41,256 nucleotides of DNA from a bacterium (GTDB lineage: Bacteria; Patescibacteriota; Patescibacteriia; Veblenbacterales; UBA10138), in contig JAGVEX010000013.1 of the NCBI GenBank assembly GCA_020057885.1, positions 1 through 41,256 on the forward strand. The letters run 5' to 3'. Of this stretch, positions 1 through 41,256 are shown piece after piece; position 1 is the stretch's first letter, and the number at the start of each line of letters is the position of its first letter. The notes below the pieces were generated by a model. The model searched no databases, was not told the DNA's origin, and saw only the letters and a list, made by a program, of their open reading frames with translations. The translations under genes and the position numbers were made by a program.

Positions 1-66
1 ACCCACAGCGTTGTCAGCGAATCAATCATCCGTAACTACATTAAGAATCAAAAACAAGACCGTTAA
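1..66 (+). CDS. C-terminal tail of probable IS200/IS605-type transposase (TnpA), truncated by window edge
   Basis: Frame 1 is open from base 1 to a TAA at 64-66 and reads THSVVSESIIRNYIKNQ plus a short basic tail. Y1-type TnpA proteins commonly end in a pattern like vs.e.i..YI..Q, which this resembles. A hairpin follows the stop codon directly, as at the ends of IS200/IS605 elements. Only 21 residues are visible and no catalytic residue can be seen, so the family call rests on a short motif and on context. The tail of some other small protein is the alternative. Confidence 0.4.
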   Translation, partial: THSVVSESIIRNYIKNQKQDR

Positions 67-90
67 TACTGCGGGCTTTAGACCGCAGTA
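67..90. terminator. Hairpin after the transposase tail (terminator or IS end)
   Basis: TACTGCGG and CCGCAGTA form a perfect 8-bp stem around an 8-nt loop, followed by AT-rich sequence without a clean T run. It may terminate the upstream gene or be the subterminal palindrome of an IS200/IS605 right end. Confidence 0.5.
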
Positions 91-131
91 ATTTATTATC
101 AATAGATTTTAATTATTAAAAAATTAAACAT

Positions 132-2198
132 ATGGGTACAGCTATACCAAATAAAACTCAGACTAAGGTAAAAATAGGTACAACTACAAATACCATACTA
201 GCTGTGGCAGCAATGGTATTTTTTATTGGCAGTGCGGTGGCCGCTATGGTAGCACCAATAATTGCTGATGACGATATTAATCGACCCTTAATCACGCGTA
301 CTCTTACTGTGGCTAAAAATGGCTCTGGTAAAGTATACAGTACGCCCACGGCTATTTTTTGTGGCTCAGTGTGCAAATTTTCATTTATGTACAACACACG
401 AGTTTCATTAACAGTTATTGCCGAACCAGGCGCAACTTTTGTTGGTTGGGGTGGAGCATGTACTGGAACTAGTAATATATGTAGTGTATTGATGGGTAAT
501 AATTTAAATGTGGTAGCTAATTTTACTAACTATCAACCAACTTTAAGTGTATCTAAATCTGGTACGGGTACCGGTTTAGTTGTGAGTAATGATGTGCCAG
601 GAATTATACCTAAGATTAATTGTGGATCAACTTGTAGTGCTTCTTATGCTATTGGAACGACTGTTACTTTAACAGCCCGACCGGATACAGGATCAATTTT
701 TACTAGTTGGTCTGGATGTAATAGTGTAGCTGGTATGAACTGTACTGTATCTATGCAGTCTAGTACCTATGTTACAGCAACATTCACTAGACCAACCAAC
801 TACAGTTTAAGTTTACTAGTAACACCAAGTGTCGTTGGTGGTTATGTAACAATTAATCCTGGTAATATAAAATGTGATTCTTTGGGATGCAATGGTATCT
901 TGTTTACTACTGGTACTCAATTAACATTTACAGCCTCACCTAACCTAGGATATATGTTTAGTTGGGGTGGAGACTTAGCAAATTGTACAGGACCAACTTG
1001 TAATCTCACTATGAATAATAATAAATATGCTACCATAGTGTTTACACCTAAGCCTGTTACTGTATCAGTTGAAAAATCGGGGCAAGGATCGGTAGCAAGT
1101 AATCCCATTGGTATTAATTGTGGTACTAGTTGTTCAGCTTCATTCCCTCGTACTGTGATTGGGCAGGTTACATTGACCGCAACTCCAGCTGTGGGGTACG
1201 AATTTATAGGATGGAATACCGCTTGCAGCCCTGGAACAGCACTGTATATATGTAGCGTAGTAGCCACTGATGGGCAAGAAATGGTGAATGTGACTGCAAC
1301 TTTTAGGGCAATAACTAAACCAATTGTAACTACCGATATTCCGATTGAGATGGGAGACAGCTTTGCCCAATTGGCGGGTGTGGTTGAGCCGAATGGCTCT
1401 ACAACTACAGCCTGGTTTCGTTATCAAAGAGCAACTCCTCCAACGAGTTGTAGTGATACTGATGATTTTGGCATTAAAACATTGGTTACTAATATAGGCA
1501 GCGGTGCTTATAGTGGGTATGTAAATTTTTCTACCAATGTTACAAACTTAGACGCTGGTATAACATATTACTACTGCGCTATAGCACAAAATGCCGGTGG
1601 CACAAGCTATGGTACCATAAGAACATTTAAGGCTGGTGATCGTTTATTTTATGTAACCACTGGTGCGGGATATGGGCTTATTGGTTCAGCTGATCAAAAA
1701 ATTTACTGCAGTTTTAATCATTCAGTTGGAGCTGATAAATGTCGCGCTATGTATTCCATTGGTGCAACCGTTGAATTGTGGGCCCAAATTAGTACTGGTA
1801 CTGATCATGTAGAATGGAATTTTAGTAGTGGTCCATGTCCTTCAGGACAACGCACGTGTAATGTTCCAGTAACGAGTCAGGGCGGAAGTATTTATGTTAC
1901 TATGGTCCCAAGACAAAATGCAAATAATCTAGGGGTTGAAGTTAGTGGAAATGGAGTTGGTATAGTGTTAGATGGATACAATATTCGTTGTGATAAATAT
2001 GGGCGTGGTTGTTACTGGAATTATGGCAGTCCAGCTAATATAACTCTTTACCCAGACTCAGGTTTAGATAGTGTGTTTGTTGGATGGACCGGATGTGATA
2101 ATGTATCTGGCAGCACTTGTACTGTTAGTATGGGATATAATGATATTAAATGGAGGAATATCAAAGCTACATTTGTAAAATCAAATGGCGGTAGTTAA
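132..2198 (+). CDS. Cell-surface protein with six InlB B-type (bacterial Ig-like) repeats
   Basis: This 688-aa protein has an N-terminal hydrophobic segment (about residues 22-45), so it is exported or membrane-anchored. The body is built of about 70-residue repeats of the divergent InlB B-repeat type, each with a Gly-rich start, a cysteine pair, a 'VTLTA.P..G..F.GW' core, more cysteines and a 'V.ATF' end. I count four tandem repeats at about residues 57-395, an FN3-like stretch at about 395-500 ('VEPNG..TTAWFRY', 'GITYYYCAIAQN'), and two more repeats to the C-terminus. Cysteines are regularly placed and probably form disulfides outside the cell. I see no LPXTG or other sorting signal. No Shine-Dalgarno precedes the ATG. 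An adhesion or surface-layer role is inferred from the repeat family. Confidence 0.75.
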   Translation: MGTAIPNKTQTKVKIGTTTNTILAVAAMVFFIGSAVAAMVAPIIADDDINRPLITRTLTVAKNGSGKVYSTPTAIFCGSVCKFSFMYNTRVSLTVIAEPGATFVGWGGACTGTSNICSVLMGNNLNVVANFTNYQPTLSVSKSGTGTGLVVSNDVPGIIPKINCGSTCSASYAIGTTVTLTARPDTGSIFTSWSGCNSVAGMNCTVSMQSSTYVTATFTRPTNYSLSLLVTPSVVGGYVTINPGNIKCDSLGCNGILFTTGTQLTFTASPNLGYMFSWGGDLANCTGPTCNLTMNNNKYATIVFTPKPVTVSVEKSGQGSVASNPIGINCGTSCSASFPRTVIGQVTLTATPAVGYEFIGWNTACSPGTALYICSVVATDGQEMVNVTATFRAITKPIVTTDIPIEMGDSFAQLAGVVEPNGSTTTAWFRYQRATPPTSCSDTDDFGIKTLVTNIGSGAYSGYVNFSTNVTNLDAGITYYYCAIAQNAGGTSYGTIRTFKAGDRLFYVTTGAGYGLIGSADQKIYCSFNHSVGADKCRAMYSIGATVELWAQISTGTDHVEWNFSSGPCPSGQRTCNVPVTSQGGSIYVTMVPRQNANNLGVEVSGNGVGIVLDGYNIRCDKYGRGCYWNYGSPANITLYPDSGLDSVFVGWTGCDNVSGSTCTVSMGYNDIKWRNIKATFVKSNGGS

Positions 2199-2222
2199 TT
2201 AAGTTATTTGGTTATACACAAT

Positions 2223-2252
2223 AAACTCCTCCCTAAAAGTAGGGAGGAGTTT
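2223..2252 (+). terminator. Intrinsic terminator-like hairpin
   Basis: AAACTCCTCCCT and AGGGAGGAGTTT form a perfect 12-bp stem with a 6-nt loop just after the repeat-protein gene. No strong T tract follows. Confidence 0.7.
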
Positions 2253-2310
2253 AGTTATAGGATTTGGTAGTATATAAAAAGTGAAAGAATATGTAATATT
2301 TAACGTTTAG

Positions 2311-2316
2311 TATAAT
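2311..2316 (+). promoter_or_regulatory. -10 box for the cupredoxin-like gene
   Basis: TATAAT lies 44 nt before the ATG at 2361. I see no convincing -35 box at 17 nt, so this is a weak call based on the perfect -10 box after a terminator. Confidence 0.35.
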
Positions 2317-2360
2317 GTATGGTCTAAAACCTAACTTAAGCTAATTATTAACCTATTTTT

Positions 2361-3314
2361 ATGTCACAACGTCTCAAACTAATGTTAGTGGTAGTAGTGG
2401 CTTTGGTAGTGGCCTTGCCAGTGCTGGCAGATAACACCAATACAAACTCCAACACTAATGTTAATACCAATACTTCCACCCCACCTGTTTTTAGGCAACG
2501 TTCTATTTATTTATACAAAGCTACACTTACAGCCATCAGCGGCAACACTTTAACAGTCACAGCCAAAAGCAAAACTTATACTGTAAATGTAACAGATAAA
2601 ACAAAATTGTTGCGCAATTTTGGTTCCAAGTCCAACTTAGCGGAATTTAGCGTGGGCAATATTTTGCAAGTTCACGGCAGGTTAACCAGCGAAAATGTAA
2701 TAGACGCAAAAATTATCCGCAACACTTCTATTCAAAAGCGTCGCGCTACTTTCACTGGACTTGTTGACAGTGTAGATGTCACAGCGCAAAAGTTCGTGCT
2801 AAAACCTAATTCACGCACCACCATAACAGTTAGTGTAACTACTGATACTAAAATCGCTCAAAAAGGTGTAGTTAAGACCTTTGCCGACTTGGCGCTGGCC
2901 ACAAAAGTAACAGCCTCTGGTATGTGGGATAAGAGCAATAATACCCTTACGGAAGTTACTAAAATTAATATTTTAACTACCCGTAAAGAGGTAAAAAAGA
3001 ACGAGGACAAAGATGTAATCAGTGGCACTGCTAATATATCCATAACTGCCAATGGTTTTAATCCAAAAGAAATCAAGATAACTAAAGGCACAAAAGTTAT
3101 TTTTACCAACAATGATACTACCCAGCATTGGCCGGCTTCTGGTCCACATCCCGCTCATACGCTTTATCCAGGCTTTGATGCTTTGAAAGGCTTGGCTCAG
3201 GGTGAAACCTATACTTTTACTTTTGATAAGGTTGGCGAGTGGCCATATCATGATCACTTGAATCCGAGTGTGACTGGCAAGATAAAAGTAGTTGAACCTA
3301 AAACCACGCCTTAA
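2361..3314 (+). CDS. Secreted protein with OB-like (DUF5666-type) region and C-terminal cupredoxin-like domain
   Basis: The 317-aa product begins with a clear signal peptide ending near 'LPVLADN', then an Asn/Thr-rich spacer. About residues 50-200 hold two beta-rich segments like DUF5666 ('ATLTAISGNTLTVTAKSKTYTV', then 'FTGLVDSVDVTAQKFVL'). About residues 225-312 are cupredoxin-like: 'GFNPKEIKITKGTKVIFTNND', then 'TTQHWPASGPHPAHTLYPG' and 'GEWPYHDHLNPSVTGKIKV'. The usual copper-binding C-x2-3-H-x3-4-M ligand loop is absent: the position of Cys is Asp within YHDHLNP. Several other His residues remain, so another metal site is possible. It sits alone between two terminators. Function unknown; extracytoplasmic metal handling is an inference. 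Confidence 0.7.
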   Translation: MSQRLKLMLVVVVALVVALPVLADNTNTNSNTNVNTNTSTPPVFRQRSIYLYKATLTAISGNTLTVTAKSKTYTVNVTDKTKLLRNFGSKSNLAEFSVGNILQVHGRLTSENVIDAKIIRNTSIQKRRATFTGLVDSVDVTAQKFVLKPNSRTTITVSVTTDTKIAQKGVVKTFADLALATKVTASGMWDKSNNTLTEVTKINILTTRKEVKKNEDKDVISGTANISITANGFNPKEIKITKGTKVIFTNNDTTQHWPASGPHPAHTLYPGFDALKGLAQGETYTFTFDKVGEWPYHDHLNPSVTGKIKVVEPKTTP

Positions 3315-3337
3315 GGATAGTAAGAATAATTAGTTAT

Positions 3338-3371
3338 AAAACCCTTCCCCGTTGCCACGGAGAGGGGTTTT
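3338..3371 (+). terminator. Intrinsic terminator after the cupredoxin-like gene
   Basis: AAAACCCTTCCCC pairs with GGAGAGGGGTTTT (one mismatch, one G-T) around a short loop, 23 nt after the stop. Confidence 0.75.
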
Positions 3372-3393
3372 AGCTATACTGTTTTTGTTTGAA

Positions 3394-3467
3394 CGGGGTG
3401 TAGTATACCGGTAGTACACACGCTTCGGGTGCGTGTAGACTGGGTTCAATTCCCAGCACCCCGACCA
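3394..3467 (+). tRNA. tRNA-Pro (anticodon CGG), CCA encoded
   Basis: The acceptor strands CGGGGTG and CACCCCG pair fully and are followed by A and an encoded CCA. The anticodon stem CACGC/GCGTG holds the loop TTCGGGT with anticodon CGG (proline CCG codon). The T arm is CTGGG-TTCAATT-CCCAG. The D arm GTAT/GTAC is short but pairs with one G-T. All parts fit a 74-nt cloverleaf. Confidence 0.93.
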
Positions 3468-3504
3468 TACAAATGCGTCAGTATTTTTACTGACGCATTT
3501 GTAT
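3467..3504 (+). terminator. Strong hairpin directly after tRNA-Pro
   Basis: A perfect 17-bp stem (starting ATACAAATGCGTCAGTA) with a TTTT loop begins at the last base of the encoded CCA. It is probably the tRNA terminator and also marks the 3' processing boundary. There is no T run after the stem, but T-rich sequence follows. Confidence 0.7.
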
Positions 3505-3660
3505 TTCTGTGATAGTATGGGAATTGAAGGGCGCGAGTAGAAGCCGAGTTGGCGTAGGCTTCTGTGTGTAGCGCCCAGGCCACGAGTCGGAGCGAGTGGA
3601 ATTCCCTGCCTGCCGTAGGCATGGCCAGCACCCCGACCAACTTAAAATTTTAATCAAACT
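3505..3660. repeat. Degenerate spacer ending in a 15-nt copy of the tRNA-Pro 3' end
   Basis: The string CCAGCACCCCGACCA at 3625-3639 repeats the last bases of the tRNA (3453-3467). Just before it lies TGCCTGCCGTAGGCA, a relative of the TGCCTGCCGG palindromes seen elsewhere in the window. At 3518-3527 GGGAATTGAA is the reverse complement of the tRNA T-loop region. No full second cloverleaf can be drawn. The two overlapping minus-strand ORFs here have no convincing start or composition. It reads as debris of a tRNA-end duplication or insertion. Confidence 0.55.
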
Positions 3661-3701
3661 GTCTGCCGGCAGTAATTCGGCGGATGTAATTATAAGTAAA
3701 A

Positions 3702-4097
3702 ATGAACACATATAATTGGTATTCACAACTAATAAAACCATCTTGGTCGCCGCCCTCTTGGCTTTTTGGGCCAGTTTGGACGTTTCTTTATATTTTAATT
3801 ACTATTTCTTTTGGTAAAGTATTTTTGATGGCTTGGAAAAAAGAAATTGCACTTGTAGTCGCACTGCCCTTCATCCTCAATCTGATTTTTAATTTTGCGT
3901 TTACACCTTTACAATTTGGACTCAAAAACAACCTTCTCGCGGCGATTGATATTCTACTCGTTCTTAGTACGCTTATTTGGGCGATGGTGGCTATTTACCC
4001 ACATGCGCGCTGGGTCACTTACATTCAAATTCCGTATTTAATTTGGGTTTTATTTGCGACTATTTTGCAGTTAACCATCACTTATCTTAATCGTTAA
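3702..4097 (+). CDS. tspO: TspO/MBR family membrane protein
   Basis: The 131-aa product carries TspO/MBR features: 'WYSQLIKPSWSPPSWLFGPVWTFLYILI' at the N-terminus (the WxPPxWxFxxVWTxLY signature), about five hydrophobic helices, many tryptophans, and 'LNLIFNFAFTPLQF' matching the usual N..wn..FF region. TspO proteins bind porphyrins and related ligands in the membrane and are linked to stress and light responses. It is shorter than typical TspO (about 155-160 aa), mostly in loops. The next gene starts 4 nt after its stop, so the two are probably co-transcribed. The ligand cannot be told from sequence. Confidence 0.88.
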   Translation: MNTYNWYSQLIKPSWSPPSWLFGPVWTFLYILITISFGKVFLMAWKKEIALVVALPFILNLIFNFAFTPLQFGLKNNLLAAIDILLVLSTLIWAMVAIYPHARWVTYIQIPYLIWVLFATILQLTITYLNR

Positions 4098-4101
4098 TAG
4101 C

Positions 4102-4443
4102 ATGCGTGTATGGGACATACACCCAAAGTATCTTTGTCGTAAACACTTGCTCGCTGAACACAGGGAGCTTCATGGGCTTTGGAATATTTTAACAAAACAT
4201 AAAGGTAAGGGTGGATATTCGCGTCATCCCGAGACCCTGCGTTGGGTGGGAAAAGAAAAAGTGCTTTATTTGAGGCATGAAGGTTTGGTGAAAGAATTTA
4301 ACAAACGCGGCTACCAACATCTTTCCCCGCTTAATAAACGCTTTATCACCGGATCAAGTAGGCAAAAAGTTTTTATTAATACTATTAAAGAGCAAAAAAT
4401 CATCTTGAAAAATAAGCCTTGTGAGTGTCGCCTACATATTTAA
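4102..4443 (+). CDS. Pyrimidine dimer DNA glycosylase (T4 endonuclease V-like family)
   Basis: The 113-aa protein starts 'MRVWDIHPKYLCRKHLLAEHRELHGLWNIL', the diagnostic opening of the Pyr_excise (T4 DenV-like) family. The Glu in 'AEHRE' matches the catalytic glutamate of T4 endonuclease V. Later motifs ('YSRHPETLRWVG', 'LYLRHEGLVKEFNKRGY') also fit the bacterial branch of this family. Such enzymes excise UV-induced cyclobutane dimers by glycosylase plus AP-lyase chemistry. Length is normal for the short bacterial version. It lies 4 nt downstream of tspO, giving a two-gene unit in which both families have links to light. Confidence 0.85.
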   Translation: MRVWDIHPKYLCRKHLLAEHRELHGLWNILTKHKGKGGYSRHPETLRWVGKEKVLYLRHEGLVKEFNKRGYQHLSPLNKRFITGSSRQKVFINTIKEQKIILKNKPCECRLHI

Positions 4444-4529
4444 AATAGATAGGACAAGGAAACCTGTCTACTGGTAGGTAGGCTGATACAGCCTCCAGAT
4501 TTGCCAAAATGTAGCCTAAGTAAAACCAT

Positions 4530-4535
4530 TATAAT
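4530..4535 (+). promoter_or_regulatory. -10 box of greA; predicted leaderless transcript
   Basis: A perfect TATAAT is followed by exactly 6 nt and then the greA ATG, so the normal start point falls on the start codon. No Shine-Dalgarno is possible. A TTGCCA lies 23 nt upstream, too far for a canonical -35. Confidence 0.6.
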
Positions 4536-4541
4536 TGCTAA

Positions 4542-5042
4542 ATGCAAGTTCCAAAAAGAAAATCCGGTAAGTATACCAATTTAAAAACAGACCCTCACAT
4601 TACGCAGGCTAAATTTGACGAACTCAAAAACATTTTAGAAAAATTAAAAAAAGTCAGCCGACCGAGGGCGATTGAGGAATCCAAGAGATTGGCTGAGATG
4701 GGAGATTTTTCCGAGAACGCCGCTTACTCAATGGCTAAGGGGCGCTTGCGGGCTATAAACGAGCAGATTTTGGAGTTGCAAGATCAATTAAAGAACGCGC
4801 GCATAATTAATCTGGACAAAAATATAGAAACAGTTCAGTTGGGCCACAAAGTAACTATTGCCACAGAAGGCAAACAAAAAACATATTTAATACTTGGTTC
4901 CGCAGAAACAAATCCGACCAAAGGTATAATTTCTCACCATTCGCCAATTGGCTCTGCTTTAATGGGTCGTAGCATCGGGGATAAAGTAAAAATCCAGCAA
5001 GCTGATAAAGCCGTTGAGTACGAAATAGTTAACATAGAATGA
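4542..5042 (+). CDS. greA: Transcription elongation factor GreA/GreB
   Basis: The 166-aa product has the two-domain Gre layout. The N-terminal coiled coil (about residues 20-85) has the tip motif 'GDFSENAAY', whose acidic residues reach into the RNA polymerase secondary channel to stimulate transcript cleavage. The C-terminal FKBP-like domain has 'SPIGSALMGRSIGDKVKI'. Length is normal (about 158 aa), with a short basic N-terminal addition. It is transcribed alone: a -10 box 6 nt before its ATG and a hairpin terminator after it. The stop codon is TGA, which shows UGA is not reassigned. Confidence 0.95.
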   Translation: MQVPKRKSGKYTNLKTDPHITQAKFDELKNILEKLKKVSRPRAIEESKRLAEMGDFSENAAYSMAKGRLRAINEQILELQDQLKNARIINLDKNIETVQLGHKVTIATEGKQKTYLILGSAETNPTKGIISHHSPIGSALMGRSIGDKVKIQQADKAVEYEIVNIE

Positions 5043-5062
5043 AACGTATCATAACTTTTTAT

Positions 5063-5092
5063 TACTTTCCTACTTGCCTAAGTAGGAAAGTA
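5063..5092 (+). terminator. Terminator of greA
   Basis: TACTTTCCTACTT and AAGTAGGAAAGTA form a perfect 13-bp stem with loop GCCT, followed by GTTTT. Confidence 0.8.
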
Positions 5093-5137
5093 GTTTTGGG
5101 ATATGCTGTTTAAATATAAACGTATTTATTAAATTAT

Positions 5138-5164
5138 AAAAACCCCGCTTATCGCGGGGTTTTT
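5138..5164. terminator. Bidirectional terminator between greA and the 112-aa gene
   Basis: AAAAACCCCGC and GCGGGGTTTTT form an 11-bp stem with a 5-nt loop. A/T tracts on both sides make it work in both directions. It lies 12 nt from the end of the minus-strand gene. Confidence 0.88.
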
Positions 5165-5176
5165 GAAATAGCAGAT

Positions 5177-5515
5177 TTATATTTTCTCAATTGATTTATA
5201 ATTTTCAAAACTATCATTAAGAACAGCTAATGCACTACTGGATTCATCTCGTATATTTTCATCTGACGATGAGGTAAGTGGAGTAACCTTTTCTTTTAAA
5301 GCTTCAATAAGCGGTAACATCTCTTTTTCATTGCGCTTGGCGCGTTCTTCTTTCAAAAAATCTGAAATTATAATTCCGAGCGATTTTTTTTCGCCCTTCA
5401 AGTCGTCTTCTGTATCAATTACCACATCAGCTTCCCACTTAGTGACAAGTTTATCAGCTATATCTTCAGGTGATCCAGGTTCAAATTCTATTGGTAGTTT
5501 TCTAGATTCATTCAT
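5177..5515 (-). CDS. Hypothetical acidic cytoplasmic protein (112 aa)
   Basis: I do not recognise the family. The product is highly charged, with no signal peptide or membrane segment, and has helical stretches ('SDFLKEERAKRNEKEMLPLIEALKEKV') that could form a coiled coil or HEAT-like pair. It is probably a real gene: a TTGACA-17-TAAATT promoter lies upstream on its strand and a strong terminator follows its stop. It is divergent from rarA and the two promoters interleave. No Shine-Dalgarno is evident before the ATG. Confidence 0.65.
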   Translation of the reverse strand: MNESRKLPIEFEPGSPEDIADKLVTKWEADVVIDTEDDLKGEKKSLGIIISDFLKEERAKRNEKEMLPLIEALKEKVTPLTSSSDENIRDESSSALAVLNDSFENYKSIEKI

Positions 5516-5553
5516 ATATTTAATAGATAAATTATTACAATTAAGTTTATTAA

Positions 5554-5582
5554 AATTTAGATCTTTTTGGTACTTATGTCAA
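5554..5582 (-). promoter_or_regulatory. Promoter of the 112-aa gene
   Basis: On the minus strand TTGACA (5577-5582) is 17 nt from TAAATT (5554-5559). The ATG is about 38 nt beyond the -10 box. Confidence 0.65.
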
Positions 5583-5594
5583 ACGCGATAGAAG

Positions 5595-5603
5595 TGATAC
5601 AAT
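5595..5603 (+). promoter_or_regulatory. Extended -10 box of rarA; predicted leaderless transcript
   Basis: TGA-TACAAT is an extended -10 element and ends 6 nt before the rarA ATG at 5610, the same distance as at greA and gatB. Confidence 0.6.
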
Positions 5604-5609
5604 AATAAT

Positions 5610-6917
5610 ATGAAGCAAGTTAAATCAACCCTAAACCGTGATTTATTTGATGGCGTTTTGGAAAAACGTTTGCGCGCCGAGGCGCCGCTCGCTGATCGTT
5701 TGCGCCCAGGGACGTGGGAAGAATTTTTTGGCCAAGAAGAAATAATCGGCCTCGGTAAACCATTGCGCCAATTAATTGAGCGCGACGAAGTGCCTTCACT
5801 TATTTTATGGGGCCCGCCCGGTAGTGGTAAAACTACACTGGCAAGATTAATCGCCAATTTAACCAAGTCAGCTTTTGTCCAACTCTCGGCTGTTTCGAGT
5901 GGACTAGACGATTTAAGAAGGGTGGTGGCGGAAGCAGTAGAACGCCGCAAGCTTTATAATACGCGCACAATTTTATTTATTGATGAAATTCACCGTTGGA
6001 GCAAAACTCAACAGGACGCGCTTTTGCCCCAAGTGGAAAGGGGAATAGTAACTCTCATTGGCGCCACTACCGAGAATCCTTCTTTTGAAGTTATTTCCGC
6101 TTTATTATCCCGTAGTCGCGTGGTGGTGTTAAAATCGCTTAATCCGTCATACTTGAAAAAAATTTTACAGCGCGCTTTGCAAGATAAAGACAAAGGTTTA
6201 GGAAACATTAAGGTTGAAGGCGCAGAAAGGGCTCTAGAGCATATAGTGGTTATGGCGAACGGCGATGCGCGCGTGGCGCTTAATACGCTGGAGCTGGCTG
6301 TAAAATCAGCGCGCCAAGGGGACTCGGCCAAATTAGACGAAAATGTTATTAAACAAAGTTTACAGCGTACTCATCTGGTTTATGATAAAGCGGGTGAGGA
6401 ACATTATAATTTAATTTCTGCCCTGCATAAATCATTAAGAGGATCGGATGATAATGCGGCTCTTTATTGGTTGGGACGCATGCTGGAGGCAGGGGAGGAT
6501 CCTTTGTACGTGGCGCGCCGTTTGGTGCGTTTTGCAGCAGAGGACGTAGGTTTGGCCGACCCGCAGGCCTTGGTGCAGGCCACAGCCGCTTTTCAGGCAA
6601 CTCATCAGCTTGGTATGCCGGAATGCAATGTGGTATTAGCACAAGTGGTAGTTTATTTGGCCCGTGCACCTAAATCTAACGCTCTTTATGTGGCTTATGG
6701 TAAAGTACAGGAGGATGTGCAAAAAACTATTAACGAGGGAGTGCCCTTGCATTTGCGCAACGCCCCGACTAAATTAATGAAAGATTTAAACTATGGTGCG
6801 GGATATAAGTACCCGCCTGCCGAAGCCCAACGGCGGGCAGGTAACCCAGATTATAAAAGCAAAGTAGAACAAGATTATCTGCCACCCTCACTTAAAGGAA
6901 AAAAATATCTAACATAA
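5610..6917 (+). CDS. rarA: AAA+ replication-recombination factor RarA/MgsA
   Basis: The 435-aa protein shows the clamp-loader-like AAA+ order: 'PLADRLRPGTWEEFFGQEEIIG' near residue 26, Walker A 'GPPGSGKTT', Walker B 'LFIDEIHRWSKTQQD', sensor 1 'LIGATTENPSFEV', then the RarA C-terminal tetramerisation region ('GSDDNAALYWLGRMLEAGEDPLYVARRLVRFA', 'LHLRNAPTKLMKDLNYGAGYKYP'). RarA acts at stalled replication forks with single-strand binding protein and recombination enzymes. Near the end, 'PPAEAQRRAG' is encoded by a GC-rich palindrome that looks inserted between 'GAGYKY' and 'NPDYKSKVEQDYLP', where homologues have a short turn. Expressed from a leaderless promoter. Confidence 0.95.
   Translation: MKQVKSTLNRDLFDGVLEKRLRAEAPLADRLRPGTWEEFFGQEEIIGLGKPLRQLIERDEVPSLILWGPPGSGKTTLARLIANLTKSAFVQLSAVSSGLDDLRRVVAEAVERRKLYNTRTILFIDEIHRWSKTQQDALLPQVERGIVTLIGATTENPSFEVISALLSRSRVVVLKSLNPSYLKKILQRALQDKDKGLGNIKVEGAERALEHIVVMANGDARVALNTLELAVKSARQGDSAKLDENVIKQSLQRTHLVYDKAGEEHYNLISALHKSLRGSDDNAALYWLGRMLEAGEDPLYVARRLVRFAAEDVGLADPQALVQATAAFQATHQLGMPECNVVLAQVVVYLARAPKSNALYVAYGKVQEDVQKTINEGVPLHLRNAPTKLMKDLNYGAGYKYPPAEAQRRAGNPDYKSKVEQDYLPPSLKGKKYLT
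6816..6841. repeat. Palindromic element inside the rarA reading frame
   Basis: CCTGCC and GGCAGG flank a short GC-rich core within coding sequence. The arms match the palindrome family CCTGCC...GGCAGG found between genes at 6939 and 33984. The reading frame is kept through it. Confidence 0.5.
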
Positions 6918-7030
6918 AATCCTAAATCCCAATATCTACCTGCCTGCCGGTAGGCAGGAATCCTAAACAAATTCAAAACCTAAGTGTCAAAATATTTTAT
7001 CTCATATATTATTTAGGATTTAGAATTTCG
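6918..7030. repeat. Intergenic fold-back repeat (copy 1)
   Basis: Starts with AATCCTAAATCC, contains CTACCTGCCTGCCGG(T)AGGCAGG and AATCCTAAACAA, and ends with the complementary ATTTAGGATTTAGAATTT. The outer arms and the central palindrome both pair. A second copy lies at 33963-34070. Each copy ends just before the start codon of a gene. Confidence 0.7.
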
Positions 7031-7056
7031 AATTTATAATTTAATTTACTTTTATT

Positions 7057-7431
7057 ATGGGTAGTTATATAGAACTAAACGACACCTTGCAATTAACTAC
7101 TGAGCAAGGATTTCCAGCTGAGTTAACATTGGAAAAACATTTAAAACATCCTTTTACAGCCAATGATTTTAGTGGTAAAGTTTTTTCTTTTTACAATAAG
7201 CCTGGAATCAGATTATTTCATCCAGCTCCTGTTAGAGTATTTTTAGTTCACAACCTTAATGGTAAGTGGCTTTATTGGGGGCACGTTCAGATTATTGAAC
7301 AGACTATTGATGCTAATACTAAAACTACTTCGGGTAAGTTCGTTATTATTAAAATCTATACGCCAGAGCACCAGAAATCTGTGAGTATACACGAAGTTGA
7401 TGAGGGTAAAGAATATTTTAATGGTAATTAA
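7057..7431 (+). CDS. Conserved CPR-type hypothetical protein (124 aa)
   Basis: The product has no signal peptide or membrane segment and is rich in beta-type sequence ('PVRVFLVHNLNGKWLYWGHV', 'GKFVIIKIYTPEHQKSVSI'). The start 'MGSYIELNDTLQLTTEQGFP' seems familiar from unnamed Patescibacteria proteins, but I cannot assign a domain. It lies just after a fold-back repeat, has no Shine-Dalgarno, and is followed 20 nt later by another small hypothetical gene, so the two are probably co-transcribed. Function unknown. Confidence 0.65.
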   Translation: MGSYIELNDTLQLTTEQGFPAELTLEKHLKHPFTANDFSGKVFSFYNKPGIRLFHPAPVRVFLVHNLNGKWLYWGHVQIIEQTIDANTKTTSGKFVIIKIYTPEHQKSVSIHEVDEGKEYFNGN

Positions 7432-7451
7432 AAAATAATTTTTTATTATTT

Positions 7452-7784
7452 ATGACTTACGAACGCTGGCAAAATTTAATATCAACTATTAAAGATAAAT
7501 TCAAAGTTACCAAAGAAGGTAGAGAGGAGTTGAATCCTGGTCCGGGACATGTTGAGTTTATTGAGTGTGGCACCCCCCTTGGTAAAGTTCGACTTGAACT
7601 TATAGTAAAGCCTAAAATTTTAGAGAAAAAAACTTATTATTCCAACAGAGTTGGCTCGCAAACTACAGTGGAGTATCGTTATGATGAAAATGAACACACC
7701 TTGACGCTTAAAGCGCTTCGTTGGAATGAGGAGAGCGACACTTGGCAAGAGGTTAAAGCGGAAAGCTTAACTACTCATTTATAA
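7452..7784 (+). CDS. Conserved hypothetical protein (110 aa)
   Basis: A small soluble protein with an N-terminal helix ('MTYERWQNLISTIKDKFKV') then beta-rich sequence ('VEFIECGTPLGKVRLELIVKP', 'TTVEYRYDENEHTLTLKALRW'). It has no obvious catalytic motif, signal or membrane helix. It follows the 124-aa gene by 20 nt and is likely in one transcript with it. Similar small proteins occur in CPR genomes as far as I recall, without known function. Confidence 0.65.
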   Translation: MTYERWQNLISTIKDKFKVTKEGREELNPGPGHVEFIECGTPLGKVRLELIVKPKILEKKTYYSNRVGSQTTVEYRYDENEHTLTLKALRWNEESDTWQEVKAESLTTHL

Positions 7785-7800
7785 TTATGCTCATTTAAGC

Positions 7801-7806
7801 TATAAT
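7801..7806 (+). promoter_or_regulatory. -10 box before the DUF5668-like gene
   Basis: A perfect TATAAT 29 nt before the ATG at 7836. The -35 region is poor (TTTATA at 17 nt). Confidence 0.45.
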
Positions 7807-7835
7807 GTATTTGCTTAAATATTAACTTTTAATTT

Positions 7836-8036
7836 ATGTTTTGGCCTACAATTTTTATAGTTTTTGGTTTAGTGATGCTGTTAAAAAATTTAGGTATTAT
7901 TCAAAATCATGTTTGGGAAGTGGCTTGGCCAATATTGTTGGTTATTTTTGGGTTTTCTTTACTTAATCGTCGCGCTACTCGTTTGCATTTGCCCTGGTGC
8001 TCGTGTGATAATTGCAAACGTAATACGCAGGCGTAA
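7836..8036 (+). CDS. Small two-helix membrane protein (DUF5668/LiaF-TM-like)
   Basis: The 66-aa product has two hydrophobic helices in the pattern 'FWPTIFIVFGLVMLLKNLGII' and 'WEVAWPILLVIFGFSLL', typical of the DUF5668/LiaF transmembrane module. It ends with a small Cys/His-rich tail ('LHLPWCSCDNCKR') that could bind metal. The next gene starts 22 nt later in a different frame. It heads a run of four envelope genes ending with the HtrA-like protein, suggesting an envelope-stress or surface role, which is inference only. Confidence 0.7.
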   Translation: MFWPTIFIVFGLVMLLKNLGIIQNHVWEVAWPILLVIFGFSLLNRRATRLHLPWCSCDNCKRNTQA

Positions 8037-8058
8037 AATATTTTTTTTATTTCCAATT

Positions 8059-8499
8059 ATGTTGCTTCGTTCACATAGATATTTGGTAATAACAACATTG
8101 TCACTTTTTGTACTTATAGGTACGGTGGTGGTGTGGTATGTTTTTTTAACCTCTACAAAAAATGCCGGTAATTTAGTAGCGTCAGCACCTGTTGTTACGC
8201 CCCTCTTGCTAGCACAGAAATATCATGATAATTTAGGTAATATTATTAATCAGTTGGAACCATTATTAAATCGTGAGCTTACAGTTAGCGACAGTGCCGG
8301 ATTAATTAAGTTAAAAGATGAATTATTAAAACTAATGGTGCCGCAAAAGTCTCAAGAGTTCCACCTGAATTTAGTGTTAAAAATTTCTAAATTAGTTGAG
8401 CTACTTAAACCGGGCCGAGTGGCCATAGCCGCTAAAGGATCTCCTACTATAACTAGCACCCAAACCAGTTTAAAAAATTTATTAAAGCAAGCTCCCTAG
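8059..8499 (+). CDS. Membrane-anchored hypothetical protein (146 aa)
   Basis: The ORF track starts this frame at 7909, inside the preceding gene. The ATG at 8059 is the better start because it gives a normal short basic N-terminus and one membrane helix ('YLVITTLSLFVLIGTVVVWYVFL'). The rest (about residues 40-146) is probably outside the cell and helical, with leucine-rich segments ('LGNIINQLEPLLNREL', 'LNLVLKISKLVELLKPG'). I recognise no domain. It sits 12 nt before the multi-spanning membrane protein gene, so it is likely co-transcribed. Confidence 0.65.
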   Translation: MLLRSHRYLVITTLSLFVLIGTVVVWYVFLTSTKNAGNLVASAPVVTPLLLAQKYHDNLGNIINQLEPLLNRELTVSDSAGLIKLKDELLKLMVPQKSQEFHLNLVLKISKLVELLKPGRVAIAAKGSPTITSTQTSLKNLLKQAP

Positions 8500-8511
8500 G
8501 TTTGGCTATTT

Positions 8512-9351
8512 ATGTTTAGAGCTCTATTTAATCGAAAAAATATTTGGCGTAACATTTATTTGTTGTTAAAACACGCGCCTAGAAGAGGTGAATGGTTTAG
8601 CAATTTTTTTATGCGCGTGGTATCGGTGGCTGTGTTGTTGCCTTTTATAATTATGTGGTGGCAGCCTTTTGTTTTGCCTTTTGCAGTAGCCATTCTGGTT
8701 TTACTGATGGGCGTCACAATTTGGTGGCAATGGTCGGGGCGTGAATATTTTTTTTCGTGGCTTTCAGCCGGCACTACTTTGATTTTATATTGGGGCAGTA
8801 GTTTTTTGTTTTGGATTTTTTTGGAAAGCACACTTTATCGTTTGTTGTGGCTGGTTATATTGTCGCTTTTCTCCTGGTGGTATTTGAGCGAATGGCATAG
8901 AATGCGGCAGAAGTTTTTTGTGGGCGAGCAACCAATGGTAATAGGTCCAACTTTATCGCTTAGTTTTTTAACTGTTTTTTGCTTGGGTGTGTCAGCCGAA
9001 AGTCTTTTGGTGTTTTTGGATTATCCATTATGGGTATTGTTAATGGCTTTTTATTTGCCGATAGTAATCTCGTTTATAACCTTAGCGCAAATTAATGGCT
9101 GGTCGCCCTTAGTTCGCTGGCGCTATTGGTTAACCGCGGCTATTTTGCTTGGGCAGATATTTATCTTGTTAGTTTGGTGGCCGACTAGTTTTTATGTGAT
9201 AGGTTTTGTTTTGGCAGTGAGTTATTTGGCAATTGTGTTAGTATTAAGACAAGAGTCTCAAGGTTTTTTTAATATTCGTTCTTTTGGCCGCGAGTTGGCT
9301 ATTATTGTTTTAACGCTTATATTGATATTAGTTTTTGCTCGCTGGATTTAG
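8512..9351 (+). CDS. Multi-spanning membrane protein, family unknown (279 aa)
   Basis: About eight hydrophobic segments can be counted (near residues 35-68, 78-105, 108-122, 147-165, 170-190, 207-225, 227-243 and 262-277), many rich in Trp and Phe. There is no conserved transporter or enzyme motif that I recognise. The N-terminus is basic and cytoplasmic-looking. It lies 12 nt after an anchored protein gene and 12 nt before the HtrA-like pseudoprotease gene, so a membrane complex of these products is a reasonable guess. Confidence 0.65.
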   Translation: MFRALFNRKNIWRNIYLLLKHAPRRGEWFSNFFMRVVSVAVLLPFIIMWWQPFVLPFAVAILVLLMGVTIWWQWSGREYFFSWLSAGTTLILYWGSSFLFWIFLESTLYRLLWLVILSLFSWWYLSEWHRMRQKFFVGEQPMVIGPTLSLSFLTVFCLGVSAESLLVFLDYPLWVLLMAFYLPIVISFITLAQINGWSPLVRWRYWLTAAILLGQIFILLVWWPTSFYVIGFVLAVSYLAIVLVLRQESQGFFNIRSFGRELAIIVLTLILILVFARWI

Positions 9352-9363
9352 TATAAATTTTTT

Positions 9364-10629
9364 ATGACACAACATTCTTCCAATAAGATACCGCCGATAC
9401 CACCGGAAATGGAATACGAAAAAGAGATCCGCGAGTTGTATCGCGAGCGCAATGCTAAACAATTTAGCACGCCAACGGGCAAGCTTCACAAGCCGCGCGG
9501 TTGGCATTTTGAGTTATTAATAGCTGTAATTTTGGCTGCCATAGTAAGCACTCTAGCTAGTGTTAGTTTAATAAGTTTTCTGCAGCCAATAGTATCGGTA
9601 ACGAAGTATGAAAAATCTCCTACCTCGGTTTCGTATACCCCAGAAATTAGCGAAGAATTAAAGCACAGTTTAGCCCCGGCAGTGGTAAGTATTTTTGTAA
9701 GCCATCCCACGTCTGTGGCGCCGATTGATAAACTTTATTTGACGCGTGAGGCGTTAGGACAAGGATTGGTGCTTTCGAGCGATGGCTGGATAGTTACCAC
9801 GCAGGCTGTAGTGTCCGACGCCAAACGTTCTTATCAAATAGCCTCAGCCGATGGCGCCATGCACCCTGTGCAAATGATAGTGATTGATCCAGCCGTGCCT
9901 GTAACCTATTTAAAAATTGAGGCCTCCAATTTAAGCGCCACTGCTTTTGCGGAATTTAATTCTTTGGCTATTGGCCAACCGGTGGTGATTGGCGCTTTTT
10001 CTACCCAATCAGTTAATCCGGCAATTTATTTAAGACGCTTAACACATCTTTCTGCACGTATAATTAACAGTCGAGCGGATGTAGTTGCTAGTTCCGATGT
10101 AATACCGGATAGATATTTATTTGATCAGCCCTTGCCCGCAGGTACTTTAGGCGCACCTGTAGCTAATTTACGCGGTGAGATTATTGGTTTGGTGGGTGAA
10201 TATGGTGGTGAGGCGCGCGTTATTATTCCGCTTGATAGCTTGAATAGTATAATTGATATGTTGTTTGCCAAAAACGAAGTTCATCGCGCTTCTTTGGGCT
10301 TATCTTATTTGCAATCAGAATGGACTGAATTATTTTTGCCCGCGGATGATAAATTAGGTCAAGGTGCTACTATTACGTCTTCTGCTAAAAGAGTGGCACT
10401 ATCGGCTAAAGGAGCGGCGGCGCTTGCTGGTTTTAAAGAAGGCGATAGAATTATAAGTATCGGGAGCGATCGTTTGGGCGTACGAAGTTTGTCTTCTTTA
10501 TTGCAACAGTATAGACCAGGGGATAGATTAGAATTTTTGGTGGAGCGGCAGGGTAAGGAAATTAAACTTTTAGTTACTTTGGGTAACGCGGCGAGTAAAG
10601 GCATTTCATTGGTATCGCCTAAAAAATAA
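9364..10629 (+). CDS. HtrA-like membrane-anchored PDZ protein with destroyed catalytic triad
   Basis: The 421-aa protein has a cytoplasmic N-tail, a membrane helix at about residues 48-70, a trypsin-like domain (about 90-310) and a PDZ domain ('AALAGFKEGDRIISIGSDRLGVRSLSSLL', about 335-415). The fold signature is clear, but all three catalytic positions seem replaced: 'TNNHVV' of DegP is 'TTQAVV' (His to Ala), 'DP..DIAL..I' is 'DPAVPVTYLKI' (Asp to Pro), and 'GNSGG.LVN' is 'GTLGAPVAN' (Ser to Leu). It should therefore bind but not cut substrates. It is last in the envelope cluster and followed by a terminator. Confidence 0.85.
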   Translation: MTQHSSNKIPPIPPEMEYEKEIRELYRERNAKQFSTPTGKLHKPRGWHFELLIAVILAAIVSTLASVSLISFLQPIVSVTKYEKSPTSVSYTPEISEELKHSLAPAVVSIFVSHPTSVAPIDKLYLTREALGQGLVLSSDGWIVTTQAVVSDAKRSYQIASADGAMHPVQMIVIDPAVPVTYLKIEASNLSATAFAEFNSLAIGQPVVIGAFSTQSVNPAIYLRRLTHLSARIINSRADVVASSDVIPDRYLFDQPLPAGTLGAPVANLRGEIIGLVGEYGGEARVIIPLDSLNSIIDMLFAKNEVHRASLGLSYLQSEWTELFLPADDKLGQGATITSSAKRVALSAKGAAALAGFKEGDRIISIGSDRLGVRSLSSLLQQYRPGDRLEFLVERQGKEIKLLVTLGNAASKGISLVSPKK

Positions 10630-10658
10630 ATTATTACTATTTAGTATTAAGTATATTT

Positions 10659-10686
10659 AAACTACTCCGCCATGGCGGGGTAGTTT
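10659..10686 (+). terminator. Terminator of the envelope cluster
   Basis: AAACTACTCCGCC pairs with GGCGGGGTAGTTT (one G-T) with a tight loop around CATG, followed by TG and T-rich sequence. Confidence 0.8.
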
Positions 10687-10726
10687 TGTATTTGATAATG
10701 TTGGCCTGGTGAAAAGCTTGCAAGCC

Positions 10727-10795
10727 GTGGAACATCTCAAGTTGGTGAATAAATATTGCCTTAACTTAGCCAAAATTAATAATCTATTGTTCCAC
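10727..10795 (+). promoter_or_regulatory. Upstream control element, copy A (GTGGAACA-N53-TGTTCCAC)
   Basis: Perfect 8-bp inverted repeats GTGGAACA (10727-10734) and TGTTCCAC (10788-10795) are separated by 53 nt that include CTCAAGTT and CCTTAACTTAGCCAAAA. The element ends 5 nt before the TTGACA of the next promoter. Copy B at 32498-32566 has the same arms, the same 53-nt spacing, the same core words and the same 5-nt gap to TTGACA. This fits a paired operator, or an activator site that loops DNA. Confidence 0.75.
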
Positions 10796-10800
10796 ACGCA

Positions 10801-10829
10801 TTGACAAAACATGTCTTTAGGGCTATTAT
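10801..10829 (+). promoter_or_regulatory. Promoter of the barrel-like gene
   Basis: TTGACA (10801-10806), 17 nt, TATTAT (10824-10829). The leader to the ATG at 10887 is about 50 nt. Confidence 0.8.
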
Positions 10830-10886
10830 GAATTGATATACAAAAATTAATAATGTCATTTAAAAAACAAAAGAAAGTGAGAAAAA

Positions 10887-11411
10887 ATGAAAAATATTAT
10901 TGTTTTAGTCGCGTTAGTAATTTTTTTATCTGGTCTTGCAATGGGCCAGCTAAAAGATGAAGTTCAGTTTGGCGCTGGACTTCAAACAGTTGTAGGGAAA
11001 TCGTCCTCCTTAATCTTCCAATTTACAACTTATAGCCCGGAACATATGGGATTTTTTATTGATGTAAGTGTGGGGATGCGTGGGAGATATTATTCCCATA
11101 TGATTATCCCAGTTGATAATTGGGAAGGCGCAGGCGGATTACAAATTTGCCTTTGGAATAAATCAGCCATTTTGGTAGGGTATGGCTTCGGAGCTCGTTA
11201 TAATGAAAAGCATAATCGTAGACCGTATGAGCGTCACAGAGGATGGCTTATAGGCGTTAGGGTTGTTAGCCCCAATTTATTTCAAAATCGGCGCGATAAT
11301 ATTGCGCTGACACTAGCATTGTCTCCAGCATCGGTGGAGACACTAGTGAAAAATAAGTGGGAAAAATCTCACAAAAACATTGTCACTTTAGGAGTGACGT
11401 GGAATATATAA
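10887..11411 (+). CDS. Secreted protein resembling a small outer-membrane-type beta barrel (174 aa)
   Basis: A clear signal peptide ends near 'SGLAMGQ'. The mature part alternates polar and hydrophobic residues ('VQFGAGLQTVVG', 'MGFFIDVSVGMRGRYYSH', 'SAILVGYGFGARYNEK', 'GWLIGVRVVSPN', 'IALTLALSPASV', 'HKNIVTLGVTWNI'), a pattern of amphipathic strands that ends in a strand-like C-terminus. This looks like small barrel proteins of Bacteroidota-type outer membranes, which is surprising for a monoderm CPR cell. It has a strong promoter under the duplicated upstream element, a weak Shine-Dalgarno (GTGAG), and its own terminator. The barrel call is by pattern only; function unknown. Confidence 0.6.
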   Translation: MKNIIVLVALVIFLSGLAMGQLKDEVQFGAGLQTVVGKSSSLIFQFTTYSPEHMGFFIDVSVGMRGRYYSHMIIPVDNWEGAGGLQICLWNKSAILVGYGFGARYNEKHNRRPYERHRGWLIGVRVVSPNLFQNRRDNIALTLALSPASVETLVKNKWEKSHKNIVTLGVTWNI

Positions 11412-11430
11412 AATTCGTTGAGATAAAATA

Positions 11431-11458
11431 AAAGCCTTGTTCGATTGAACAAGGCTTT
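11431..11458. terminator. Bidirectional terminator between convergent genes
   Basis: AAAGCCTTGTTC and GAACAAGGCTTT form a perfect 12-bp stem with loop GATT, flanked by A and T tracts. Confidence 0.9.
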
Positions 11459-11478
11459 ATTTAAATCCTTTATATTGA

Positions 11479-11739
11479 CTAAGCTTTTTGTGATAATGGC
11501 GCGGAAAATTCGCGAGCTGCTTCGAGTAATTCTGGATATCCATCTTTAAGATGGAGAACTTGACTACTCGCGCGACTGCCGATTTCCTTGTTGTCTGGTT
11601 TGGTAAAAAATGAATAATTGCCGTGACCGCCAAGCGTGACCAATATATTTTTTGTGTTTTTTGAAAGCTTGGTCGCAATGTCTTCATTGGATATCGACGT
11701 ATCATCAAGTCTTAGTTTTATTAAACTCGCAGAATCCAT
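11479..11739 (-). CDS. Hypothetical small soluble protein (86 aa)
   Basis: Of two overlapping minus-strand ORFs this one is chosen because its ATG has a strong Shine-Dalgarno (AAGGAG, 6 nt away), a TTGACA promoter upstream and a terminator after its end. The product is soluble, with segments 'DTSISNEDIATKLSKNTKNILVTLGGHGNYSFFTK' and 'LKDGYPELLEAAREF'. I do not recognise a family. Its leader holds a large hairpin (11784-11832) between promoter and Shine-Dalgarno, so control at the RNA level is possible. Confidence 0.7.
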   Translation of the reverse strand: MDSASLIKLRLDDTSISNEDIATKLSKNTKNILVTLGGHGNYSFFTKPDNKEIGSRASSQVLHLKDGYPELLEAAREFSAPLSQKA

Positions 11740-11783
11740 AACAATCTCCTTATTTTATTTTTTTGGTTATTTTATTATTTAAT

Positions 11784-11832
11784 TTTCATTACTTTCTGCT
11801 AAGCATATAGTGCTCAAGAGAAAATAATGAAA
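11784..11832 (-). promoter_or_regulatory. Leader hairpin of the 86-aa gene
   Basis: On the minus strand TTTCATTATTTTCT pairs with AGAAAGTAATGAAA (14 bp, one G-T). A second 6-bp stem, TGAGCA/TGCTTA, sits at the tip. It occupies about half of the leader and ends some 35 nt before the Shine-Dalgarno. Confidence 0.6.
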
Positions 11833-11852
11833 GTTTATTAAATAGTAATTTA

Positions 11853-11881
11853 ATATAAGGTCTTTAGGCTATATTTGTCAA
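11853..11881 (-). promoter_or_regulatory. Promoter of the 86-aa gene
   Basis: Minus-strand TTGACA (11876-11881) is 17 nt from TTATAT (11853-11858), or 18 nt from TATATT. The predicted leader is about 107 nt. Confidence 0.65.
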
Positions 11882-11915
11882 TGGGTAAAAAGCTTTTTAT
11901 CTACCTTATTTTGTG

Positions 11916-11931
11916 GGCTTTTTTAAAAGCC
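11916..11931 (+). terminator. Small terminator-like hairpin upstream of secE
   Basis: GGCTTTT and AAAAGCC form a short stem with a tight loop, followed by TTTTAT. It may insulate the secE promoter from upstream transcription. Confidence 0.35.
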
Positions 11932-11942
11932 TTTTATAGCCC

Positions 11943-11972
11943 TTGCCAACGTCAAAATGGTATGTTAATATA
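11943..11972 (+). promoter_or_regulatory. Probable promoter of the secE-nusG-rplK-rplA operon
   Basis: TTGCCA (11943-11948) and TAATAT (11967-11972) with an 18-nt spacer. It gives a leader of about 50 nt that contains a GC-rich hairpin. Confidence 0.5.
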
Positions 11973-11983
11973 TTTAACGTAAG

Positions 11984-12004
11984 AAAGGCCCGTGAGGGGC
12001 CTTT
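11984..12004 (+). terminator. GC-rich hairpin in the secE leader (possible attenuator)
   Basis: AAAGGCCC pairs with GGGCCTTT around GTGAG, followed by TTAAAAG. It looks like an intrinsic terminator but lies between the promoter and the first gene, so it may attenuate the operon. Confidence 0.5.
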
Positions 12005-12029
12005 TAAAAGACTTTAAAATCAATTCTAT

Positions 12030-12221
12030 ATGCCTAATCCACTAACCAATTACCTAAAACAAGCGATTGAAGAGCTTAAAAAGGTAGTTTGGCCCTCTAA
12101 ACATGAAACCACTCAGCATACTCTAATTGTTATAGGGTTATCTTTGGGTGTGGCGATATTTTTGGGTGCGATAGACTATTTGCTCAATTTGGGTTTGCAA
12201 AATATTTTGCTGGGCCGTTAA
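12030..12221 (+). CDS. secE: Preprotein translocase subunit SecE
   Basis: The 63-aa product has the minimal SecE form: an amphipathic N-terminal helix with 'AIEELKKVVWPSKHETTQHTLIV' (the conserved KKVxWPs.eE/Tt signature) and one membrane helix ('LIVIGLSLGVAIFLGAIDYLLNLG'). SecE clamps SecY in the protein translocation channel. It precedes nusG by 12 nt in the usual secE-nusG-rplK-rplA order. No Shine-Dalgarno is visible. Confidence 0.95.
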   Translation: MPNPLTNYLKQAIEELKKVVWPSKHETTQHTLIVIGLSLGVAIFLGAIDYLLNLGLQNILLGR

Positions 12222-12233
12222 TCAGTTAATTAT

Positions 12234-12779
12234 ATGTCACGACAAGCTACTCAACTTGGCCGTCGCTGGTACGCCATTCATACTTATTCCGGCTACGAGG
12301 AAAATGTTAGCCGAAATTTAAAACAGCGTATTGAATCCATGGATATGGGGGATAGGATTTTTAACGTGCTTATTCCGATTGAGAAAAAAATTAAGATAAA
12401 AAATGGTAAACGTCGCGTAATAGAAGAAAAAATTTTCCCAGGTTATGTGTTAGTGGAAATGATGGTGACAGATGATTCTTGGTATGTAGTGCGCAACACA
12501 CCAAACGTAACAGGATTTATTGGCACCGGTACTACACCTACGCCAATCTCGGAGGATGAAATAAAATCCATTCAAAAGCGCATGGGCATTGAAGAGCCGA
12601 AGTATCAGATTGATGTTACTCCTGGTACGCCAGTTAAAATTACCGATGGTCCGTTTAAAGAGTTCGAAGGTAAGGTTTCGGAAGTGGATGAGGCTCGTGG
12701 CAAAATTAAGGTGTTGGTTTCTATGTTTGGCCGTGAAACTCCAGTGGAACTTGATTCTCTGCAAATTCAGAAACTTTAA
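12234..12779 (+). CDS. nusG: Transcription termination/antitermination factor NusG
   Basis: The 181-aa protein has the NGN domain ('RRWYAIHTYSGYEENVSRNLKQRI' ... 'KIFPGYVLVEMMVTDDSWYVVRNTPNVTGFIG') and a C-terminal KOW domain ('TPGTPVKITDGPFKEFEGKVSEVDEARGKIKVLVSMFGRETPVEL'). NusG binds RNA polymerase and affects pausing, Rho and coupling to ribosomes. Length and domain order are standard. It lies 12 nt after secE and 39 nt before rplK. Confidence 0.97.
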   Translation: MSRQATQLGRRWYAIHTYSGYEENVSRNLKQRIESMDMGDRIFNVLIPIEKKIKIKNGKRRVIEEKIFPGYVLVEMMVTDDSWYVVRNTPNVTGFIGTGTTPTPISEDEIKSIQKRMGIEEPKYQIDVTPGTPVKITDGPFKEFEGKVSEVDEARGKIKVLVSMFGRETPVELDSLQIQKL

Positions 12780-12818
12780 TTCTTACTCTAAACTCTTACT
12801 CTTACTTAATTTATTTTT

Positions 12819-13241
12819 ATGGCCAAAAAAGTAAAAACAGTTATCAAATTGCAAATTGCCGGAGGCAAGGCTAATCCAGCCCCACCGGTTGGTCCGGCTT
12901 TGGGCCAACATGGTTTGAACATTCAGGAATTTTGTACAAAATTCAACGCTCAAACTAAAGATAAGGGCGGAGATATTACTCCAGTTGAAATTACGGTTTA
13001 TGAAGATCGCACTTACAGCTTTATCCTTAAAACTCCACCCGCCGCCGAACTTTTAAAAAAAGCGGCTGGTATTGAAAAAGGTTCAGGCAAACCTTTGCAG
13101 GAAAAAGTTGGTAAAGTTACCCGCAAGCAAATTGAAGATATTGCTAAAATTAAAATGCCCGATCTTAATGCTAACGATATTAATGCCGCGATGAAAATTA
13201 TAGAAGGCACAGCCAGACAAATGGGCATTACGATTGAATGA
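12819..13241 (+). CDS. rplK: Large ribosomal subunit protein L11
   Basis: At 140 aa, it has the L11 N-terminal domain ('[36 protein letters not shown]') and the rRNA-binding C-terminal domain ('KLPDLNAND'-like '[27 protein letters not shown]'). L11 forms the GTPase-associated centre base with 23S rRNA. It is normal in length and position. It stops with TGA. Confidence 0.97.
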
Positions 13242-13327
13242 AAAATGAAAATATCAAAATGTAAAATGACAATATAAAATTCAAAATTAATTTTCCATTT
13301 TGATTTTTAAATTTTAAATTATTAATT
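13242..13327. repeat. AT-rich fold-back spacer between rplK and rplA
   Basis: The spacer has AAAATGTAAAATGAC-type words on one side and CATTTTGATTTTTAAATTTTAAATT on the other, which can fold back. A similar AT-rich fold-back lies at about 27268-27365 before thrS. It looks like a dispersed intergenic repeat. Confidence 0.4.
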
Positions 13328-13376
13328 GGTGGGACCTTGTCCGCCTAGAGGCGGAGTAACAAGGGCTTGCACCACC
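13328..13376 (+). promoter_or_regulatory. Structured leader of rplA (possible L1 autoregulatory site)
   Basis: Nested stems GGTGG/CCACC, CCTTGT/ACAAGG and TCCGCC/GGCGGA (loop TAGA) form a nearly continuous hairpin. It ends 2 nt before the AAAGGAG Shine-Dalgarno of rplA. L1 is known to repress its own mRNA in other bacteria by binding a leader that mimics 23S rRNA. Whether this hairpin is that site is inference. Confidence 0.55.
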
Positions 13377-13391
13377 TAAAGGAGACTATAT

Positions 13392-14078
13392 ATGTCACAA
13401 CGCAGTAAACGTTATAAGGCCGCCCGCGCTATGGTTACCGCTGGCAAGGCTTACGAGGCAGTCGAAGCAGTAGCTTTGTTAAAAAGCCAGCCACCGTTAA
13501 AATTTGATGCCTCGGTTGAGGTTCATCTTAGGTTGGGAATAGATATTAAACAGGCCAATCAACAAGTTCGGGGAAGCGTAGTTTTGCCGCACGGTGTTGG
13601 CAAAACAAAAAAGATTGCTGTTTTTTGCGGTGATGATAAAGCCAAGGCAGCCAAAGCCGCGGGCGCTTTTGTGGTAGGTGCAGAAGATTTGATTAAAGAA
13701 ATTCAAACTACCGGCAAATGCGATTTTGAAGTAGCAGTGGCCACACCGGAAATGATGAAATTATTGGCACCGATTGCTAAAATTTTGGGACAAAAAGGTT
13801 TAATGCCTAACCCTAAAACAGAGACAATTACCCCCGACGTTGCTAAGGCAGTTGAAAATTTGAACAAAGGTAAGGTTAGCTTTAAGGCTGATGACACAGG
13901 TAATGTACATCAAATGATTGGCAAGCTTTCTTTTGAATCTACTAAGCTTCAAGAAAATTTATCGACTTTCATAGATGCTATAAAACGCGTTCGTCCAGCT
14001 GGAGCAAAAGGTTCATACATTATGAGTGCTACACTTACCACTTCCATGGGGCCAGCTGTACGGATTAAAACAACTTAA
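13392..14078 (+). CDS. rplA: Large ribosomal subunit protein L1
   Basis: The 228-aa product matches L1 along its length: 'SKRYKAARAMVTAGKAYEAVEAVALLK', 'VEVHLRLGIDIKQANQQVRGSVVLPHGVGK', 'LGQKGLMPNPKTETITPDVAKAVENLNKGKVSFKADDTGNVHQMIGKLSF'. L1 builds the mobile stalk at the tRNA exit site. It has a strong Shine-Dalgarno (AAAGGAG, 7 nt), unlike the genes before it, and a long hairpin immediately upstream. The usual rplJ-rplL partners do not follow; dcd does. Confidence 0.97.
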   Translation: MSQRSKRYKAARAMVTAGKAYEAVEAVALLKSQPPLKFDASVEVHLRLGIDIKQANQQVRGSVVLPHGVGKTKKIAVFCGDDKAKAAKAAGAFVVGAEDLIKEIQTTGKCDFEVAVATPEMMKLLAPIAKILGQKGLMPNPKTETITPDVAKAVENLNKGKVSFKADDTGNVHQMIGKLSFESTKLQENLSTFIDAIKRVRPAGAKGSYIMSATLTTSMGPAVRIKTT

Positions 14079-14192
14079 AGTTAAAAAGTCAGTTTTGAAT
14101 TATTTTTTGCTTCGGGCGTATTGTCTAAATGTGAATTATGGTAAAATAAATTTAATCCTTAATTCATTATTCAAAATTCATAACCCAATTTT

Positions 14193-14762
14193 ATGATTCT
14201 TTCTGACCGTGATATAAAAGAAGCTTTAAAGGCTGGTAAGATTAATATTGAACCATTGTATGATGGAGCTTTACAGCCTGCTTCGGTTGATTTGCATTTG
14301 GGTGCCAAGTTTTTAATTTTCCGCAATACTGAACACGCTTTCATTGATGTGCGCGAACCAATTGCTGGTTTAATGGAAGAAGTGGAAATTTCTGGCGATA
14401 GACCGTTTATTATACATCCTGGCGAATTTGCTCTTGGGGTAACCATTGAAAAGATTACTTTAGGTGACGAGATGGTGGGACGACTAGAAGGAAAATCCAG
14501 TTTGGGGCGCATTGGCATTATTATTCATGCCACTGCTGGATTTATTGATCCAGGTAATTCTCTAAAACCAACTCTAGAGCTTCACAATATTGGTAGTTTG
14601 CCAGTAAAACTATATTACGACATGCCCATTGCTCAAATTGCTTTTATGCAACTTTCCTCCCCAGCTGAGAAGCCTTATGGTGTTGAGCGAGGTAGTAAAT
14701 ATTATGGCGCGCTTGAACCGCAGGCTTCTAAAATGCATGAGAACTTTAAACAGCAACCCTAA
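14193..14762 (+). CDS. dcd: dCTP deaminase
   Basis: The 189-aa enzyme shows the trimeric dUTPase-like fold signatures 'LQPASVDLHLGAKFLIF', 'GRLEGKSSLGRIGIIIHATAGFIDPG' and 'PTLELHNIGSLPVKLYYDMPIAQIAFMQLS', including the Glu of 'LEL' at the catalytic position. It converts dCTP to dUTP. Some relatives also hydrolyse dUTP, but a separate dut gene lies just downstream, so a plain deaminase is likelier. It starts the nucleotide island and is followed by a terminator. A TAAAAT -10-like box lies 45 nt upstream; no Shine-Dalgarno is evident. Confidence 0.93.
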   Translation: MILSDRDIKEALKAGKINIEPLYDGALQPASVDLHLGAKFLIFRNTEHAFIDVREPIAGLMEEVEISGDRPFIIHPGEFALGVTIEKITLGDEMVGRLEGKSSLGRIGIIIHATAGFIDPGNSLKPTLELHNIGSLPVKLYYDMPIAQIAFMQLSSPAEKPYGVERGSKYYGALEPQASKMHENFKQQP

Positions 14763-14787
14763 CTAAATTTGATTATTTTTATGAATT

Positions 14788-14828
14788 CGTCCGTTTCTTA
14801 TTACTATAAGTCGGGCGTTTTATTTTTT
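14788..14828 (+). terminator. Terminator of dcd
   Basis: CGTCCG/CGGGCG (one G-T) plus an inner CTTAT/ATAAG stem, followed by TTTTATTTTTTT. Confidence 0.8.
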
Positions 14829-14844
14829 TAAATTAATATTTATC

Positions 14845-15414
14845 ATGCCTGCGCGTAAACTTAAAACACTCGCCATTGTTTTTGTAGGGGAAAAATTAGC
14901 CGGCAAAGAGGTGGCGGCGCGTTATTTAATTAAGCGCCACAATTTTAAAGGTTTTCGTTTTTCCGATATTTTAGTTGACCTTTTAAAACGTTTACATTTA
15001 CCAGCCACGCGTTTTAATGAAATGAATTTAGTAGGCGGTTTGCGCGAGCGTTTTGGCGGCGGTGTTTTAGCTCAGGTTATTAAGCAGGAAATTGAACAGG
15101 GTAAATTTAAGCGCGTGGTGATAGATGGAGCCAGACATCCGGCTGAGTTGGAAATCTTAAAAAAGTTACCCGGATTTTTATTAATTTATTTAACGGCACC
15201 GTTCGAATTAAGATATAAGCGCGCTTTAACACGCGGTGAAAAAGTAGGTGAATCCAAGTTTACACTAGATGATTTTAAGCGCGAGGAAAAATTGCCCACT
15301 GAGTTGTTTATTAAACAAATGGGGCACAAAGCTAAAGTAAAATTAGTAAACAACGGTTCGTTGGCTGATTTATATAAACAAATAGAGGAAAAGGTAGTAA
15401 AAAAATATTTATAA
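14845..15414 (+). CDS. P-loop nucleotide kinase-like protein (AAA_18/dNMP or dephospho-CoA kinase-like)
   Basis: The 189-aa protein has an N-terminal P-loop 'VFVGEKLAGKEVAARYL' with Glu where Ser/Thr usually follows GK, then 'FRFSDILVDLLKRLHLP', 'VVIDGARHPAELEIL' (Walker B-like) and 'LLIYLTAPFELRYKRALTRGEKVGE' with LID-type basic residues. This matches the group of small kinases annotated as AAA_18 or archaeal dephospho-CoA kinase-like. Its place between dcd and dut, 4 nt before dut, suggests phosphorylation of a deoxynucleotide, but the substrate cannot be read from sequence. Confidence 0.7.
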   Translation: MPARKLKTLAIVFVGEKLAGKEVAARYLIKRHNFKGFRFSDILVDLLKRLHLPATRFNEMNLVGGLRERFGGGVLAQVIKQEIEQGKFKRVVIDGARHPAELEILKKLPGFLLIYLTAPFELRYKRALTRGEKVGESKFTLDDFKREEKLPTELFIKQMGHKAKVKLVNNGSLADLYKQIEEKVVKKYL

Positions 15415-15418
15415 TATT

Positions 15419-15844
15419 ATGGAACTTCAAGTAAAAAAACTAGATCCGCGGGCCAAATTGCCAAGCTATGCCATACCAGGCGATGCCGGTTTGGATTTGT
15501 ATGCTTTAGAAGATTACATAGTGTCGGCGGGTAAATATTTGTCTGGCTTAAGAACTGGCATTGCTATGGCTATTCCTGTGGGTTATGTTGGTTTATGCTG
15601 GGATAAATCAGGTTTGGCGGCCAAACACGGAATTACCGTGCTGGCTGGCGTGATAGATAGTGGTTATAGAGGTGAATTGCTTTTAACGGTTTTAAACAGC
15701 AGTGACAAAGATTATCATTTTGCAGCAGGGGATAAGGTGATGCAAATTTTAATTCAACCAGCGCAGCAAGTTGAGGTGATTGAGACCAAGGAATTATCTT
15801 CAGCGGAAAGAGGTCCGCGGAACTTTGGCAGTACGGGAAAATAA
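15419..15844 (+). CDS. dut: dUTP diphosphatase
   Basis: All five trimeric dUTPase motifs are present in 141 aa: 'PGDAGLDLYA' (I), 'WDKSGLAAKHGI' (II, usually 'GRSGLA'), 'LAGVIDSGYRGELLLTVLNSS' (III), 'GDKVMQILIQP' (IV) and 'ERGPRNFGSTGK' (V). It hydrolyses dUTP to dUMP, which feeds thymidylate synthase and keeps uracil out of DNA. It starts 4 nt after the kinase gene and is followed by a terminator. Confidence 0.95.
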   Translation: MELQVKKLDPRAKLPSYAIPGDAGLDLYALEDYIVSAGKYLSGLRTGIAMAIPVGYVGLCWDKSGLAAKHGITVLAGVIDSGYRGELLLTVLNSSDKDYHFAAGDKVMQILIQPAQQVEVIETKELSSAERGPRNFGSTGK

Positions 15845-15845
15845 A

Positions 15846-15877
15846 AACCTGCGATTCGTAAAAACGAAACGCAGGTT
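15846..15877. terminator. Terminator between dut and pnp
   Basis: AACCTGCG/CGCAGGTT with an inner TTCGT/ACGAA stem, between convergent genes. T-rich sequence follows on the plus side and A-rich sequence precedes it for minus-strand use. Confidence 0.8.
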
Positions 15878-15900
15878 ACTTTTGTTTGGATGTAGGCTGA

Positions 15901-16791
15901 TTAAAAATCAGCTTTTTTGATGAATTTCACCAGAAGTTTTTTTAGTGTTCGCCCGGTTTTATTGGCAACTTTTATAACCTCGTCAGAGGTTACGTCGGTT
16001 TTTTGGTCCAATGGGCAATCTGTAACAATTGATATGCCAAGTATTCTCCAATTTTGATGAGTTGCCACTATGGCTTCATATACAGTTGACATACCAATGC
16101 CACTGACCCCATTTTTGCGCAAGAATATTAATTCCTCATAAGTTTCATAGTTAGGACCAGGTACGGCTGCAAAAACTCCATTTTTTATTTTTAATTTCAT
16201 CTTTTCAGTCATTTCATGAAACAACGTTTGCCACTTTTGGTCGTAAGGATATAATCTACCCGGAAATCTTGGGCCGAAGTTTTCATCGTTTGCGCCAGTA
16301 AGTGGATTGTCGCGCATTAGTAAGCCGTTATGATTTTTAATGACCATAATGTCTCCTAATTTTAGATTATCGGCAATACCACCACAGGCATTGGTGACAA
16401 TAAGGTTGCGTACGCCCAGTAAATGAAAAACTCGGAGTGGGGAAGTAATTTCTTTGGCGCTAACTCCTTCGTAACCATGGGTTCTTCCGCTCATCACAAA
16501 TACTGGTACGCCACCGATTTTTCCGATGATTAGACGTCCTTCGTGGCCAGGAGCGGTTGAATTGGGGAAAAATGGTATTTTTTTGTAGAGGATCGATTTT
16601 TTGTCGGTTACCACATTGGCCAGCGGACCAAGTCCACTTCCCAAAATAATGACAACTTTTGGTTTTAGCCAAGCGAGATGGGAACCGAATTTTTCTTTAA
16701 GGTATTTGGCGCATAGAATTATACGCTCTTTGTGATCACACAATTCTTCTATTTGTTTTTTAAACAGTTCATCTCTTTGTTTTGTAGGCAT
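15901..16791 (-). CDS. Purine nucleoside phosphorylase (trimeric PNP/MTAP family) with Asp at the specificity position
   Basis: The 296-aa protein shows family motifs 'VVIILGSGLGPLA', 'PGHEGRLIIGKIGGVPVFVMSGRTHGYEG', 'NACGGIADNLKLGDIMVIKNH', 'AAVPGPNYETYEEL' and 'GIGMSTVYEAIVATH'. The base-contacting Glu (in 'NYET') is kept. The Asn that selects 6-oxopurines in classical PNP ('.TN.') is Asp here ('IVTDCP'), as in methylthioadenosine phosphorylases, so adenine-type nucleosides may be used. It has a strong Shine-Dalgarno (AAGGAGGG) and a TTGACT-17-TAAGAT promoter divergent from thyA. It probably salvages host- or medium-derived purine nucleosides. Confidence 0.9.
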   Translation of the reverse strand: MPTKQRDELFKKQIEELCDHKERIILCAKYLKEKFGSHLAWLKPKVVIILGSGLGPLANVVTDKKSILYKKIPFFPNSTAPGHEGRLIIGKIGGVPVFVMSGRTHGYEGVSAKEITSPLRVFHLLGVRNLIVTNACGGIADNLKLGDIMVIKNHNGLLMRDNPLTGANDENFGPRFPGRLYPYDQKWQTLFHEMTEKMKLKIKNGVFAAVPGPNYETYEELIFLRKNGVSGIGMSTVYEAIVATHQNWRILGISIVTDCPLDQKTDVTSDEVIKVANKTGRTLKKLLVKFIKKADF

Positions 16792-16833
16792 AATGCCCTC
16801 CTTTTTGTTTATTTTATGATTTTTTTTAGTGAT

Positions 16834-16862
16834 TTGTATTTATCTTCAGATTGCGATATCTT
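16834..16862 (+). promoter_or_regulatory. Possible thyA promoter, overlapping the pnp promoter
   Basis: TTGTAT-17-TATCTT on the plus strand. Its -10 overlaps the pnp -10 on the other strand, so the two genes could compete for polymerase. Confidence 0.4.
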
Positions 16863-16886
16863 ACTAACGAGAGGCCTTTTAGTCAA
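16858..16886 (-). promoter_or_regulatory. Promoter of pnp
   Basis: Minus-strand TTGACT (16881-16886), 17 nt, TAAGAT (16858-16863). The leader is about 60 nt before the AAGGAGGG Shine-Dalgarno. Confidence 0.75.
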
Positions 16887-16896
16887 GTTTTAAATT

Positions 16897-16953
16897 ATGA
16901 AGCAATATTTAAGTTTAGTGCAGGAAATTTTAGATAAAAAGGAAAAACTTTAA
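16897..16953 (+). pseudogene. Remnant of a thymidylate synthase N-terminus (18 codons)
   Basis: An ATG frame reads MKQYLSLVQEILDKKEKL and stops. This matches the canonical start of bacterial ThyA (MKQYL.L...VLD.G...) better than the intact thyA downstream, which begins MKVYLDIVRKVLETGE. It lies 36 nt before thyA. It is either the fossil of an older thyA copy replaced by recombination or a short upstream peptide derived from one. Confidence 0.55.
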
Positions 16954-16988
16954 AATAAGTCTTATCTTAGCGATATAGGAGAATAATT

Positions 16989-17861
16989 ATGAAAGTTTAT
17001 TTGGACATAGTCAGAAAGGTTTTAGAAACCGGTGAGATAAAAACAACTCGCCAGGGAAAGGATGCTTATACAATTGCGGGAGAAAAATTTGAACATGATA
17101 TGGCAGATGGTTACCCACTTCTTACCACAAAAAAAGTGCCATGGCGTTTGGTGGCGTCAGAATTGGAATTTTTTATAAAAGGTATAACCGATAAAAAGTG
17201 GTTACAGGATAGGAACAATCACATTTGGGATGAATGGGCTAATCCTCAAAAAGCACCCTACGGTCATGACCAGTCAACTCAGGAACGAATGATGAATGAA
17301 AGGGATCTGGGAGCTATTTATGGTTATCAATGGCGTCATTTCAATTATCCTTATCAAAGTTATGATACTGATTATACTGGTAATGGTTATGACCAACTAC
17401 AGAAGGTCGTGGATACCTTAAAGTCCAATCCCAATGATCGTCGCATGATTGTTAGCGCCTGGAATCCATTAATGCTTGACCATATGGCCTTGCCACCCTG
17501 CCATTATGGATTTCAGGTGACAGTGATTAAGGGTAGGTTGAATTTGCTTTGGAACCAGCGTTCAGTGGATATTATGTTAGGCTTGCCTTTTAATATTGCT
17601 AGCTATGCTTTGTTATTGCATTTATTAGCAAAAGAATCTGGTTATCAAGAGGGAAAATTGATTGGTTTTTTGGCTGACATTCATTTATTTCTTAATCATA
17701 TTGACGGTGCTAAAGAACAATTGATCAGAGACCCCAATAAATATAAGTTGCCACAGATTAAAACGGAAAATTTCAAGTCCATATTTGATTGGCAATACAC
17801 CGACAGTCAAATCATTGGGTATGAAAGTTATCCGACAATTAAATTTGAGATAGCAATTTAG
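16989..17861 (+). CDS. thyA: Thymidylate synthase (folate-dependent)
   Basis: The 290-aa enzyme has the expected motifs: 'DGYPLLTTKKVPWRLVASELEFFIKG', 'LGAIYGYQWRHF', 'PNDRRMIVSAWNP', the nucleophile Cys in 'LPPCHYGFQ', 'WNQRSVDIMLGLPFNIASYALLLHLLA' and 'DIHLFLNHIDGAKEQL'. It methylates dUMP to dTMP using methylene-tetrahydrofolate and yields dihydrofolate, which FolA (next gene, 2 nt on) recycles. It has a good Shine-Dalgarno (TAGGAG). Length is slightly above the 264-aa E. coli form because of an insertion near 'SYDTDYTGNGYDQ'. Confidence 0.96.
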   Translation: MKVYLDIVRKVLETGEIKTTRQGKDAYTIAGEKFEHDMADGYPLLTTKKVPWRLVASELEFFIKGITDKKWLQDRNNHIWDEWANPQKAPYGHDQSTQERMMNERDLGAIYGYQWRHFNYPYQSYDTDYTGNGYDQLQKVVDTLKSNPNDRRMIVSAWNPLMLDHMALPPCHYGFQVTVIKGRLNLLWNQRSVDIMLGLPFNIASYALLLHLLAKESGYQEGKLIGFLADIHLFLNHIDGAKEQLIRDPNKYKLPQIKTENFKSIFDWQYTDSQIIGYESYPTIKFEIAI

Positions 17862-17863
17862 TT

Positions 17864-18367
17864 ATGAAATTTTCTATTATAGCAGCGGTTGATAAAAATT
17901 TCGGCATTGGCAAGGGCGGTAAATTGCCCTGGGATTTGTCCGGCGATTTAAAGCACTTTCGCGAGGTCACCAAAGGCTGCGCGGTTATTATGGGGCGTAC
18001 CACTTGGCTTTCGCTCCCAGAGCGTTTTAGACCCCTACCAGGCCGTTTAAATGTCGTGCTGGCGCCAAGTGGTGATTTAACCGTGCCCCCAGGAGTAGTA
18101 TTGGCAGGTTCTTTTGAAGATGCGTTTACAGCTATTGCGGAAAAATGGAATGGTGAAGTTTTTGTAATAGGCGGCGGTATGGTTTATACGCAAGCCATAC
18201 AAAGGCCAGAATGCGGACGGGTTTATCTTACGGAAATTGACGCGGTTTATGATTGCGATACTTATTTTCCAGCCCTGCCGGCAGACTTTATTAAAATAAA
18301 TGAATCAGAACTTCAAAGCGAAAATAGGGTGATGTATCGTTTTGTTGTTTTCGAGCGGAAAGTATAG
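17864..18367 (+). CDS. folA: Dihydrofolate reductase
   Basis: The 167-aa product carries DHFR motifs: 'SIIAAVDKNFGIGKGGKLPWDLSGDLKHFREVT' with the catalytic Asp in 'SGDLKHF', 'AVIMGRTTWLSLPERFRPLPGRLNVVL', and 'VFVIGGGMVYTQAI'. It reduces dihydrofolate with NADPH. It starts 2 nt after the thyA stop, so the thyA-folA pair is translationally linked, as is common. A strong terminator follows. Confidence 0.95.
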   Translation: MKFSIIAAVDKNFGIGKGGKLPWDLSGDLKHFREVTKGCAVIMGRTTWLSLPERFRPLPGRLNVVLAPSGDLTVPPGVVLAGSFEDAFTAIAEKWNGEVFVIGGGMVYTQAIQRPECGRVYLTEIDAVYDCDTYFPALPADFIKINESELQSENRVMYRFVVFERKV

Positions 18368-18394
18368 TTAATTATTTTTTATCCTGAATAAAAT

Positions 18395-18424
18395 AATAAG
18401 GTGGGACATTTGTTCCACCTTATT
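18395..18424 (+). terminator. Terminator of thyA-folA
   Basis: AATAAGGTGGGAC and GTTCCACCTTATT form a 13-bp stem (one G-T), followed by TTGGG. It is strong in stem but weak in T tract. Confidence 0.8.
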
Positions 18425-18444
18425 TGGGTAAGCCTTGGTTTTGT

Positions 18445-18472
18445 TTGCCAATTTTTTCAGAAGTGATAAGAT
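18445..18472 (+). promoter_or_regulatory. Probable tdk promoter
   Basis: TTGCCA (18445-18450), 16 nt, TAAGAT (18467-18472). The leader to the ATG at 18518 is about 40 nt, with the Shine-Dalgarno-like AGAGG. Confidence 0.5.
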
Positions 18473-18517
18473 AAGACAAATAATAAACTCTTAAAATAAA
18501 AACCAAAGAGGTTAAAA

Positions 18518-19156
18518 ATGAATAACAATATACATATCCTTAAAATTTCCAATACATCCCAATTAATCGTGGCTTTTGTCGGCGCAATGTTTGCTGAAAA
18601 AACTTCAGTATTATTTGGTTTTTTAAATAGACACGCGCGAGCTGGACAAAAAGTTATTCTGTTTAGACCCAAACGAGATACCAGGGGAAAAATTCCGCAA
18701 ACTCATGATGGAGGGGGTCTTATTATTGAAAAATTCGGAGGGGAAATAATCCGCGTTTCTACTTGTAAAGAGGTTTTATCTTTAGCCTTAAATAAAAAAG
18801 CTCAAGTAGTCGGTATTGATGAATCCCAATTTCTCCCTAGCAATCTGATTAAAATTCTTGTCAGACTTTATGAACACAGTATTACAGTGTACCTAAGCGC
18901 TTTGGACACTGATTATAGAGCGAGAAATTTTAAAACCATCAGTGAGATAACAAAGCATCCGCTAGTATATACTACAAAACTCACAGCCATATGTAATTTT
19001 TGTCATTCCCACGATGGAGTTTATAGCTTACGTTTTGATGAAAAAGGAAATGTAATAAAAAAAGATATAAAAAGAATTATAATTGGCGATAAAATCTATC
19101 AGCCAGCTTGCCATAAATGCCGTAGAAGAATATTAAAGCGAAAAAAGAAAAAATAG
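18518..19156 (+). CDS. tdk: Thymidine kinase-like protein with altered P-loop
   Basis: The 212-aa protein matches class II thymidine kinases: N-terminal P-loop strand 'LIVAFVGAMFAEKTSVLFGFLNRH', 'KVILFRPKRDTR', Walker B 'VVGIDESQF', 'ITVYLSALDTDYRARNF', and the structural zinc pairs 'CNFC' and 'CHKC' with lasso residues between. The Walker A is GAMFAEKTS rather than GPMFSGKST, with Glu replacing the Gly before Lys. This may weaken nucleotide binding; activity is uncertain. It has its own promoter and terminator and lies beside tmk, the next step in thymidine salvage. Confidence 0.85.
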   Translation: MNNNIHILKISNTSQLIVAFVGAMFAEKTSVLFGFLNRHARAGQKVILFRPKRDTRGKIPQTHDGGGLIIEKFGGEIIRVSTCKEVLSLALNKKAQVVGIDESQFLPSNLIKILVRLYEHSITVYLSALDTDYRARNFKTISEITKHPLVYTTKLTAICNFCHSHDGVYSLRFDEKGNVIKKDIKRIIIGDKIYQPACHKCRRRILKRKKKK

Positions 19157-19178
19157 TAATAATATATTGGATATTAAT

Positions 19179-19210
19179 AAGGCTTTTGTGAAAATTCACA
19201 TAAGCCTTTT
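19179..19210 (+). terminator. Terminator of tdk
   Basis: AAGGCTTTTGTGAA pairs with TTCACATAAGCCTT (one mismatch), followed by TTTT. Confidence 0.85.
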
Positions 19211-19226
19211 TTATTTTTCACTATAC

Positions 19227-19235
19227 TGCTAAAAT
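19227..19235 (+). promoter_or_regulatory. Extended -10 box of tmk
   Basis: TGC-TAAAAT ends 9 nt before the tmk ATG, leaving a leader of only about 3 nt. Confidence 0.5.
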
Positions 19236-19244
19236 ATCTGCAGT

Positions 19245-19934
19245 ATGTCTAAAAAAGGTATATTTATTGTATTAGAGGGTACAGATGGTTCTGGCAAAAC
19301 TACCCAGTTTAAACTTTTGGTGTGTGCTTTAAAACGCGCTAAAAAGCCGGTGATGACTATTGATTTTCCGCAATATGGCAAACCCTCGGCTTATTTTGTA
19401 GAGCAATATTTAAACGGTAAATTTGGTTCGGCAAGTAGAATAGGACCGTATCAGGGTTCTTTATTTTATGCGCTTGATAGGTGTGAGGCCGCACCCAGGA
19501 TAAGGCAGTGGCTAAAGCAGGGTAAAATGGTAGTGGCCAATAGGTACACTAGCAGTAATGCTGGGCATCAGGGTGGAAAAATTTTAAATACCAAGGCGCG
19601 TCAGGCTTATTGGAAATGGCTTTTTGATTTAGAATACAAATTGCTTAAAATTCCCAAACCCAATTTGACTATCCTGTTGCATATGCCAGCAGAGCAAGCT
19701 CAGCTTTTGGTAGATAAAAAAACAGCGCGTAAATATGTTGGTGGTAAAAAACGGGATATTCACGAAGCTGATTTAGGGCATTTGCGTGCAGCCGAAAGAG
19801 CGTATTTGGAAGTGGCTCATATTTGTAAATTTTCAATAGTGGAATGTTTTGAACAGGGCAAGCTCTTGACACCACAGCAAATACATTTTAAAGTGTATAA
19901 AATTGTAAAAAATTTAATTAACAAAAATAAATAA
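19245..19934 (+). CDS. tmk: Thymidylate kinase
   Basis: The 229-aa protein has P-loop 'IVLEGTDGSGKTTQFKLL', 'TIDFPQYGKPSAYFVEQYLNGKFG', the DR motif 'LFYALDRCEAAPRIRQWL', 'VVANRYTSSNAGHQGGKI' and 'LTILLHMPAEQA'. The FPQYGKPSAYFVEQYL segment is of the long type seen in some archaea and eukaryotes as well as CPR. It phosphorylates dTMP to dTDP, after ThyA or Tdk. It is nearly leaderless: the -10 box is 9 nt from the ATG and there is no Shine-Dalgarno. Confidence 0.93.
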   Translation: MSKKGIFIVLEGTDGSGKTTQFKLLVCALKRAKKPVMTIDFPQYGKPSAYFVEQYLNGKFGSASRIGPYQGSLFYALDRCEAAPRIRQWLKQGKMVVANRYTSSNAGHQGGKILNTKARQAYWKWLFDLEYKLLKIPKPNLTILLHMPAEQAQLLVDKKTARKYVGGKKRDIHEADLGHLRAAERAYLEVAHICKFSIVECFEQGKLLTPQQIHFKVYKIVKNLINKNK

Positions 19935-19962
19935 ACATAAACAAAAATAATCGAGGTGAAAT

Positions 19963-20106
19963 ATGGACAAACAAACCAAATCTACAAAAGAAAGCAAGAA
20001 AACATCGTCATTCCCAGGTATTGATTGGAAAAACGTGTCCAAAGAGTTTTTGGAAAAATGCATTGATTTACACAAGTGTTTTTGTACGCTCCCAAGCTCG
20101 GGTTAA
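19963..20106 (+). CDS. Small Lys/Ser-rich peptide with three C-terminal cysteines (47 aa)
   Basis: This ORF is too short for the track but has a good Shine-Dalgarno (GAGGTG, 5 nt from the ATG) and a strong terminator downstream. It reads MDKQTKSTKESKKTSS, then 'FPGIDWKNVSKEFLEKC', and ends 'IDLHKCFCTLPSSG'. There is no signal peptide. The charged N-terminus plus short Cys-rich tail has the shape of a modified-peptide precursor, but no modification enzyme is near, so that is only a thought. It may be a small metal-binding or regulatory protein. Confidence 0.6.
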   Translation: MDKQTKSTKESKKTSSFPGIDWKNVSKEFLEKCIDLHKCFCTLPSSG

Positions 20107-20133
20107 GACATATATTTAAATCTTTTTATTATT

Positions 20134-20166
20134 TTGGCTTAGTACGGATGCTAAGCCAATTTTTTT
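20134..20166 (+). terminator. Terminator after the 47-aa peptide
   Basis: TTGGCTTAG and CTAAGCCAA form a perfect 9-bp stem, followed by seven Ts. The gatB -10 box begins directly after it. Confidence 0.9.
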
Positions 20167-20167
20167 A

Positions 20168-20176
20168 TGCTAAAAT
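20168..20176 (+). promoter_or_regulatory. Extended -10 box of gatB; predicted leaderless transcript
   Basis: TGC-TAAAAT ends exactly 6 nt before the gatB ATG. The upstream terminator overlaps the position where a -35 box would be. Confidence 0.6.
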
Positions 20177-20182
20177 AGCGTT

Positions 20183-21643
20183 ATGAAGCTAGAACCAGTA
20201 ATCGGGTTGGAAATTCACATCCAGCTTAAAACTAAATCTAAGATGTTTTGTGCCTGTGACAACACAGGTGAAGATAAGCCGGCCAATACCACTATTTGTC
20301 CGGTGTGTTTGGCGCACCCGGGTACTTTACCAGTACCAAATGCCGAAGCAGTGCATATGGCAGTTAAGGCCGCTTTGGTTTTGAATTTGCACATAAATCA
20401 AAATTCTAAGTTTGACCGTAAAAATTATTTTTATCCTGATTTGCCCAAAGGGTATCAAATTTCCCAGCACCATGAAACTTTGGGGCGTGATGGTTATTTG
20501 GAAATTGAAACTAAAGAAGACGTGAGGCGCGTGGGAATAGAGGAAATGCATTTAGAAGAAGATACGGCCAAATTTTTTCATAATAGCAAGCACTCTCTGT
20601 TGGATTTTAACCGTGCCGGTACCCCACTTATGGAAATAGTTACTAAACCGGAGGTAAAAAGCCCAGAGGAAGCTAGAATATTTTTGCAAGAGTTAAAATT
20701 ACTTATGCGCTATTTAGATATTTCAGACGCGGATATGGAAAAGGGGCACTTGCGGTGTGATGCAAATTTATCCTTGCGTCCGGTGGGCGATAGTAAGTTT
20801 TATCATAAAACAGAAATTAAAAATTTAAATTCTTTTAAATCAGTTGAAAAGGCTTTAACTTATGAAATTGAGCGGCAAACTAAATTGTGGGAAAAAGGTA
20901 CGCCCCAAACGGTGACGACAACTTGTGGCTGGAATGAGAAAAAAGGAGTAACGGTAGTACAGCGTGAAAAAGAAGCTTTGCACGATTACCGTTATTTTCC
21001 TGAACCTGATATTCCGCCCTTAAACATAACAGACGTGCAAATTAAGGCTTGGACAAAAGAGTTGCCAGAGCTTCCCCAGGCGCGCCGTAAGCGCCTACAA
21101 GAGGTTTATGATTTAGGGGTGGCTGAAAGTAGGCTTTTAACCGAGGATTGCGTTTTAGGCGATTTTACAGAGAGTGTGATAAATGTTTTAACATCTGAAT
21201 TAGAAGGGGATATTAAAGCCGCGGCTAAACTCGCTACTAACTGGATAGTACATAAACTTTCTGCCATATTAACTGAAAAAAGAGGCAGTATAAAAAAACT
21301 GTCATTTGATGTGGATCAGTTAGTAGAGTTTTTGCTTTTAGTAGCACGCCGCCAAGTGAATTCCACCAACGCGCAATTGTTGCTTAGAAAAATGGTAGAA
21401 ACGGGTCGCGATCCAGATGATATTTTACAAACAGAAAATCTTGGCCAAAGTAGTGGGGCAGAGGATGGTTTAGATAAGGCTGTGATAAAAGTTTTGGTAA
21501 CTTATCCAGAGCAAGTTGAACAATATAAGGCTGGTAAAGCGGCACTGATGAAATTTTTTTTAGGCGCGGTAATGAAAGAAACCAAAGGCAAAGTGGATCC
21601 TATTGAAGCAGAAAGAATGCTTAAACAAAAGTTAACTTTATAA
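20183..21643 (+). CDS. gatB: Aspartyl/glutamyl-tRNA amidotransferase subunit B
   Basis: The 486-aa protein has 'EPVIGLEIHIQLKTKSKMFCACDN', 'NTTICPVCLAHPGTLPVPN' (zinc cysteines), 'NYFYPDLPKGYQISQ', 'RAGTPLMEIVTKPE' and 'KGHLRCDANLSLRP', then the helical tail and YqeY-like C-terminal domain. GatB is the kinase/ammonia-transfer part of GatCAB, which amidates Glu-tRNA(Gln) and Asp-tRNA(Asn). gatA and gatC are not in the window. It appears leaderless. Confidence 0.96.
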   Translation: MKLEPVIGLEIHIQLKTKSKMFCACDNTGEDKPANTTICPVCLAHPGTLPVPNAEAVHMAVKAALVLNLHINQNSKFDRKNYFYPDLPKGYQISQHHETLGRDGYLEIETKEDVRRVGIEEMHLEEDTAKFFHNSKHSLLDFNRAGTPLMEIVTKPEVKSPEEARIFLQELKLLMRYLDISDADMEKGHLRCDANLSLRPVGDSKFYHKTEIKNLNSFKSVEKALTYEIERQTKLWEKGTPQTVTTTCGWNEKKGVTVVQREKEALHDYRYFPEPDIPPLNITDVQIKAWTKELPELPQARRKRLQEVYDLGVAESRLLTEDCVLGDFTESVINVLTSELEGDIKAAAKLATNWIVHKLSAILTEKRGSIKKLSFDVDQLVEFLLLVARRQVNSTNAQLLLRKMVETGRDPDDILQTENLGQSSGAEDGLDKAVIKVLVTYPEQVEQYKAGKAALMKFFLGAVMKETKGKVDPIEAERMLKQKLTL

Positions 21644-21728
21644 TGAATTTAAGTTAAGTTGGTATTGTAAATAAAAATAAACCATTAAAAAACAGTTATT
21701 TAAAAACTTTTATAGAAAGGAATAGGTC

Positions 21729-22706
21729 ATGAAAACTTTGTTGTTAGTTTTTGCCGCTGTTCTTTCTTTGACTTTGCCAAAGAATTCCAATGCCCAAGAC
21801 CAGTCTGGCTCTGATTTGTTGATGTGTCCTATAGTCAATGGGTGGAAAGTTTCTGGCACTAATTTGCCTCATTTAAAACGACACGATACAGTAATGCAGA
21901 TTGTTGCAGATTCTGCTTCACCGCAGGGAATACATTATCAAACCTTTTGGTTTCAAATAAAGCAGACGGACGATTCGACATATCCGTATTATGTTGAATG
22001 GGAGAAAAAAATTCCGCCCATAAATACCTATTATTATGATGCAATGGAAATTAACCAAAAGTTATTTGATTTTACGGATTCCTGGCCACCAGTTAAATTG
22101 GAAATTTTTTTGCTAAACAAGGATACGACCATTCAAGTCATTAAATGGAACTACAGTATAGTTTGTCTTTCGTGCAAAAACTGCATAGAAGATAGATGGT
22201 GCAGACATTTCAAGCGAATTACAGGAAATAGAACTTTTATCTTTGATAGAATAAAAATCAGAATTTGGAAATCATACGAAGAGAATAACGCCAGAATTGG
22301 ATTTGATAATCTAATCTTTTGGTACAATCCATGTCCAATGTGCATGGGTTATTATCCACCGATTCTTGTTTTATTTGATGGCTTTGGCGATCCACCAGAT
22401 ATAGCAACTGATGCGCTAGAATTAACCGATCAAGCATTATATGATTTTAAACTTCATCAAAATTATCCCAATCCATTTAATTCAAAAACTGTTATCCCTT
22501 ATGAATTAAGGGAGCGAGGATGGGTAAAATTGGAAGTTTATAGTCTTCTTGGTCAAAAAATTATAATTCTAGTAAATGAGGAAAAAGAAGCAGGATTGCA
22601 GGTTACACATTGGGATGCCGATGGCTTATCAAGTGGAATGTACATTGCTCGTTTGAGCGTAAATGGTGTGGTAGTAAAAAACCAAAAACTACACTTGTTA
22701 AAATAA
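21729..22706 (+). CDS. Secreted protein with C-terminal type IX secretion (Por)-type sorting domain
   Basis: The 325-aa product has a signal peptide ending near 'NSNAQDQ'. The middle (residues 30-225) is unrecognised, with two Cys-rich spots ('LSCKNCIEDRWC', 'NPCPMCMG'). Residues about 240-325 match the type A T9SS sorting domain: 'LHQNYPNPFNSKTVIPYEL', 'VKLEVYSLLGQKIIILVNE', 'HWDADGLSSGMYIARL' and a terminal 'KLHLLK'. In Bacteroidota and Ignavibacteria this domain directs passage across an outer membrane. CPR cells are not known to have one, so transfer, reuse or a related cargo role is possible. Good Shine-Dalgarno (AAAGGA). Confidence 0.8.
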   Translation: MKTLLLVFAAVLSLTLPKNSNAQDQSGSDLLMCPIVNGWKVSGTNLPHLKRHDTVMQIVADSASPQGIHYQTFWFQIKQTDDSTYPYYVEWEKKIPPINTYYYDAMEINQKLFDFTDSWPPVKLEIFLLNKDTTIQVIKWNYSIVCLSCKNCIEDRWCRHFKRITGNRTFIFDRIKIRIWKSYEENNARIGFDNLIFWYNPCPMCMGYYPPILVLFDGFGDPPDIATDALELTDQALYDFKLHQNYPNPFNSKTVIPYELRERGWVKLEVYSLLGQKIIILVNEEKEAGLQVTHWDADGLSSGMYIARLSVNGVVVKNQKLHLLK

Positions 22707-22727
22707 TCTAATTAGATACAACCCAGA

Positions 22728-22757
22728 GCACCTTGTTGAAAAGCAGGGTGCCTTTTT
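22728..22757 (+). terminator. Terminator of the sorting-domain gene
   Basis: GCACCTTG pairs with CAGGGTGC (one G-T), followed by CTTTTT. Confidence 0.85.
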
Positions 22758-22853
22758 AAATAAAAAACCAATTTATTTTTAAAAAGTAGTTTTTTATTAA
22801 ATTTGTCTTTGTATTAAAGTGTTAACATATTGATGCAAAGAGTTTTTAGTTTA

Positions 22854-22882
22854 TTGACTTTTTATCTACAAGGGGTTAATAT
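22854..22882 (+). promoter_or_regulatory. Promoter of the zinc-ribbon gene
   Basis: TTGACT (22854-22859), 17 nt, TAATAT (22877-22882). The leader is about 50 nt. Confidence 0.75.
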
Positions 22883-22940
22883 TGTTTTAATCTAAAATAT
22901 CAAAATTGGTCATTGTCAAAATAAGAAAGAAGGTGGTTTT

Positions 22941-23432
22941 GTGAAAAATAAAGAAGAAATAAAATGTAAGATGTGTGGAGAAAATATAGAACGTAAACAG
23001 CGCACAGTAGCTACTTTTATTAAGGCCGACGGTAGCAGTCATTATGTGCATTTATGTATTTCTTGCGCTCAAAAGATGAGTTGTAAAAAGCATCGCACTC
23101 TACATGTTATTTTTATAGATAATAGGCATGCTTGCGCAGAATGTGTGGAAAGCGAAGCTAAGGCAATTTTTGCGAGAAAACCAGATAAAGTAGCAAAAGA
23201 TTACAATGAGGTAAAACAATTAGCTGGTGATTTGGATGAATTCTTACGGTTGGTAAGGGCAGCCACTTTGGTGCCAGATTTATCTGAAGAACTTTGTTGG
23301 TTATGTGGTGTTTTTGCCAAGGCTAAGAGTTTTGGGATTAAGCCGTCCCAAGTGATAAAAGATGTTAAAAAGAAGATTAAAAATAATAAATCCATGGTTG
23401 ATTCATTATTGCCCCAATCTTTGGTAAAATAA
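22941..23432 (+). CDS. Zinc-ribbon-type hypothetical protein (163 aa), GTG start
   Basis: The start is GTG, chosen because AAGAAGG lies at the right distance and no upstream ATG exists in frame. Cysteine pairs 'CKMC', 'CISC', 'CKKH', 'CAEC' and 'CWLC' suggest one or two zinc ribbons in the first 80 residues. A helical region follows ('KDYNEVKQLAGDLDEFLRLVRAA', 'KPSQVIKDVKKKIKNN'). I do not recognise the family; a nucleic-acid or protein adaptor is possible. It has its own promoter and a bidirectional terminator shared with miaA. Confidence 0.7.
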   Translation: MKNKEEIKCKMCGENIERKQRTVATFIKADGSSHYVHLCISCAQKMSCKKHRTLHVIFIDNRHACAECVESEAKAIFARKPDKVAKDYNEVKQLAGDLDEFLRLVRAATLVPDLSEELCWLCGVFAKAKSFGIKPSQVIKDVKKKIKNNKSMVDSLLPQSLVK

Positions 23433-23434
23433 AA

Positions 23435-23462
23435 ATCCCTAACTTCTTTTGAGGTTAGGGAT
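23435..23462. terminator. Bidirectional terminator between the zinc-ribbon gene and miaA
   Basis: ATCCCTAAC and GTTAGGGAT with extra pairs towards the loop, A tract before and TTTTTT after. Confidence 0.88.
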
Positions 23463-23485
23463 GTTTTTTAATTTATAAAACTATT

Positions 23486-24451
23486 TTAGAGTCCCAAAAA
23501 GCGCTCAGCCTTAACTTTAGCATGTGTATAATTCTTTATCCATTTTATATTCGGCATCCGTTTAAACCAAGTCATCTGATGGCGCGCATATTGCCAGGTG
23601 TGAGTAGATATTTGCTGTTCGGCTGTTTTAATTAATTTCCGATTTTGTAGTACTGGTAAAAGTTCTTTGTACCCAATAGTGTTGAGTAGTGTAGAAGTGG
23701 GGTAGTGTTTTTTTATATATTTAACTTCTTTTAACAATCCTTTTTTAAGCATTTGAGCAGTACGGATGTTAATATTTTTGCGAAGTTTATTTTTGGGTGG
23801 GTTAAGTCCAAGAATAAGTGTGTTAGGGCGCGGCGTGCGTTTTTGCTCGGCATAAAAAGTAGTGCCAGTTGTTAGTATATGCTCTAAAGCGCGGATAATT
23901 CTGCGGCGATTATGCTTGTCAATAGCGCGGTAAGTTTGGCCGTCTAGCTTTTTTAATTTAGCTAGCAATGCCTTAATACTAAGTTTTTCCAACTTTTTCC
24001 TTAATTTAGGATTTGGTTTGCTGTGAGGAAATTGATAATTTTCCACAATAGCAGAAACATAAAGCCCGGTGCCGCCAACAAGGATTGGCAAAGAGCTAAT
24101 AGCAAATAGCTTATGGAATAATTTGTTTACTTCTTTTTGAAATTTGGCGGCGGAATATGTTTTGTTGGGCGAAAGTATATCAATAAAAAAATGCGGAATA
24201 TTTTTAACAAAATATATTTTTTCTTTACCAAAAGCCATTTGTCTAGCTACGCCAGATTTCGCGTAGCGAGACCATTTGCCATTTGGCTGATTTGTGCCGA
24301 GTTGAGCGTGCTGGTAAATTTGGCGTGAATCAGCCGAAATAATAACGCCATTAAACTTTTTAGCTAAACGCAAAGCTAAGTCGGTTTTACCACTGGCAGT
24401 GGGGCCAATAATTGCGATTAAGTAGGAGGAGTTGACTTTAGTAGGTGCCAT
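23486..24451 (-). CDS. miaA: tRNA dimethylallyltransferase
   Basis: The 321-aa protein shows 'IAIIGPTASGKTDLALRLAKKF', 'VIISADSRQIYQHAQLGTNQP', 'HFFIDILSPNKTYSAAKFQKEV', 'LPILVGGTGLYVSAIVENY', 'RRRIIRALEHILTTG' and 'YARHQMTWFKRMPNI'. MiaA adds a dimethylallyl group to A37 of tRNAs reading UNN codons. Between 'QPNGKW' and 'FGKEKIYFVKN' there is an extra 'SRYAKSGVARQMA' encoded by a palindrome, which looks like an in-frame insertion. A TATCTT box 5 nt before the ATG suggests a leaderless transcript. Confidence 0.95.
   Translation of the reverse strand: MAPTKVNSSYLIAIIGPTASGKTDLALRLAKKFNGVIISADSRQIYQHAQLGTNQPNGKWSRYAKSGVARQMAFGKEKIYFVKNIPHFFIDILSPNKTYSAAKFQKEVNKLFHKLFAISSLPILVGGTGLYVSAIVENYQFPHSKPNPKLRKKLEKLSIKALLAKLKKLDGQTYRAIDKHNRRRIIRALEHILTTGTTFYAEQKRTPRPNTLILGLNPPKNKLRKNINIRTAQMLKKGLLKEVKYIKKHYPTSTLLNTIGYKELLPVLQNRKLIKTAEQQISTHTWQYARHQMTWFKRMPNIKWIKNYTHAKVKAERFLGL
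24246..24267. repeat. Palindrome inside the miaA reading frame
   Basis: GCTACGC and GCGTAGC flank an 8-nt loop and encode part of 'SRYAKSGVAR', a segment absent from typical MiaA at this position. The frame is intact. It is comparable in style to the palindrome inside rarA. Confidence 0.5.
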
Positions 24452-24537
24452 TTGCTAAGATATGAAACTAGATTAGAGTACTAAAATAGTATATTACAAA
24501 TAAACAATAATATAAAACAAACTTAAAGGAGTTATAT

Positions 24538-24918
24538 ATGTCAAAAATTTTAATTGTTGATGAGGATGTGGCATCTCAAATGATACTTTCCTCTGAGCTT
24601 AAAAATGAGGGTTATAGCGTGGAAGCTGTAGAGAGTGCAGAACATGCCTTGGAATTAATGCGCCAAACGCAATTTGACTTGGTTATTACAGAAATTCGGT
24701 TTGGGCATGAATGTGTCTTTGAACTTATTAAGCAAGTTAAAAGCGTAAAATTACATAGGCCGAATTCAGATCGGGTAGTAGCGGTTATAGCGCTCACTGC
24801 GTTTGCTAATTTAACAAACGCCATAGAATGCCAAAAATTCGGCGCAGATGATTTTGTATCTAAGCCTTATGAATTGACTGACCTTCTCGTAACCATAGAA
24901 AGAGTACTAAACAGCTAA
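24538..24918 (+). CDS. Stand-alone receiver-like protein with Glu at the phosphorylation site
   Basis: The 126-aa protein is a single CheY-like receiver: acidic pocket 'LIVDED', switch Thr in 'VIALTAF' (T87), and Lys in 'FVSKPY' (K109). The phospho-acceptor in 'DLVITD' is Glu here ('FDLVITEIRFG', E52), which often mimics the phosphorylated state. No output domain or kinase is near. A second receiver gene lies 165 nt downstream with its own promoter. Strong Shine-Dalgarno (AAAGGAG, 6 nt). Likely a constitutive or phosphorylation-independent adaptor. Confidence 0.85.
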   Translation: MSKILIVDEDVASQMILSSELKNEGYSVEAVESAEHALELMRQTQFDLVITEIRFGHECVFELIKQVKSVKLHRPNSDRVVAVIALTAFANLTNAIECQKFGADDFVSKPYELTDLLVTIERVLNS

Positions 24919-24948
24919 CAGCCATCTGTACTATTTTAATAATAAGTT

Positions 24949-24984
24949 AATCGGTATTTGCCAAGCAGATGCCGATTTATTTTA
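24949..24984 (+). terminator. Terminator of the first receiver gene
   Basis: AATCGGTA pairs with TGCCGATT (one G-T), followed by TATTTTAA. The loop is rather long (13 nt). Confidence 0.6.
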
Positions 24985-24997
24985 AGTATTTTGGCTA

Positions 24998-25026
24998 TTG
25001 ACTTTTTTGTTGATAATTGCTAAGAT
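24998..25026 (+). promoter_or_regulatory. Promoter of the second receiver gene
   Basis: TTGACT (24998-25003), 17 nt, TAAGAT (25021-25026) with an extended TGC just before the -10. Confidence 0.8.
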
Positions 25027-25083
25027 TTTAAACTGAAATAAAAAATAACTAACTTAAATAAAAATAATAAAGAAGGATAAAAA

Positions 25084-25461
25084 ATGCTAAAGACAATTTT
25101 ATACGTTGACGACGAAGATAATCTATTGGAGCTTGTAAAAGACTTTTTTGAAATGCAAGGATACATAGTTTTCACAGCCAACAATGGTGAAGCTGGATTG
25201 CAAATAGTACACGACAAAAAACCAGATTTGGTGATAACTGACCTTGATATGCCTGGTATGGGCGGTATTGAAATGACGCGACAAATTAGGTCGCACTTTC
25301 CCTTGTTACCAGTGGTGGCGGTAAGTGGTGTGTTTACACCAGAGAGAATACCAGTACTTGAACAATTAGGGATTAAACATAGAGTCTCTAAGCCATTTAA
25401 ATTCGAAGATCTTGAAACTGCGATCAAGCAGGCTCATCAGGAAAGTTTAGTTCACGACTAA
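25084..25461 (+). CDS. Stand-alone response-regulator receiver protein
   Basis: The 125-aa CheY-like protein has the complete site: 'LYVDDED', phospho-acceptor D53 in 'DLVITDLDMPGMGG', a Ser in the switch position ('VVAVSG', S81) and Lys103 in 'RVSKPF'. No DNA-binding domain or kinase is present in the window. Together with the neighbouring Glu-type receiver it may form a signalling pair in which one partner is switchable and the other fixed; this is inference. Own promoter, Shine-Dalgarno AAGGA and terminator. Confidence 0.9.
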   Translation: MLKTILYVDDEDNLLELVKDFFEMQGYIVFTANNGEAGLQIVHDKKPDLVITDLDMPGMGGIEMTRQIRSHFPLLPVVAVSGVFTPERIPVLEQLGIKHRVSKPFKFEDLETAIKQAHQESLVHD

Positions 25462-25474
25462 ACATCATTCGTCG

Positions 25475-25509
25475 TAGCCCACACCTGAATTTGGTAGTGG
25501 GCTATTTTT
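25475..25509. terminator. Terminator between the receiver gene and thrS
   Basis: TAGCCCAC/GTGGGCTA with inner ACC/GGT pairs, followed by TTTTTA. It serves at least the plus-strand gene. Confidence 0.8.
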
Positions 25510-25513
25510 ATTA

Positions 25514-27265
25514 TTATTTTTTATATTCAATCTCTTGTTTAAGTTCAGCCATAAATTTTTCTTTAGGCAAGCTACTAATTTCTTTTTGTCCGCGTTTGCG
25601 CACTGCCAAATTATTTGAAGCAATTTCTTTGTCGCCAATTACCAAAGAGTAGGGAATTTTTTCGCCTTCAGCTTTTCTAATCTTATTACCTATGGTTTCA
25701 TTAGCATCGTCTAGCTCCACGCGGAAACCGTGATCAAGAAATTCGGTTTTAAGTTTTTGGCAGTAGTCGTGATGCGTTGAGCCAACCGGCAAAAGCTTAA
25801 TTTGCACTGGCGCGAGCCAAGCGGGAAAAGCACCACCACATCTCTCGATTAAGAAGGCGATGGTTCTTTCAATCGCGCCGACTGAAGAACGGTGAATGAC
25901 AATTGGCTCTTCTTCGCGACCATCCGATGCAGTAAAGGCTAATTTGAATCTTTTTGGCATAACAAAATCATATTGTACCGTAAAGGCGGTATCTTCTTTG
26001 CCTAGAACATTCTTAATCTGAATATCAATTTTCGGGCCGTAGAAAGCCGCTTCGCCCGCCGCTTCATAATTTTCGACCGCGCGGTTTTTTAAGACATTCC
26101 TTAGAACTCCTTCGGCGTGTTCCCAAGCAGCATCATCTTTATAATACTTCTGATCATCGGTGCGATCGCCGAGTGAAAGGCGGTAGCGGTAATCTTTATT
26201 AGCTTTAAAGCCGAGTATGCCGGCAATATATTCGATCAAATCCAAAGCTCCGTTAATTTCTGCTTCGGCTTGGTCCGAGCGAGCAACAATATGGGCGTCA
26301 GCGAGGCAAAAACTACGTACTCGGAGCAAACCACTCAGTTCACCCGACTGTTCATAGCGGTAGAGCTTAGCTAGTTCGGCAATGCGCATGGGTAGTTGCC
26401 GATAGCTGCGCGGTTGGGATTTATATAATTCAAAATGATGCGGGCAGCTCATCGGCCTTAGCATAAATTCGTCCTCGTCAATCTTGATGGGCGCGTACAT
26501 GGAATCCTTATAATAAGGATAATGTCCAGAAGTTTTGTAGAGGTCGAGTTTGGCAATATCAGGGGTATAGATATGATGATAACCACGCCGGATTTCTTCA
26601 TCAACAATAAAACGTTCCAATTCGCGGCGGATAATCGAGCCTTTTTCTGTCCAGAGTGGTAAACCCTTACCGACCAATTCGGAAAAGACAAAAAGATCTA
26701 ATTCTTTGCCCAGTTTGCGGTGGTCTCTTTTTTTAGCTTCTTCTATCATTTTTAAATATTCGTCGAGTTCTTTTTTAGTATCAAAAGCCAGGCCGTAGAT
26801 ACGGGTGAGCATTTTATTATTTTCATCGCCGCGCCAATAAGCCCCAGCTATACGTTCCAATTTCCAGGAGTCGGCTTTGATATCTTTCATTTTTTCCACA
26901 TGGCCGCCACGGCACAGATCGCGGAACTGGCCAGATTGATAAATGGTTATTGGCGCGCCCTCGGTAGCTATACCGTTAATCAATTCATGTTTATATTCAT
27001 TGTTTTTAAATTCGGCTTTGGCTTCCTGAGGAGATAATTCAAAGCGTGCGAAAGTATTCCAGGTTTTTATAATTTCTTCCATTTTATTTTGAATTTTTGG
27101 CAAATCGCTTTCGGAAACCACTGTCGGAAATTCGAAATCATAATAAAAACCATTATCAACCGGGGGCCCTAGAGTTGGTTTAGCTTGAGGCCACATTTCC
27201 AGCACAGCAGCGGCTAAAAGATGAGATAAGGAGTGACGTTTTGCTTCGAGATTTGAAGTAGACAT
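25514..27265 (-). CDS. thrS: Threonyl-tRNA synthetase lacking the TGS domain
   Basis: The 583-aa enzyme begins almost directly with the editing domain ('AKRHSLSHLLAAAVLEMWP', zinc-type HxxxH; later 'LCRGGH'), so the roughly 60-residue N-terminal TGS domain of the 642-aa E. coli form is missing. The class II core ('KGSIIRRELERFI', 'MLRPMSCPHHFELYKSQPRSYRQLPMRIAEL', 'EPIVIHRSSVGAIERTIAFLIE') and C-terminal anticodon-binding domain ('QIKLLPVGSTHHDYCQKLKTEF') are intact. It charges tRNA-Thr and removes mischarged Ser. Expression is controlled by a T-box leader upstream. Confidence 0.96.
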   Translation of the reverse strand: MSTSNLEAKRHSLSHLLAAAVLEMWPQAKPTLGPPVDNGFYYDFEFPTVVSESDLPKIQNKMEEIIKTWNTFARFELSPQEAKAEFKNNEYKHELINGIATEGAPITIYQSGQFRDLCRGGHVEKMKDIKADSWKLERIAGAYWRGDENNKMLTRIYGLAFDTKKELDEYLKMIEEAKKRDHRKLGKELDLFVFSELVGKGLPLWTEKGSIIRRELERFIVDEEIRRGYHHIYTPDIAKLDLYKTSGHYPYYKDSMYAPIKIDEDEFMLRPMSCPHHFELYKSQPRSYRQLPMRIAELAKLYRYEQSGELSGLLRVRSFCLADAHIVARSDQAEAEINGALDLIEYIAGILGFKANKDYRYRLSLGDRTDDQKYYKDDAAWEHAEGVLRNVLKNRAVENYEAAGEAAFYGPKIDIQIKNVLGKEDTAFTVQYDFVMPKRFKLAFTASDGREEEPIVIHRSSVGAIERTIAFLIERCGGAFPAWLAPVQIKLLPVGSTHHDYCQKLKTEFLDHGFRVELDDANETIGNKIRKAEGEKIPYSLVIGDKEIASNNLAVRKRGQKEISSLPKEKFMAELKQEIEYKK

Positions 27266-27365
27266 AATATGAAAATTTAAAATTTAAAAATAAAAATGTA
27301 AAATAAATGATAACATAAGCTTTGAGTTGTAATTTTAATTTTTGATATTTACATTTTAAACTATT

Positions 27366-27564
27366 AATAAAAAACCAAACGAATAAGTTTCGTTTGGGCC
27401 CCGTAAAGTTTTACGAACCACGGGGGGTTCCACCCAGATTTCCACCTTCGCGTAAAGCTAGGGCGGACACTCACGGATTGTTTGTACGTTTAGATCCGAT
27501 TGAGGTCGGGTGCCCCTCGAATTTGTTCGGGGCCTGACGGTTGGTAGCCGTCGCAATTACGTAC
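27366..27564 (-). promoter_or_regulatory. T-box riboswitch of thrS
   Basis: On the minus strand the antiterminator is exact: A1 TGGG, the 7-nt bulge TGGAACC, A2 CCCCGT, a 15-nt loop, ACGGGG, then CCCA closing A1. The competing terminator CCAAACGAA/TTCGTTTGG plus a T run uses the same CCCA strand. The bulge TGGA would pair with tRNA ending UCCA, which fits tRNA-Thr with a U discriminator as in some bacteria. The 5' part (GTACGT/ACGTAC enclosing GACGG/CCGTC, CCCCGA/TCGAGGGG and CCGA/TCGG) does not look like a classical Stem I. An ACC sits in the 7-nt loop CTACCAA and could be the specifier. Confidence 0.85.
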
Positions 27565-27570
27565 TGTTTA

Positions 27571-27599
27571 ATAATAATTTTTTATTAATCTTTAGTCAA
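27571..27599 (-). promoter_or_regulatory. Promoter of the thrS T-box leader
   Basis: Minus-strand TTGACT (27594-27599), 17 nt, TATTAT (27571-27576). It starts right after the stop of the preceding minus-strand gene. Confidence 0.8.
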
Positions 27600-27600
27600 A

Positions 27601-28743
27601 TTATTGTTTAGTCTGCAAAATAACATGGCTTTCTAAGGTTGGTACGGATTTTACCCAAAAAGGCGAGAGTTTTGTTTCCACATTTTTTACTCCAGGCATA
27701 TTGCTGAAGTAGTTTTTAACCTCAGCTGGCGTGCGGCCCAATAAATCTATTTTTTTAAACATCATTTCTAAGTTAGTAACAGTAACTTGTGCCAGGAATT
27801 TTAATTTTAGTGTGGCGCTTTTTAGATCGCTAGCCAAATCTCCTACACTTACTGCTAAACTTTGCTCTTCCAGAGTGAGAATTTTTCGCCCCAAGGTTTC
27901 ATCATTTTGTAATTTTGCCAAAGCTTTTTCACGCAGAGTCGTGGAATCATAAAACACAGCGGTTACCTTAATTGTTACAGTATAGTCAAAATTTGATTTG
28001 GCTGTGCCAGCGGGTACGGTTGATTCAGACTTGGGAGTTTCGGTAGTATAGGCCACGGTTAAAGTTTTTTTATCAGCCGGTAACTGCTCTCTTAATTTAG
28101 ATAAAATCTGAGGCACCAAAGCATCAGTTAAAGTTTTTTTAGCTTGCTCTAAATCCAACTCAGTAACTTTATTGCCAGGTTTTTCCGCGCGACGCATTGG
28201 CTCGCTAGATTCTGCATAAATTTTTTCCCTTAAACTAGCACGCAAGCCTGGGAGTGTAAATTTGGTGGCAGGAATAGCACTCGCTTCACCTGCCAGATCA
28301 GCTATTACAGGGGCGGTTACTTTGCCACCAGCTGGCACGGTAATTGTTTTTTGCAAACGGAACAAAATCCCCTGGGTGGAGAGTAAACGGGTAGTGGCAA
28401 TTAAAGATTGTCCGCTATTAGTATTATTTATCAAGGTAACCATGCCAGAGGCCTTATCTTCTTTTTCCCCAGCAGCGGAGGCGCTAAAATTTTTGGTTTG
28501 GCTAAGTTCAGTTTGCGAAATTATGCCCAGTATTCCATTGGCGCTGGCCGGATCACTGACATTTAGAACAGCCTCCATTACTTCGTTTGAGGGTTCGGTT
28601 TCAATGGTTACAACCGCTCGCGGCAGAGTGTAATAAAATATAAGCAATACTACTGCTATTACAGCAATAAAAAAACTCACCACAATGCGTTTCATAGAAG
28701 GTGTAGAGGTTTGCTGGCGAGGGGGTAAAGTTGGTCTTGCCAT
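27601..28743 (-). CDS. Membrane-anchored extracytoplasmic protein (CPR type, baseplate-J-like region)
   Basis: The 380-aa product has a short Pro/Thr-rich cytoplasmic tail, one membrane helix ('IVVSFFIAVIAVVLLIFYYTLP', residues 19-40) and a large outer part. The stretch 'ASGMVTLINNTNSGQSLIATTRLLSTQGILFRLQ', 'VTVPAGGKVTAPVIADLAGEASAIPATKFTLPGL' (slightly paraphrased at its start) resembles the region annotated as baseplate-J/gp47-like in many CPR proteins. The rest alternates beta and helical segments ('LGRTPAEVKNYFSNMPGVKNVETKLSPFW' near the end). Function unknown; a surface or secretion-linked role is a guess. A hairpin lies in its leader. Confidence 0.7.
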   Translation of the reverse strand: MARPTLPPRQQTSTPSMKRIVVSFFIAVIAVVLLIFYYTLPRAVVTIETEPSNEVMEAVLNVSDPASANGILGIISQTELSQTKNFSASAAGEKEDKASGMVTLINNTNSGQSLIATTRLLSTQGILFRLQKTITVPAGGKVTAPVIADLAGEASAIPATKFTLPGLRASLREKIYAESSEPMRRAEKPGNKVTELDLEQAKKTLTDALVPQILSKLREQLPADKKTLTVAYTTETPKSESTVPAGTAKSNFDYTVTIKVTAVFYDSTTLREKALAKLQNDETLGRKILTLEEQSLAVSVGDLASDLKSATLKLKFLAQVTVTNLEMMFKKIDLLGRTPAEVKNYFSNMPGVKNVETKLSPFWVKSVPTLESHVILQTKQ

Positions 28744-28757
28744 AAGAGTAAATTTAA

Positions 28758-28783
28758 ATAGTAAGTTTGTATGAACTTACTAT
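28758..28783 (-). promoter_or_regulatory. Hairpin between promoter and start of the 380-aa gene
   Basis: ATAGTAAGTT and AACTTACTAT form a perfect 10-bp inverted repeat with a 6-nt loop, 15 nt upstream of the start codon. A TCGACC-17-TATAGT promoter overlaps its far end. It could be an operator or an RNA hairpin. Confidence 0.5.
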
Positions 28784-28860
28784 AACAAAAAAACAACTCT
28801 AGGTCGAGATCTTGCCAAGTTATTAACCCCAGTTCTTTATAATTTGATGTTGTAATGGTT

Positions 28861-31800
28861 TTAGAAACAGTCTTGGCCTAAAAGTTCTTGACAAGCGTGT
28901 TTAAAATTATCAGTGGGAGATACTTTGTAGCGCGTGGTAATTTTTTTCCATACTGAATTTTGTTGTATCAAAAATATAATCGGAGTGTTACCGGGTGCTT
29001 TTTGTATAAGCATTTTAAGCTGTTCCATTATTTCCGGAGTAATTGCCGGTGGTAGTTTTATTTCTATACTAGCTACAGTTTCAACCCGCGCCGTGAAATT
29101 ACTTTGTGTCGAAGTTGAGTTATTTTGCCAGGCATATAAATTGGCGGCGGCCTCAGTAGCCTCGGGTAGAGTATAAACACTTTGGATAATTATTTTACGT
29201 TCGCCGTCTTTTTGTGATATTCTGCCACGCACTGCCACTATAGTATCGGGTAAAAGATTAACGCGATAAGTTCGGTAAGTGTCAGGGAAAGCAATTAGCT
29301 CAACAGAACTGGTGGTATCTTCTAGTGTGGCAAACAACATGGCCTCTCCTTTTTTAGTGGTGATTTGTTTTACTATAGTTATCATTCCAGCCACTGTGAC
29401 AACGGGTTCACCAGTGAGTTGATTAACATCGGAAATTGAGGTAGTAATATCTTTTAATTTTTGTGCATAATCAACAAAAGGATGGGCTGTAACATAAAGT
29501 CCTAGCAGTTCTCGCTCCCAGGCTAATTTAGCTTTTTGAGTTGTAGGTGTGGCTTCCGGCAGGCTTAGGTTGGCGTTGGTCGATGTGTCAGTATCTTGTC
29601 CGAATAAACTTGATTGTTGAGAATTTTTGGCGCGGGAGACGTTTTTGGCATAACTAAGAAGATTGTCCATGGCATTCAAAAGTTGCTGCCGTTCGGGGTG
29701 TAAACTATCGAGCGCACCAGATTTAATTAAGCTTTCCAGTGATTTTTTATTTATTTCTCTTCCGGCGGAACGGAAAAGAAAATTAGCTAACGAAGTGAAA
29801 TGTCCATTGGCTTTACGTTCGGCAATCAAAGAATCAATAACTTGCTCACCCAAATTTTTAATAGCGGTTAAACCAAAACGAATCCTCTGTTGATCCACCA
29901 CCGTAAAAGTGGACAAACTTTCATTAAGATCGGGCGGCATAACCTCTATACCCATATGTTTGCATTCGTTTACAGCTTGAGCAATTGTTTCCATATCGCC
30001 CGACTCGGCAGTCATAAGCGCGGCCATAAATTCAGTAGTAAAATTTGCTTTCATGTAAGCGGTTTGGTAGGCCACCATAGCATAAGAGGCGGCGTGGGCT
30101 TTATTAAAACCGTAAGCCGCGAATGGTTCAATCAATTCCCACAGGCCCCGTGCTTTAGTTTCGTTAAGTCCACCAGCAATACAGCCGGAAATAAATTTCT
30201 CTTTTTGTCGCGCCATTTCTTTGACAATTTTTTTACCCATGGCTTTGCGCAATTTATCCGCTTCTTCCCAAGAGTAGCCGGCAATTTGAATAGCAGTGAG
30301 CAACACATCGTCTTGATAAGTAATAATGCCATAGGATGCTTTTAAGATTTCTTTTAAGCGCGGGTCTATGTAGGTAATAGTTTTGGGGTTATGTTTGCGT
30401 TTAATAAATTCAGGAATGGAATTCATCGGGCCAGGACGGAAAAGCGCCACCATAGCCATAATATCAGTGATGGTGGTCGGTTTTAGCTCTTTTAAATATC
30501 GTGTCATGCCACTGCCGCCAAGCTGAAACATCCCCATGGTTTCGCCGCGCGACATAAGCTCATAAGTTTTAGGGTCGTTTAGCGGAATATTTTGCAAATC
30601 TATTTTTACGCCGCGCGTTTTTTCTACAATATTAATAGCGCTTCCCAAAATAGAAAGATTACGAATTCCCAAAAAATCCATTTTAACCAAACCAGCATCT
30701 TCGCACGACCACATATCGTATTGCGTGGTGATATTTTTACCCTCCACGTCGTATTGTAGGGGGGTGTAGTCGGTGAGTGGGCTGGGCGCGATAATTACAC
30801 CAGCGGCGTGCACTGAAGCGTGTCGTGCACAACCTTCTACTTTTTGCGCCAAATCAATTAAGCGTTTTACTTGCGGGTCGGAATCATAAAGATCTTTAAG
30901 TTCAGTAGTTTCCTTAAGCGCTCGCTCTATAGTCATGTGAAAACCTTGGTTGCCAAAAGGAATAAGTTTTGCCACATGATCACACAAACTGTAAGCATAA
31001 CCTAAAGCTCTGCCCACATCGCGTACGGCGGCGCGCGCGGCCATAGTGCCAAAAGTAACTATCTGGGCCACATGGTCTAGACCATATTTGGCCGTGACAT
31101 AGGCTATAACTTGGTCGCGTTTATTGTCGGCAAAATCCATATCAATATCAGGCGGGCTTGGGCGCTCCGGATTTAAGAAACGCTCAAAAGGCAAACCGTA
31201 ATCAAGCGGGTTTAAAGTGGTGATGCCGATTAAATAAGATACGAGCGAACCGGCGGCACTGCCGCGCGTGGTGGCAATAATTCCTTGATTGCGTGCCCAG
31301 TTTACAAAGTCGGCCACTACTAAAAAATAGCTGGAGTAGCCTTTTTTCATAATTATGCCAAGCTCATATTCCAGCCGTGTGCGTACCTCATCGGTTACTC
31401 CCTGAGAATAACGTCGCGTCAAACCTTGTTCGGCTTGTAATCTTAAATAAGCTTCTGGCGTTTCACCTTCGGGAGTAGGGTAGGCAGGAAAAAAACGTTT
31501 ACCAAAAGGCAGTTCCAGTGAAATACTGTCAGCCAATTTGCCAGTTTGTTCTATGGCCTCGGCAAAGTCGGGCAAATCTTGCCGCATTTGCTCTTCGCTT
31601 TTTAGCGAAGTATCTACTCCGCGCATATCCAGGCGTTTATCGTCGGTAACTTTTTTACCGGTTTGAATGCAAACTAAAATATCCTGCGCTTCTTGATCTT
31701 CGGAATTTAAATAATGACTGTCGTTGGTAGCCACGAGTGGAATGCTAAATTCCGCGCTTAAATTTTTTAAGGCCTTGTTTAGTTCCACCTGTTCCGGCAG

Positions 31801-32340
31801 TTCCGGATGAGCTTGCACTTCCAAATAAAAATTGCCGTCACCAAAAGTGTGACGATAAAACTCTATTAATTTTTTGGCACCAGCCTCGTCGCCGCGGGAA
31901 ATAGCTTGCGGAATTTCACCCTTTAAACAGGCTGACAAAGCAATAATTCCGTTTTGATACTGTTTTAAGGTTTCGTGATCAACGCGCGGTTTGTAATAAA
32001 AACCTTGCAAGTGGGCAACAGTAACCAATTTCAAAAGATTGTGATAGCCTTCTAAATTTTTAGCGAGCAGTACTAAATGATTATTTTCATCATCAATTTT
32101 AGTTTGTTTATCCGCGAGCGAGCGCGGTGCTACATAAATTTCCACTCCTATAATCGGTTTTAGGCCAGCCTCGGTAGCAGCTTTATAAAATTCGATCGCG
32201 CCGTGCATAACACCGTGATCTGTCAGCCCAAGTGCGCTAAACCCCCGCTCTTTGGCGCACGCTACCAAGTTGGGAATCTTAGGCAGGCCATCGAGCAGGG
32301 AATAGTGCGAATGGATATGCAAAGGGACGAATTTGGACAT
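28861..32340 (-). CDS. dnaE: DNA polymerase III alpha subunit
   Basis: The 1159-aa protein has the DnaE order: PHP domain ('FVPLHIHSHYSLLDGLPKIPNLV', 'LGLTDHGVMHGAIEFY'), palm with catalytic Asp motif 'PPDIDMDFADNKRDQVIAYV', fingers ('GPMNSIPEFIKRKHNPK', 'GIITYQDDVLLTAIQIAGYSWEEADKLRKAMGKK', 'GFNKAHAASYAMVAYQTAYMKANF'), helix-hairpin-helix region and a C-terminal OB fold ('VTVAGMITIVKQITTKKGEAMLFATLEDTT'). It is the main replicative polymerase. Length equals the E. coli form (1160 aa). No Shine-Dalgarno is visible upstream. Confidence 0.97.
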   Translation of the reverse strand: MSKFVPLHIHSHYSLLDGLPKIPNLVACAKERGFSALGLTDHGVMHGAIEFYKAATEAGLKPIIGVEIYVAPRSLADKQTKIDDENNHLVLLAKNLEGYHNLLKLVTVAHLQGFYYKPRVDHETLKQYQNGIIALSACLKGEIPQAISRGDEAGAKKLIEFYRHTFGDGNFYLEVQAHPELPEQVELNKALKNLSAEFSIPLVATNDSHYLNSEDQEAQDILVCIQTGKKVTDDKRLDMRGVDTSLKSEEQMRQDLPDFAEAIEQTGKLADSISLELPFGKRFFPAYPTPEGETPEAYLRLQAEQGLTRRYSQGVTDEVRTRLEYELGIIMKKGYSSYFLVVADFVNWARNQGIIATTRGSAAGSLVSYLIGITTLNPLDYGLPFERFLNPERPSPPDIDMDFADNKRDQVIAYVTAKYGLDHVAQIVTFGTMAARAAVRDVGRALGYAYSLCDHVAKLIPFGNQGFHMTIERALKETTELKDLYDSDPQVKRLIDLAQKVEGCARHASVHAAGVIIAPSPLTDYTPLQYDVEGKNITTQYDMWSCEDAGLVKMDFLGIRNLSILGSAINIVEKTRGVKIDLQNIPLNDPKTYELMSRGETMGMFQLGGSGMTRYLKELKPTTITDIMAMVALFRPGPMNSIPEFIKRKHNPKTITYIDPRLKEILKASYGIITYQDDVLLTAIQIAGYSWEEADKLRKAMGKKIVKEMARQKEKFISGCIAGGLNETKARGLWELIEPFAAYGFNKAHAASYAMVAYQTAYMKANFTTEFMAALMTAESGDMETIAQAVNECKHMGIEVMPPDLNESLSTFTVVDQQRIRFGLTAIKNLGEQVIDSLIAERKANGHFTSLANFLFRSAGREINKKSLESLIKSGALDSLHPERQQLLNAMDNLLSYAKNVSRAKNSQQSSLFGQDTDTSTNANLSLPEATPTTQKAKLAWERELLGLYVTAHPFVDYAQKLKDITTSISDVNQLTGEPVVTVAGMITIVKQITTKKGEAMLFATLEDTTSSVELIAFPDTYRTYRVNLLPDTIVAVRGRISQKDGERKIIIQSVYTLPEATEAAANLYAWQNNSTSTQSNFTARVETVASIEIKLPPAITPEIMEQLKMLIQKAPGNTPIIFLIQQNSVWKKITTRYKVSPTDNFKHACQELLGQDCF

Positions 32341-32416
32341 AAATAACAGCTATACTTTAACACAATTTACATTTTAATGAAAAGTGTAATTATTACAAAA
32401 AGTTATTAAAAATTCC
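32341..32416. other. dnaE upstream region
   Basis: AT-rich sequence with no clear promoter for dnaE that I can defend. A weak TATAGC lies 8 nt from the ATG on the minus strand. Confidence 0.3.
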
Positions 32417-32454
32417 ATCGGGGAAAAATAAGCGATCGCTTATTTTTCCCCGAT
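32417..32454. repeat. Perfect 38-bp palindrome centred on GCGATCGC
   Basis: Both arms read ATCGGGGAAAAATAAGCGA without a mismatch and meet at GCGATCGC. It lies between the divergent dnaE gene and the structured-leader transcription unit. As RNA it would form a 17-18-bp hairpin, but no T run follows outside the stem. As DNA it could be a dimer binding site or a cruciform. Confidence 0.75.
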
Positions 32455-32497
32455 ATTGTATTTGGTGTTAGATGTTATTAATAAGGTACAAAATCTT

Positions 32498-32566
32498 GTG
32501 GAACATTAAGCTCAAGTTAATAAATAATGCCTTAACTTAGCCAAAACCTATTGCCAATTGTTCCAC
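32498..32566 (+). promoter_or_regulatory. Upstream control element, copy B (GTGGAACA-N53-TGTTCCAC)
   Basis: GTGGAACA (32498-32505) and TGTTCCAC (32559-32566) are separated by 53 nt containing GCTCAAGTT, TAAATAAT and GCCTTAACTTAGCCAAAA. It ends 5 nt before a TTGACA. The arrangement matches copy A at 10727 in arms, spacing and core. Confidence 0.75.
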
Positions 32567-32571
32567 AAGTA

Positions 32572-32600
32572 TTGACAAATTCATCTAGACGCGCTATGAT
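32572..32600 (+). promoter_or_regulatory. Promoter of the structured leader and 173-aa gene
   Basis: TTGACA (32572-32577), 17 nt, TATGAT (32595-32600). Transcription would start near 32607, giving a leader of about 330 nt. Confidence 0.8.
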
Positions 32601-32606
32601 AATATG

Positions 32607-32939
32607 TTATTTTCGTGCTTTGTTTATTGAGGTTTGATTGCACTTTAACAACTTGAAAAAAGTTATCCCTACCAACCTGGGAGGGGAGAAGTAGTAATTA
32701 TTAAGGCTAATATTGGTTTATACTGATTTTTACCTTAAGTATTACTCCTTAGTATGCTAGCCTTCGGGCAAAGGTGTGCTTTTATCTCCTACAGGTTGGT
32801 GGGGGTAAAAAATTAATTTCCGCCAAATAGCGACGCCTATCAGTCGCACAAAAACAAATCCGTTGAGTGATAGGGCTCAACATCACTCCACTTACCGACC
32901 AAGGGACCACCCAAGGCGGAAAGAAGAAAGGAGTTTCAA
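32607..32939 (+). ncRNA. Long structured leader RNA (candidate novel cis-regulatory or stand-alone RNA)
   Basis: Domain 1 is closed by a 15-bp helix, ATCCCTACCAACCTG (32665-32679) with CAGGTTGGTGGGGGT (32792-32806). Inside are GGAGA/TCTCC, AGTAAT-TTAAGG/CCTTAA-ATTACT and a GCC-TTCG-GGC hairpin. Domain 2 is closed by TTTCCGCC/GGCGGAAA (32817-32824, 32915-32922). It holds GCGAC/GTCGC with loop GCCTATCA and GTTGAG/CTCAAC with loop TGATAGGG; CCTATCA and TGATAGG can form a 7-bp kissing helix. GAGTGAT/ATCACTC is a competing 7-bp hairpin. The Shine-Dalgarno AAAGGAG starts 5 nt after domain 2. I could not match it to tmRNA, RNase P, SRP RNA or a known riboswitch. Confidence 0.7.
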
Positions 32940-33461
32940 ATGTTTTATATTTTTTTAGATCAAAACAAAATGTCTTCCGCAGGTATCGATATAACCCCAC
33001 AAAAAAATGGGGACTCATGGCCAATAATAGAAATTGGTGGACTTGTGGTTGAAATTAGAGAGGATGGTTATCAAATAACGTCAGCAGGCTCCTCAATCAA
33101 AGGAGCAAAGCTTCCTAGTCAAATTAGTCCAGACTGGGTTAGTGAGATTAGTATTTACGAATGGATCCCAATTCGTCCATACCGCAACCGGGGTGTATAC
33201 AAACTACGCAGTGCTGAAATATACGTAGATAGTGCGGCGGGTGAAGGACGCAACTCTTCGCTGCATTTGGTTATCAAGTGCAAATATTTGGCTGATGGTA
33301 AGGAATTATATGAAGCAATTCGTGCGGGTATTGCAACTCCCGTTGTCAGTTGGGAAAAAGAACAAATTAAGGCGTCAATTAGAACAGTTGCTGAACTGTT
33401 TAAAGAAATTTGGCAAATATTGAGATTTAAAATTAATCAAGAATTTGCCAAAATAGATTGA
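32940..33461 (+). CDS. Hypothetical protein downstream of the structured leader (173 aa)
   Basis: The ATG at 32940 is preceded by AAAGGAG with a 6-nt gap, so this start is favoured over the Met at residue 11. The product is soluble: beta-rich first half ('WPIIEIGGLVVEIREDGYQI', 'YKLRSAEIYVDSA', 'SSLHLVIKCKYLADGKEL') and a helical end ('KEQIKASIRTVAELFKEIWQILRFKINQEFAKID'). I recognise no family. It is monocistronic, with a duplicated upstream element, strong promoter, long structured leader and tandem terminators, so it is unusually heavily controlled for this genome. Confidence 0.7.
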   Translation: MFYIFLDQNKMSSAGIDITPQKNGDSWPIIEIGGLVVEIREDGYQITSAGSSIKGAKLPSQISPDWVSEISIYEWIPIRPYRNRGVYKLRSAEIYVDSAAGEGRNSSLHLVIKCKYLADGKELYEAIRAGIATPVVSWEKEQIKASIRTVAELFKEIWQILRFKINQEFAKID

Positions 33462-33483
33462 TGTTGTAAATCTTGTGTTAAGA

Positions 33484-33519
33484 ACCCCCCATCTATTAAT
33501 TAGGTGGGGGTTGTTTTTT
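33484..33519 (+). terminator. Terminator of the 173-aa gene
   Basis: AACCCCCCATCTA pairs with TAGGTGGGGGTT (one bulged C, one G-T), followed by GTTTTTT. Confidence 0.88.
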
Positions 33520-33524
33520 ATAAA

Positions 33525-33551
33525 AAACTCTCCGTTTAAGACGAAGAGTTT
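33525..33551. terminator. Terminator for the convergent 103-aa gene
   Basis: AAACTCT/AGAGTTT with inner CGT/ACG pairs. The A tract on the left serves as a T run for the minus strand. Confidence 0.7.
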
Positions 33552-33571
33552 GGTGATTTTATTTAATATCT

Positions 33572-33883
33572 TTATTCAACATCCGTAGACTTTTTCTTTT
33601 TCCCCGAGCCAGCCGCGCGTTTATTTACAAAATATCCAACCAACTCTTTGGCCCCTAGTGCCAACACTGATAAGTACGAGGCGGAGTGCTCCAGCTTTTC
33701 TTTAACTTCGGTAAAAAAGGCGTCTAGTTTTTTAATACTTTCTTCCACGCCAGCCAGTATTTTAACCAAGCGCTTTATAATGAGCAAAAAATAAACTAAA
33801 ATCCAGCCTAGCAGAAAAGCCAGGCCGAATACGGAGACAGCCAAGGAGACGTTTAAAATATCTTTACTGGTTTCTAGATACAT
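33572..33883 (-). CDS. Small membrane protein with one N-terminal helix (103 aa)
   Basis: One hydrophobic helix ('VSLAVSVFGLAFLLGWILVYFLLII', residues about 12-36) is followed by a helical, coiled-coil-like part ('LVKILAGVEESIKKLDAFFTEVKEKLEHSASYL') and a basic tail ('NKRAAGSGKKKK'). The layout resembles DUF948-type envelope proteins. The gene has a terminator but no obvious strong promoter. Function unknown. Confidence 0.65.
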   Translation of the reverse strand: MYLETSKDILNVSLAVSVFGLAFLLGWILVYFLLIIKRLVKILAGVEESIKKLDAFFTEVKEKLEHSASYLSVLALGAKELVGYFVNKRAAGSGKKKKSTDVE

Positions 33884-33962
33884 AGGTTTTTATGTTAATA
33901 ATATCTACCATAAAGATAGCACGCTTTTCTCTGGTGGGGTAGTAGTGGTACAATGGTTATAT

Positions 33963-34070
33963 AAATCCTAAATCCTAATTTCTACCTGCCTGCCGGCAGG
34001 CAGGAATCCTAAACAATATAGGTTTTATAAATTATGTTTAGATATTAGGATTTAGTGCTTAGGATTTTTC
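33963..34070. repeat. Intergenic fold-back repeat (copy 2)
   Basis: AAATCCTAAATCCTAA, CTACCTGCCTGCCGGCAGGCAGG, AATCCTAAACAA, then ATATTAGGATTTAG and a last TTAGGATTT. It matches copy 1 (6918-7030) in order and in the central palindrome, and ends 8 nt before a start codon. Confidence 0.7.
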
Positions 34071-34077
34071 TATTTTT

Positions 34078-34908
34078 ATGCCTGAATTATCAGATAAAGA
34101 ACTTAAATTTGGATATTGGTTTTTATTGCACCGCGAAACTGCCAAGCGCGCGCTTTGGATAATTATCATAACGGCAGTAGCGGCTGTTTGGATTTACTCA
34201 GGCTGGCAGTGGATTGATTGGTTAACTTCGCGTAAGGCCGAAGAAGCTGCTTTACAGCAAATGATTTCTTCATCTGTTAATATTAAGGACTATATAAAAC
34301 GCAATGCGCCAGTGCCTTTGGAGATTGGTACAGTTACGGCGGTACCGGCCGGCAAAAATGTTTATAATTTAATTGGGCAGGTTAAAAATCCCAATATAAA
34401 ATGGGGCGCTATAGCAATGAGTTATACTTTTACGGCCAACGGCGAGCAGTTTAGCGGCGAGGGTTTTATTTTGCCGCAGGAGGAAAAATACTTATTGAGT
34501 TTGGGTGTTAATTTAAAAACACCGCCTCAAACAGTAACATTGGAGGTGCCTGAAATAAAATGGAAGCGCGTGCAAGATTTATCTAATTTGCACGTGCCGC
34601 AATTTTCTGTTTTAAATCAAAAATTAGAGCAACTGTCATCGCTTACCGAAGGCGGTGTGCCAGCGGCACGTTTAAAATTTGATTTGGTTAATAACAGCGC
34701 TTATAGTTTTTGGCAAATGGGAGTAACAGTAGTTTTAACCAATGCCGGCAGTCCGCAGGCTGTGGGACGTCAAACTTTAACTAATATTTTAAGTAATGGT
34801 AAATATCCAGTGGAATTTTATTGGCCACAGGGAATTCCTTACACCGATAACCTAACGGTAAAAACAGAAGTTAATCTGCTTGATCCAGCTATATTCAAGC
34901 CGTTATAA
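34078..34908 (+). CDS. Membrane-anchored extracytoplasmic hypothetical protein (276 aa)
   Basis: A cytoplasmic N-tail of about 25 residues ('ELKFGYWFLLHRETAKRA') leads into one membrane helix ('LWIIIITAVAAVWIYSGWQWI'). The outer part has two beta-sandwich-like halves ('VYNLIGQVKNPNIKWGAIAMSYTFTANG' and 'ARLKFDLVNNSAYSFWQMGVTVVLTN'), similar to paired 'FxxxG' type domains in unnamed CPR proteins. It is 7 nt before the rodA/ftsW gene, so it may help cell-wall synthesis at the membrane (inference from position). Confidence 0.7.
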   Translation: MPELSDKELKFGYWFLLHRETAKRALWIIIITAVAAVWIYSGWQWIDWLTSRKAEEAALQQMISSSVNIKDYIKRNAPVPLEIGTVTAVPAGKNVYNLIGQVKNPNIKWGAIAMSYTFTANGEQFSGEGFILPQEEKYLLSLGVNLKTPPQTVTLEVPEIKWKRVQDLSNLHVPQFSVLNQKLEQLSSLTEGGVPAARLKFDLVNNSAYSFWQMGVTVVLTNAGSPQAVGRQTLTNILSNGKYPVEFYWPQGIPYTDNLTVKTEVNLLDPAIFKPL

Positions 34909-34915
34909 ATAAATT

Positions 34916-36043
34916 ATGTGGCGCAGATTATTTGATGTTTGGCGCAGTTGGGATGGCACCTTATTTGCCCTTACCATCTCGCTTTTGTGTATTGGTTTAG
35001 CCGGACTTTATTCAACTTCGCTGTCTCAACCAGAGTCTGCCAACCTATTTCCGCGGCAATTAATAGGAGTTGGTTTGGGGTTTGTGATTTTAATAACTGC
35101 AGCCGCCATAGATTATCGCGTTTACCGTTCTTGGTCGCGCATTGTCTATTTAGTAGCGGTCGCTTTGTTGGTATTAGTTTTGTTGTTGGGCAAAACTGTG
35201 CGCGGTACTACCGGTTGGCTGAGGTTTGGTATTTTAAATTTTCAGCCTGTGGAGGCGGTTAAATTTTTATGGGTAATGGCCTTAGCCAGTTACTTGGCGC
35301 ATGCCGGACCTCCGCTCACGGCTAAAAAAACTTTAGTAGCAAGTTTGTTGCTTGCCCCACTTTTGGGCTTAGTGCTGGCCCAGCCCGATTTTGGATCGGG
35401 TTTGATTTTAGTGGTGGTGTGGGGCGTTTTGTTGGCCGCTATGCCAAAACCGAAACGTTGGTGGGTAATGATGGGTTTGGTGGTTGTGGTGGTTGTTTTG
35501 GTAGGAAGTTTTTTCTTAAAAGATTATCAGCGCGGCCGTTTACTTACTTTTTTAAATCCACAGGCTGATCCTTTGGGCAGGGGATACAATGTTACTCAAT
35601 CTATTATTGCCATTGGCGCAGGAGGGTTATGGGGCAGAGGATTAGGACTTGGTACGCAAAGTCAGATGCATTTTTTGCCAGAACAGCACACTGATTTTAT
35701 TTTTGCTTCTATTTTGGAAGAGTTGGGCTTGGTTGGTGGAATATTGATACTGGTTTTATGGCTGGCTTTTTTGGGGCGGCTAGTGTGGCTGATTAGGCGA
35801 TTACGTGATGATTTTGCCGTATTGGTTGGCATTGGTATTTTTAGCATTTTTGCTTCGCAGGTGATGCTTAATATCGGCATGAATTTAGGTTTGGCGCCAG
35901 TAGTAGGATTAACCCTGCCTTTTTTTAGTTTTGGCAGTTCATCTTTAGTAATGAGTTTGGCGGCGGTGGGGGTATTGGAAAATTTGGCCCGTCAACATGG
36001 CAGAAACGCTCCGCAAGATGCTCTAGGGAGTATTGACAGGTAA
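34916..36043 (+). CDS. rodA: SEDS-family peptidoglycan glycosyltransferase (RodA/FtsW)
   Basis: The 375-aa protein has about ten membrane helices and SEDS motifs: 'LLGKTVRGTTGWLRFGILNFQPVEAVKFLWV', 'AQPDFGSGLILVVVWG', 'GRGLGLGTQSQMHFLPEQHTDFIFASILEELGLVGG' and 'GMNLGLAPVVGLTLPFFSFGSSSLVMSLAAVGVL'. The Asp in 'QPDFG' corresponds to the catalytic position. SEDS proteins polymerise glycan strands with a partner PBP. RodA is preferred to FtsW by its short loops, but the two are hard to separate. The promoter of the next gene lies inside its last codons. Confidence 0.9.
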   Translation: MWRRLFDVWRSWDGTLFALTISLLCIGLAGLYSTSLSQPESANLFPRQLIGVGLGFVILITAAAIDYRVYRSWSRIVYLVAVALLVLVLLLGKTVRGTTGWLRFGILNFQPVEAVKFLWVMALASYLAHAGPPLTAKKTLVASLLLAPLLGLVLAQPDFGSGLILVVVWGVLLAAMPKPKRWWVMMGLVVVVVVLVGSFFLKDYQRGRLLTFLNPQADPLGRGYNVTQSIIAIGAGGLWGRGLGLGTQSQMHFLPEQHTDFIFASILEELGLVGGILILVLWLAFLGRLVWLIRRLRDDFAVLVGIGIFSIFASQVMLNIGMNLGLAPVVGLTLPFFSFGSSSLVMSLAAVGVLENLARQHGRNAPQDALGSIDR

Positions 36044-36062
36044 GTAAAACGCGTGTTATACT
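36033..36062 (+). promoter_or_regulatory. Promoter of the 111-aa zinc-ribbon gene and rplY
   Basis: TTGACA (36033-36038), within the last codons of rodA, and TATACT (36057-36062) with an 18-nt spacer. The leader is about 18 nt. Confidence 0.65.
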
Positions 36063-36086
36063 AATCGAGCAGTTAAATTATTTATT

Positions 36087-36422
36087 ATGGAAGCTAAACG
36101 CAAACCGCATCATTTTTCAAGCGAAAACCTGCGTTTTATATCTTATTGTCCTTTGTGCGAGGCCTCATATAATCCGCTTAGGGCACGCATTTTAGAAGAG
36201 CGCGATGATGCTCACTTGGTTCATATACAATGTGCCAAATGTGGCAGTTCGATTGTGGCCTTAATTTTAAGTTCGACAGTGGGTATAACTTCGGTTGGTT
36301 TAATAACTGATCTCACAGGAGATGACGTGCTTCATTTTAAGGATTCAAAAAAAGTCACGGCCGATAACGTGCTAGAACTGCATAACTTTATTTATCCTTC
36401 ATCCGTAACTAGTTTAGTTTAA
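36087..36422 (+). CDS. Small zinc-ribbon hypothetical protein (111 aa)
   Basis: Two cysteine pairs, 'CPLC' and 'CAKC', about 28 residues apart form a likely zinc ribbon ('RFISYCPLCEASYNPLRARILEERDDAHLVHIQCAKCGSSIVALIL'). The C-terminal half ('TVGITSVGLITDLTGDDVLHFKDSKKVTADNVLELHNFI') is acidic. It starts a two-gene unit with rplY, whose start is 1 nt after its stop. This pairing suggests a link to translation or ribosome assembly, but no family function is known to me. Confidence 0.7.
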   Translation: MEAKRKPHHFSSENLRFISYCPLCEASYNPLRARILEERDDAHLVHIQCAKCGSSIVALILSSTVGITSVGLITDLTGDDVLHFKDSKKVTADNVLELHNFIYPSSVTSLV

Positions 36423-36423
36423 T

Positions 36424-37119
36424 ATGATTACTTTATCCGTTACTTCACGCGAGACACTTGGCAAAAGTGTAAAAAAATTAAGACAACAAGGAGCAGTGCC
36501 AGCTGTTGTTTATGGTCATGGTGTTAAAAGCATACCGGCAACAGTGGAACGCATAGCTTTTGATAAGGTTTATAAACAAGTGGGTGAGAGTTCGCTAGTT
36601 GACTTGGTTGTAGATAGCGGCCAACCTATTAAAGTTCTTGTTCAAGAAGTACAATTTCATCCGACCACTGGCGCGGTACAGCATGTTGATTTTTATCAAG
36701 TACGTATGGATGAAAAACTGGAAGTTGATATTCCATTAAAGTTTGTAGGCGAGGCGCCAGCTGTAAAAGAGCTTGGCGGTATTTTGATTAAAGCGGTGGC
36801 TGAGCTTAAAGTTGAATGTTTGCCTAAGGATTTGGTGCACGAAATTGAAGTTGACATTACCAGTTTGGCAGAATTTAACCAGAGTTTGCATGTTAAGGAT
36901 ATTAAATTGCCAGCTGGATTTAAAATTCTTTCGCCCTCACACGATGAAATGGTGGTAACCGTAGCACAACCTCGTTCAGAGGCTGAGCTGGCCGCACTTA
37001 AGACAGAAGTTAAGGAAGATGTGAGTGGTGTGGAAACAGTGAAGCCGGAAAAGGCTAAGGACGAAGAAGCGGAAGAGGGCGCTAAAGGAAAGGCTGAGCC
37101 AGAGAAAAAAGATAAATAA
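36424..37119 (+). CDS. rplY: Large ribosomal subunit protein L25 (CTC form)
   Basis: The 231-aa protein has the L25 5S-rRNA-binding domain ('TLGKSVKKLRQQGAVPAVVYGHGVKSIPATVE', 'VLVQEVQFHPTTGAVQHVDFYQV') and the CTC C-terminal beta domain ('VDIPLKFVGEAPAVKELGGILIKAVAELKVECLPKDLVHEIEVDITSL'). It ends in a long Glu/Lys-rich tail, common in this family. It starts 1 nt after the zinc-ribbon gene and is followed by a terminator. Confidence 0.95.
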   Translation: MITLSVTSRETLGKSVKKLRQQGAVPAVVYGHGVKSIPATVERIAFDKVYKQVGESSLVDLVVDSGQPIKVLVQEVQFHPTTGAVQHVDFYQVRMDEKLEVDIPLKFVGEAPAVKELGGILIKAVAELKVECLPKDLVHEIEVDITSLAEFNQSLHVKDIKLPAGFKILSPSHDEMVVTVAQPRSEAELAALKTEVKEDVSGVETVKPEKAKDEEAEEGAKGKAEPEKKDK

Positions 37120-37133
37120 ATTTTAGATAATTT

Positions 37134-37176
37134 AAAAAGAGTCAAAGTATTAATTATTTAATCTTTGACTCTTTTT
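37134..37176. terminator. Bidirectional terminator between rplY and the AUA-start gene
   Basis: AAAAAGAGTCAAAG and CTTTGACTCTTTTT form a perfect 14-bp stem with a 15-nt loop and A/T tracts on both sides. Confidence 0.88.
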
Positions 37177-37210
37177 TGTTGCGTTTAGGTTGTAAGGGTT
37201 GAGTGTAAAA

Positions 37211-37453
37211 TTAACTCTCATGAATGGTTTGTATTTTCCATGGGTTTTTATTATCAACGTTGAGAGTTTCGTGTCTTGCGCGTAATTCTATTTTTAACTC
37301 GATTTTAGATTCATCAAGTTTAATCTCAGTTAGCAGTACTCGGCTATAAATAATCCCTCCTCCCCCTTGTAGTGTTACAATACGTTTCTCAACATTATTT
37401 TTTTGTTCCTGCCAATATTTGTACAGAGCATCATACCCATTATTAGAGCTTAT
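37211..37453 (-). CDS. Hypothetical protein apparently starting with AUA (80 aa), or start-lost gene
   Basis: This frame is missing from the ORF track because it has no ATG, GTG or TTG start. It is open for 80 codons from an ATA to TAA and reads 'SSNNGYDALYKYWQEQKNN', 'VEKRIVTLQGGGGIIYSRVL', 'LTEIKLDESKIELKIELRA' and 'NKNPWKIQTIHES', which looks coding. ATA lies 5 nt after AAAGGGG, where an ATG would be expected. A TTGACT-16-TAAGAT promoter lies upstream and a strong terminator downstream. Either AUA initiates, or ATG has mutated (or been misread). Family unknown. Confidence 0.55.
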   Translation of the reverse strand: MSSNNGYDALYKYWQEQKNNVEKRIVTLQGGGGIIYSRVLLTEIKLDESKIELKIELRARHETLNVDNKNPWKIQTIHES

Positions 37454-37514
37454 TTTTACCCCTTTCCAGTATAGTTAGTGGATAGTTTAAAACGAACGAT
37501 TTTAATTTAGATAT

Positions 37515-37542
37515 ATCTTATAGGTTTTGAATAAGAAGTCAA
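37515..37542 (-). promoter_or_regulatory. Promoter of the AUA-start gene
   Basis: Minus-strand TTGACT (37537-37542), 16 nt, TAAGAT (37515-37520). The leader is about 55 nt and ends with the Shine-Dalgarno AAAGGGG. Confidence 0.6.
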
Positions 37543-37631
37543 GAGCCGTTGTTTTGGTTTTATGCCGGGCGTGATATTTTTGGAATTATTTCAGTTAATC
37601 AACGGCTATGGCTTTTTGGTAAATAAAAAAA
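37543..37631. other. Spacer with a long inverted repeat
   Basis: AGCCGTTG (about 37545) and CAACGGCT (about 37602) are inverted repeats roughly 50 nt apart. No ORF or tRNA could be drawn in between. Confidence 0.35.
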
Positions 37632-37657
37632 GGGGCCGTACCATTAAGGTCGTGCCC
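37632..37657 (-). terminator. Weak terminator of the 75-aa gene
   Basis: On the minus strand GGGCACGACC and GGTACGGCCC pair with small bulges, followed by a long T run. Confidence 0.5.
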
Positions 37658-37674
37658 ATAGCATAAATTTGACT

Positions 37675-37902
37675 TTATTTCCAGATTTCCATTTTTATAG
37701 TTATCAAGCAAACAATGCTAACTATTACCACGATTAAATCGAGAAATATTGTTACCATGGTAATGTAAAAGTTTCGTTTGGAGGTCTCTTGAAATTTTTT
37801 AGCCCGAATATCACGGACCAGTTTAATGGCGATAAAAATGGCAGGAATGTTAATAGCTGCCAAGATAATATAACTCATTAAGAGAGTAGTATGCGTTATC
37901 AT
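37675..37902 (-). CDS. Small two-helix membrane protein (75 aa)
   Basis: Two hydrophobic helices ('LLMSYIILAAINIPAIFIAIKLV' and 'FYITMVTIFLDLIVVIVSIVCLITI') flank a basic loop ('RDIRAKKFQETSKRN'). The ATG at 37902 has the Shine-Dalgarno AAAGGAC 6 nt upstream. A TTGACA-17-TATATT promoter and a 13-bp leader hairpin precede it. Family unknown. It is one of several single small genes in this genome with strong signals and a hairpin leader. Confidence 0.7.
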   Translation of the reverse strand: MITHTTLLMSYIILAAINIPAIFIAIKLVRDIRAKKFQETSKRNFYITMVTIFLDLIVVIVSIVCLITIKMEIWK

Positions 37903-37936
37903 AATTTTGTCCTTTTTATTTATTTTAGTTATGTGA

Positions 37937-37988
37937 TTTACAGTTCTCTGTTAGGTACTATAAAAAGCACCCACCAGAGAACTGTAAA
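37937..37988 (-). promoter_or_regulatory. Leader hairpin of the 75-aa gene
   Basis: TTTACAGTTCTCT and AGAGAACTGTAAA form a perfect 13-bp stem around a 26-nt loop, between the promoter and the Shine-Dalgarno. The loop contains GGTGGGTGC. There is no T run, so it is not a plain terminator. Confidence 0.65.
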
Positions 37989-38008
37989 TTTTTATTAAAG
38001 AACAATAC

Positions 38009-38037
38009 AATATAGCTTACTCAATTACATTTGTCAA
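38009..38037 (-). promoter_or_regulatory. Promoter of the 75-aa gene
   Basis: Minus-strand TTGACA (38032-38037), 17 nt, TATATT (38009-38014), only a few nt beyond the prmC stop. Confidence 0.8.
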
Positions 38038-38040
38038 TCT

Positions 38041-38883
38041 TTAAAATAAACGTAAAGTTAAAACGCGTGGGCGATCTGATAGATCTGTGGTAATAATAAC
38101 CTTGTTTTTTAGGAATATTTGAGAAATAATATCTTTTAGATTATTTAAAGTGGAGGGATGTATTTCAATCATTAAAAAATTAGGACGCTTTTCTTGGGGC
38201 AGTTGAGCTAGCTGTTTTAGAAGCTCGCGATAATGCTTTAACCCATCTTGCCCGCTTATTAAAGCACCCCGTGGTTCAAATGTAATTTCACCTTTGTATT
38301 CGTTGGGTAAAAGATAGGGGAGATTGGCTATAATTAAAGTTTGTGGTGAAAGAATATTTAGTATGGGATTTAAAATATCTCCGTGTATAAAATTTACTTT
38401 TGAGTCCAAAGAGTAGAGTTTGGCGTTTTTTTGAGCAGTATGAAGCGCGGAGCGAGAAATATCGGTAGCATAAACTTTAAGCTGTGGAGTCTCGAGCGCT
38501 AAAGTAACAGCTATGCAACCACTGCCAGTACCAACATCGACTATGGTATTGATATTATTGTTTTGAATTATTTTTAAAGCTTCTGCTATTAATATTTCGG
38601 TATCGGGACGGGGGATAAGAGTATGTTTAGTAACAAAAAATTCACGGCCGTAAAATTCTTTGTGGCCGGTTAAATAAGCTACTGGATAGCCTAATTTCCG
38701 TTTAAATACTAGCCGGAAATATAATAATAGATGGAATAGTGAGATTGATTTGTTGGTGTTCGCTATTAATTCACTGCGTGATATTTTTAATACTTTAGTC
38801 AAAAGCACCTCCACATCAAGACGAGGGGAGGCGCTGTGGTTAATTAATTTACTGCCGTTTATTAAAGCTTTATTTATTATCAT
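38041..38883 (-). CDS. prmC: Release-factor glutamine methyltransferase PrmC
   Basis: The 280-aa enzyme has the helical N-terminal domain ('[21 protein letters not shown]', '[35 protein letters not shown]') and a Rossmann methyltransferase with '[17 protein letters not shown]', '[11 protein letters not shown]' and 'IIANLPYLL'. The NPPY motif is NLPY, as in some homologues. PrmC methylates the Gln of the GGQ motif in release factors. Its start overlaps the end of prfA by 14 nt, so enzyme and substrate are translationally coupled. Confidence 0.94.
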
Positions 38884-39928
38884 CGGTTTGATTCTTAAGC
38901 TCTGTAATAATAGGCGCTAAATCACCATCCATAATACCGGGCAGGTTGTGCCAATTATTTTTAACACGGTGGTCGGTTAGCCTATCCTGTGGGAAATTAT
39001 AGGTGCGAATTTTTTCGGAACGCTCGCCAGAGCCTATTTGCGAACGACGCGAATCGCCACGTTCCTGATGCAATTTGGCTTTTTCCAAAGCTAATAAACG
39101 AGAACGCAACACGGTTAAGGCTTTTTCCCTATTTTGTTTTTGCGAACGTTCATCTTGGCAGATAACAGTAAGGCCAGTAGCAATGTGTACTATACGTATA
39201 GCGGAATAAGTAGTATTTACACTTTGGCCGCCATGACCAGAAGAGGTGGTGGCCTCTATTTTAATGTCTTCTGGTTTGATATTTAAATCAACTTCTTCGG
39301 CTTCAGGCAACACCGCTACAGTGATTGTGGAAGTATGAACACGACCGTTTTTTTCGGTAGCTGGAACCCTTTGTACGCGATGCACGCCGCTCTCGTATTT
39401 GAGATGAGAATATACGCGCGAGCCTCTTATTTCAAAAATTATTTCTTTGTAGCCCCCTAAATCGCTGCGACTTTCTGAAATCACTTGAACATGCCAACTC
39501 ATACGTTCGGCATAACGGGCATACATACGATATAGTTCAGCGGCAAATAAAGCCGCTTCGTCGCCGCCGGTGCCAGCGCGTATTTCCATGATAGTATTTT
39601 TGGCGTCCATGGGGTCGGAAGGCTCGAGCAGCTCTTTAAGTTCAGCCTCAAGTTCAGTTAATTTTTTCTTTACCGTTTCCATTTCAACTTCAGCCATATT
39701 TCTTAAATCGATTTCGTTTTCTGTGCGTAGTGTATTTTGTAAATGCGCCAGCTCGGCCATAAGTTGGCCATGCTTATCAGCGAGATTTAAAATTTCTGAA
39801 AGTTCATGGTGTTCACGATTTAATTTTGTTAATTCTGGCATATCAGACAATACCTCAGAGCTTTGTAGTTTTTGCTCCAGCTCGGTAAGGCGGTTTTTAA
39901 TTTTTGCCAAGTGTTGAGTAAAATCCAT
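38870..39928 (-). CDS. prfA: Peptide chain release factor 1
   Basis: The 352-aa protein shows the RF1 signature '[29 protein letters not shown]', with the PAT stop-codon-reading tripeptide, and the catalytic loop '[18 protein letters not shown]' with GGQ. RF1 reads UAA and UAG. The RF2 gene is not in this window, but several genes here end in TGA, so it should exist elsewhere. It precedes prmC with a 14-nt overlap. Confidence 0.97.
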
Positions 39929-39961
39929 AATAGTTATGGGATTTATAAAAATGATACAAAA

Positions 39962-39989
39962 CTCCCCACGCTTAAAAAGTCGTGGGGAG
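39962..39989 (-). terminator. Terminator of rpmE
   Basis: CTCCCCACG and CGTGGGGAG form a perfect 9-bp stem with a 10-nt loop. On the minus strand it is followed by TTTTG. Confidence 0.85.
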
Positions 39990-40000
39990 AGCTAGAGTAT

Positions 40001-40252
40001 TTACTTAGAGCTAGAAGCTTTTTTGCTGATTTTCTTTTTAGTGGCCTCTTGCGTGCGAACAGCACGTTTTTTAAAGCGATCAACGCGTCCGGCAGTATCA
40101 ACCAGCTTTTGTTTGCCAGTGAAAAATGGATGGCAAGCAGAACAAATTTCCACATGAAGCTCCTCTACAGTGGAGCCAGTAGTAAAAGTATGGCCACAGG
40201 CGCAAATAACCTTGGCTTTAGGATAATAGTTGGGGTGAGTATCTTTTTTCAT
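40001..40252 (-). CDS. rpmE: Large ribosomal subunit protein L31
   Basis: The ORF track starts at a TTG (40291), inside the -35 box. The ATG at 40252 gives the canonical start '[28 protein letters not shown]'. The 83-aa product has the zinc-binding (C+) cysteines 'CACG' and '[27 protein letters not shown]' with a Lys-rich tail. L31 bridges the two ribosomal subunits. Its promoter (TTGACG-17-TACAAT, extended TGC) leaves a leader of only about 3-4 nt, so it is nearly leaderless and has no Shine-Dalgarno. Confidence 0.95.
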
Positions 40253-40262
40253 AAGTGCGTTT

Positions 40263-40304
40263 ATTGTAGCAGGTCTTGACAAAACCGTCAAGATGGACTA
40301 TACT
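40263..40304. promoter_or_regulatory. Back-to-back divergent promoters of rpmE and the 228-aa gene
   Basis: Minus strand: TTGACG (40286-40291), 17 nt, TACAAT (40263-40268) with TGC before it. Plus strand: TTGACA (40276-40281), 17 nt, TATACT (40299-40304). The two -35 boxes form the palindrome TTGAC-N6-GTCAA, so both promoters share one face and probably cannot be occupied at once. Confidence 0.8.
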
Positions 40305-40307
40305 AAA

Positions 40308-40354
40308 TTGTTACTTTATTATAGTAACAAATAAACAAAATCCCTAAATAATAG
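40308..40354 (+). promoter_or_regulatory. Two leader hairpins of the 228-aa gene
   Basis: TTGTTACT/AGTAACAA at the start of the transcript and TCCCTA/TAGGGG 10 nt later lie in the roughly 85-nt leader, before the Shine-Dalgarno AAAGGA. Confidence 0.55.
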
Positions 40355-40395
40355 GGGAAAAATCAAAAACAATTCTTTAACAGAAAGGAACAGCC

Positions 40396-41082
40396 ATGTC
40401 AAAATCACAACATGGAACAGCCTTCTCAACCAAGCTTGGGACGGTGATCACTGCCATTATTACGGCAGTATGTACAGCGGTTAAGGATTTTTCCATAGCC
40501 GATATTATTGAGTCGTTTGACAATCAAGGCGAAAAATTAACCCAGCATCTCCGCCTAGTGCTTACAGCGATGATTACCAAAAAAAATTTAGTGCTTGAAG
40601 ATATTCAAGTACAGGCAACTAAGTTATTGGAAGTAATCAGTTCGATTAACGTCACTGCCGTCACAAAGTTTGTTGCTCGCGACCACTTTAAAGTAGGTAA
40701 CTCCGACGGTGTTAAGTTCTCCTATATCGGAGAAAACTTTCAAAAGAAGTTTCTTCCCAAAATTGAGGAGAATATTGCGGCCGCTATAATACGAGTGTAT
40801 AAACTTTTAGTGGGGTTGTTAGATCCGGAGATTATGACCGCACTTGGCCCTAATCGTCAAATTTCCCTCGCCCATTTATGGGAGATGCTTAAACTACAGC
40901 CTAACGGTGAAGTTGGGGCACTCTTAACTGATGGTAACTGGAATATATTCTATATTCCCGATATAGATGGAAATCTCTGGGCCGTGTACGTGCGCTGGTA
41001 CGGCGCTGGTTGGATCGTCCGGGCCTACTCCGTTGACTATCCGAGCAGGTGGGATGCTGGCTACCGGGTGTTTGGCTGCTGA
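40396..41082 (+). CDS. CPR-type hypothetical protein (228 aa)
   Basis: The protein has an N-terminal helical part ('HGTAFSTKLGTVITAIITAVCTAVKDFSIADIIESFD'), a middle 'KFVARDHFKVGNSDGVKFSYIGENFQKKFLPKIE', a helical 'RVYKLLVGLLDPEIMTAL', and an aromatic C-terminus ('GNWNIFYIPDIDGNLWAVYVRWYGAGWIVRAYSVDYP'). I recall this architecture from unnamed proteins repeated in many Parcubacteria genomes; no function is known to me. Strong promoter, leader hairpins, Shine-Dalgarno AAAGGA, and its own terminator. Confidence 0.75.
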   Translation: MSKSQHGTAFSTKLGTVITAIITAVCTAVKDFSIADIIESFDNQGEKLTQHLRLVLTAMITKKNLVLEDIQVQATKLLEVISSINVTAVTKFVARDHFKVGNSDGVKFSYIGENFQKKFLPKIEENIAAAIIRVYKLLVGLLDPEIMTALGPNRQISLAHLWEMLKLQPNGEVGALLTDGNWNIFYIPDIDGNLWAVYVRWYGAGWIVRAYSVDYPSRWDAGYRVFGC

Positions 41083-41113
41083 TTCTTAGAAACTAAGACA
41101 CCAAAAAGAAACT

Positions 41114-41165
41114 AAGACCCTTTGAAACTTTGTAATAATACAAAGTATCGGAGGGTCTTTTTATT
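41114..41165 (+). terminator. Terminator of the 228-aa gene
   Basis: AAGACCCT/AGGGTCTT encloses ACTTTGTA/TACAAAGT, followed by TTTTATTT. Confidence 0.9.
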
Positions 41166-41168
41166 TAA

Positions 41169-41214
41169 TGTCGCAGAATACTCCAGCCTTTTAAGGCTGG
41201 AGATGAATGCGACA
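41169..41214. repeat. Symmetric hairpin, possible IS200/IS605 end
   Basis: TGTCGCA and TGCGACA enclose CTCCAGCC/GGCTGGAG with 5-nt internal loops on both sides. Such subterminal hairpins are typical of IS200/IS605 ends, and a possible transposase start follows 23 nt later. Confidence 0.45.
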
Positions 41215-41237
41215 CCACTCCGAGCGTTAGCGAGGAT

Positions 41238-41256
41238 ATGCTAAATTTGAGGCATG
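41238..41256 (+). CDS. Possible start of an IS200-like transposase, cut by the window end
   Basis: An ATG frame reads MLNLRH to the last base. Y1 transposases often begin with a similar short basic peptide. Only six codons are visible, so this is a weak call made because of the hairpin upstream. Confidence 0.2.

Follow-up and report, generated by a model that had tools for sequence, protein, structure and literature searches.

A 69-bp sequence that recurs in front of promoters in an ultra-small Patescibacterium is a genuine, conserved composite promoter element with its own regulon. The element, two copies of which (A and B) lie in the window, i.e., the whole 41,256-nucleotide stretch analysed, is probably a composite activator site placed before strong sigma-70-type promoters and used by two factors. 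Regulation in Patescibacteria is essentially uncharacterised, and a 2024 perspective describes the mechanisms governing differentiation between their cell states as completely unknown (PMC11665869); the element offers a first handle on gene control in such a cell. It yields a testable operator in many genera, a likely gene set and a covarying RNA family outside Rfam. The most valuable by-products are a class-wide dyad and this uncatalogued RNA family, and the single 22-bp dyad could lead to a regulator common to much of the class. The source genome belongs to the Ca. Kerfeldbacteria family and is labelled G000; contigs named without a genome (C2, C5 and so on) are its own. The copies, their positions and conservation, the phasing and the RNA covariation are read directly from the genomes.

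Promoter-linked copies and the arms

A pattern search of the window with GTGGAACA-N53-TGTTCCAC gives exact matches at 10727-10795 (+) and 32498-32566 (+), whereas dinucleotide shuffles of the window give none. Both copies are as first annotated, with the inverted arms, the N53 spacing, the words CTCAAGTT and CCTTAACTTAGCCAAAA, the 5-nt gap to TTGACA and the 17-nt spacer all confirmed (Table 1). In the whole 952-kb genome seven copies are present, against zero for a reversed-pattern control; the C17 copy has N54 between the arms, and in six of the seven the right arm is followed by 5 nt and then TTGACA-N17-(-10). The arms and CTTAGCCAAAA (TTAGCCAAAA in C17) are conserved in the other copies, and CTCAAGTT is not conserved outside the window pair. 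A third exact arm in the window, at 18411-18418, is unrelated to the element and lies inside a terminator-like hairpin (18398-18423, GGTGGGACATTTGTTCCACC followed by a T-rich stretch); this hairpin is probably a terminator, and the arm within it a coincidence.

Table 1. Coordinates of the element, its promoters and the features behind them (window positions unless a contig is named)
Feature	Position	Strand	Remark
Copy A, left arm GTGGAACA	10727..10734	+	
Copy A, left half of dyad, degenerate	10758-10763	+	GCCTTA
Copy A, core half-site TTAGCCAAAA	10766..10775	+	right half of GGCTAANNTTAGCC dyad
Copy A, right arm TGTTCCAC	10788..10795	+	5 nt before -35
Copy A, promoter	10801..10829	+	TTGACA 10801-10806, 17-nt spacer, TATTAT 10824-10829
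Copy A, gene for 174-aa secreted protein	10887..11411	+	signal peptide MKNIIVLVALVIFLSGLAMG
Copy B, left arm GTGGAACA	32498..32505	+	
Copy B, core half-site TTAGCCAAAA	32537..32546	+	
Copy B, right arm TGTTCCAC	32559..32566	+	5 nt before -35
Copy B, promoter	32572..32600	+	TTGACA 32572-32577, 17-nt spacer, TATGAT 32595-32600
boxA-like CACTTTAACAA	32641..32651	+	9/11 to TTCTTTAACAA, 10 nt before RNA; suggestive only
Three-way-junction RNA	32662..32809	+	member of multi-copy family
Copy B, ORF 3' of RNA, 173-aa protein	32940..33461	+	Shine-Dalgarno; unknown family
Element copies in the genome	C2:104583-104651(-), two window copies, C5:51869(+), C12:101462(+), C15:22763(-), C17:8561(-)		
Second RNA-like segment	G007:C7 (L060), G006:C2 (L061/L068), G002:C106 (L057/L077), G003:C1 (L046)		

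Two readings would deny the element a function of its own. Recent duplication of an RNA gene together with its promoter could account for the sequence common to C2 and C12, 91 bp on the upstream and about 276 bp on the downstream side, and for the roughly 200 bp common to C2, C15 and copy B; however, copy A, C5 and C17 have little in common except the arms, core and promoter, and other genera keep these same parts while the remaining sequence has changed, which makes duplication very improbable. A mobile repeat, such as a MITE or a transposon end, is largely refuted and its probability is close to nil: the element is repeated and palindromic and its C17 copy adjoins a split radical SAM gene, but orientation and distance to the promoter are constant, a syntenic rpmF copy exists in another genus, and the far ends of the units share no sequence.

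Insertion sequences occur at two of these promoters. In C12, transposase genes lie between the element and its -35 (L016 6587-8716), with an apparent 5-bp target duplication, AGTAT, and in G002:C51 transposase genes directly precede the -35 of the RNA gene (start of L050); these are apparently independent insertions at the same promoter position.

Upstream of RNA genes in five other genera the arms recur as (A/G)TGGAAC or GTAGAAC and GTTC(C/T)(A/T)C, and a site divergent from rpmF carries an element copy in three genera. In G000 and G002, nusB and rnc come next after rpmF, and this rpmF-nusB-rnc cluster adjoins the C15 and G002 copies. Together with the seven copies, these findings bear out the small promoter-linked regulon suggested initially. 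The GTGGAACA/TGTTCCAC arms are specific to the Kerfeldbacteria family. A contig scan for the arms plus TTGAC had a single match in Kerfeldbacteria and three elsewhere (Elusimicrobia, Chlorobium, Flagellimonas), close to the estimated chance number of around 5. A DnaA-box reading of the arm (TGTTCCACA, 7/9 to TTATCCACA) is disfavoured, as relatives have GTTCCTC.

The initial annotation had proposed that a dimeric regulator loops the DNA over about six helical turns. In its fuller form, the arms would be half-sites of one dimeric or tetrameric regulator looping about 61 bp, the middle being passive, and this is consistent with the exact inverted arms in all seven copies of the genome, with 61-62 bp between centres, and with their conservation in the five other genera. 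However, the arm-to-arm spacing of 53 or 54 in this genome becomes 50 in G002, 49 in G003, 27 in G004, G006 and G007, 26 in G005 and, in a single G006 copy, 74, so that the helical phase ranges between 0.24 and 0.90 of a turn, whereas the gap between right arm and -35 is 5 nt for 16 of 17 promoters and 6 nt for the remaining one. Because spacing and phase vary while only the right arm keeps its distance to the -35, looping over six turns is not supported, and with the middle being the most widely conserved part of the element this reading is unlikely.

A class-wide dyad at the element centre

The element centre belongs to a much wider activator-type motif, a point missed in the initial annotation. 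Its word TTAGCCAA makes up one half of a dyad, GGCTAANNTTAGCC, that is present class-wide upstream of promoters; a complete version, TTTTGGCTAAAATTAGCCAAAA, is found in G002:C106, and in the window copies the left half is degenerate, keeping 4 of 6 positions. Within the family, the pattern TTAGCCAAN{12,42}TTGAC (that is, TTAGCCAA-N12-42-TTGAC) has 47 matches in 8 genomes, compared with 10 for the reversed control. The 22 matches with a good -10 have gaps of 15, 18, 21, 27, 37 and 38 (R=0.75), whereas the 21 lacking a -10 show no phasing (R=0.19 or less), 18 of them lying inside ORFs; the family phasing alone reaches p about 0.06 once orthologues and paralogues are collapsed by hand. In the class as a whole, the complete dyad with TTGAC occurs 46 times in 30 of 144 genomes, compared with 3 matches in the reversed-pattern control, and the gaps to the -35 cluster at 14-19, 25-29 and 33-37 (near 17, 27 and 35-37 bp), approximately 10 bp apart (p about 5e-5 against a uniform expectation that ignores composition, for matches that are not fully independent).

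The genes behind the core sites, named from reading of their translations, include the atp operon in G000, G001, G002 and G003, infA-rpsM-rpsK in two genomes, and also infB, rplU, rpoB and secreted proteins; an infA-like gene follows the class-wide dyad in two more genomes. In G100 and G033, from another family having the RNA described below, promoters carry two dyads about 20 bp apart, and the G100 example is on the contig and strand of the RNA.

An UP-element-like or intrinsically bent DNA contacting the polymerase alpha subunit, instead of a factor site, would fit the A+T-rich surroundings and the phased position upstream of the -35. GGCTAA/TTAGCC and GTGGAACA are, however, sequence-specific, G+C-containing and dyad-symmetric, unlike A/T tracts, and such an explanation is quite improbable.

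Two dyad-bearing loci of the source genome are recorded here as observations. From G000:C16:20653 on (L130), a full dyad and promoter precede a tiny membrane-like ORF (about 25 aa) that has its own terminator-like hairpin and adjoins 5S/23S rRNA genes. At G000:C2:94879-95159 (-) (L096, about 1880-2160), a dyad-controlled transcript with a long-rod fold (z -2.6) is followed by a tRNA; Rfam, at gathering and relaxed thresholds, has no family for the RNA-like transcript here (C2:95182).

Genes behind the copies and a structured RNA family

The two window copies were first said to precede unrelated genes. This overlooks that most copies drive one structured RNA family: the RNA lies behind four of the seven (C2, C12, C15 and copy B). 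It is also found behind a degenerate element on contig C13, and on C5 the transcript preceding murJ is possibly a divergent relative, although the RNA model does not detect it. Copy A drives a secreted protein matching no Pfam or NCBIfam family. C17, like copy A, precedes a secreted protein, here with a T9SS-type sorting tail. On this contig (stretch L018, 5727-9152) a radical SAM gene is split, its parts being separated by the element, the promoter, the secreted-protein gene with the T9SS tail and a terminator-like hairpin, and a second, similar secreted-protein gene at 10069 has a dyad at gap 37. Separately, a Csx3-domain protein preceded by a P-loop-like protein is encoded 3' of one RNA copy (stretch L014, 5296-6296), and no CRISPR genes were recognised near this pair.

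The RNA, a segment of about 150 nt common to C2, C12, C15 and copy B, consists of a long stem that closes it, a G-rich/CUCC helix and a pair of hairpins, GCCUUCGGGCAAAG being in one of them. The fold of a five-sequence alignment already contains 17 double-changed pairs. A covariance model detects the RNA in all 8 family genomes and, after rebuilding, in 20 of 381 class genomes from seven families. Among 24 copies, 91.4% of cells are paired, compared with 38-49% when the structure is slid along the alignment, and 42 of 56 pairs are changed on both sides; none of 500 shuffles reaches the observed values. Because the model served to fit the alignment, these covariation numbers are biased towards the structure, but they stand far above the slid controls. 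No Rfam family matches the RNA at the gathering threshold, with only chance-level matches at a relaxed threshold, and a literature search covering few subscription journals found nothing on structured RNAs in Patescibacteria.

Behind many RNA copies, 20-150 nt further on, there is a ribosome-binding site with a small ORF, whose product is often a membrane or secreted protein and differs each time; others (G007:C22, G003:C1, G003:C6 and G002:C51) are followed by a terminator-like hairpin and no ORF, and some, in G172 and G048, lack both the arms and the core upstream. The RNA was not accepted as an integron attC-like structure, as the units have no common far ends and G-U pairs are kept in every copy (pair 70-189 in 22 of 22), which indicates folding as RNA, not DNA. 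TIGR-Tas arrays were also set aside, those being tandem guide arrays (PMC12045711).

In many copies a boxA-like word occurs shortly 5' of the RNA; its mean score is 8.5/11, compared with 6.7 for shuffles, with full matches to GYTCTTTAANA in G005:C47 and G002:C51. The signal comes mostly from about a third of the copies, several being no better than shuffles, and the sequence match is no more than statistically suggestive.

Additional RNA arrangements were seen among the relatives. In four genomes (Table 1), a promoter of this kind is separated from the first RNA by a second RNA-like segment, whose closing stem is of the type GTTTAYCTAGGTAYC...GGTATCWGGATAAGC; it is possibly another uncatalogued structured RNA, and in G006:C2 it has its own small ORF. 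In other families the RNA occurs as neighbouring copies, three in G048 (L048/L056) and two 16 nt apart in G081 (L144/L152).

A composite activator model and known systems

From these patterns we infer protein binding, activation as its effect and the involvement of two factors. The element centre would be a partly degenerate inverted-repeat operator, TTTTGGCTAANNTTAGCCAAAA, used across the Patescibacteria class by a conserved candidate DNA-binding protein to raise transcription of growth-linked genes. The candidate activator would contact RNA polymerase from about -62, -72 or -82 in class I geometry, and from -72 here; the dyad centres are calculated as gap plus half-dyad, with transcription assumed to start 7 nt downstream of the -10. 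The most parsimonious reading is that a class-I-type activator acts at the dyad. The Kerfeldbacteria family would have a second factor, dedicated to the GTGGAACA/TGTTCCAC arms, of which the one adjoining the -35 is positionally constrained and occupies the position of class II activators; alternatively, a single protein may use both dyad and arms. In this genome the composite promoter would drive the approximately 150-nt RNA copies, alone or as leaders of small proteins, many of them secreted or in the membrane, and also two secreted proteins.

The promoters are near-consensus in both the -35 and -10 hexamers, with 16-17-nt spacing, and because a consensus -35 is already present, it is not evident why an activator would be required. 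Such promoters would suit a repressor operator, in which the dyad or arms silence them, e.g., in dormant or free-swimming cells, and release them during growth. However, dyads positioned at -62, -72 or -82, 5' of the -35, would leave the core promoter free, and helical phasing such as theirs is typical of activators, so that repression is about as unlikely as looping. A bolder extension of the activator model, doubtful but somewhat less so, is a phylum-specific, non-CRP master activator that couples atp, rpoB and infA-rps with the boxA-bearing RNA, the latter acting as a processive antitermination or mRNA-handling module for small surface proteins; if true, ribosome synthesis and episymbiont surface proteins would be switched together.

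The closest parallel is with class I activator promoters such as those of E. coli CRP, e.g., lac. CRP activates from -61.5, -71.5/-72.5 and -81.5/-82.5 and hardly from -66.5 or -76.5 (PMC6301791), and the dyad centres described here are likewise near -62, -72 and -82, one turn apart. The operator differs, being GGCTAANNTTAGCC and not TGTGA-N6-TCACA or TTGAT-N4-ATCAA. CRP itself is ruled out as the dyad-binding protein, as none of the 8 family genomes has a CRP-family protein above cut-off (CRP/FNR-type HTH, PF13545), whereas 14 of 14 control genomes match. The rRNA-operon boxA leaders of NusB/S10 antitermination (boxA consensus GYTCTTTAANA; PMC5725501) resemble the RNA units in having a strong promoter and a boxA-like word, here GTTCTTTAACAA, 5' of a long closed stem; unlike them, these units encode a multi-copy RNA other than rRNA, often with a small ORF behind it, and the boxA match is only suggestive, as noted above. 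Riboswitches, T-box leaders and EAR/LoaP antitermination elements differ in that the present RNA has no Rfam match and some copies end in a terminator with no ORF, but they share with it a conserved 5' RNA structure before ORFs and strong covariation.

Follow-up and report, generated by a model that had tools for sequence, protein, structure and literature searches.

The window, that is, the whole 41,256-nt stretch of DNA analysed, is one entire contig from an uncultured, ultra-small bacterium, whose genome comprises 952 kb on 21 contigs. A regulatory element lies on its minus strand at 27599-27366, upstream of thrS, and in 5' to 3' order the region reads promoter, P1, AAUUG, P2, P3, P4, CUAA, P1', GAGUG, Stem III, antiterminator, terminator, and thrS. 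A T-box with an antiterminator, a competing terminator, and a promoter had been claimed ahead of thrS in a sequence-only reading of this DNA; all were located, and TIGR00418 confirmed the gene. The features are as follows:

27571..27599, minus strand: sigma-70-type promoter, recognised by sequence; -35 TTGACT (27599-27594), 17-nt spacer, -10 TATTAT (27576-27571)
27559..27564, minus strand: P1 5' strand GUACGU, pairing with 27489-27484; covaries
27554..27558, minus strand: junction motif AAUUG
27535..27553, minus strand: P2 specifier hairpin with 6-nt arms and the 7-nt loop CUACCAA (27547-27541)
27543..27545, minus strand: specifier ACC, a Thr codon, complementary to anticodon GGU
27512..27533, minus strand: P3 hairpin GCCCC...GGGGC, from folding and recurrence in members
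27496..27509, minus strand: P4 hairpin CCGA...UCGG, from folding and recurrence in members
27490..27493, minus strand: junction motif CUAA
27484..27489, minus strand: P1 3' strand (P1') ACGUAC; covaries with the P1 5' strand
27439..27472, minus strand: GAGUG (RRRxG)-Stem III-AA, the purine-flanked Stem III of the discriminator, recognised by sequence
27395..27436, minus strand: antiterminator; A1 UGGG (27436-27433)/CCCA (27398-27395), bulge UGGAACC (27432-27426), A2 of 8 bp, -14.0 kcal/mol
27369..27397, minus strand: terminator CCAAACGAA/UUCGUUUGG followed by U6, sharing CCA with A1
25514..27265, minus strand: thrS, threonine--tRNA ligase, the regulated gene (TIGR00418, 665.6 bits, E 7.3e-200)

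Folded alone, the 81-nt stretch from P1 to P4 adopts the cloverleaf as its minimum-energy structure (-26.6 kcal/mol). The folding energy of the 235-nt leader has a z of -3.2, with 0/200 shuffles as low, and its minimum-energy fold combines the cloverleaf, the A2 hairpin, and the terminator; this predicted fold matches the off state that would be expected without tRNA. P2 reads CGACGG-CUACCAA-CCGUCA in the window, and five of its six pairs form in this genome, the outermost being C-A and therefore not formed.

A protein search for thrS matched 92 of 95 genomes, and upstream DNA was read for 87 thrS loci. The GGTGGNACC motif occurred upstream in 42 of the 87, and the T-box motif was absent from the fetched DNA at 45 of these thrS loci of the class, so not all thrS genes need one. 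On inspection, the 42 loci consisted of 33 cloverleaf leaders, three with a long Stem I (L045, L057, L063), two with an ultrashort one (L050, L064), and four that were degenerate (L048) or cut off (L042, L053, L094), the last four being omitted from training. Shared by the 33 training leaders is a plan of a GAUUG-like motif, six-nt arms, a seven-nt ACC loop, two more hairpins, CUAA, and P1'. A covariance model, R1, was built from these 33 and applied with a cut-off of E<=0.01. In a sample of 380 genomes of the class it matched 124; in a sample of 379 from the phylum it matched 11, and two of those lie outside the class. The 33 training leaders and 94 non-training R1 matches together make up the 127 members referred to throughout.

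Pairing in P1 and P2 was found in 88.6% of 429 cells in the 33 leaders, versus 49.4% when shuffled and 29.4-45.5% when slid, a count in which P1 pairing is inflated because the P1' register was placed where pairing was greatest, CUAA-like motifs earning a bonus, and was reset by hand at CTAA in seven leaders. For P2 alone the figure was 94.9%; 181 cells had changed on both sides, and 13 of the 13 P1/P2 pairs showed such changes. Among the 94 non-training matches, whose P2 pairs are favoured by the covariance model that found them, P1 pairs 1-5 held in 92, 91, 87, 79, and 69, and pairs 6-8 dropped to background (58, 52, and 49). P3 and P4 both formed in 104 of the 127 members under a strict rule, versus 51 expected from shuffles; the hairpins are conserved and their sequences are not, and RNAalifold recovered only P2 from a MAFFT alignment because MAFFT cannot align P3 and P4. 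The predicted P1 and P2 are thus supported by covariation, and P3 and P4 by recurrence above shuffles, which led us to reject the idea that the three hairpins are folding noise. A stem enclosing three short hairpins, the form first proposed for the Stem I region from the window's letters, is accordingly both the minimum-energy fold and a type conserved, together with the ACC loop, in the thrS leaders gathered from relatives. The junction motifs are similarly maintained, as GAUUG in 106/127 members and as CUAA in 116/127 (CCAA in eight), and the span from P1 to P1' is 55-102 nt. AATT or CAAT comes after CUAA in 83/127 members; a pseudoknot of AUUG with CAAU crossing P1 was considered and rejected, as it was not uniform on inspection.

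The promoter bears directly on how much RNA can precede this domain. In the window the -10 box ends 12 nt before AAUUG, so the RNA is expected to start at about P1; with its end at 27601, the preceding ORF comes to within one base of the -35 box. The best promoter match scored at least 9 in 122 of the 126 members with enough upstream DNA, and in 113 of 126 the distance from the end of the best -10 box to the GAUUG motif was 9-20 nt. Because the promoter adjoins P1, the transcript should begin there; a classical Stem I concealed upstream was considered and rejected, since the preceding ORF and the promoter together leave no space for one.

The triplet ACC occupies the P2 loop in 126 of 127 members, and the lone exception (L206) looks like a misread register. 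However, the training leaders had been chosen by the GGTGGAACC motif plus an ACC[AG] loop, so their ACC and the A reflect selection. A search free of that selection used the pattern GATTG-N-CTAA-N-GGTGGNACC, which demands neither the hairpin nor ACC, and it gave 98 matches in 92 of the 380 class genomes. At least five of six P2 pairs formed in 76 of the 98, and ACC was present in 76/76, in agreement with its early assignment as a possible specifier in the loop CUACCAA; four or fewer formed in 21, of which 0/21 had ACC, and one further match had ACC with four pairs. No other codon was seen in a well-paired P2 among these 98 matches from 380 class genomes, and within this search the cloverleaf design belongs to threonine alone. 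The loop carries the tRNA anticodon-loop pattern Y-U-NNN-R-A: across the 127 members, position 1 is a pyrimidine in 121, position 2 is U in 98, position 6 is a purine in 126, and position 7 is A in 110. UACCA, which is complementary to positions 33-37 of tRNA-Thr(GGU), is found in 95/127.

The tRNA-Thr genes found in the window's own genome have the anticodons UGU, CGU, and GGU. All three have U73, as had been anticipated from the UGGA bulge, and tRNA-Thr(GGU) in particular, whose gene lacks an encoded CCA, has U73 and not A73. We read 36 distinct tRNAs from 30 fetched loci (the genome has 48 tRNA matches); U73 was present in only six, one Cys, two Gly, and three Thr, and among these six only tRNA-Thr(GGU) reads ACC by Watson-Crick pairs. 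The combination of ACC and UGGA therefore points to tRNA-Thr(GGU) as the ligand among the tRNAs read.

Downstream of the cloverleaf, the element has the usual parts of a T-box. Using the RRRxG-Stem III-AA motif as defined in the available text of PMC7583486, RRRxG and AA were found together in 105 of 126 members versus 6 of 126 with shuffled linkers, the best-scoring Stem III being used in this count. The window has the 7-nt UGGNACC bulge between A1 (4 bp) and A2, in the form UGGAACC; A1 and A2 of at least 3 bp each form in 118/123 members, and N is A in 121 of the 122 with a standard bulge. In the window this A matches U73, and UGGA is complementary to the tRNA-Thr 3' end, UCCA. Three further members have the variant UAGAUGGAACC in place of GGGUGGAACC. 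In L205, L209, and L223, A1 is CUAGA/UUCUAG-like rather than GGG/CCC (UAGAUGGAACC...UUCUAG), a compensated change of the antiterminator. A terminator-like hairpin with a U-run was found in 119/123 members and overlaps the antiterminator 3' strand in 105, where any overlap of the hairpin span was counted; the bases common to terminator and antiterminator number only three or four, less than in textbook T-boxes. One member, L207, has a cloverleaf before thrS and no T-box bulge within 260 nt, and is possibly a decayed copy.

At Rfam gathering thresholds, only a tRNA was detected in the window, and the Rfam T-box model, RF00230, did not match the window leader even at E=10, so there was no alignment to a classical Stem I. 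The gathering score of 93 was reached by 0 of 20 loci with leaders of non-training relatives; cloverleaf members touched by the model scored 24-51 bits, and its search of the relatives mostly recovered other T-boxes. Other T-boxes were found in the window's own genome, and the thrS one escapes RF00230. The suggestion of a shortened or divergent T-box, made from the window's letters, is supported by this silence and by conservation of the type in related genomes. Classical modules were likewise scarce among 126 thrS cloverleaf members: CGUUA and CCGUUA, as F-box, occurred in two and one, respectively, and GATGA at the place of the K-turn in none. S-turn-like AGTA(G)A and AGTA..GAA, as sequence matches only, occurred in 13 and 20. 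A long Stem I with an elbow-binding module was not found, the promoter adjoining P1 and P1-P1' spanning 55-102 nt. To our knowledge, glyQS-type T-boxes also have no Stem IIA/B F-box.

The available text of PMC7583486 describes transcriptional T-boxes as generally dependent on a long Stem I that carries an elbow module, and most translational T-boxes as having an intermediate or ultrashort Stem I. TBDB, as described in the sections of PMC7778990 consulted, rests on RF00230 and a class II model searched in Actinobacteria; our comparison with described T-boxes also draws on parts of PMC12452182, PMC10651847, PMC4810234, and PMC11665869. The cloverleaf leader resembles a classical long-Stem-I T-box (RF00230) in its UGGNACC discriminator, A1/A2, RRRxG-Stem III-AA, terminator, downstream aminoacyl-tRNA synthetase gene, and purine after the codon; it differs in having no long Stem I or room for an elbow module, no GATGA K-turn, and almost no F-box, and in that the 7-nt loop displaying its codon is closed into a hairpin, one arm of a four-way junction. 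With the class II ultrashort or intermediate forms, exemplified in the excerpts of PMC7583486 and PMC10651847 by actinobacterial ileS, it shares a Stem I without an elbow-binding module. However, the solved class II T-boxes in those excerpts keep a Stem II S-turn and a IIA/B pseudoknot and act on translation, whereas the cloverleaf has two other hairpins inside P1, followed by a terminator.

Other T-boxes of the class provide a nearer comparison. In the window's own genome, the valS leader (G000:C15:9436-9655; L002, L411) has an ultrashort Stem I with GUC in the loop, AGUAG, and CCCGUUA, and scores 30 bits to RF00230, below threshold. A second T-box of this genome (G000:C2:98291-98592; L001) has a canonical long Stem I and, at 114.3 bits, exceeds the RF00230 cut-off; an 82-aa ORF comes next, and no synthetase gene is evident directly downstream. 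Four valS T-boxes were found in 30 valS loci, all with AGTAG and an F-box match, and in the aligned valS L414 and aspS L394 leaders RF00230 skips about 70 Stem I positions. The aspS leaders L391 and L394 (around 1500-1620) have an ultrashort Stem I whose loop contains AAC, an Asn codon; the L394 loop, CUAACAG, is in the same register as CUACCAA, and the L391 bulge, UGGC, fits G73 of tRNA-Asn in the window's genome. Judging from these sequences, aspS with AAC may reflect control of a non-discriminating AspRS by tRNA-Asn. At L397 (1061-1233, minus strand), a glyS-like gene is preceded by an ultrashort Stem I with GGC in a hairpin loop and a UGGA bulge. The valS, aspS, and glyS ultrashort T-boxes resemble the thrS cloverleaf in having the codon in a hairpin loop, a K-turn-like 5' motif, and a short leader; the thrS cloverleaf differs from the valS and aspS leaders, which keep AGUAG and F-box-like CGUUA and in which P1 closes right after the specifier hairpin.

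Taken together, the element is very probably a T-box that switches thrS transcription in response to uncharged tRNA-Thr(GGU) and in which a compact decoding domain replaces Stem I and Stem II. Its discriminator marks it as a putative T-box; the decoding domain appears to fit neither class as described, and we found no description of it. RNA polymerase would start at P1, and the first 55-102 nt would fold into a four-way junction, P1-GAUUG-P2-P3-P4-CUAA-P1'. ACC in the P2 loop would then pair with the anticodon GGU, to which it is complementary, possibly through the five pairs UACCA/UGGUA, and the free UCCA end of an uncharged tRNA-Thr would pair with the complementary UGGA bulge, thereby, by analogy with known T-boxes, stabilising A1/A2. 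A1 takes CCCA, and the terminator needs its CCA; as these bases are common to both, uncharged tRNA would permit readthrough into thrS, and charged tRNA would leave the terminator free.

The decoding domain could represent a third structural class of T-box, in which a tRNA-like cloverleaf decodes, its first arm being a codon-carrying mimic of an anticodon arm, and the two 7-nt loops kiss as they do in pairs of tRNAs with complementary anticodons, through up to five pairs (UACCA/UGGUA); such a T-box would be transcriptional and lack an elbow clamp, K-turn, S-turn, and IIA/B pseudoknot. We consider this plausible but stop a little short of calling it probable. The principal rival is that the leader is a derived ultrashort-Stem-I T-box with ultrashort-type decoding, P2 being the specifier hairpin and P3 and P4 eroded remnants of Stem II and IIA/B that now sit within the base of Stem I. 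That GAUUG sits where the valS, aspS, and glyS leaders of the class, with their ultrashort Stem I and codon in a hairpin loop, have K-turn-like GUUUGA or AAUGAU is consistent with such a descent, as is one thrS leader (L064) with GAUGA..GGA around a GUACCGC hairpin. Yet the expected relics are rare in the thrS members (CCGUUA 1/126, CGUUA 2/126, GATGA at the K-turn place 0/126, AGTA(G)A 13/126), whereas 4/4 valS T-boxes have an F-box match and AGTAG, and P1 of the thrS cloverleaf closes after P4, not after P2; we regard this derivation as possible, although doubtful.

Two further explanations concern what the leader does. The E. coli thrS operator contains an anticodon-arm-like hairpin that binds ThrRS, resulting in feedback repression, and P2, also before thrS, is of about anticodon-arm size and has the loop signature; it might thus mimic the anticodon arm of tRNA-Thr and bind the enzyme. 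But the E. coli operator mimics the anticodon, and the cloverleaf displays a codon: the loop triplet is ACC, not a Thr anticodon, in 126/127 reads, and a full T-box discriminator and terminator come after P2, making this the least credible of the explanations weighed. Control of translation through a sequestered ribosome site, in place of transcription, is suggested by the fact that short Stem I is otherwise reported, in the text of PMC7583486 available, mainly for translational T-boxes. Nevertheless, a terminator-like hairpin and U-run are present in 119/123 members, and some 100 nt separate the end of the window's terminator from the start of thrS, so translational control is very improbable. 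If the transcriptional T-box reading is correct, it has some general consequence: T-boxes are assumed to depend on a long Stem I gripping the tRNA elbow or, where Stem I is short and control translational, on a Stem II S-turn as a brace for the codon-anticodon duplex, and a transcriptional T-box seemingly without both would offer a further way to read a whole tRNA in the brief interval before a terminator. Amino-acid-starvation control would also be placed on a key gene of CPR bacteria, whose regulation is little known.

Beyond what was initially noticed in the window, the type is widespread in the class, coexists with ultrashort and long Stem I T-boxes, and carries the anticodon-loop signature. 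The curated Rfam threshold misses this regulator across a large group of genomes. A wider collection of genome contigs was searched with a strict pattern containing ACCAA, yielding at least 112 stretches; among the matches listed, 106 have a well-paired P1/P2 and 105 have thrS within 3 kb downstream. Many of the listed stretches are titled only 'bacterium' or 'Patescibacteria group bacterium', and the taxa named among them include the CPR groups Falkow-, Buchanan-, Komeili-, Kerfeld-, Magasanik-, Uhr-, Kaiser-, Nomura-, Moran-, and Adlerbacteria, and others, which we take to belong to class ABY1 or Paceibacteria in GTDB terms. Two exceptions among the matches listed have titles naming non-CPR taxa, Saprospiraceae (L307) and Planctomycetota (L323); with 2/6 and 1/6 P2 pairs, respectively, and no thrS, they act as a control. 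We found no report of T-boxes in CPR in the openly licensed literature, which is no proof of absence in print.

By tblastn, thrS was present in the fetched DNA for 86 of the 94 non-training matches. The remaining eight, whose gene names rest on inspection of protein sequences by eye, were followed by dtd-like genes (three), a GNAT-like acetyltransferase, a MetK-like, and a nucleotidyltransferase-like gene (one each), and one unrecognised family, and one was cut off; some of the eight are operons that reach thrS further downstream. A D-aminoacyl-tRNA deacylase-like ORF (dtd) comes after the cloverleaf T-box in L180, L203, L218, and L190, with thrS next in L190 and in G092, an arrangement that from its gene order would be an operon of charging and proofreading. 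L184 has a cloverleaf T-box with ACC before a metK-like ORF, an unrelated gene. Two cloverleaf matches at G002:C24:20-101 and 940-1024 (L153, L214) share a strand and are separated by about 0.9 kb that includes an ORF; the first of these lies at a contig end, and the sequence of that end runs on into the thrS-bearing contig (L042).
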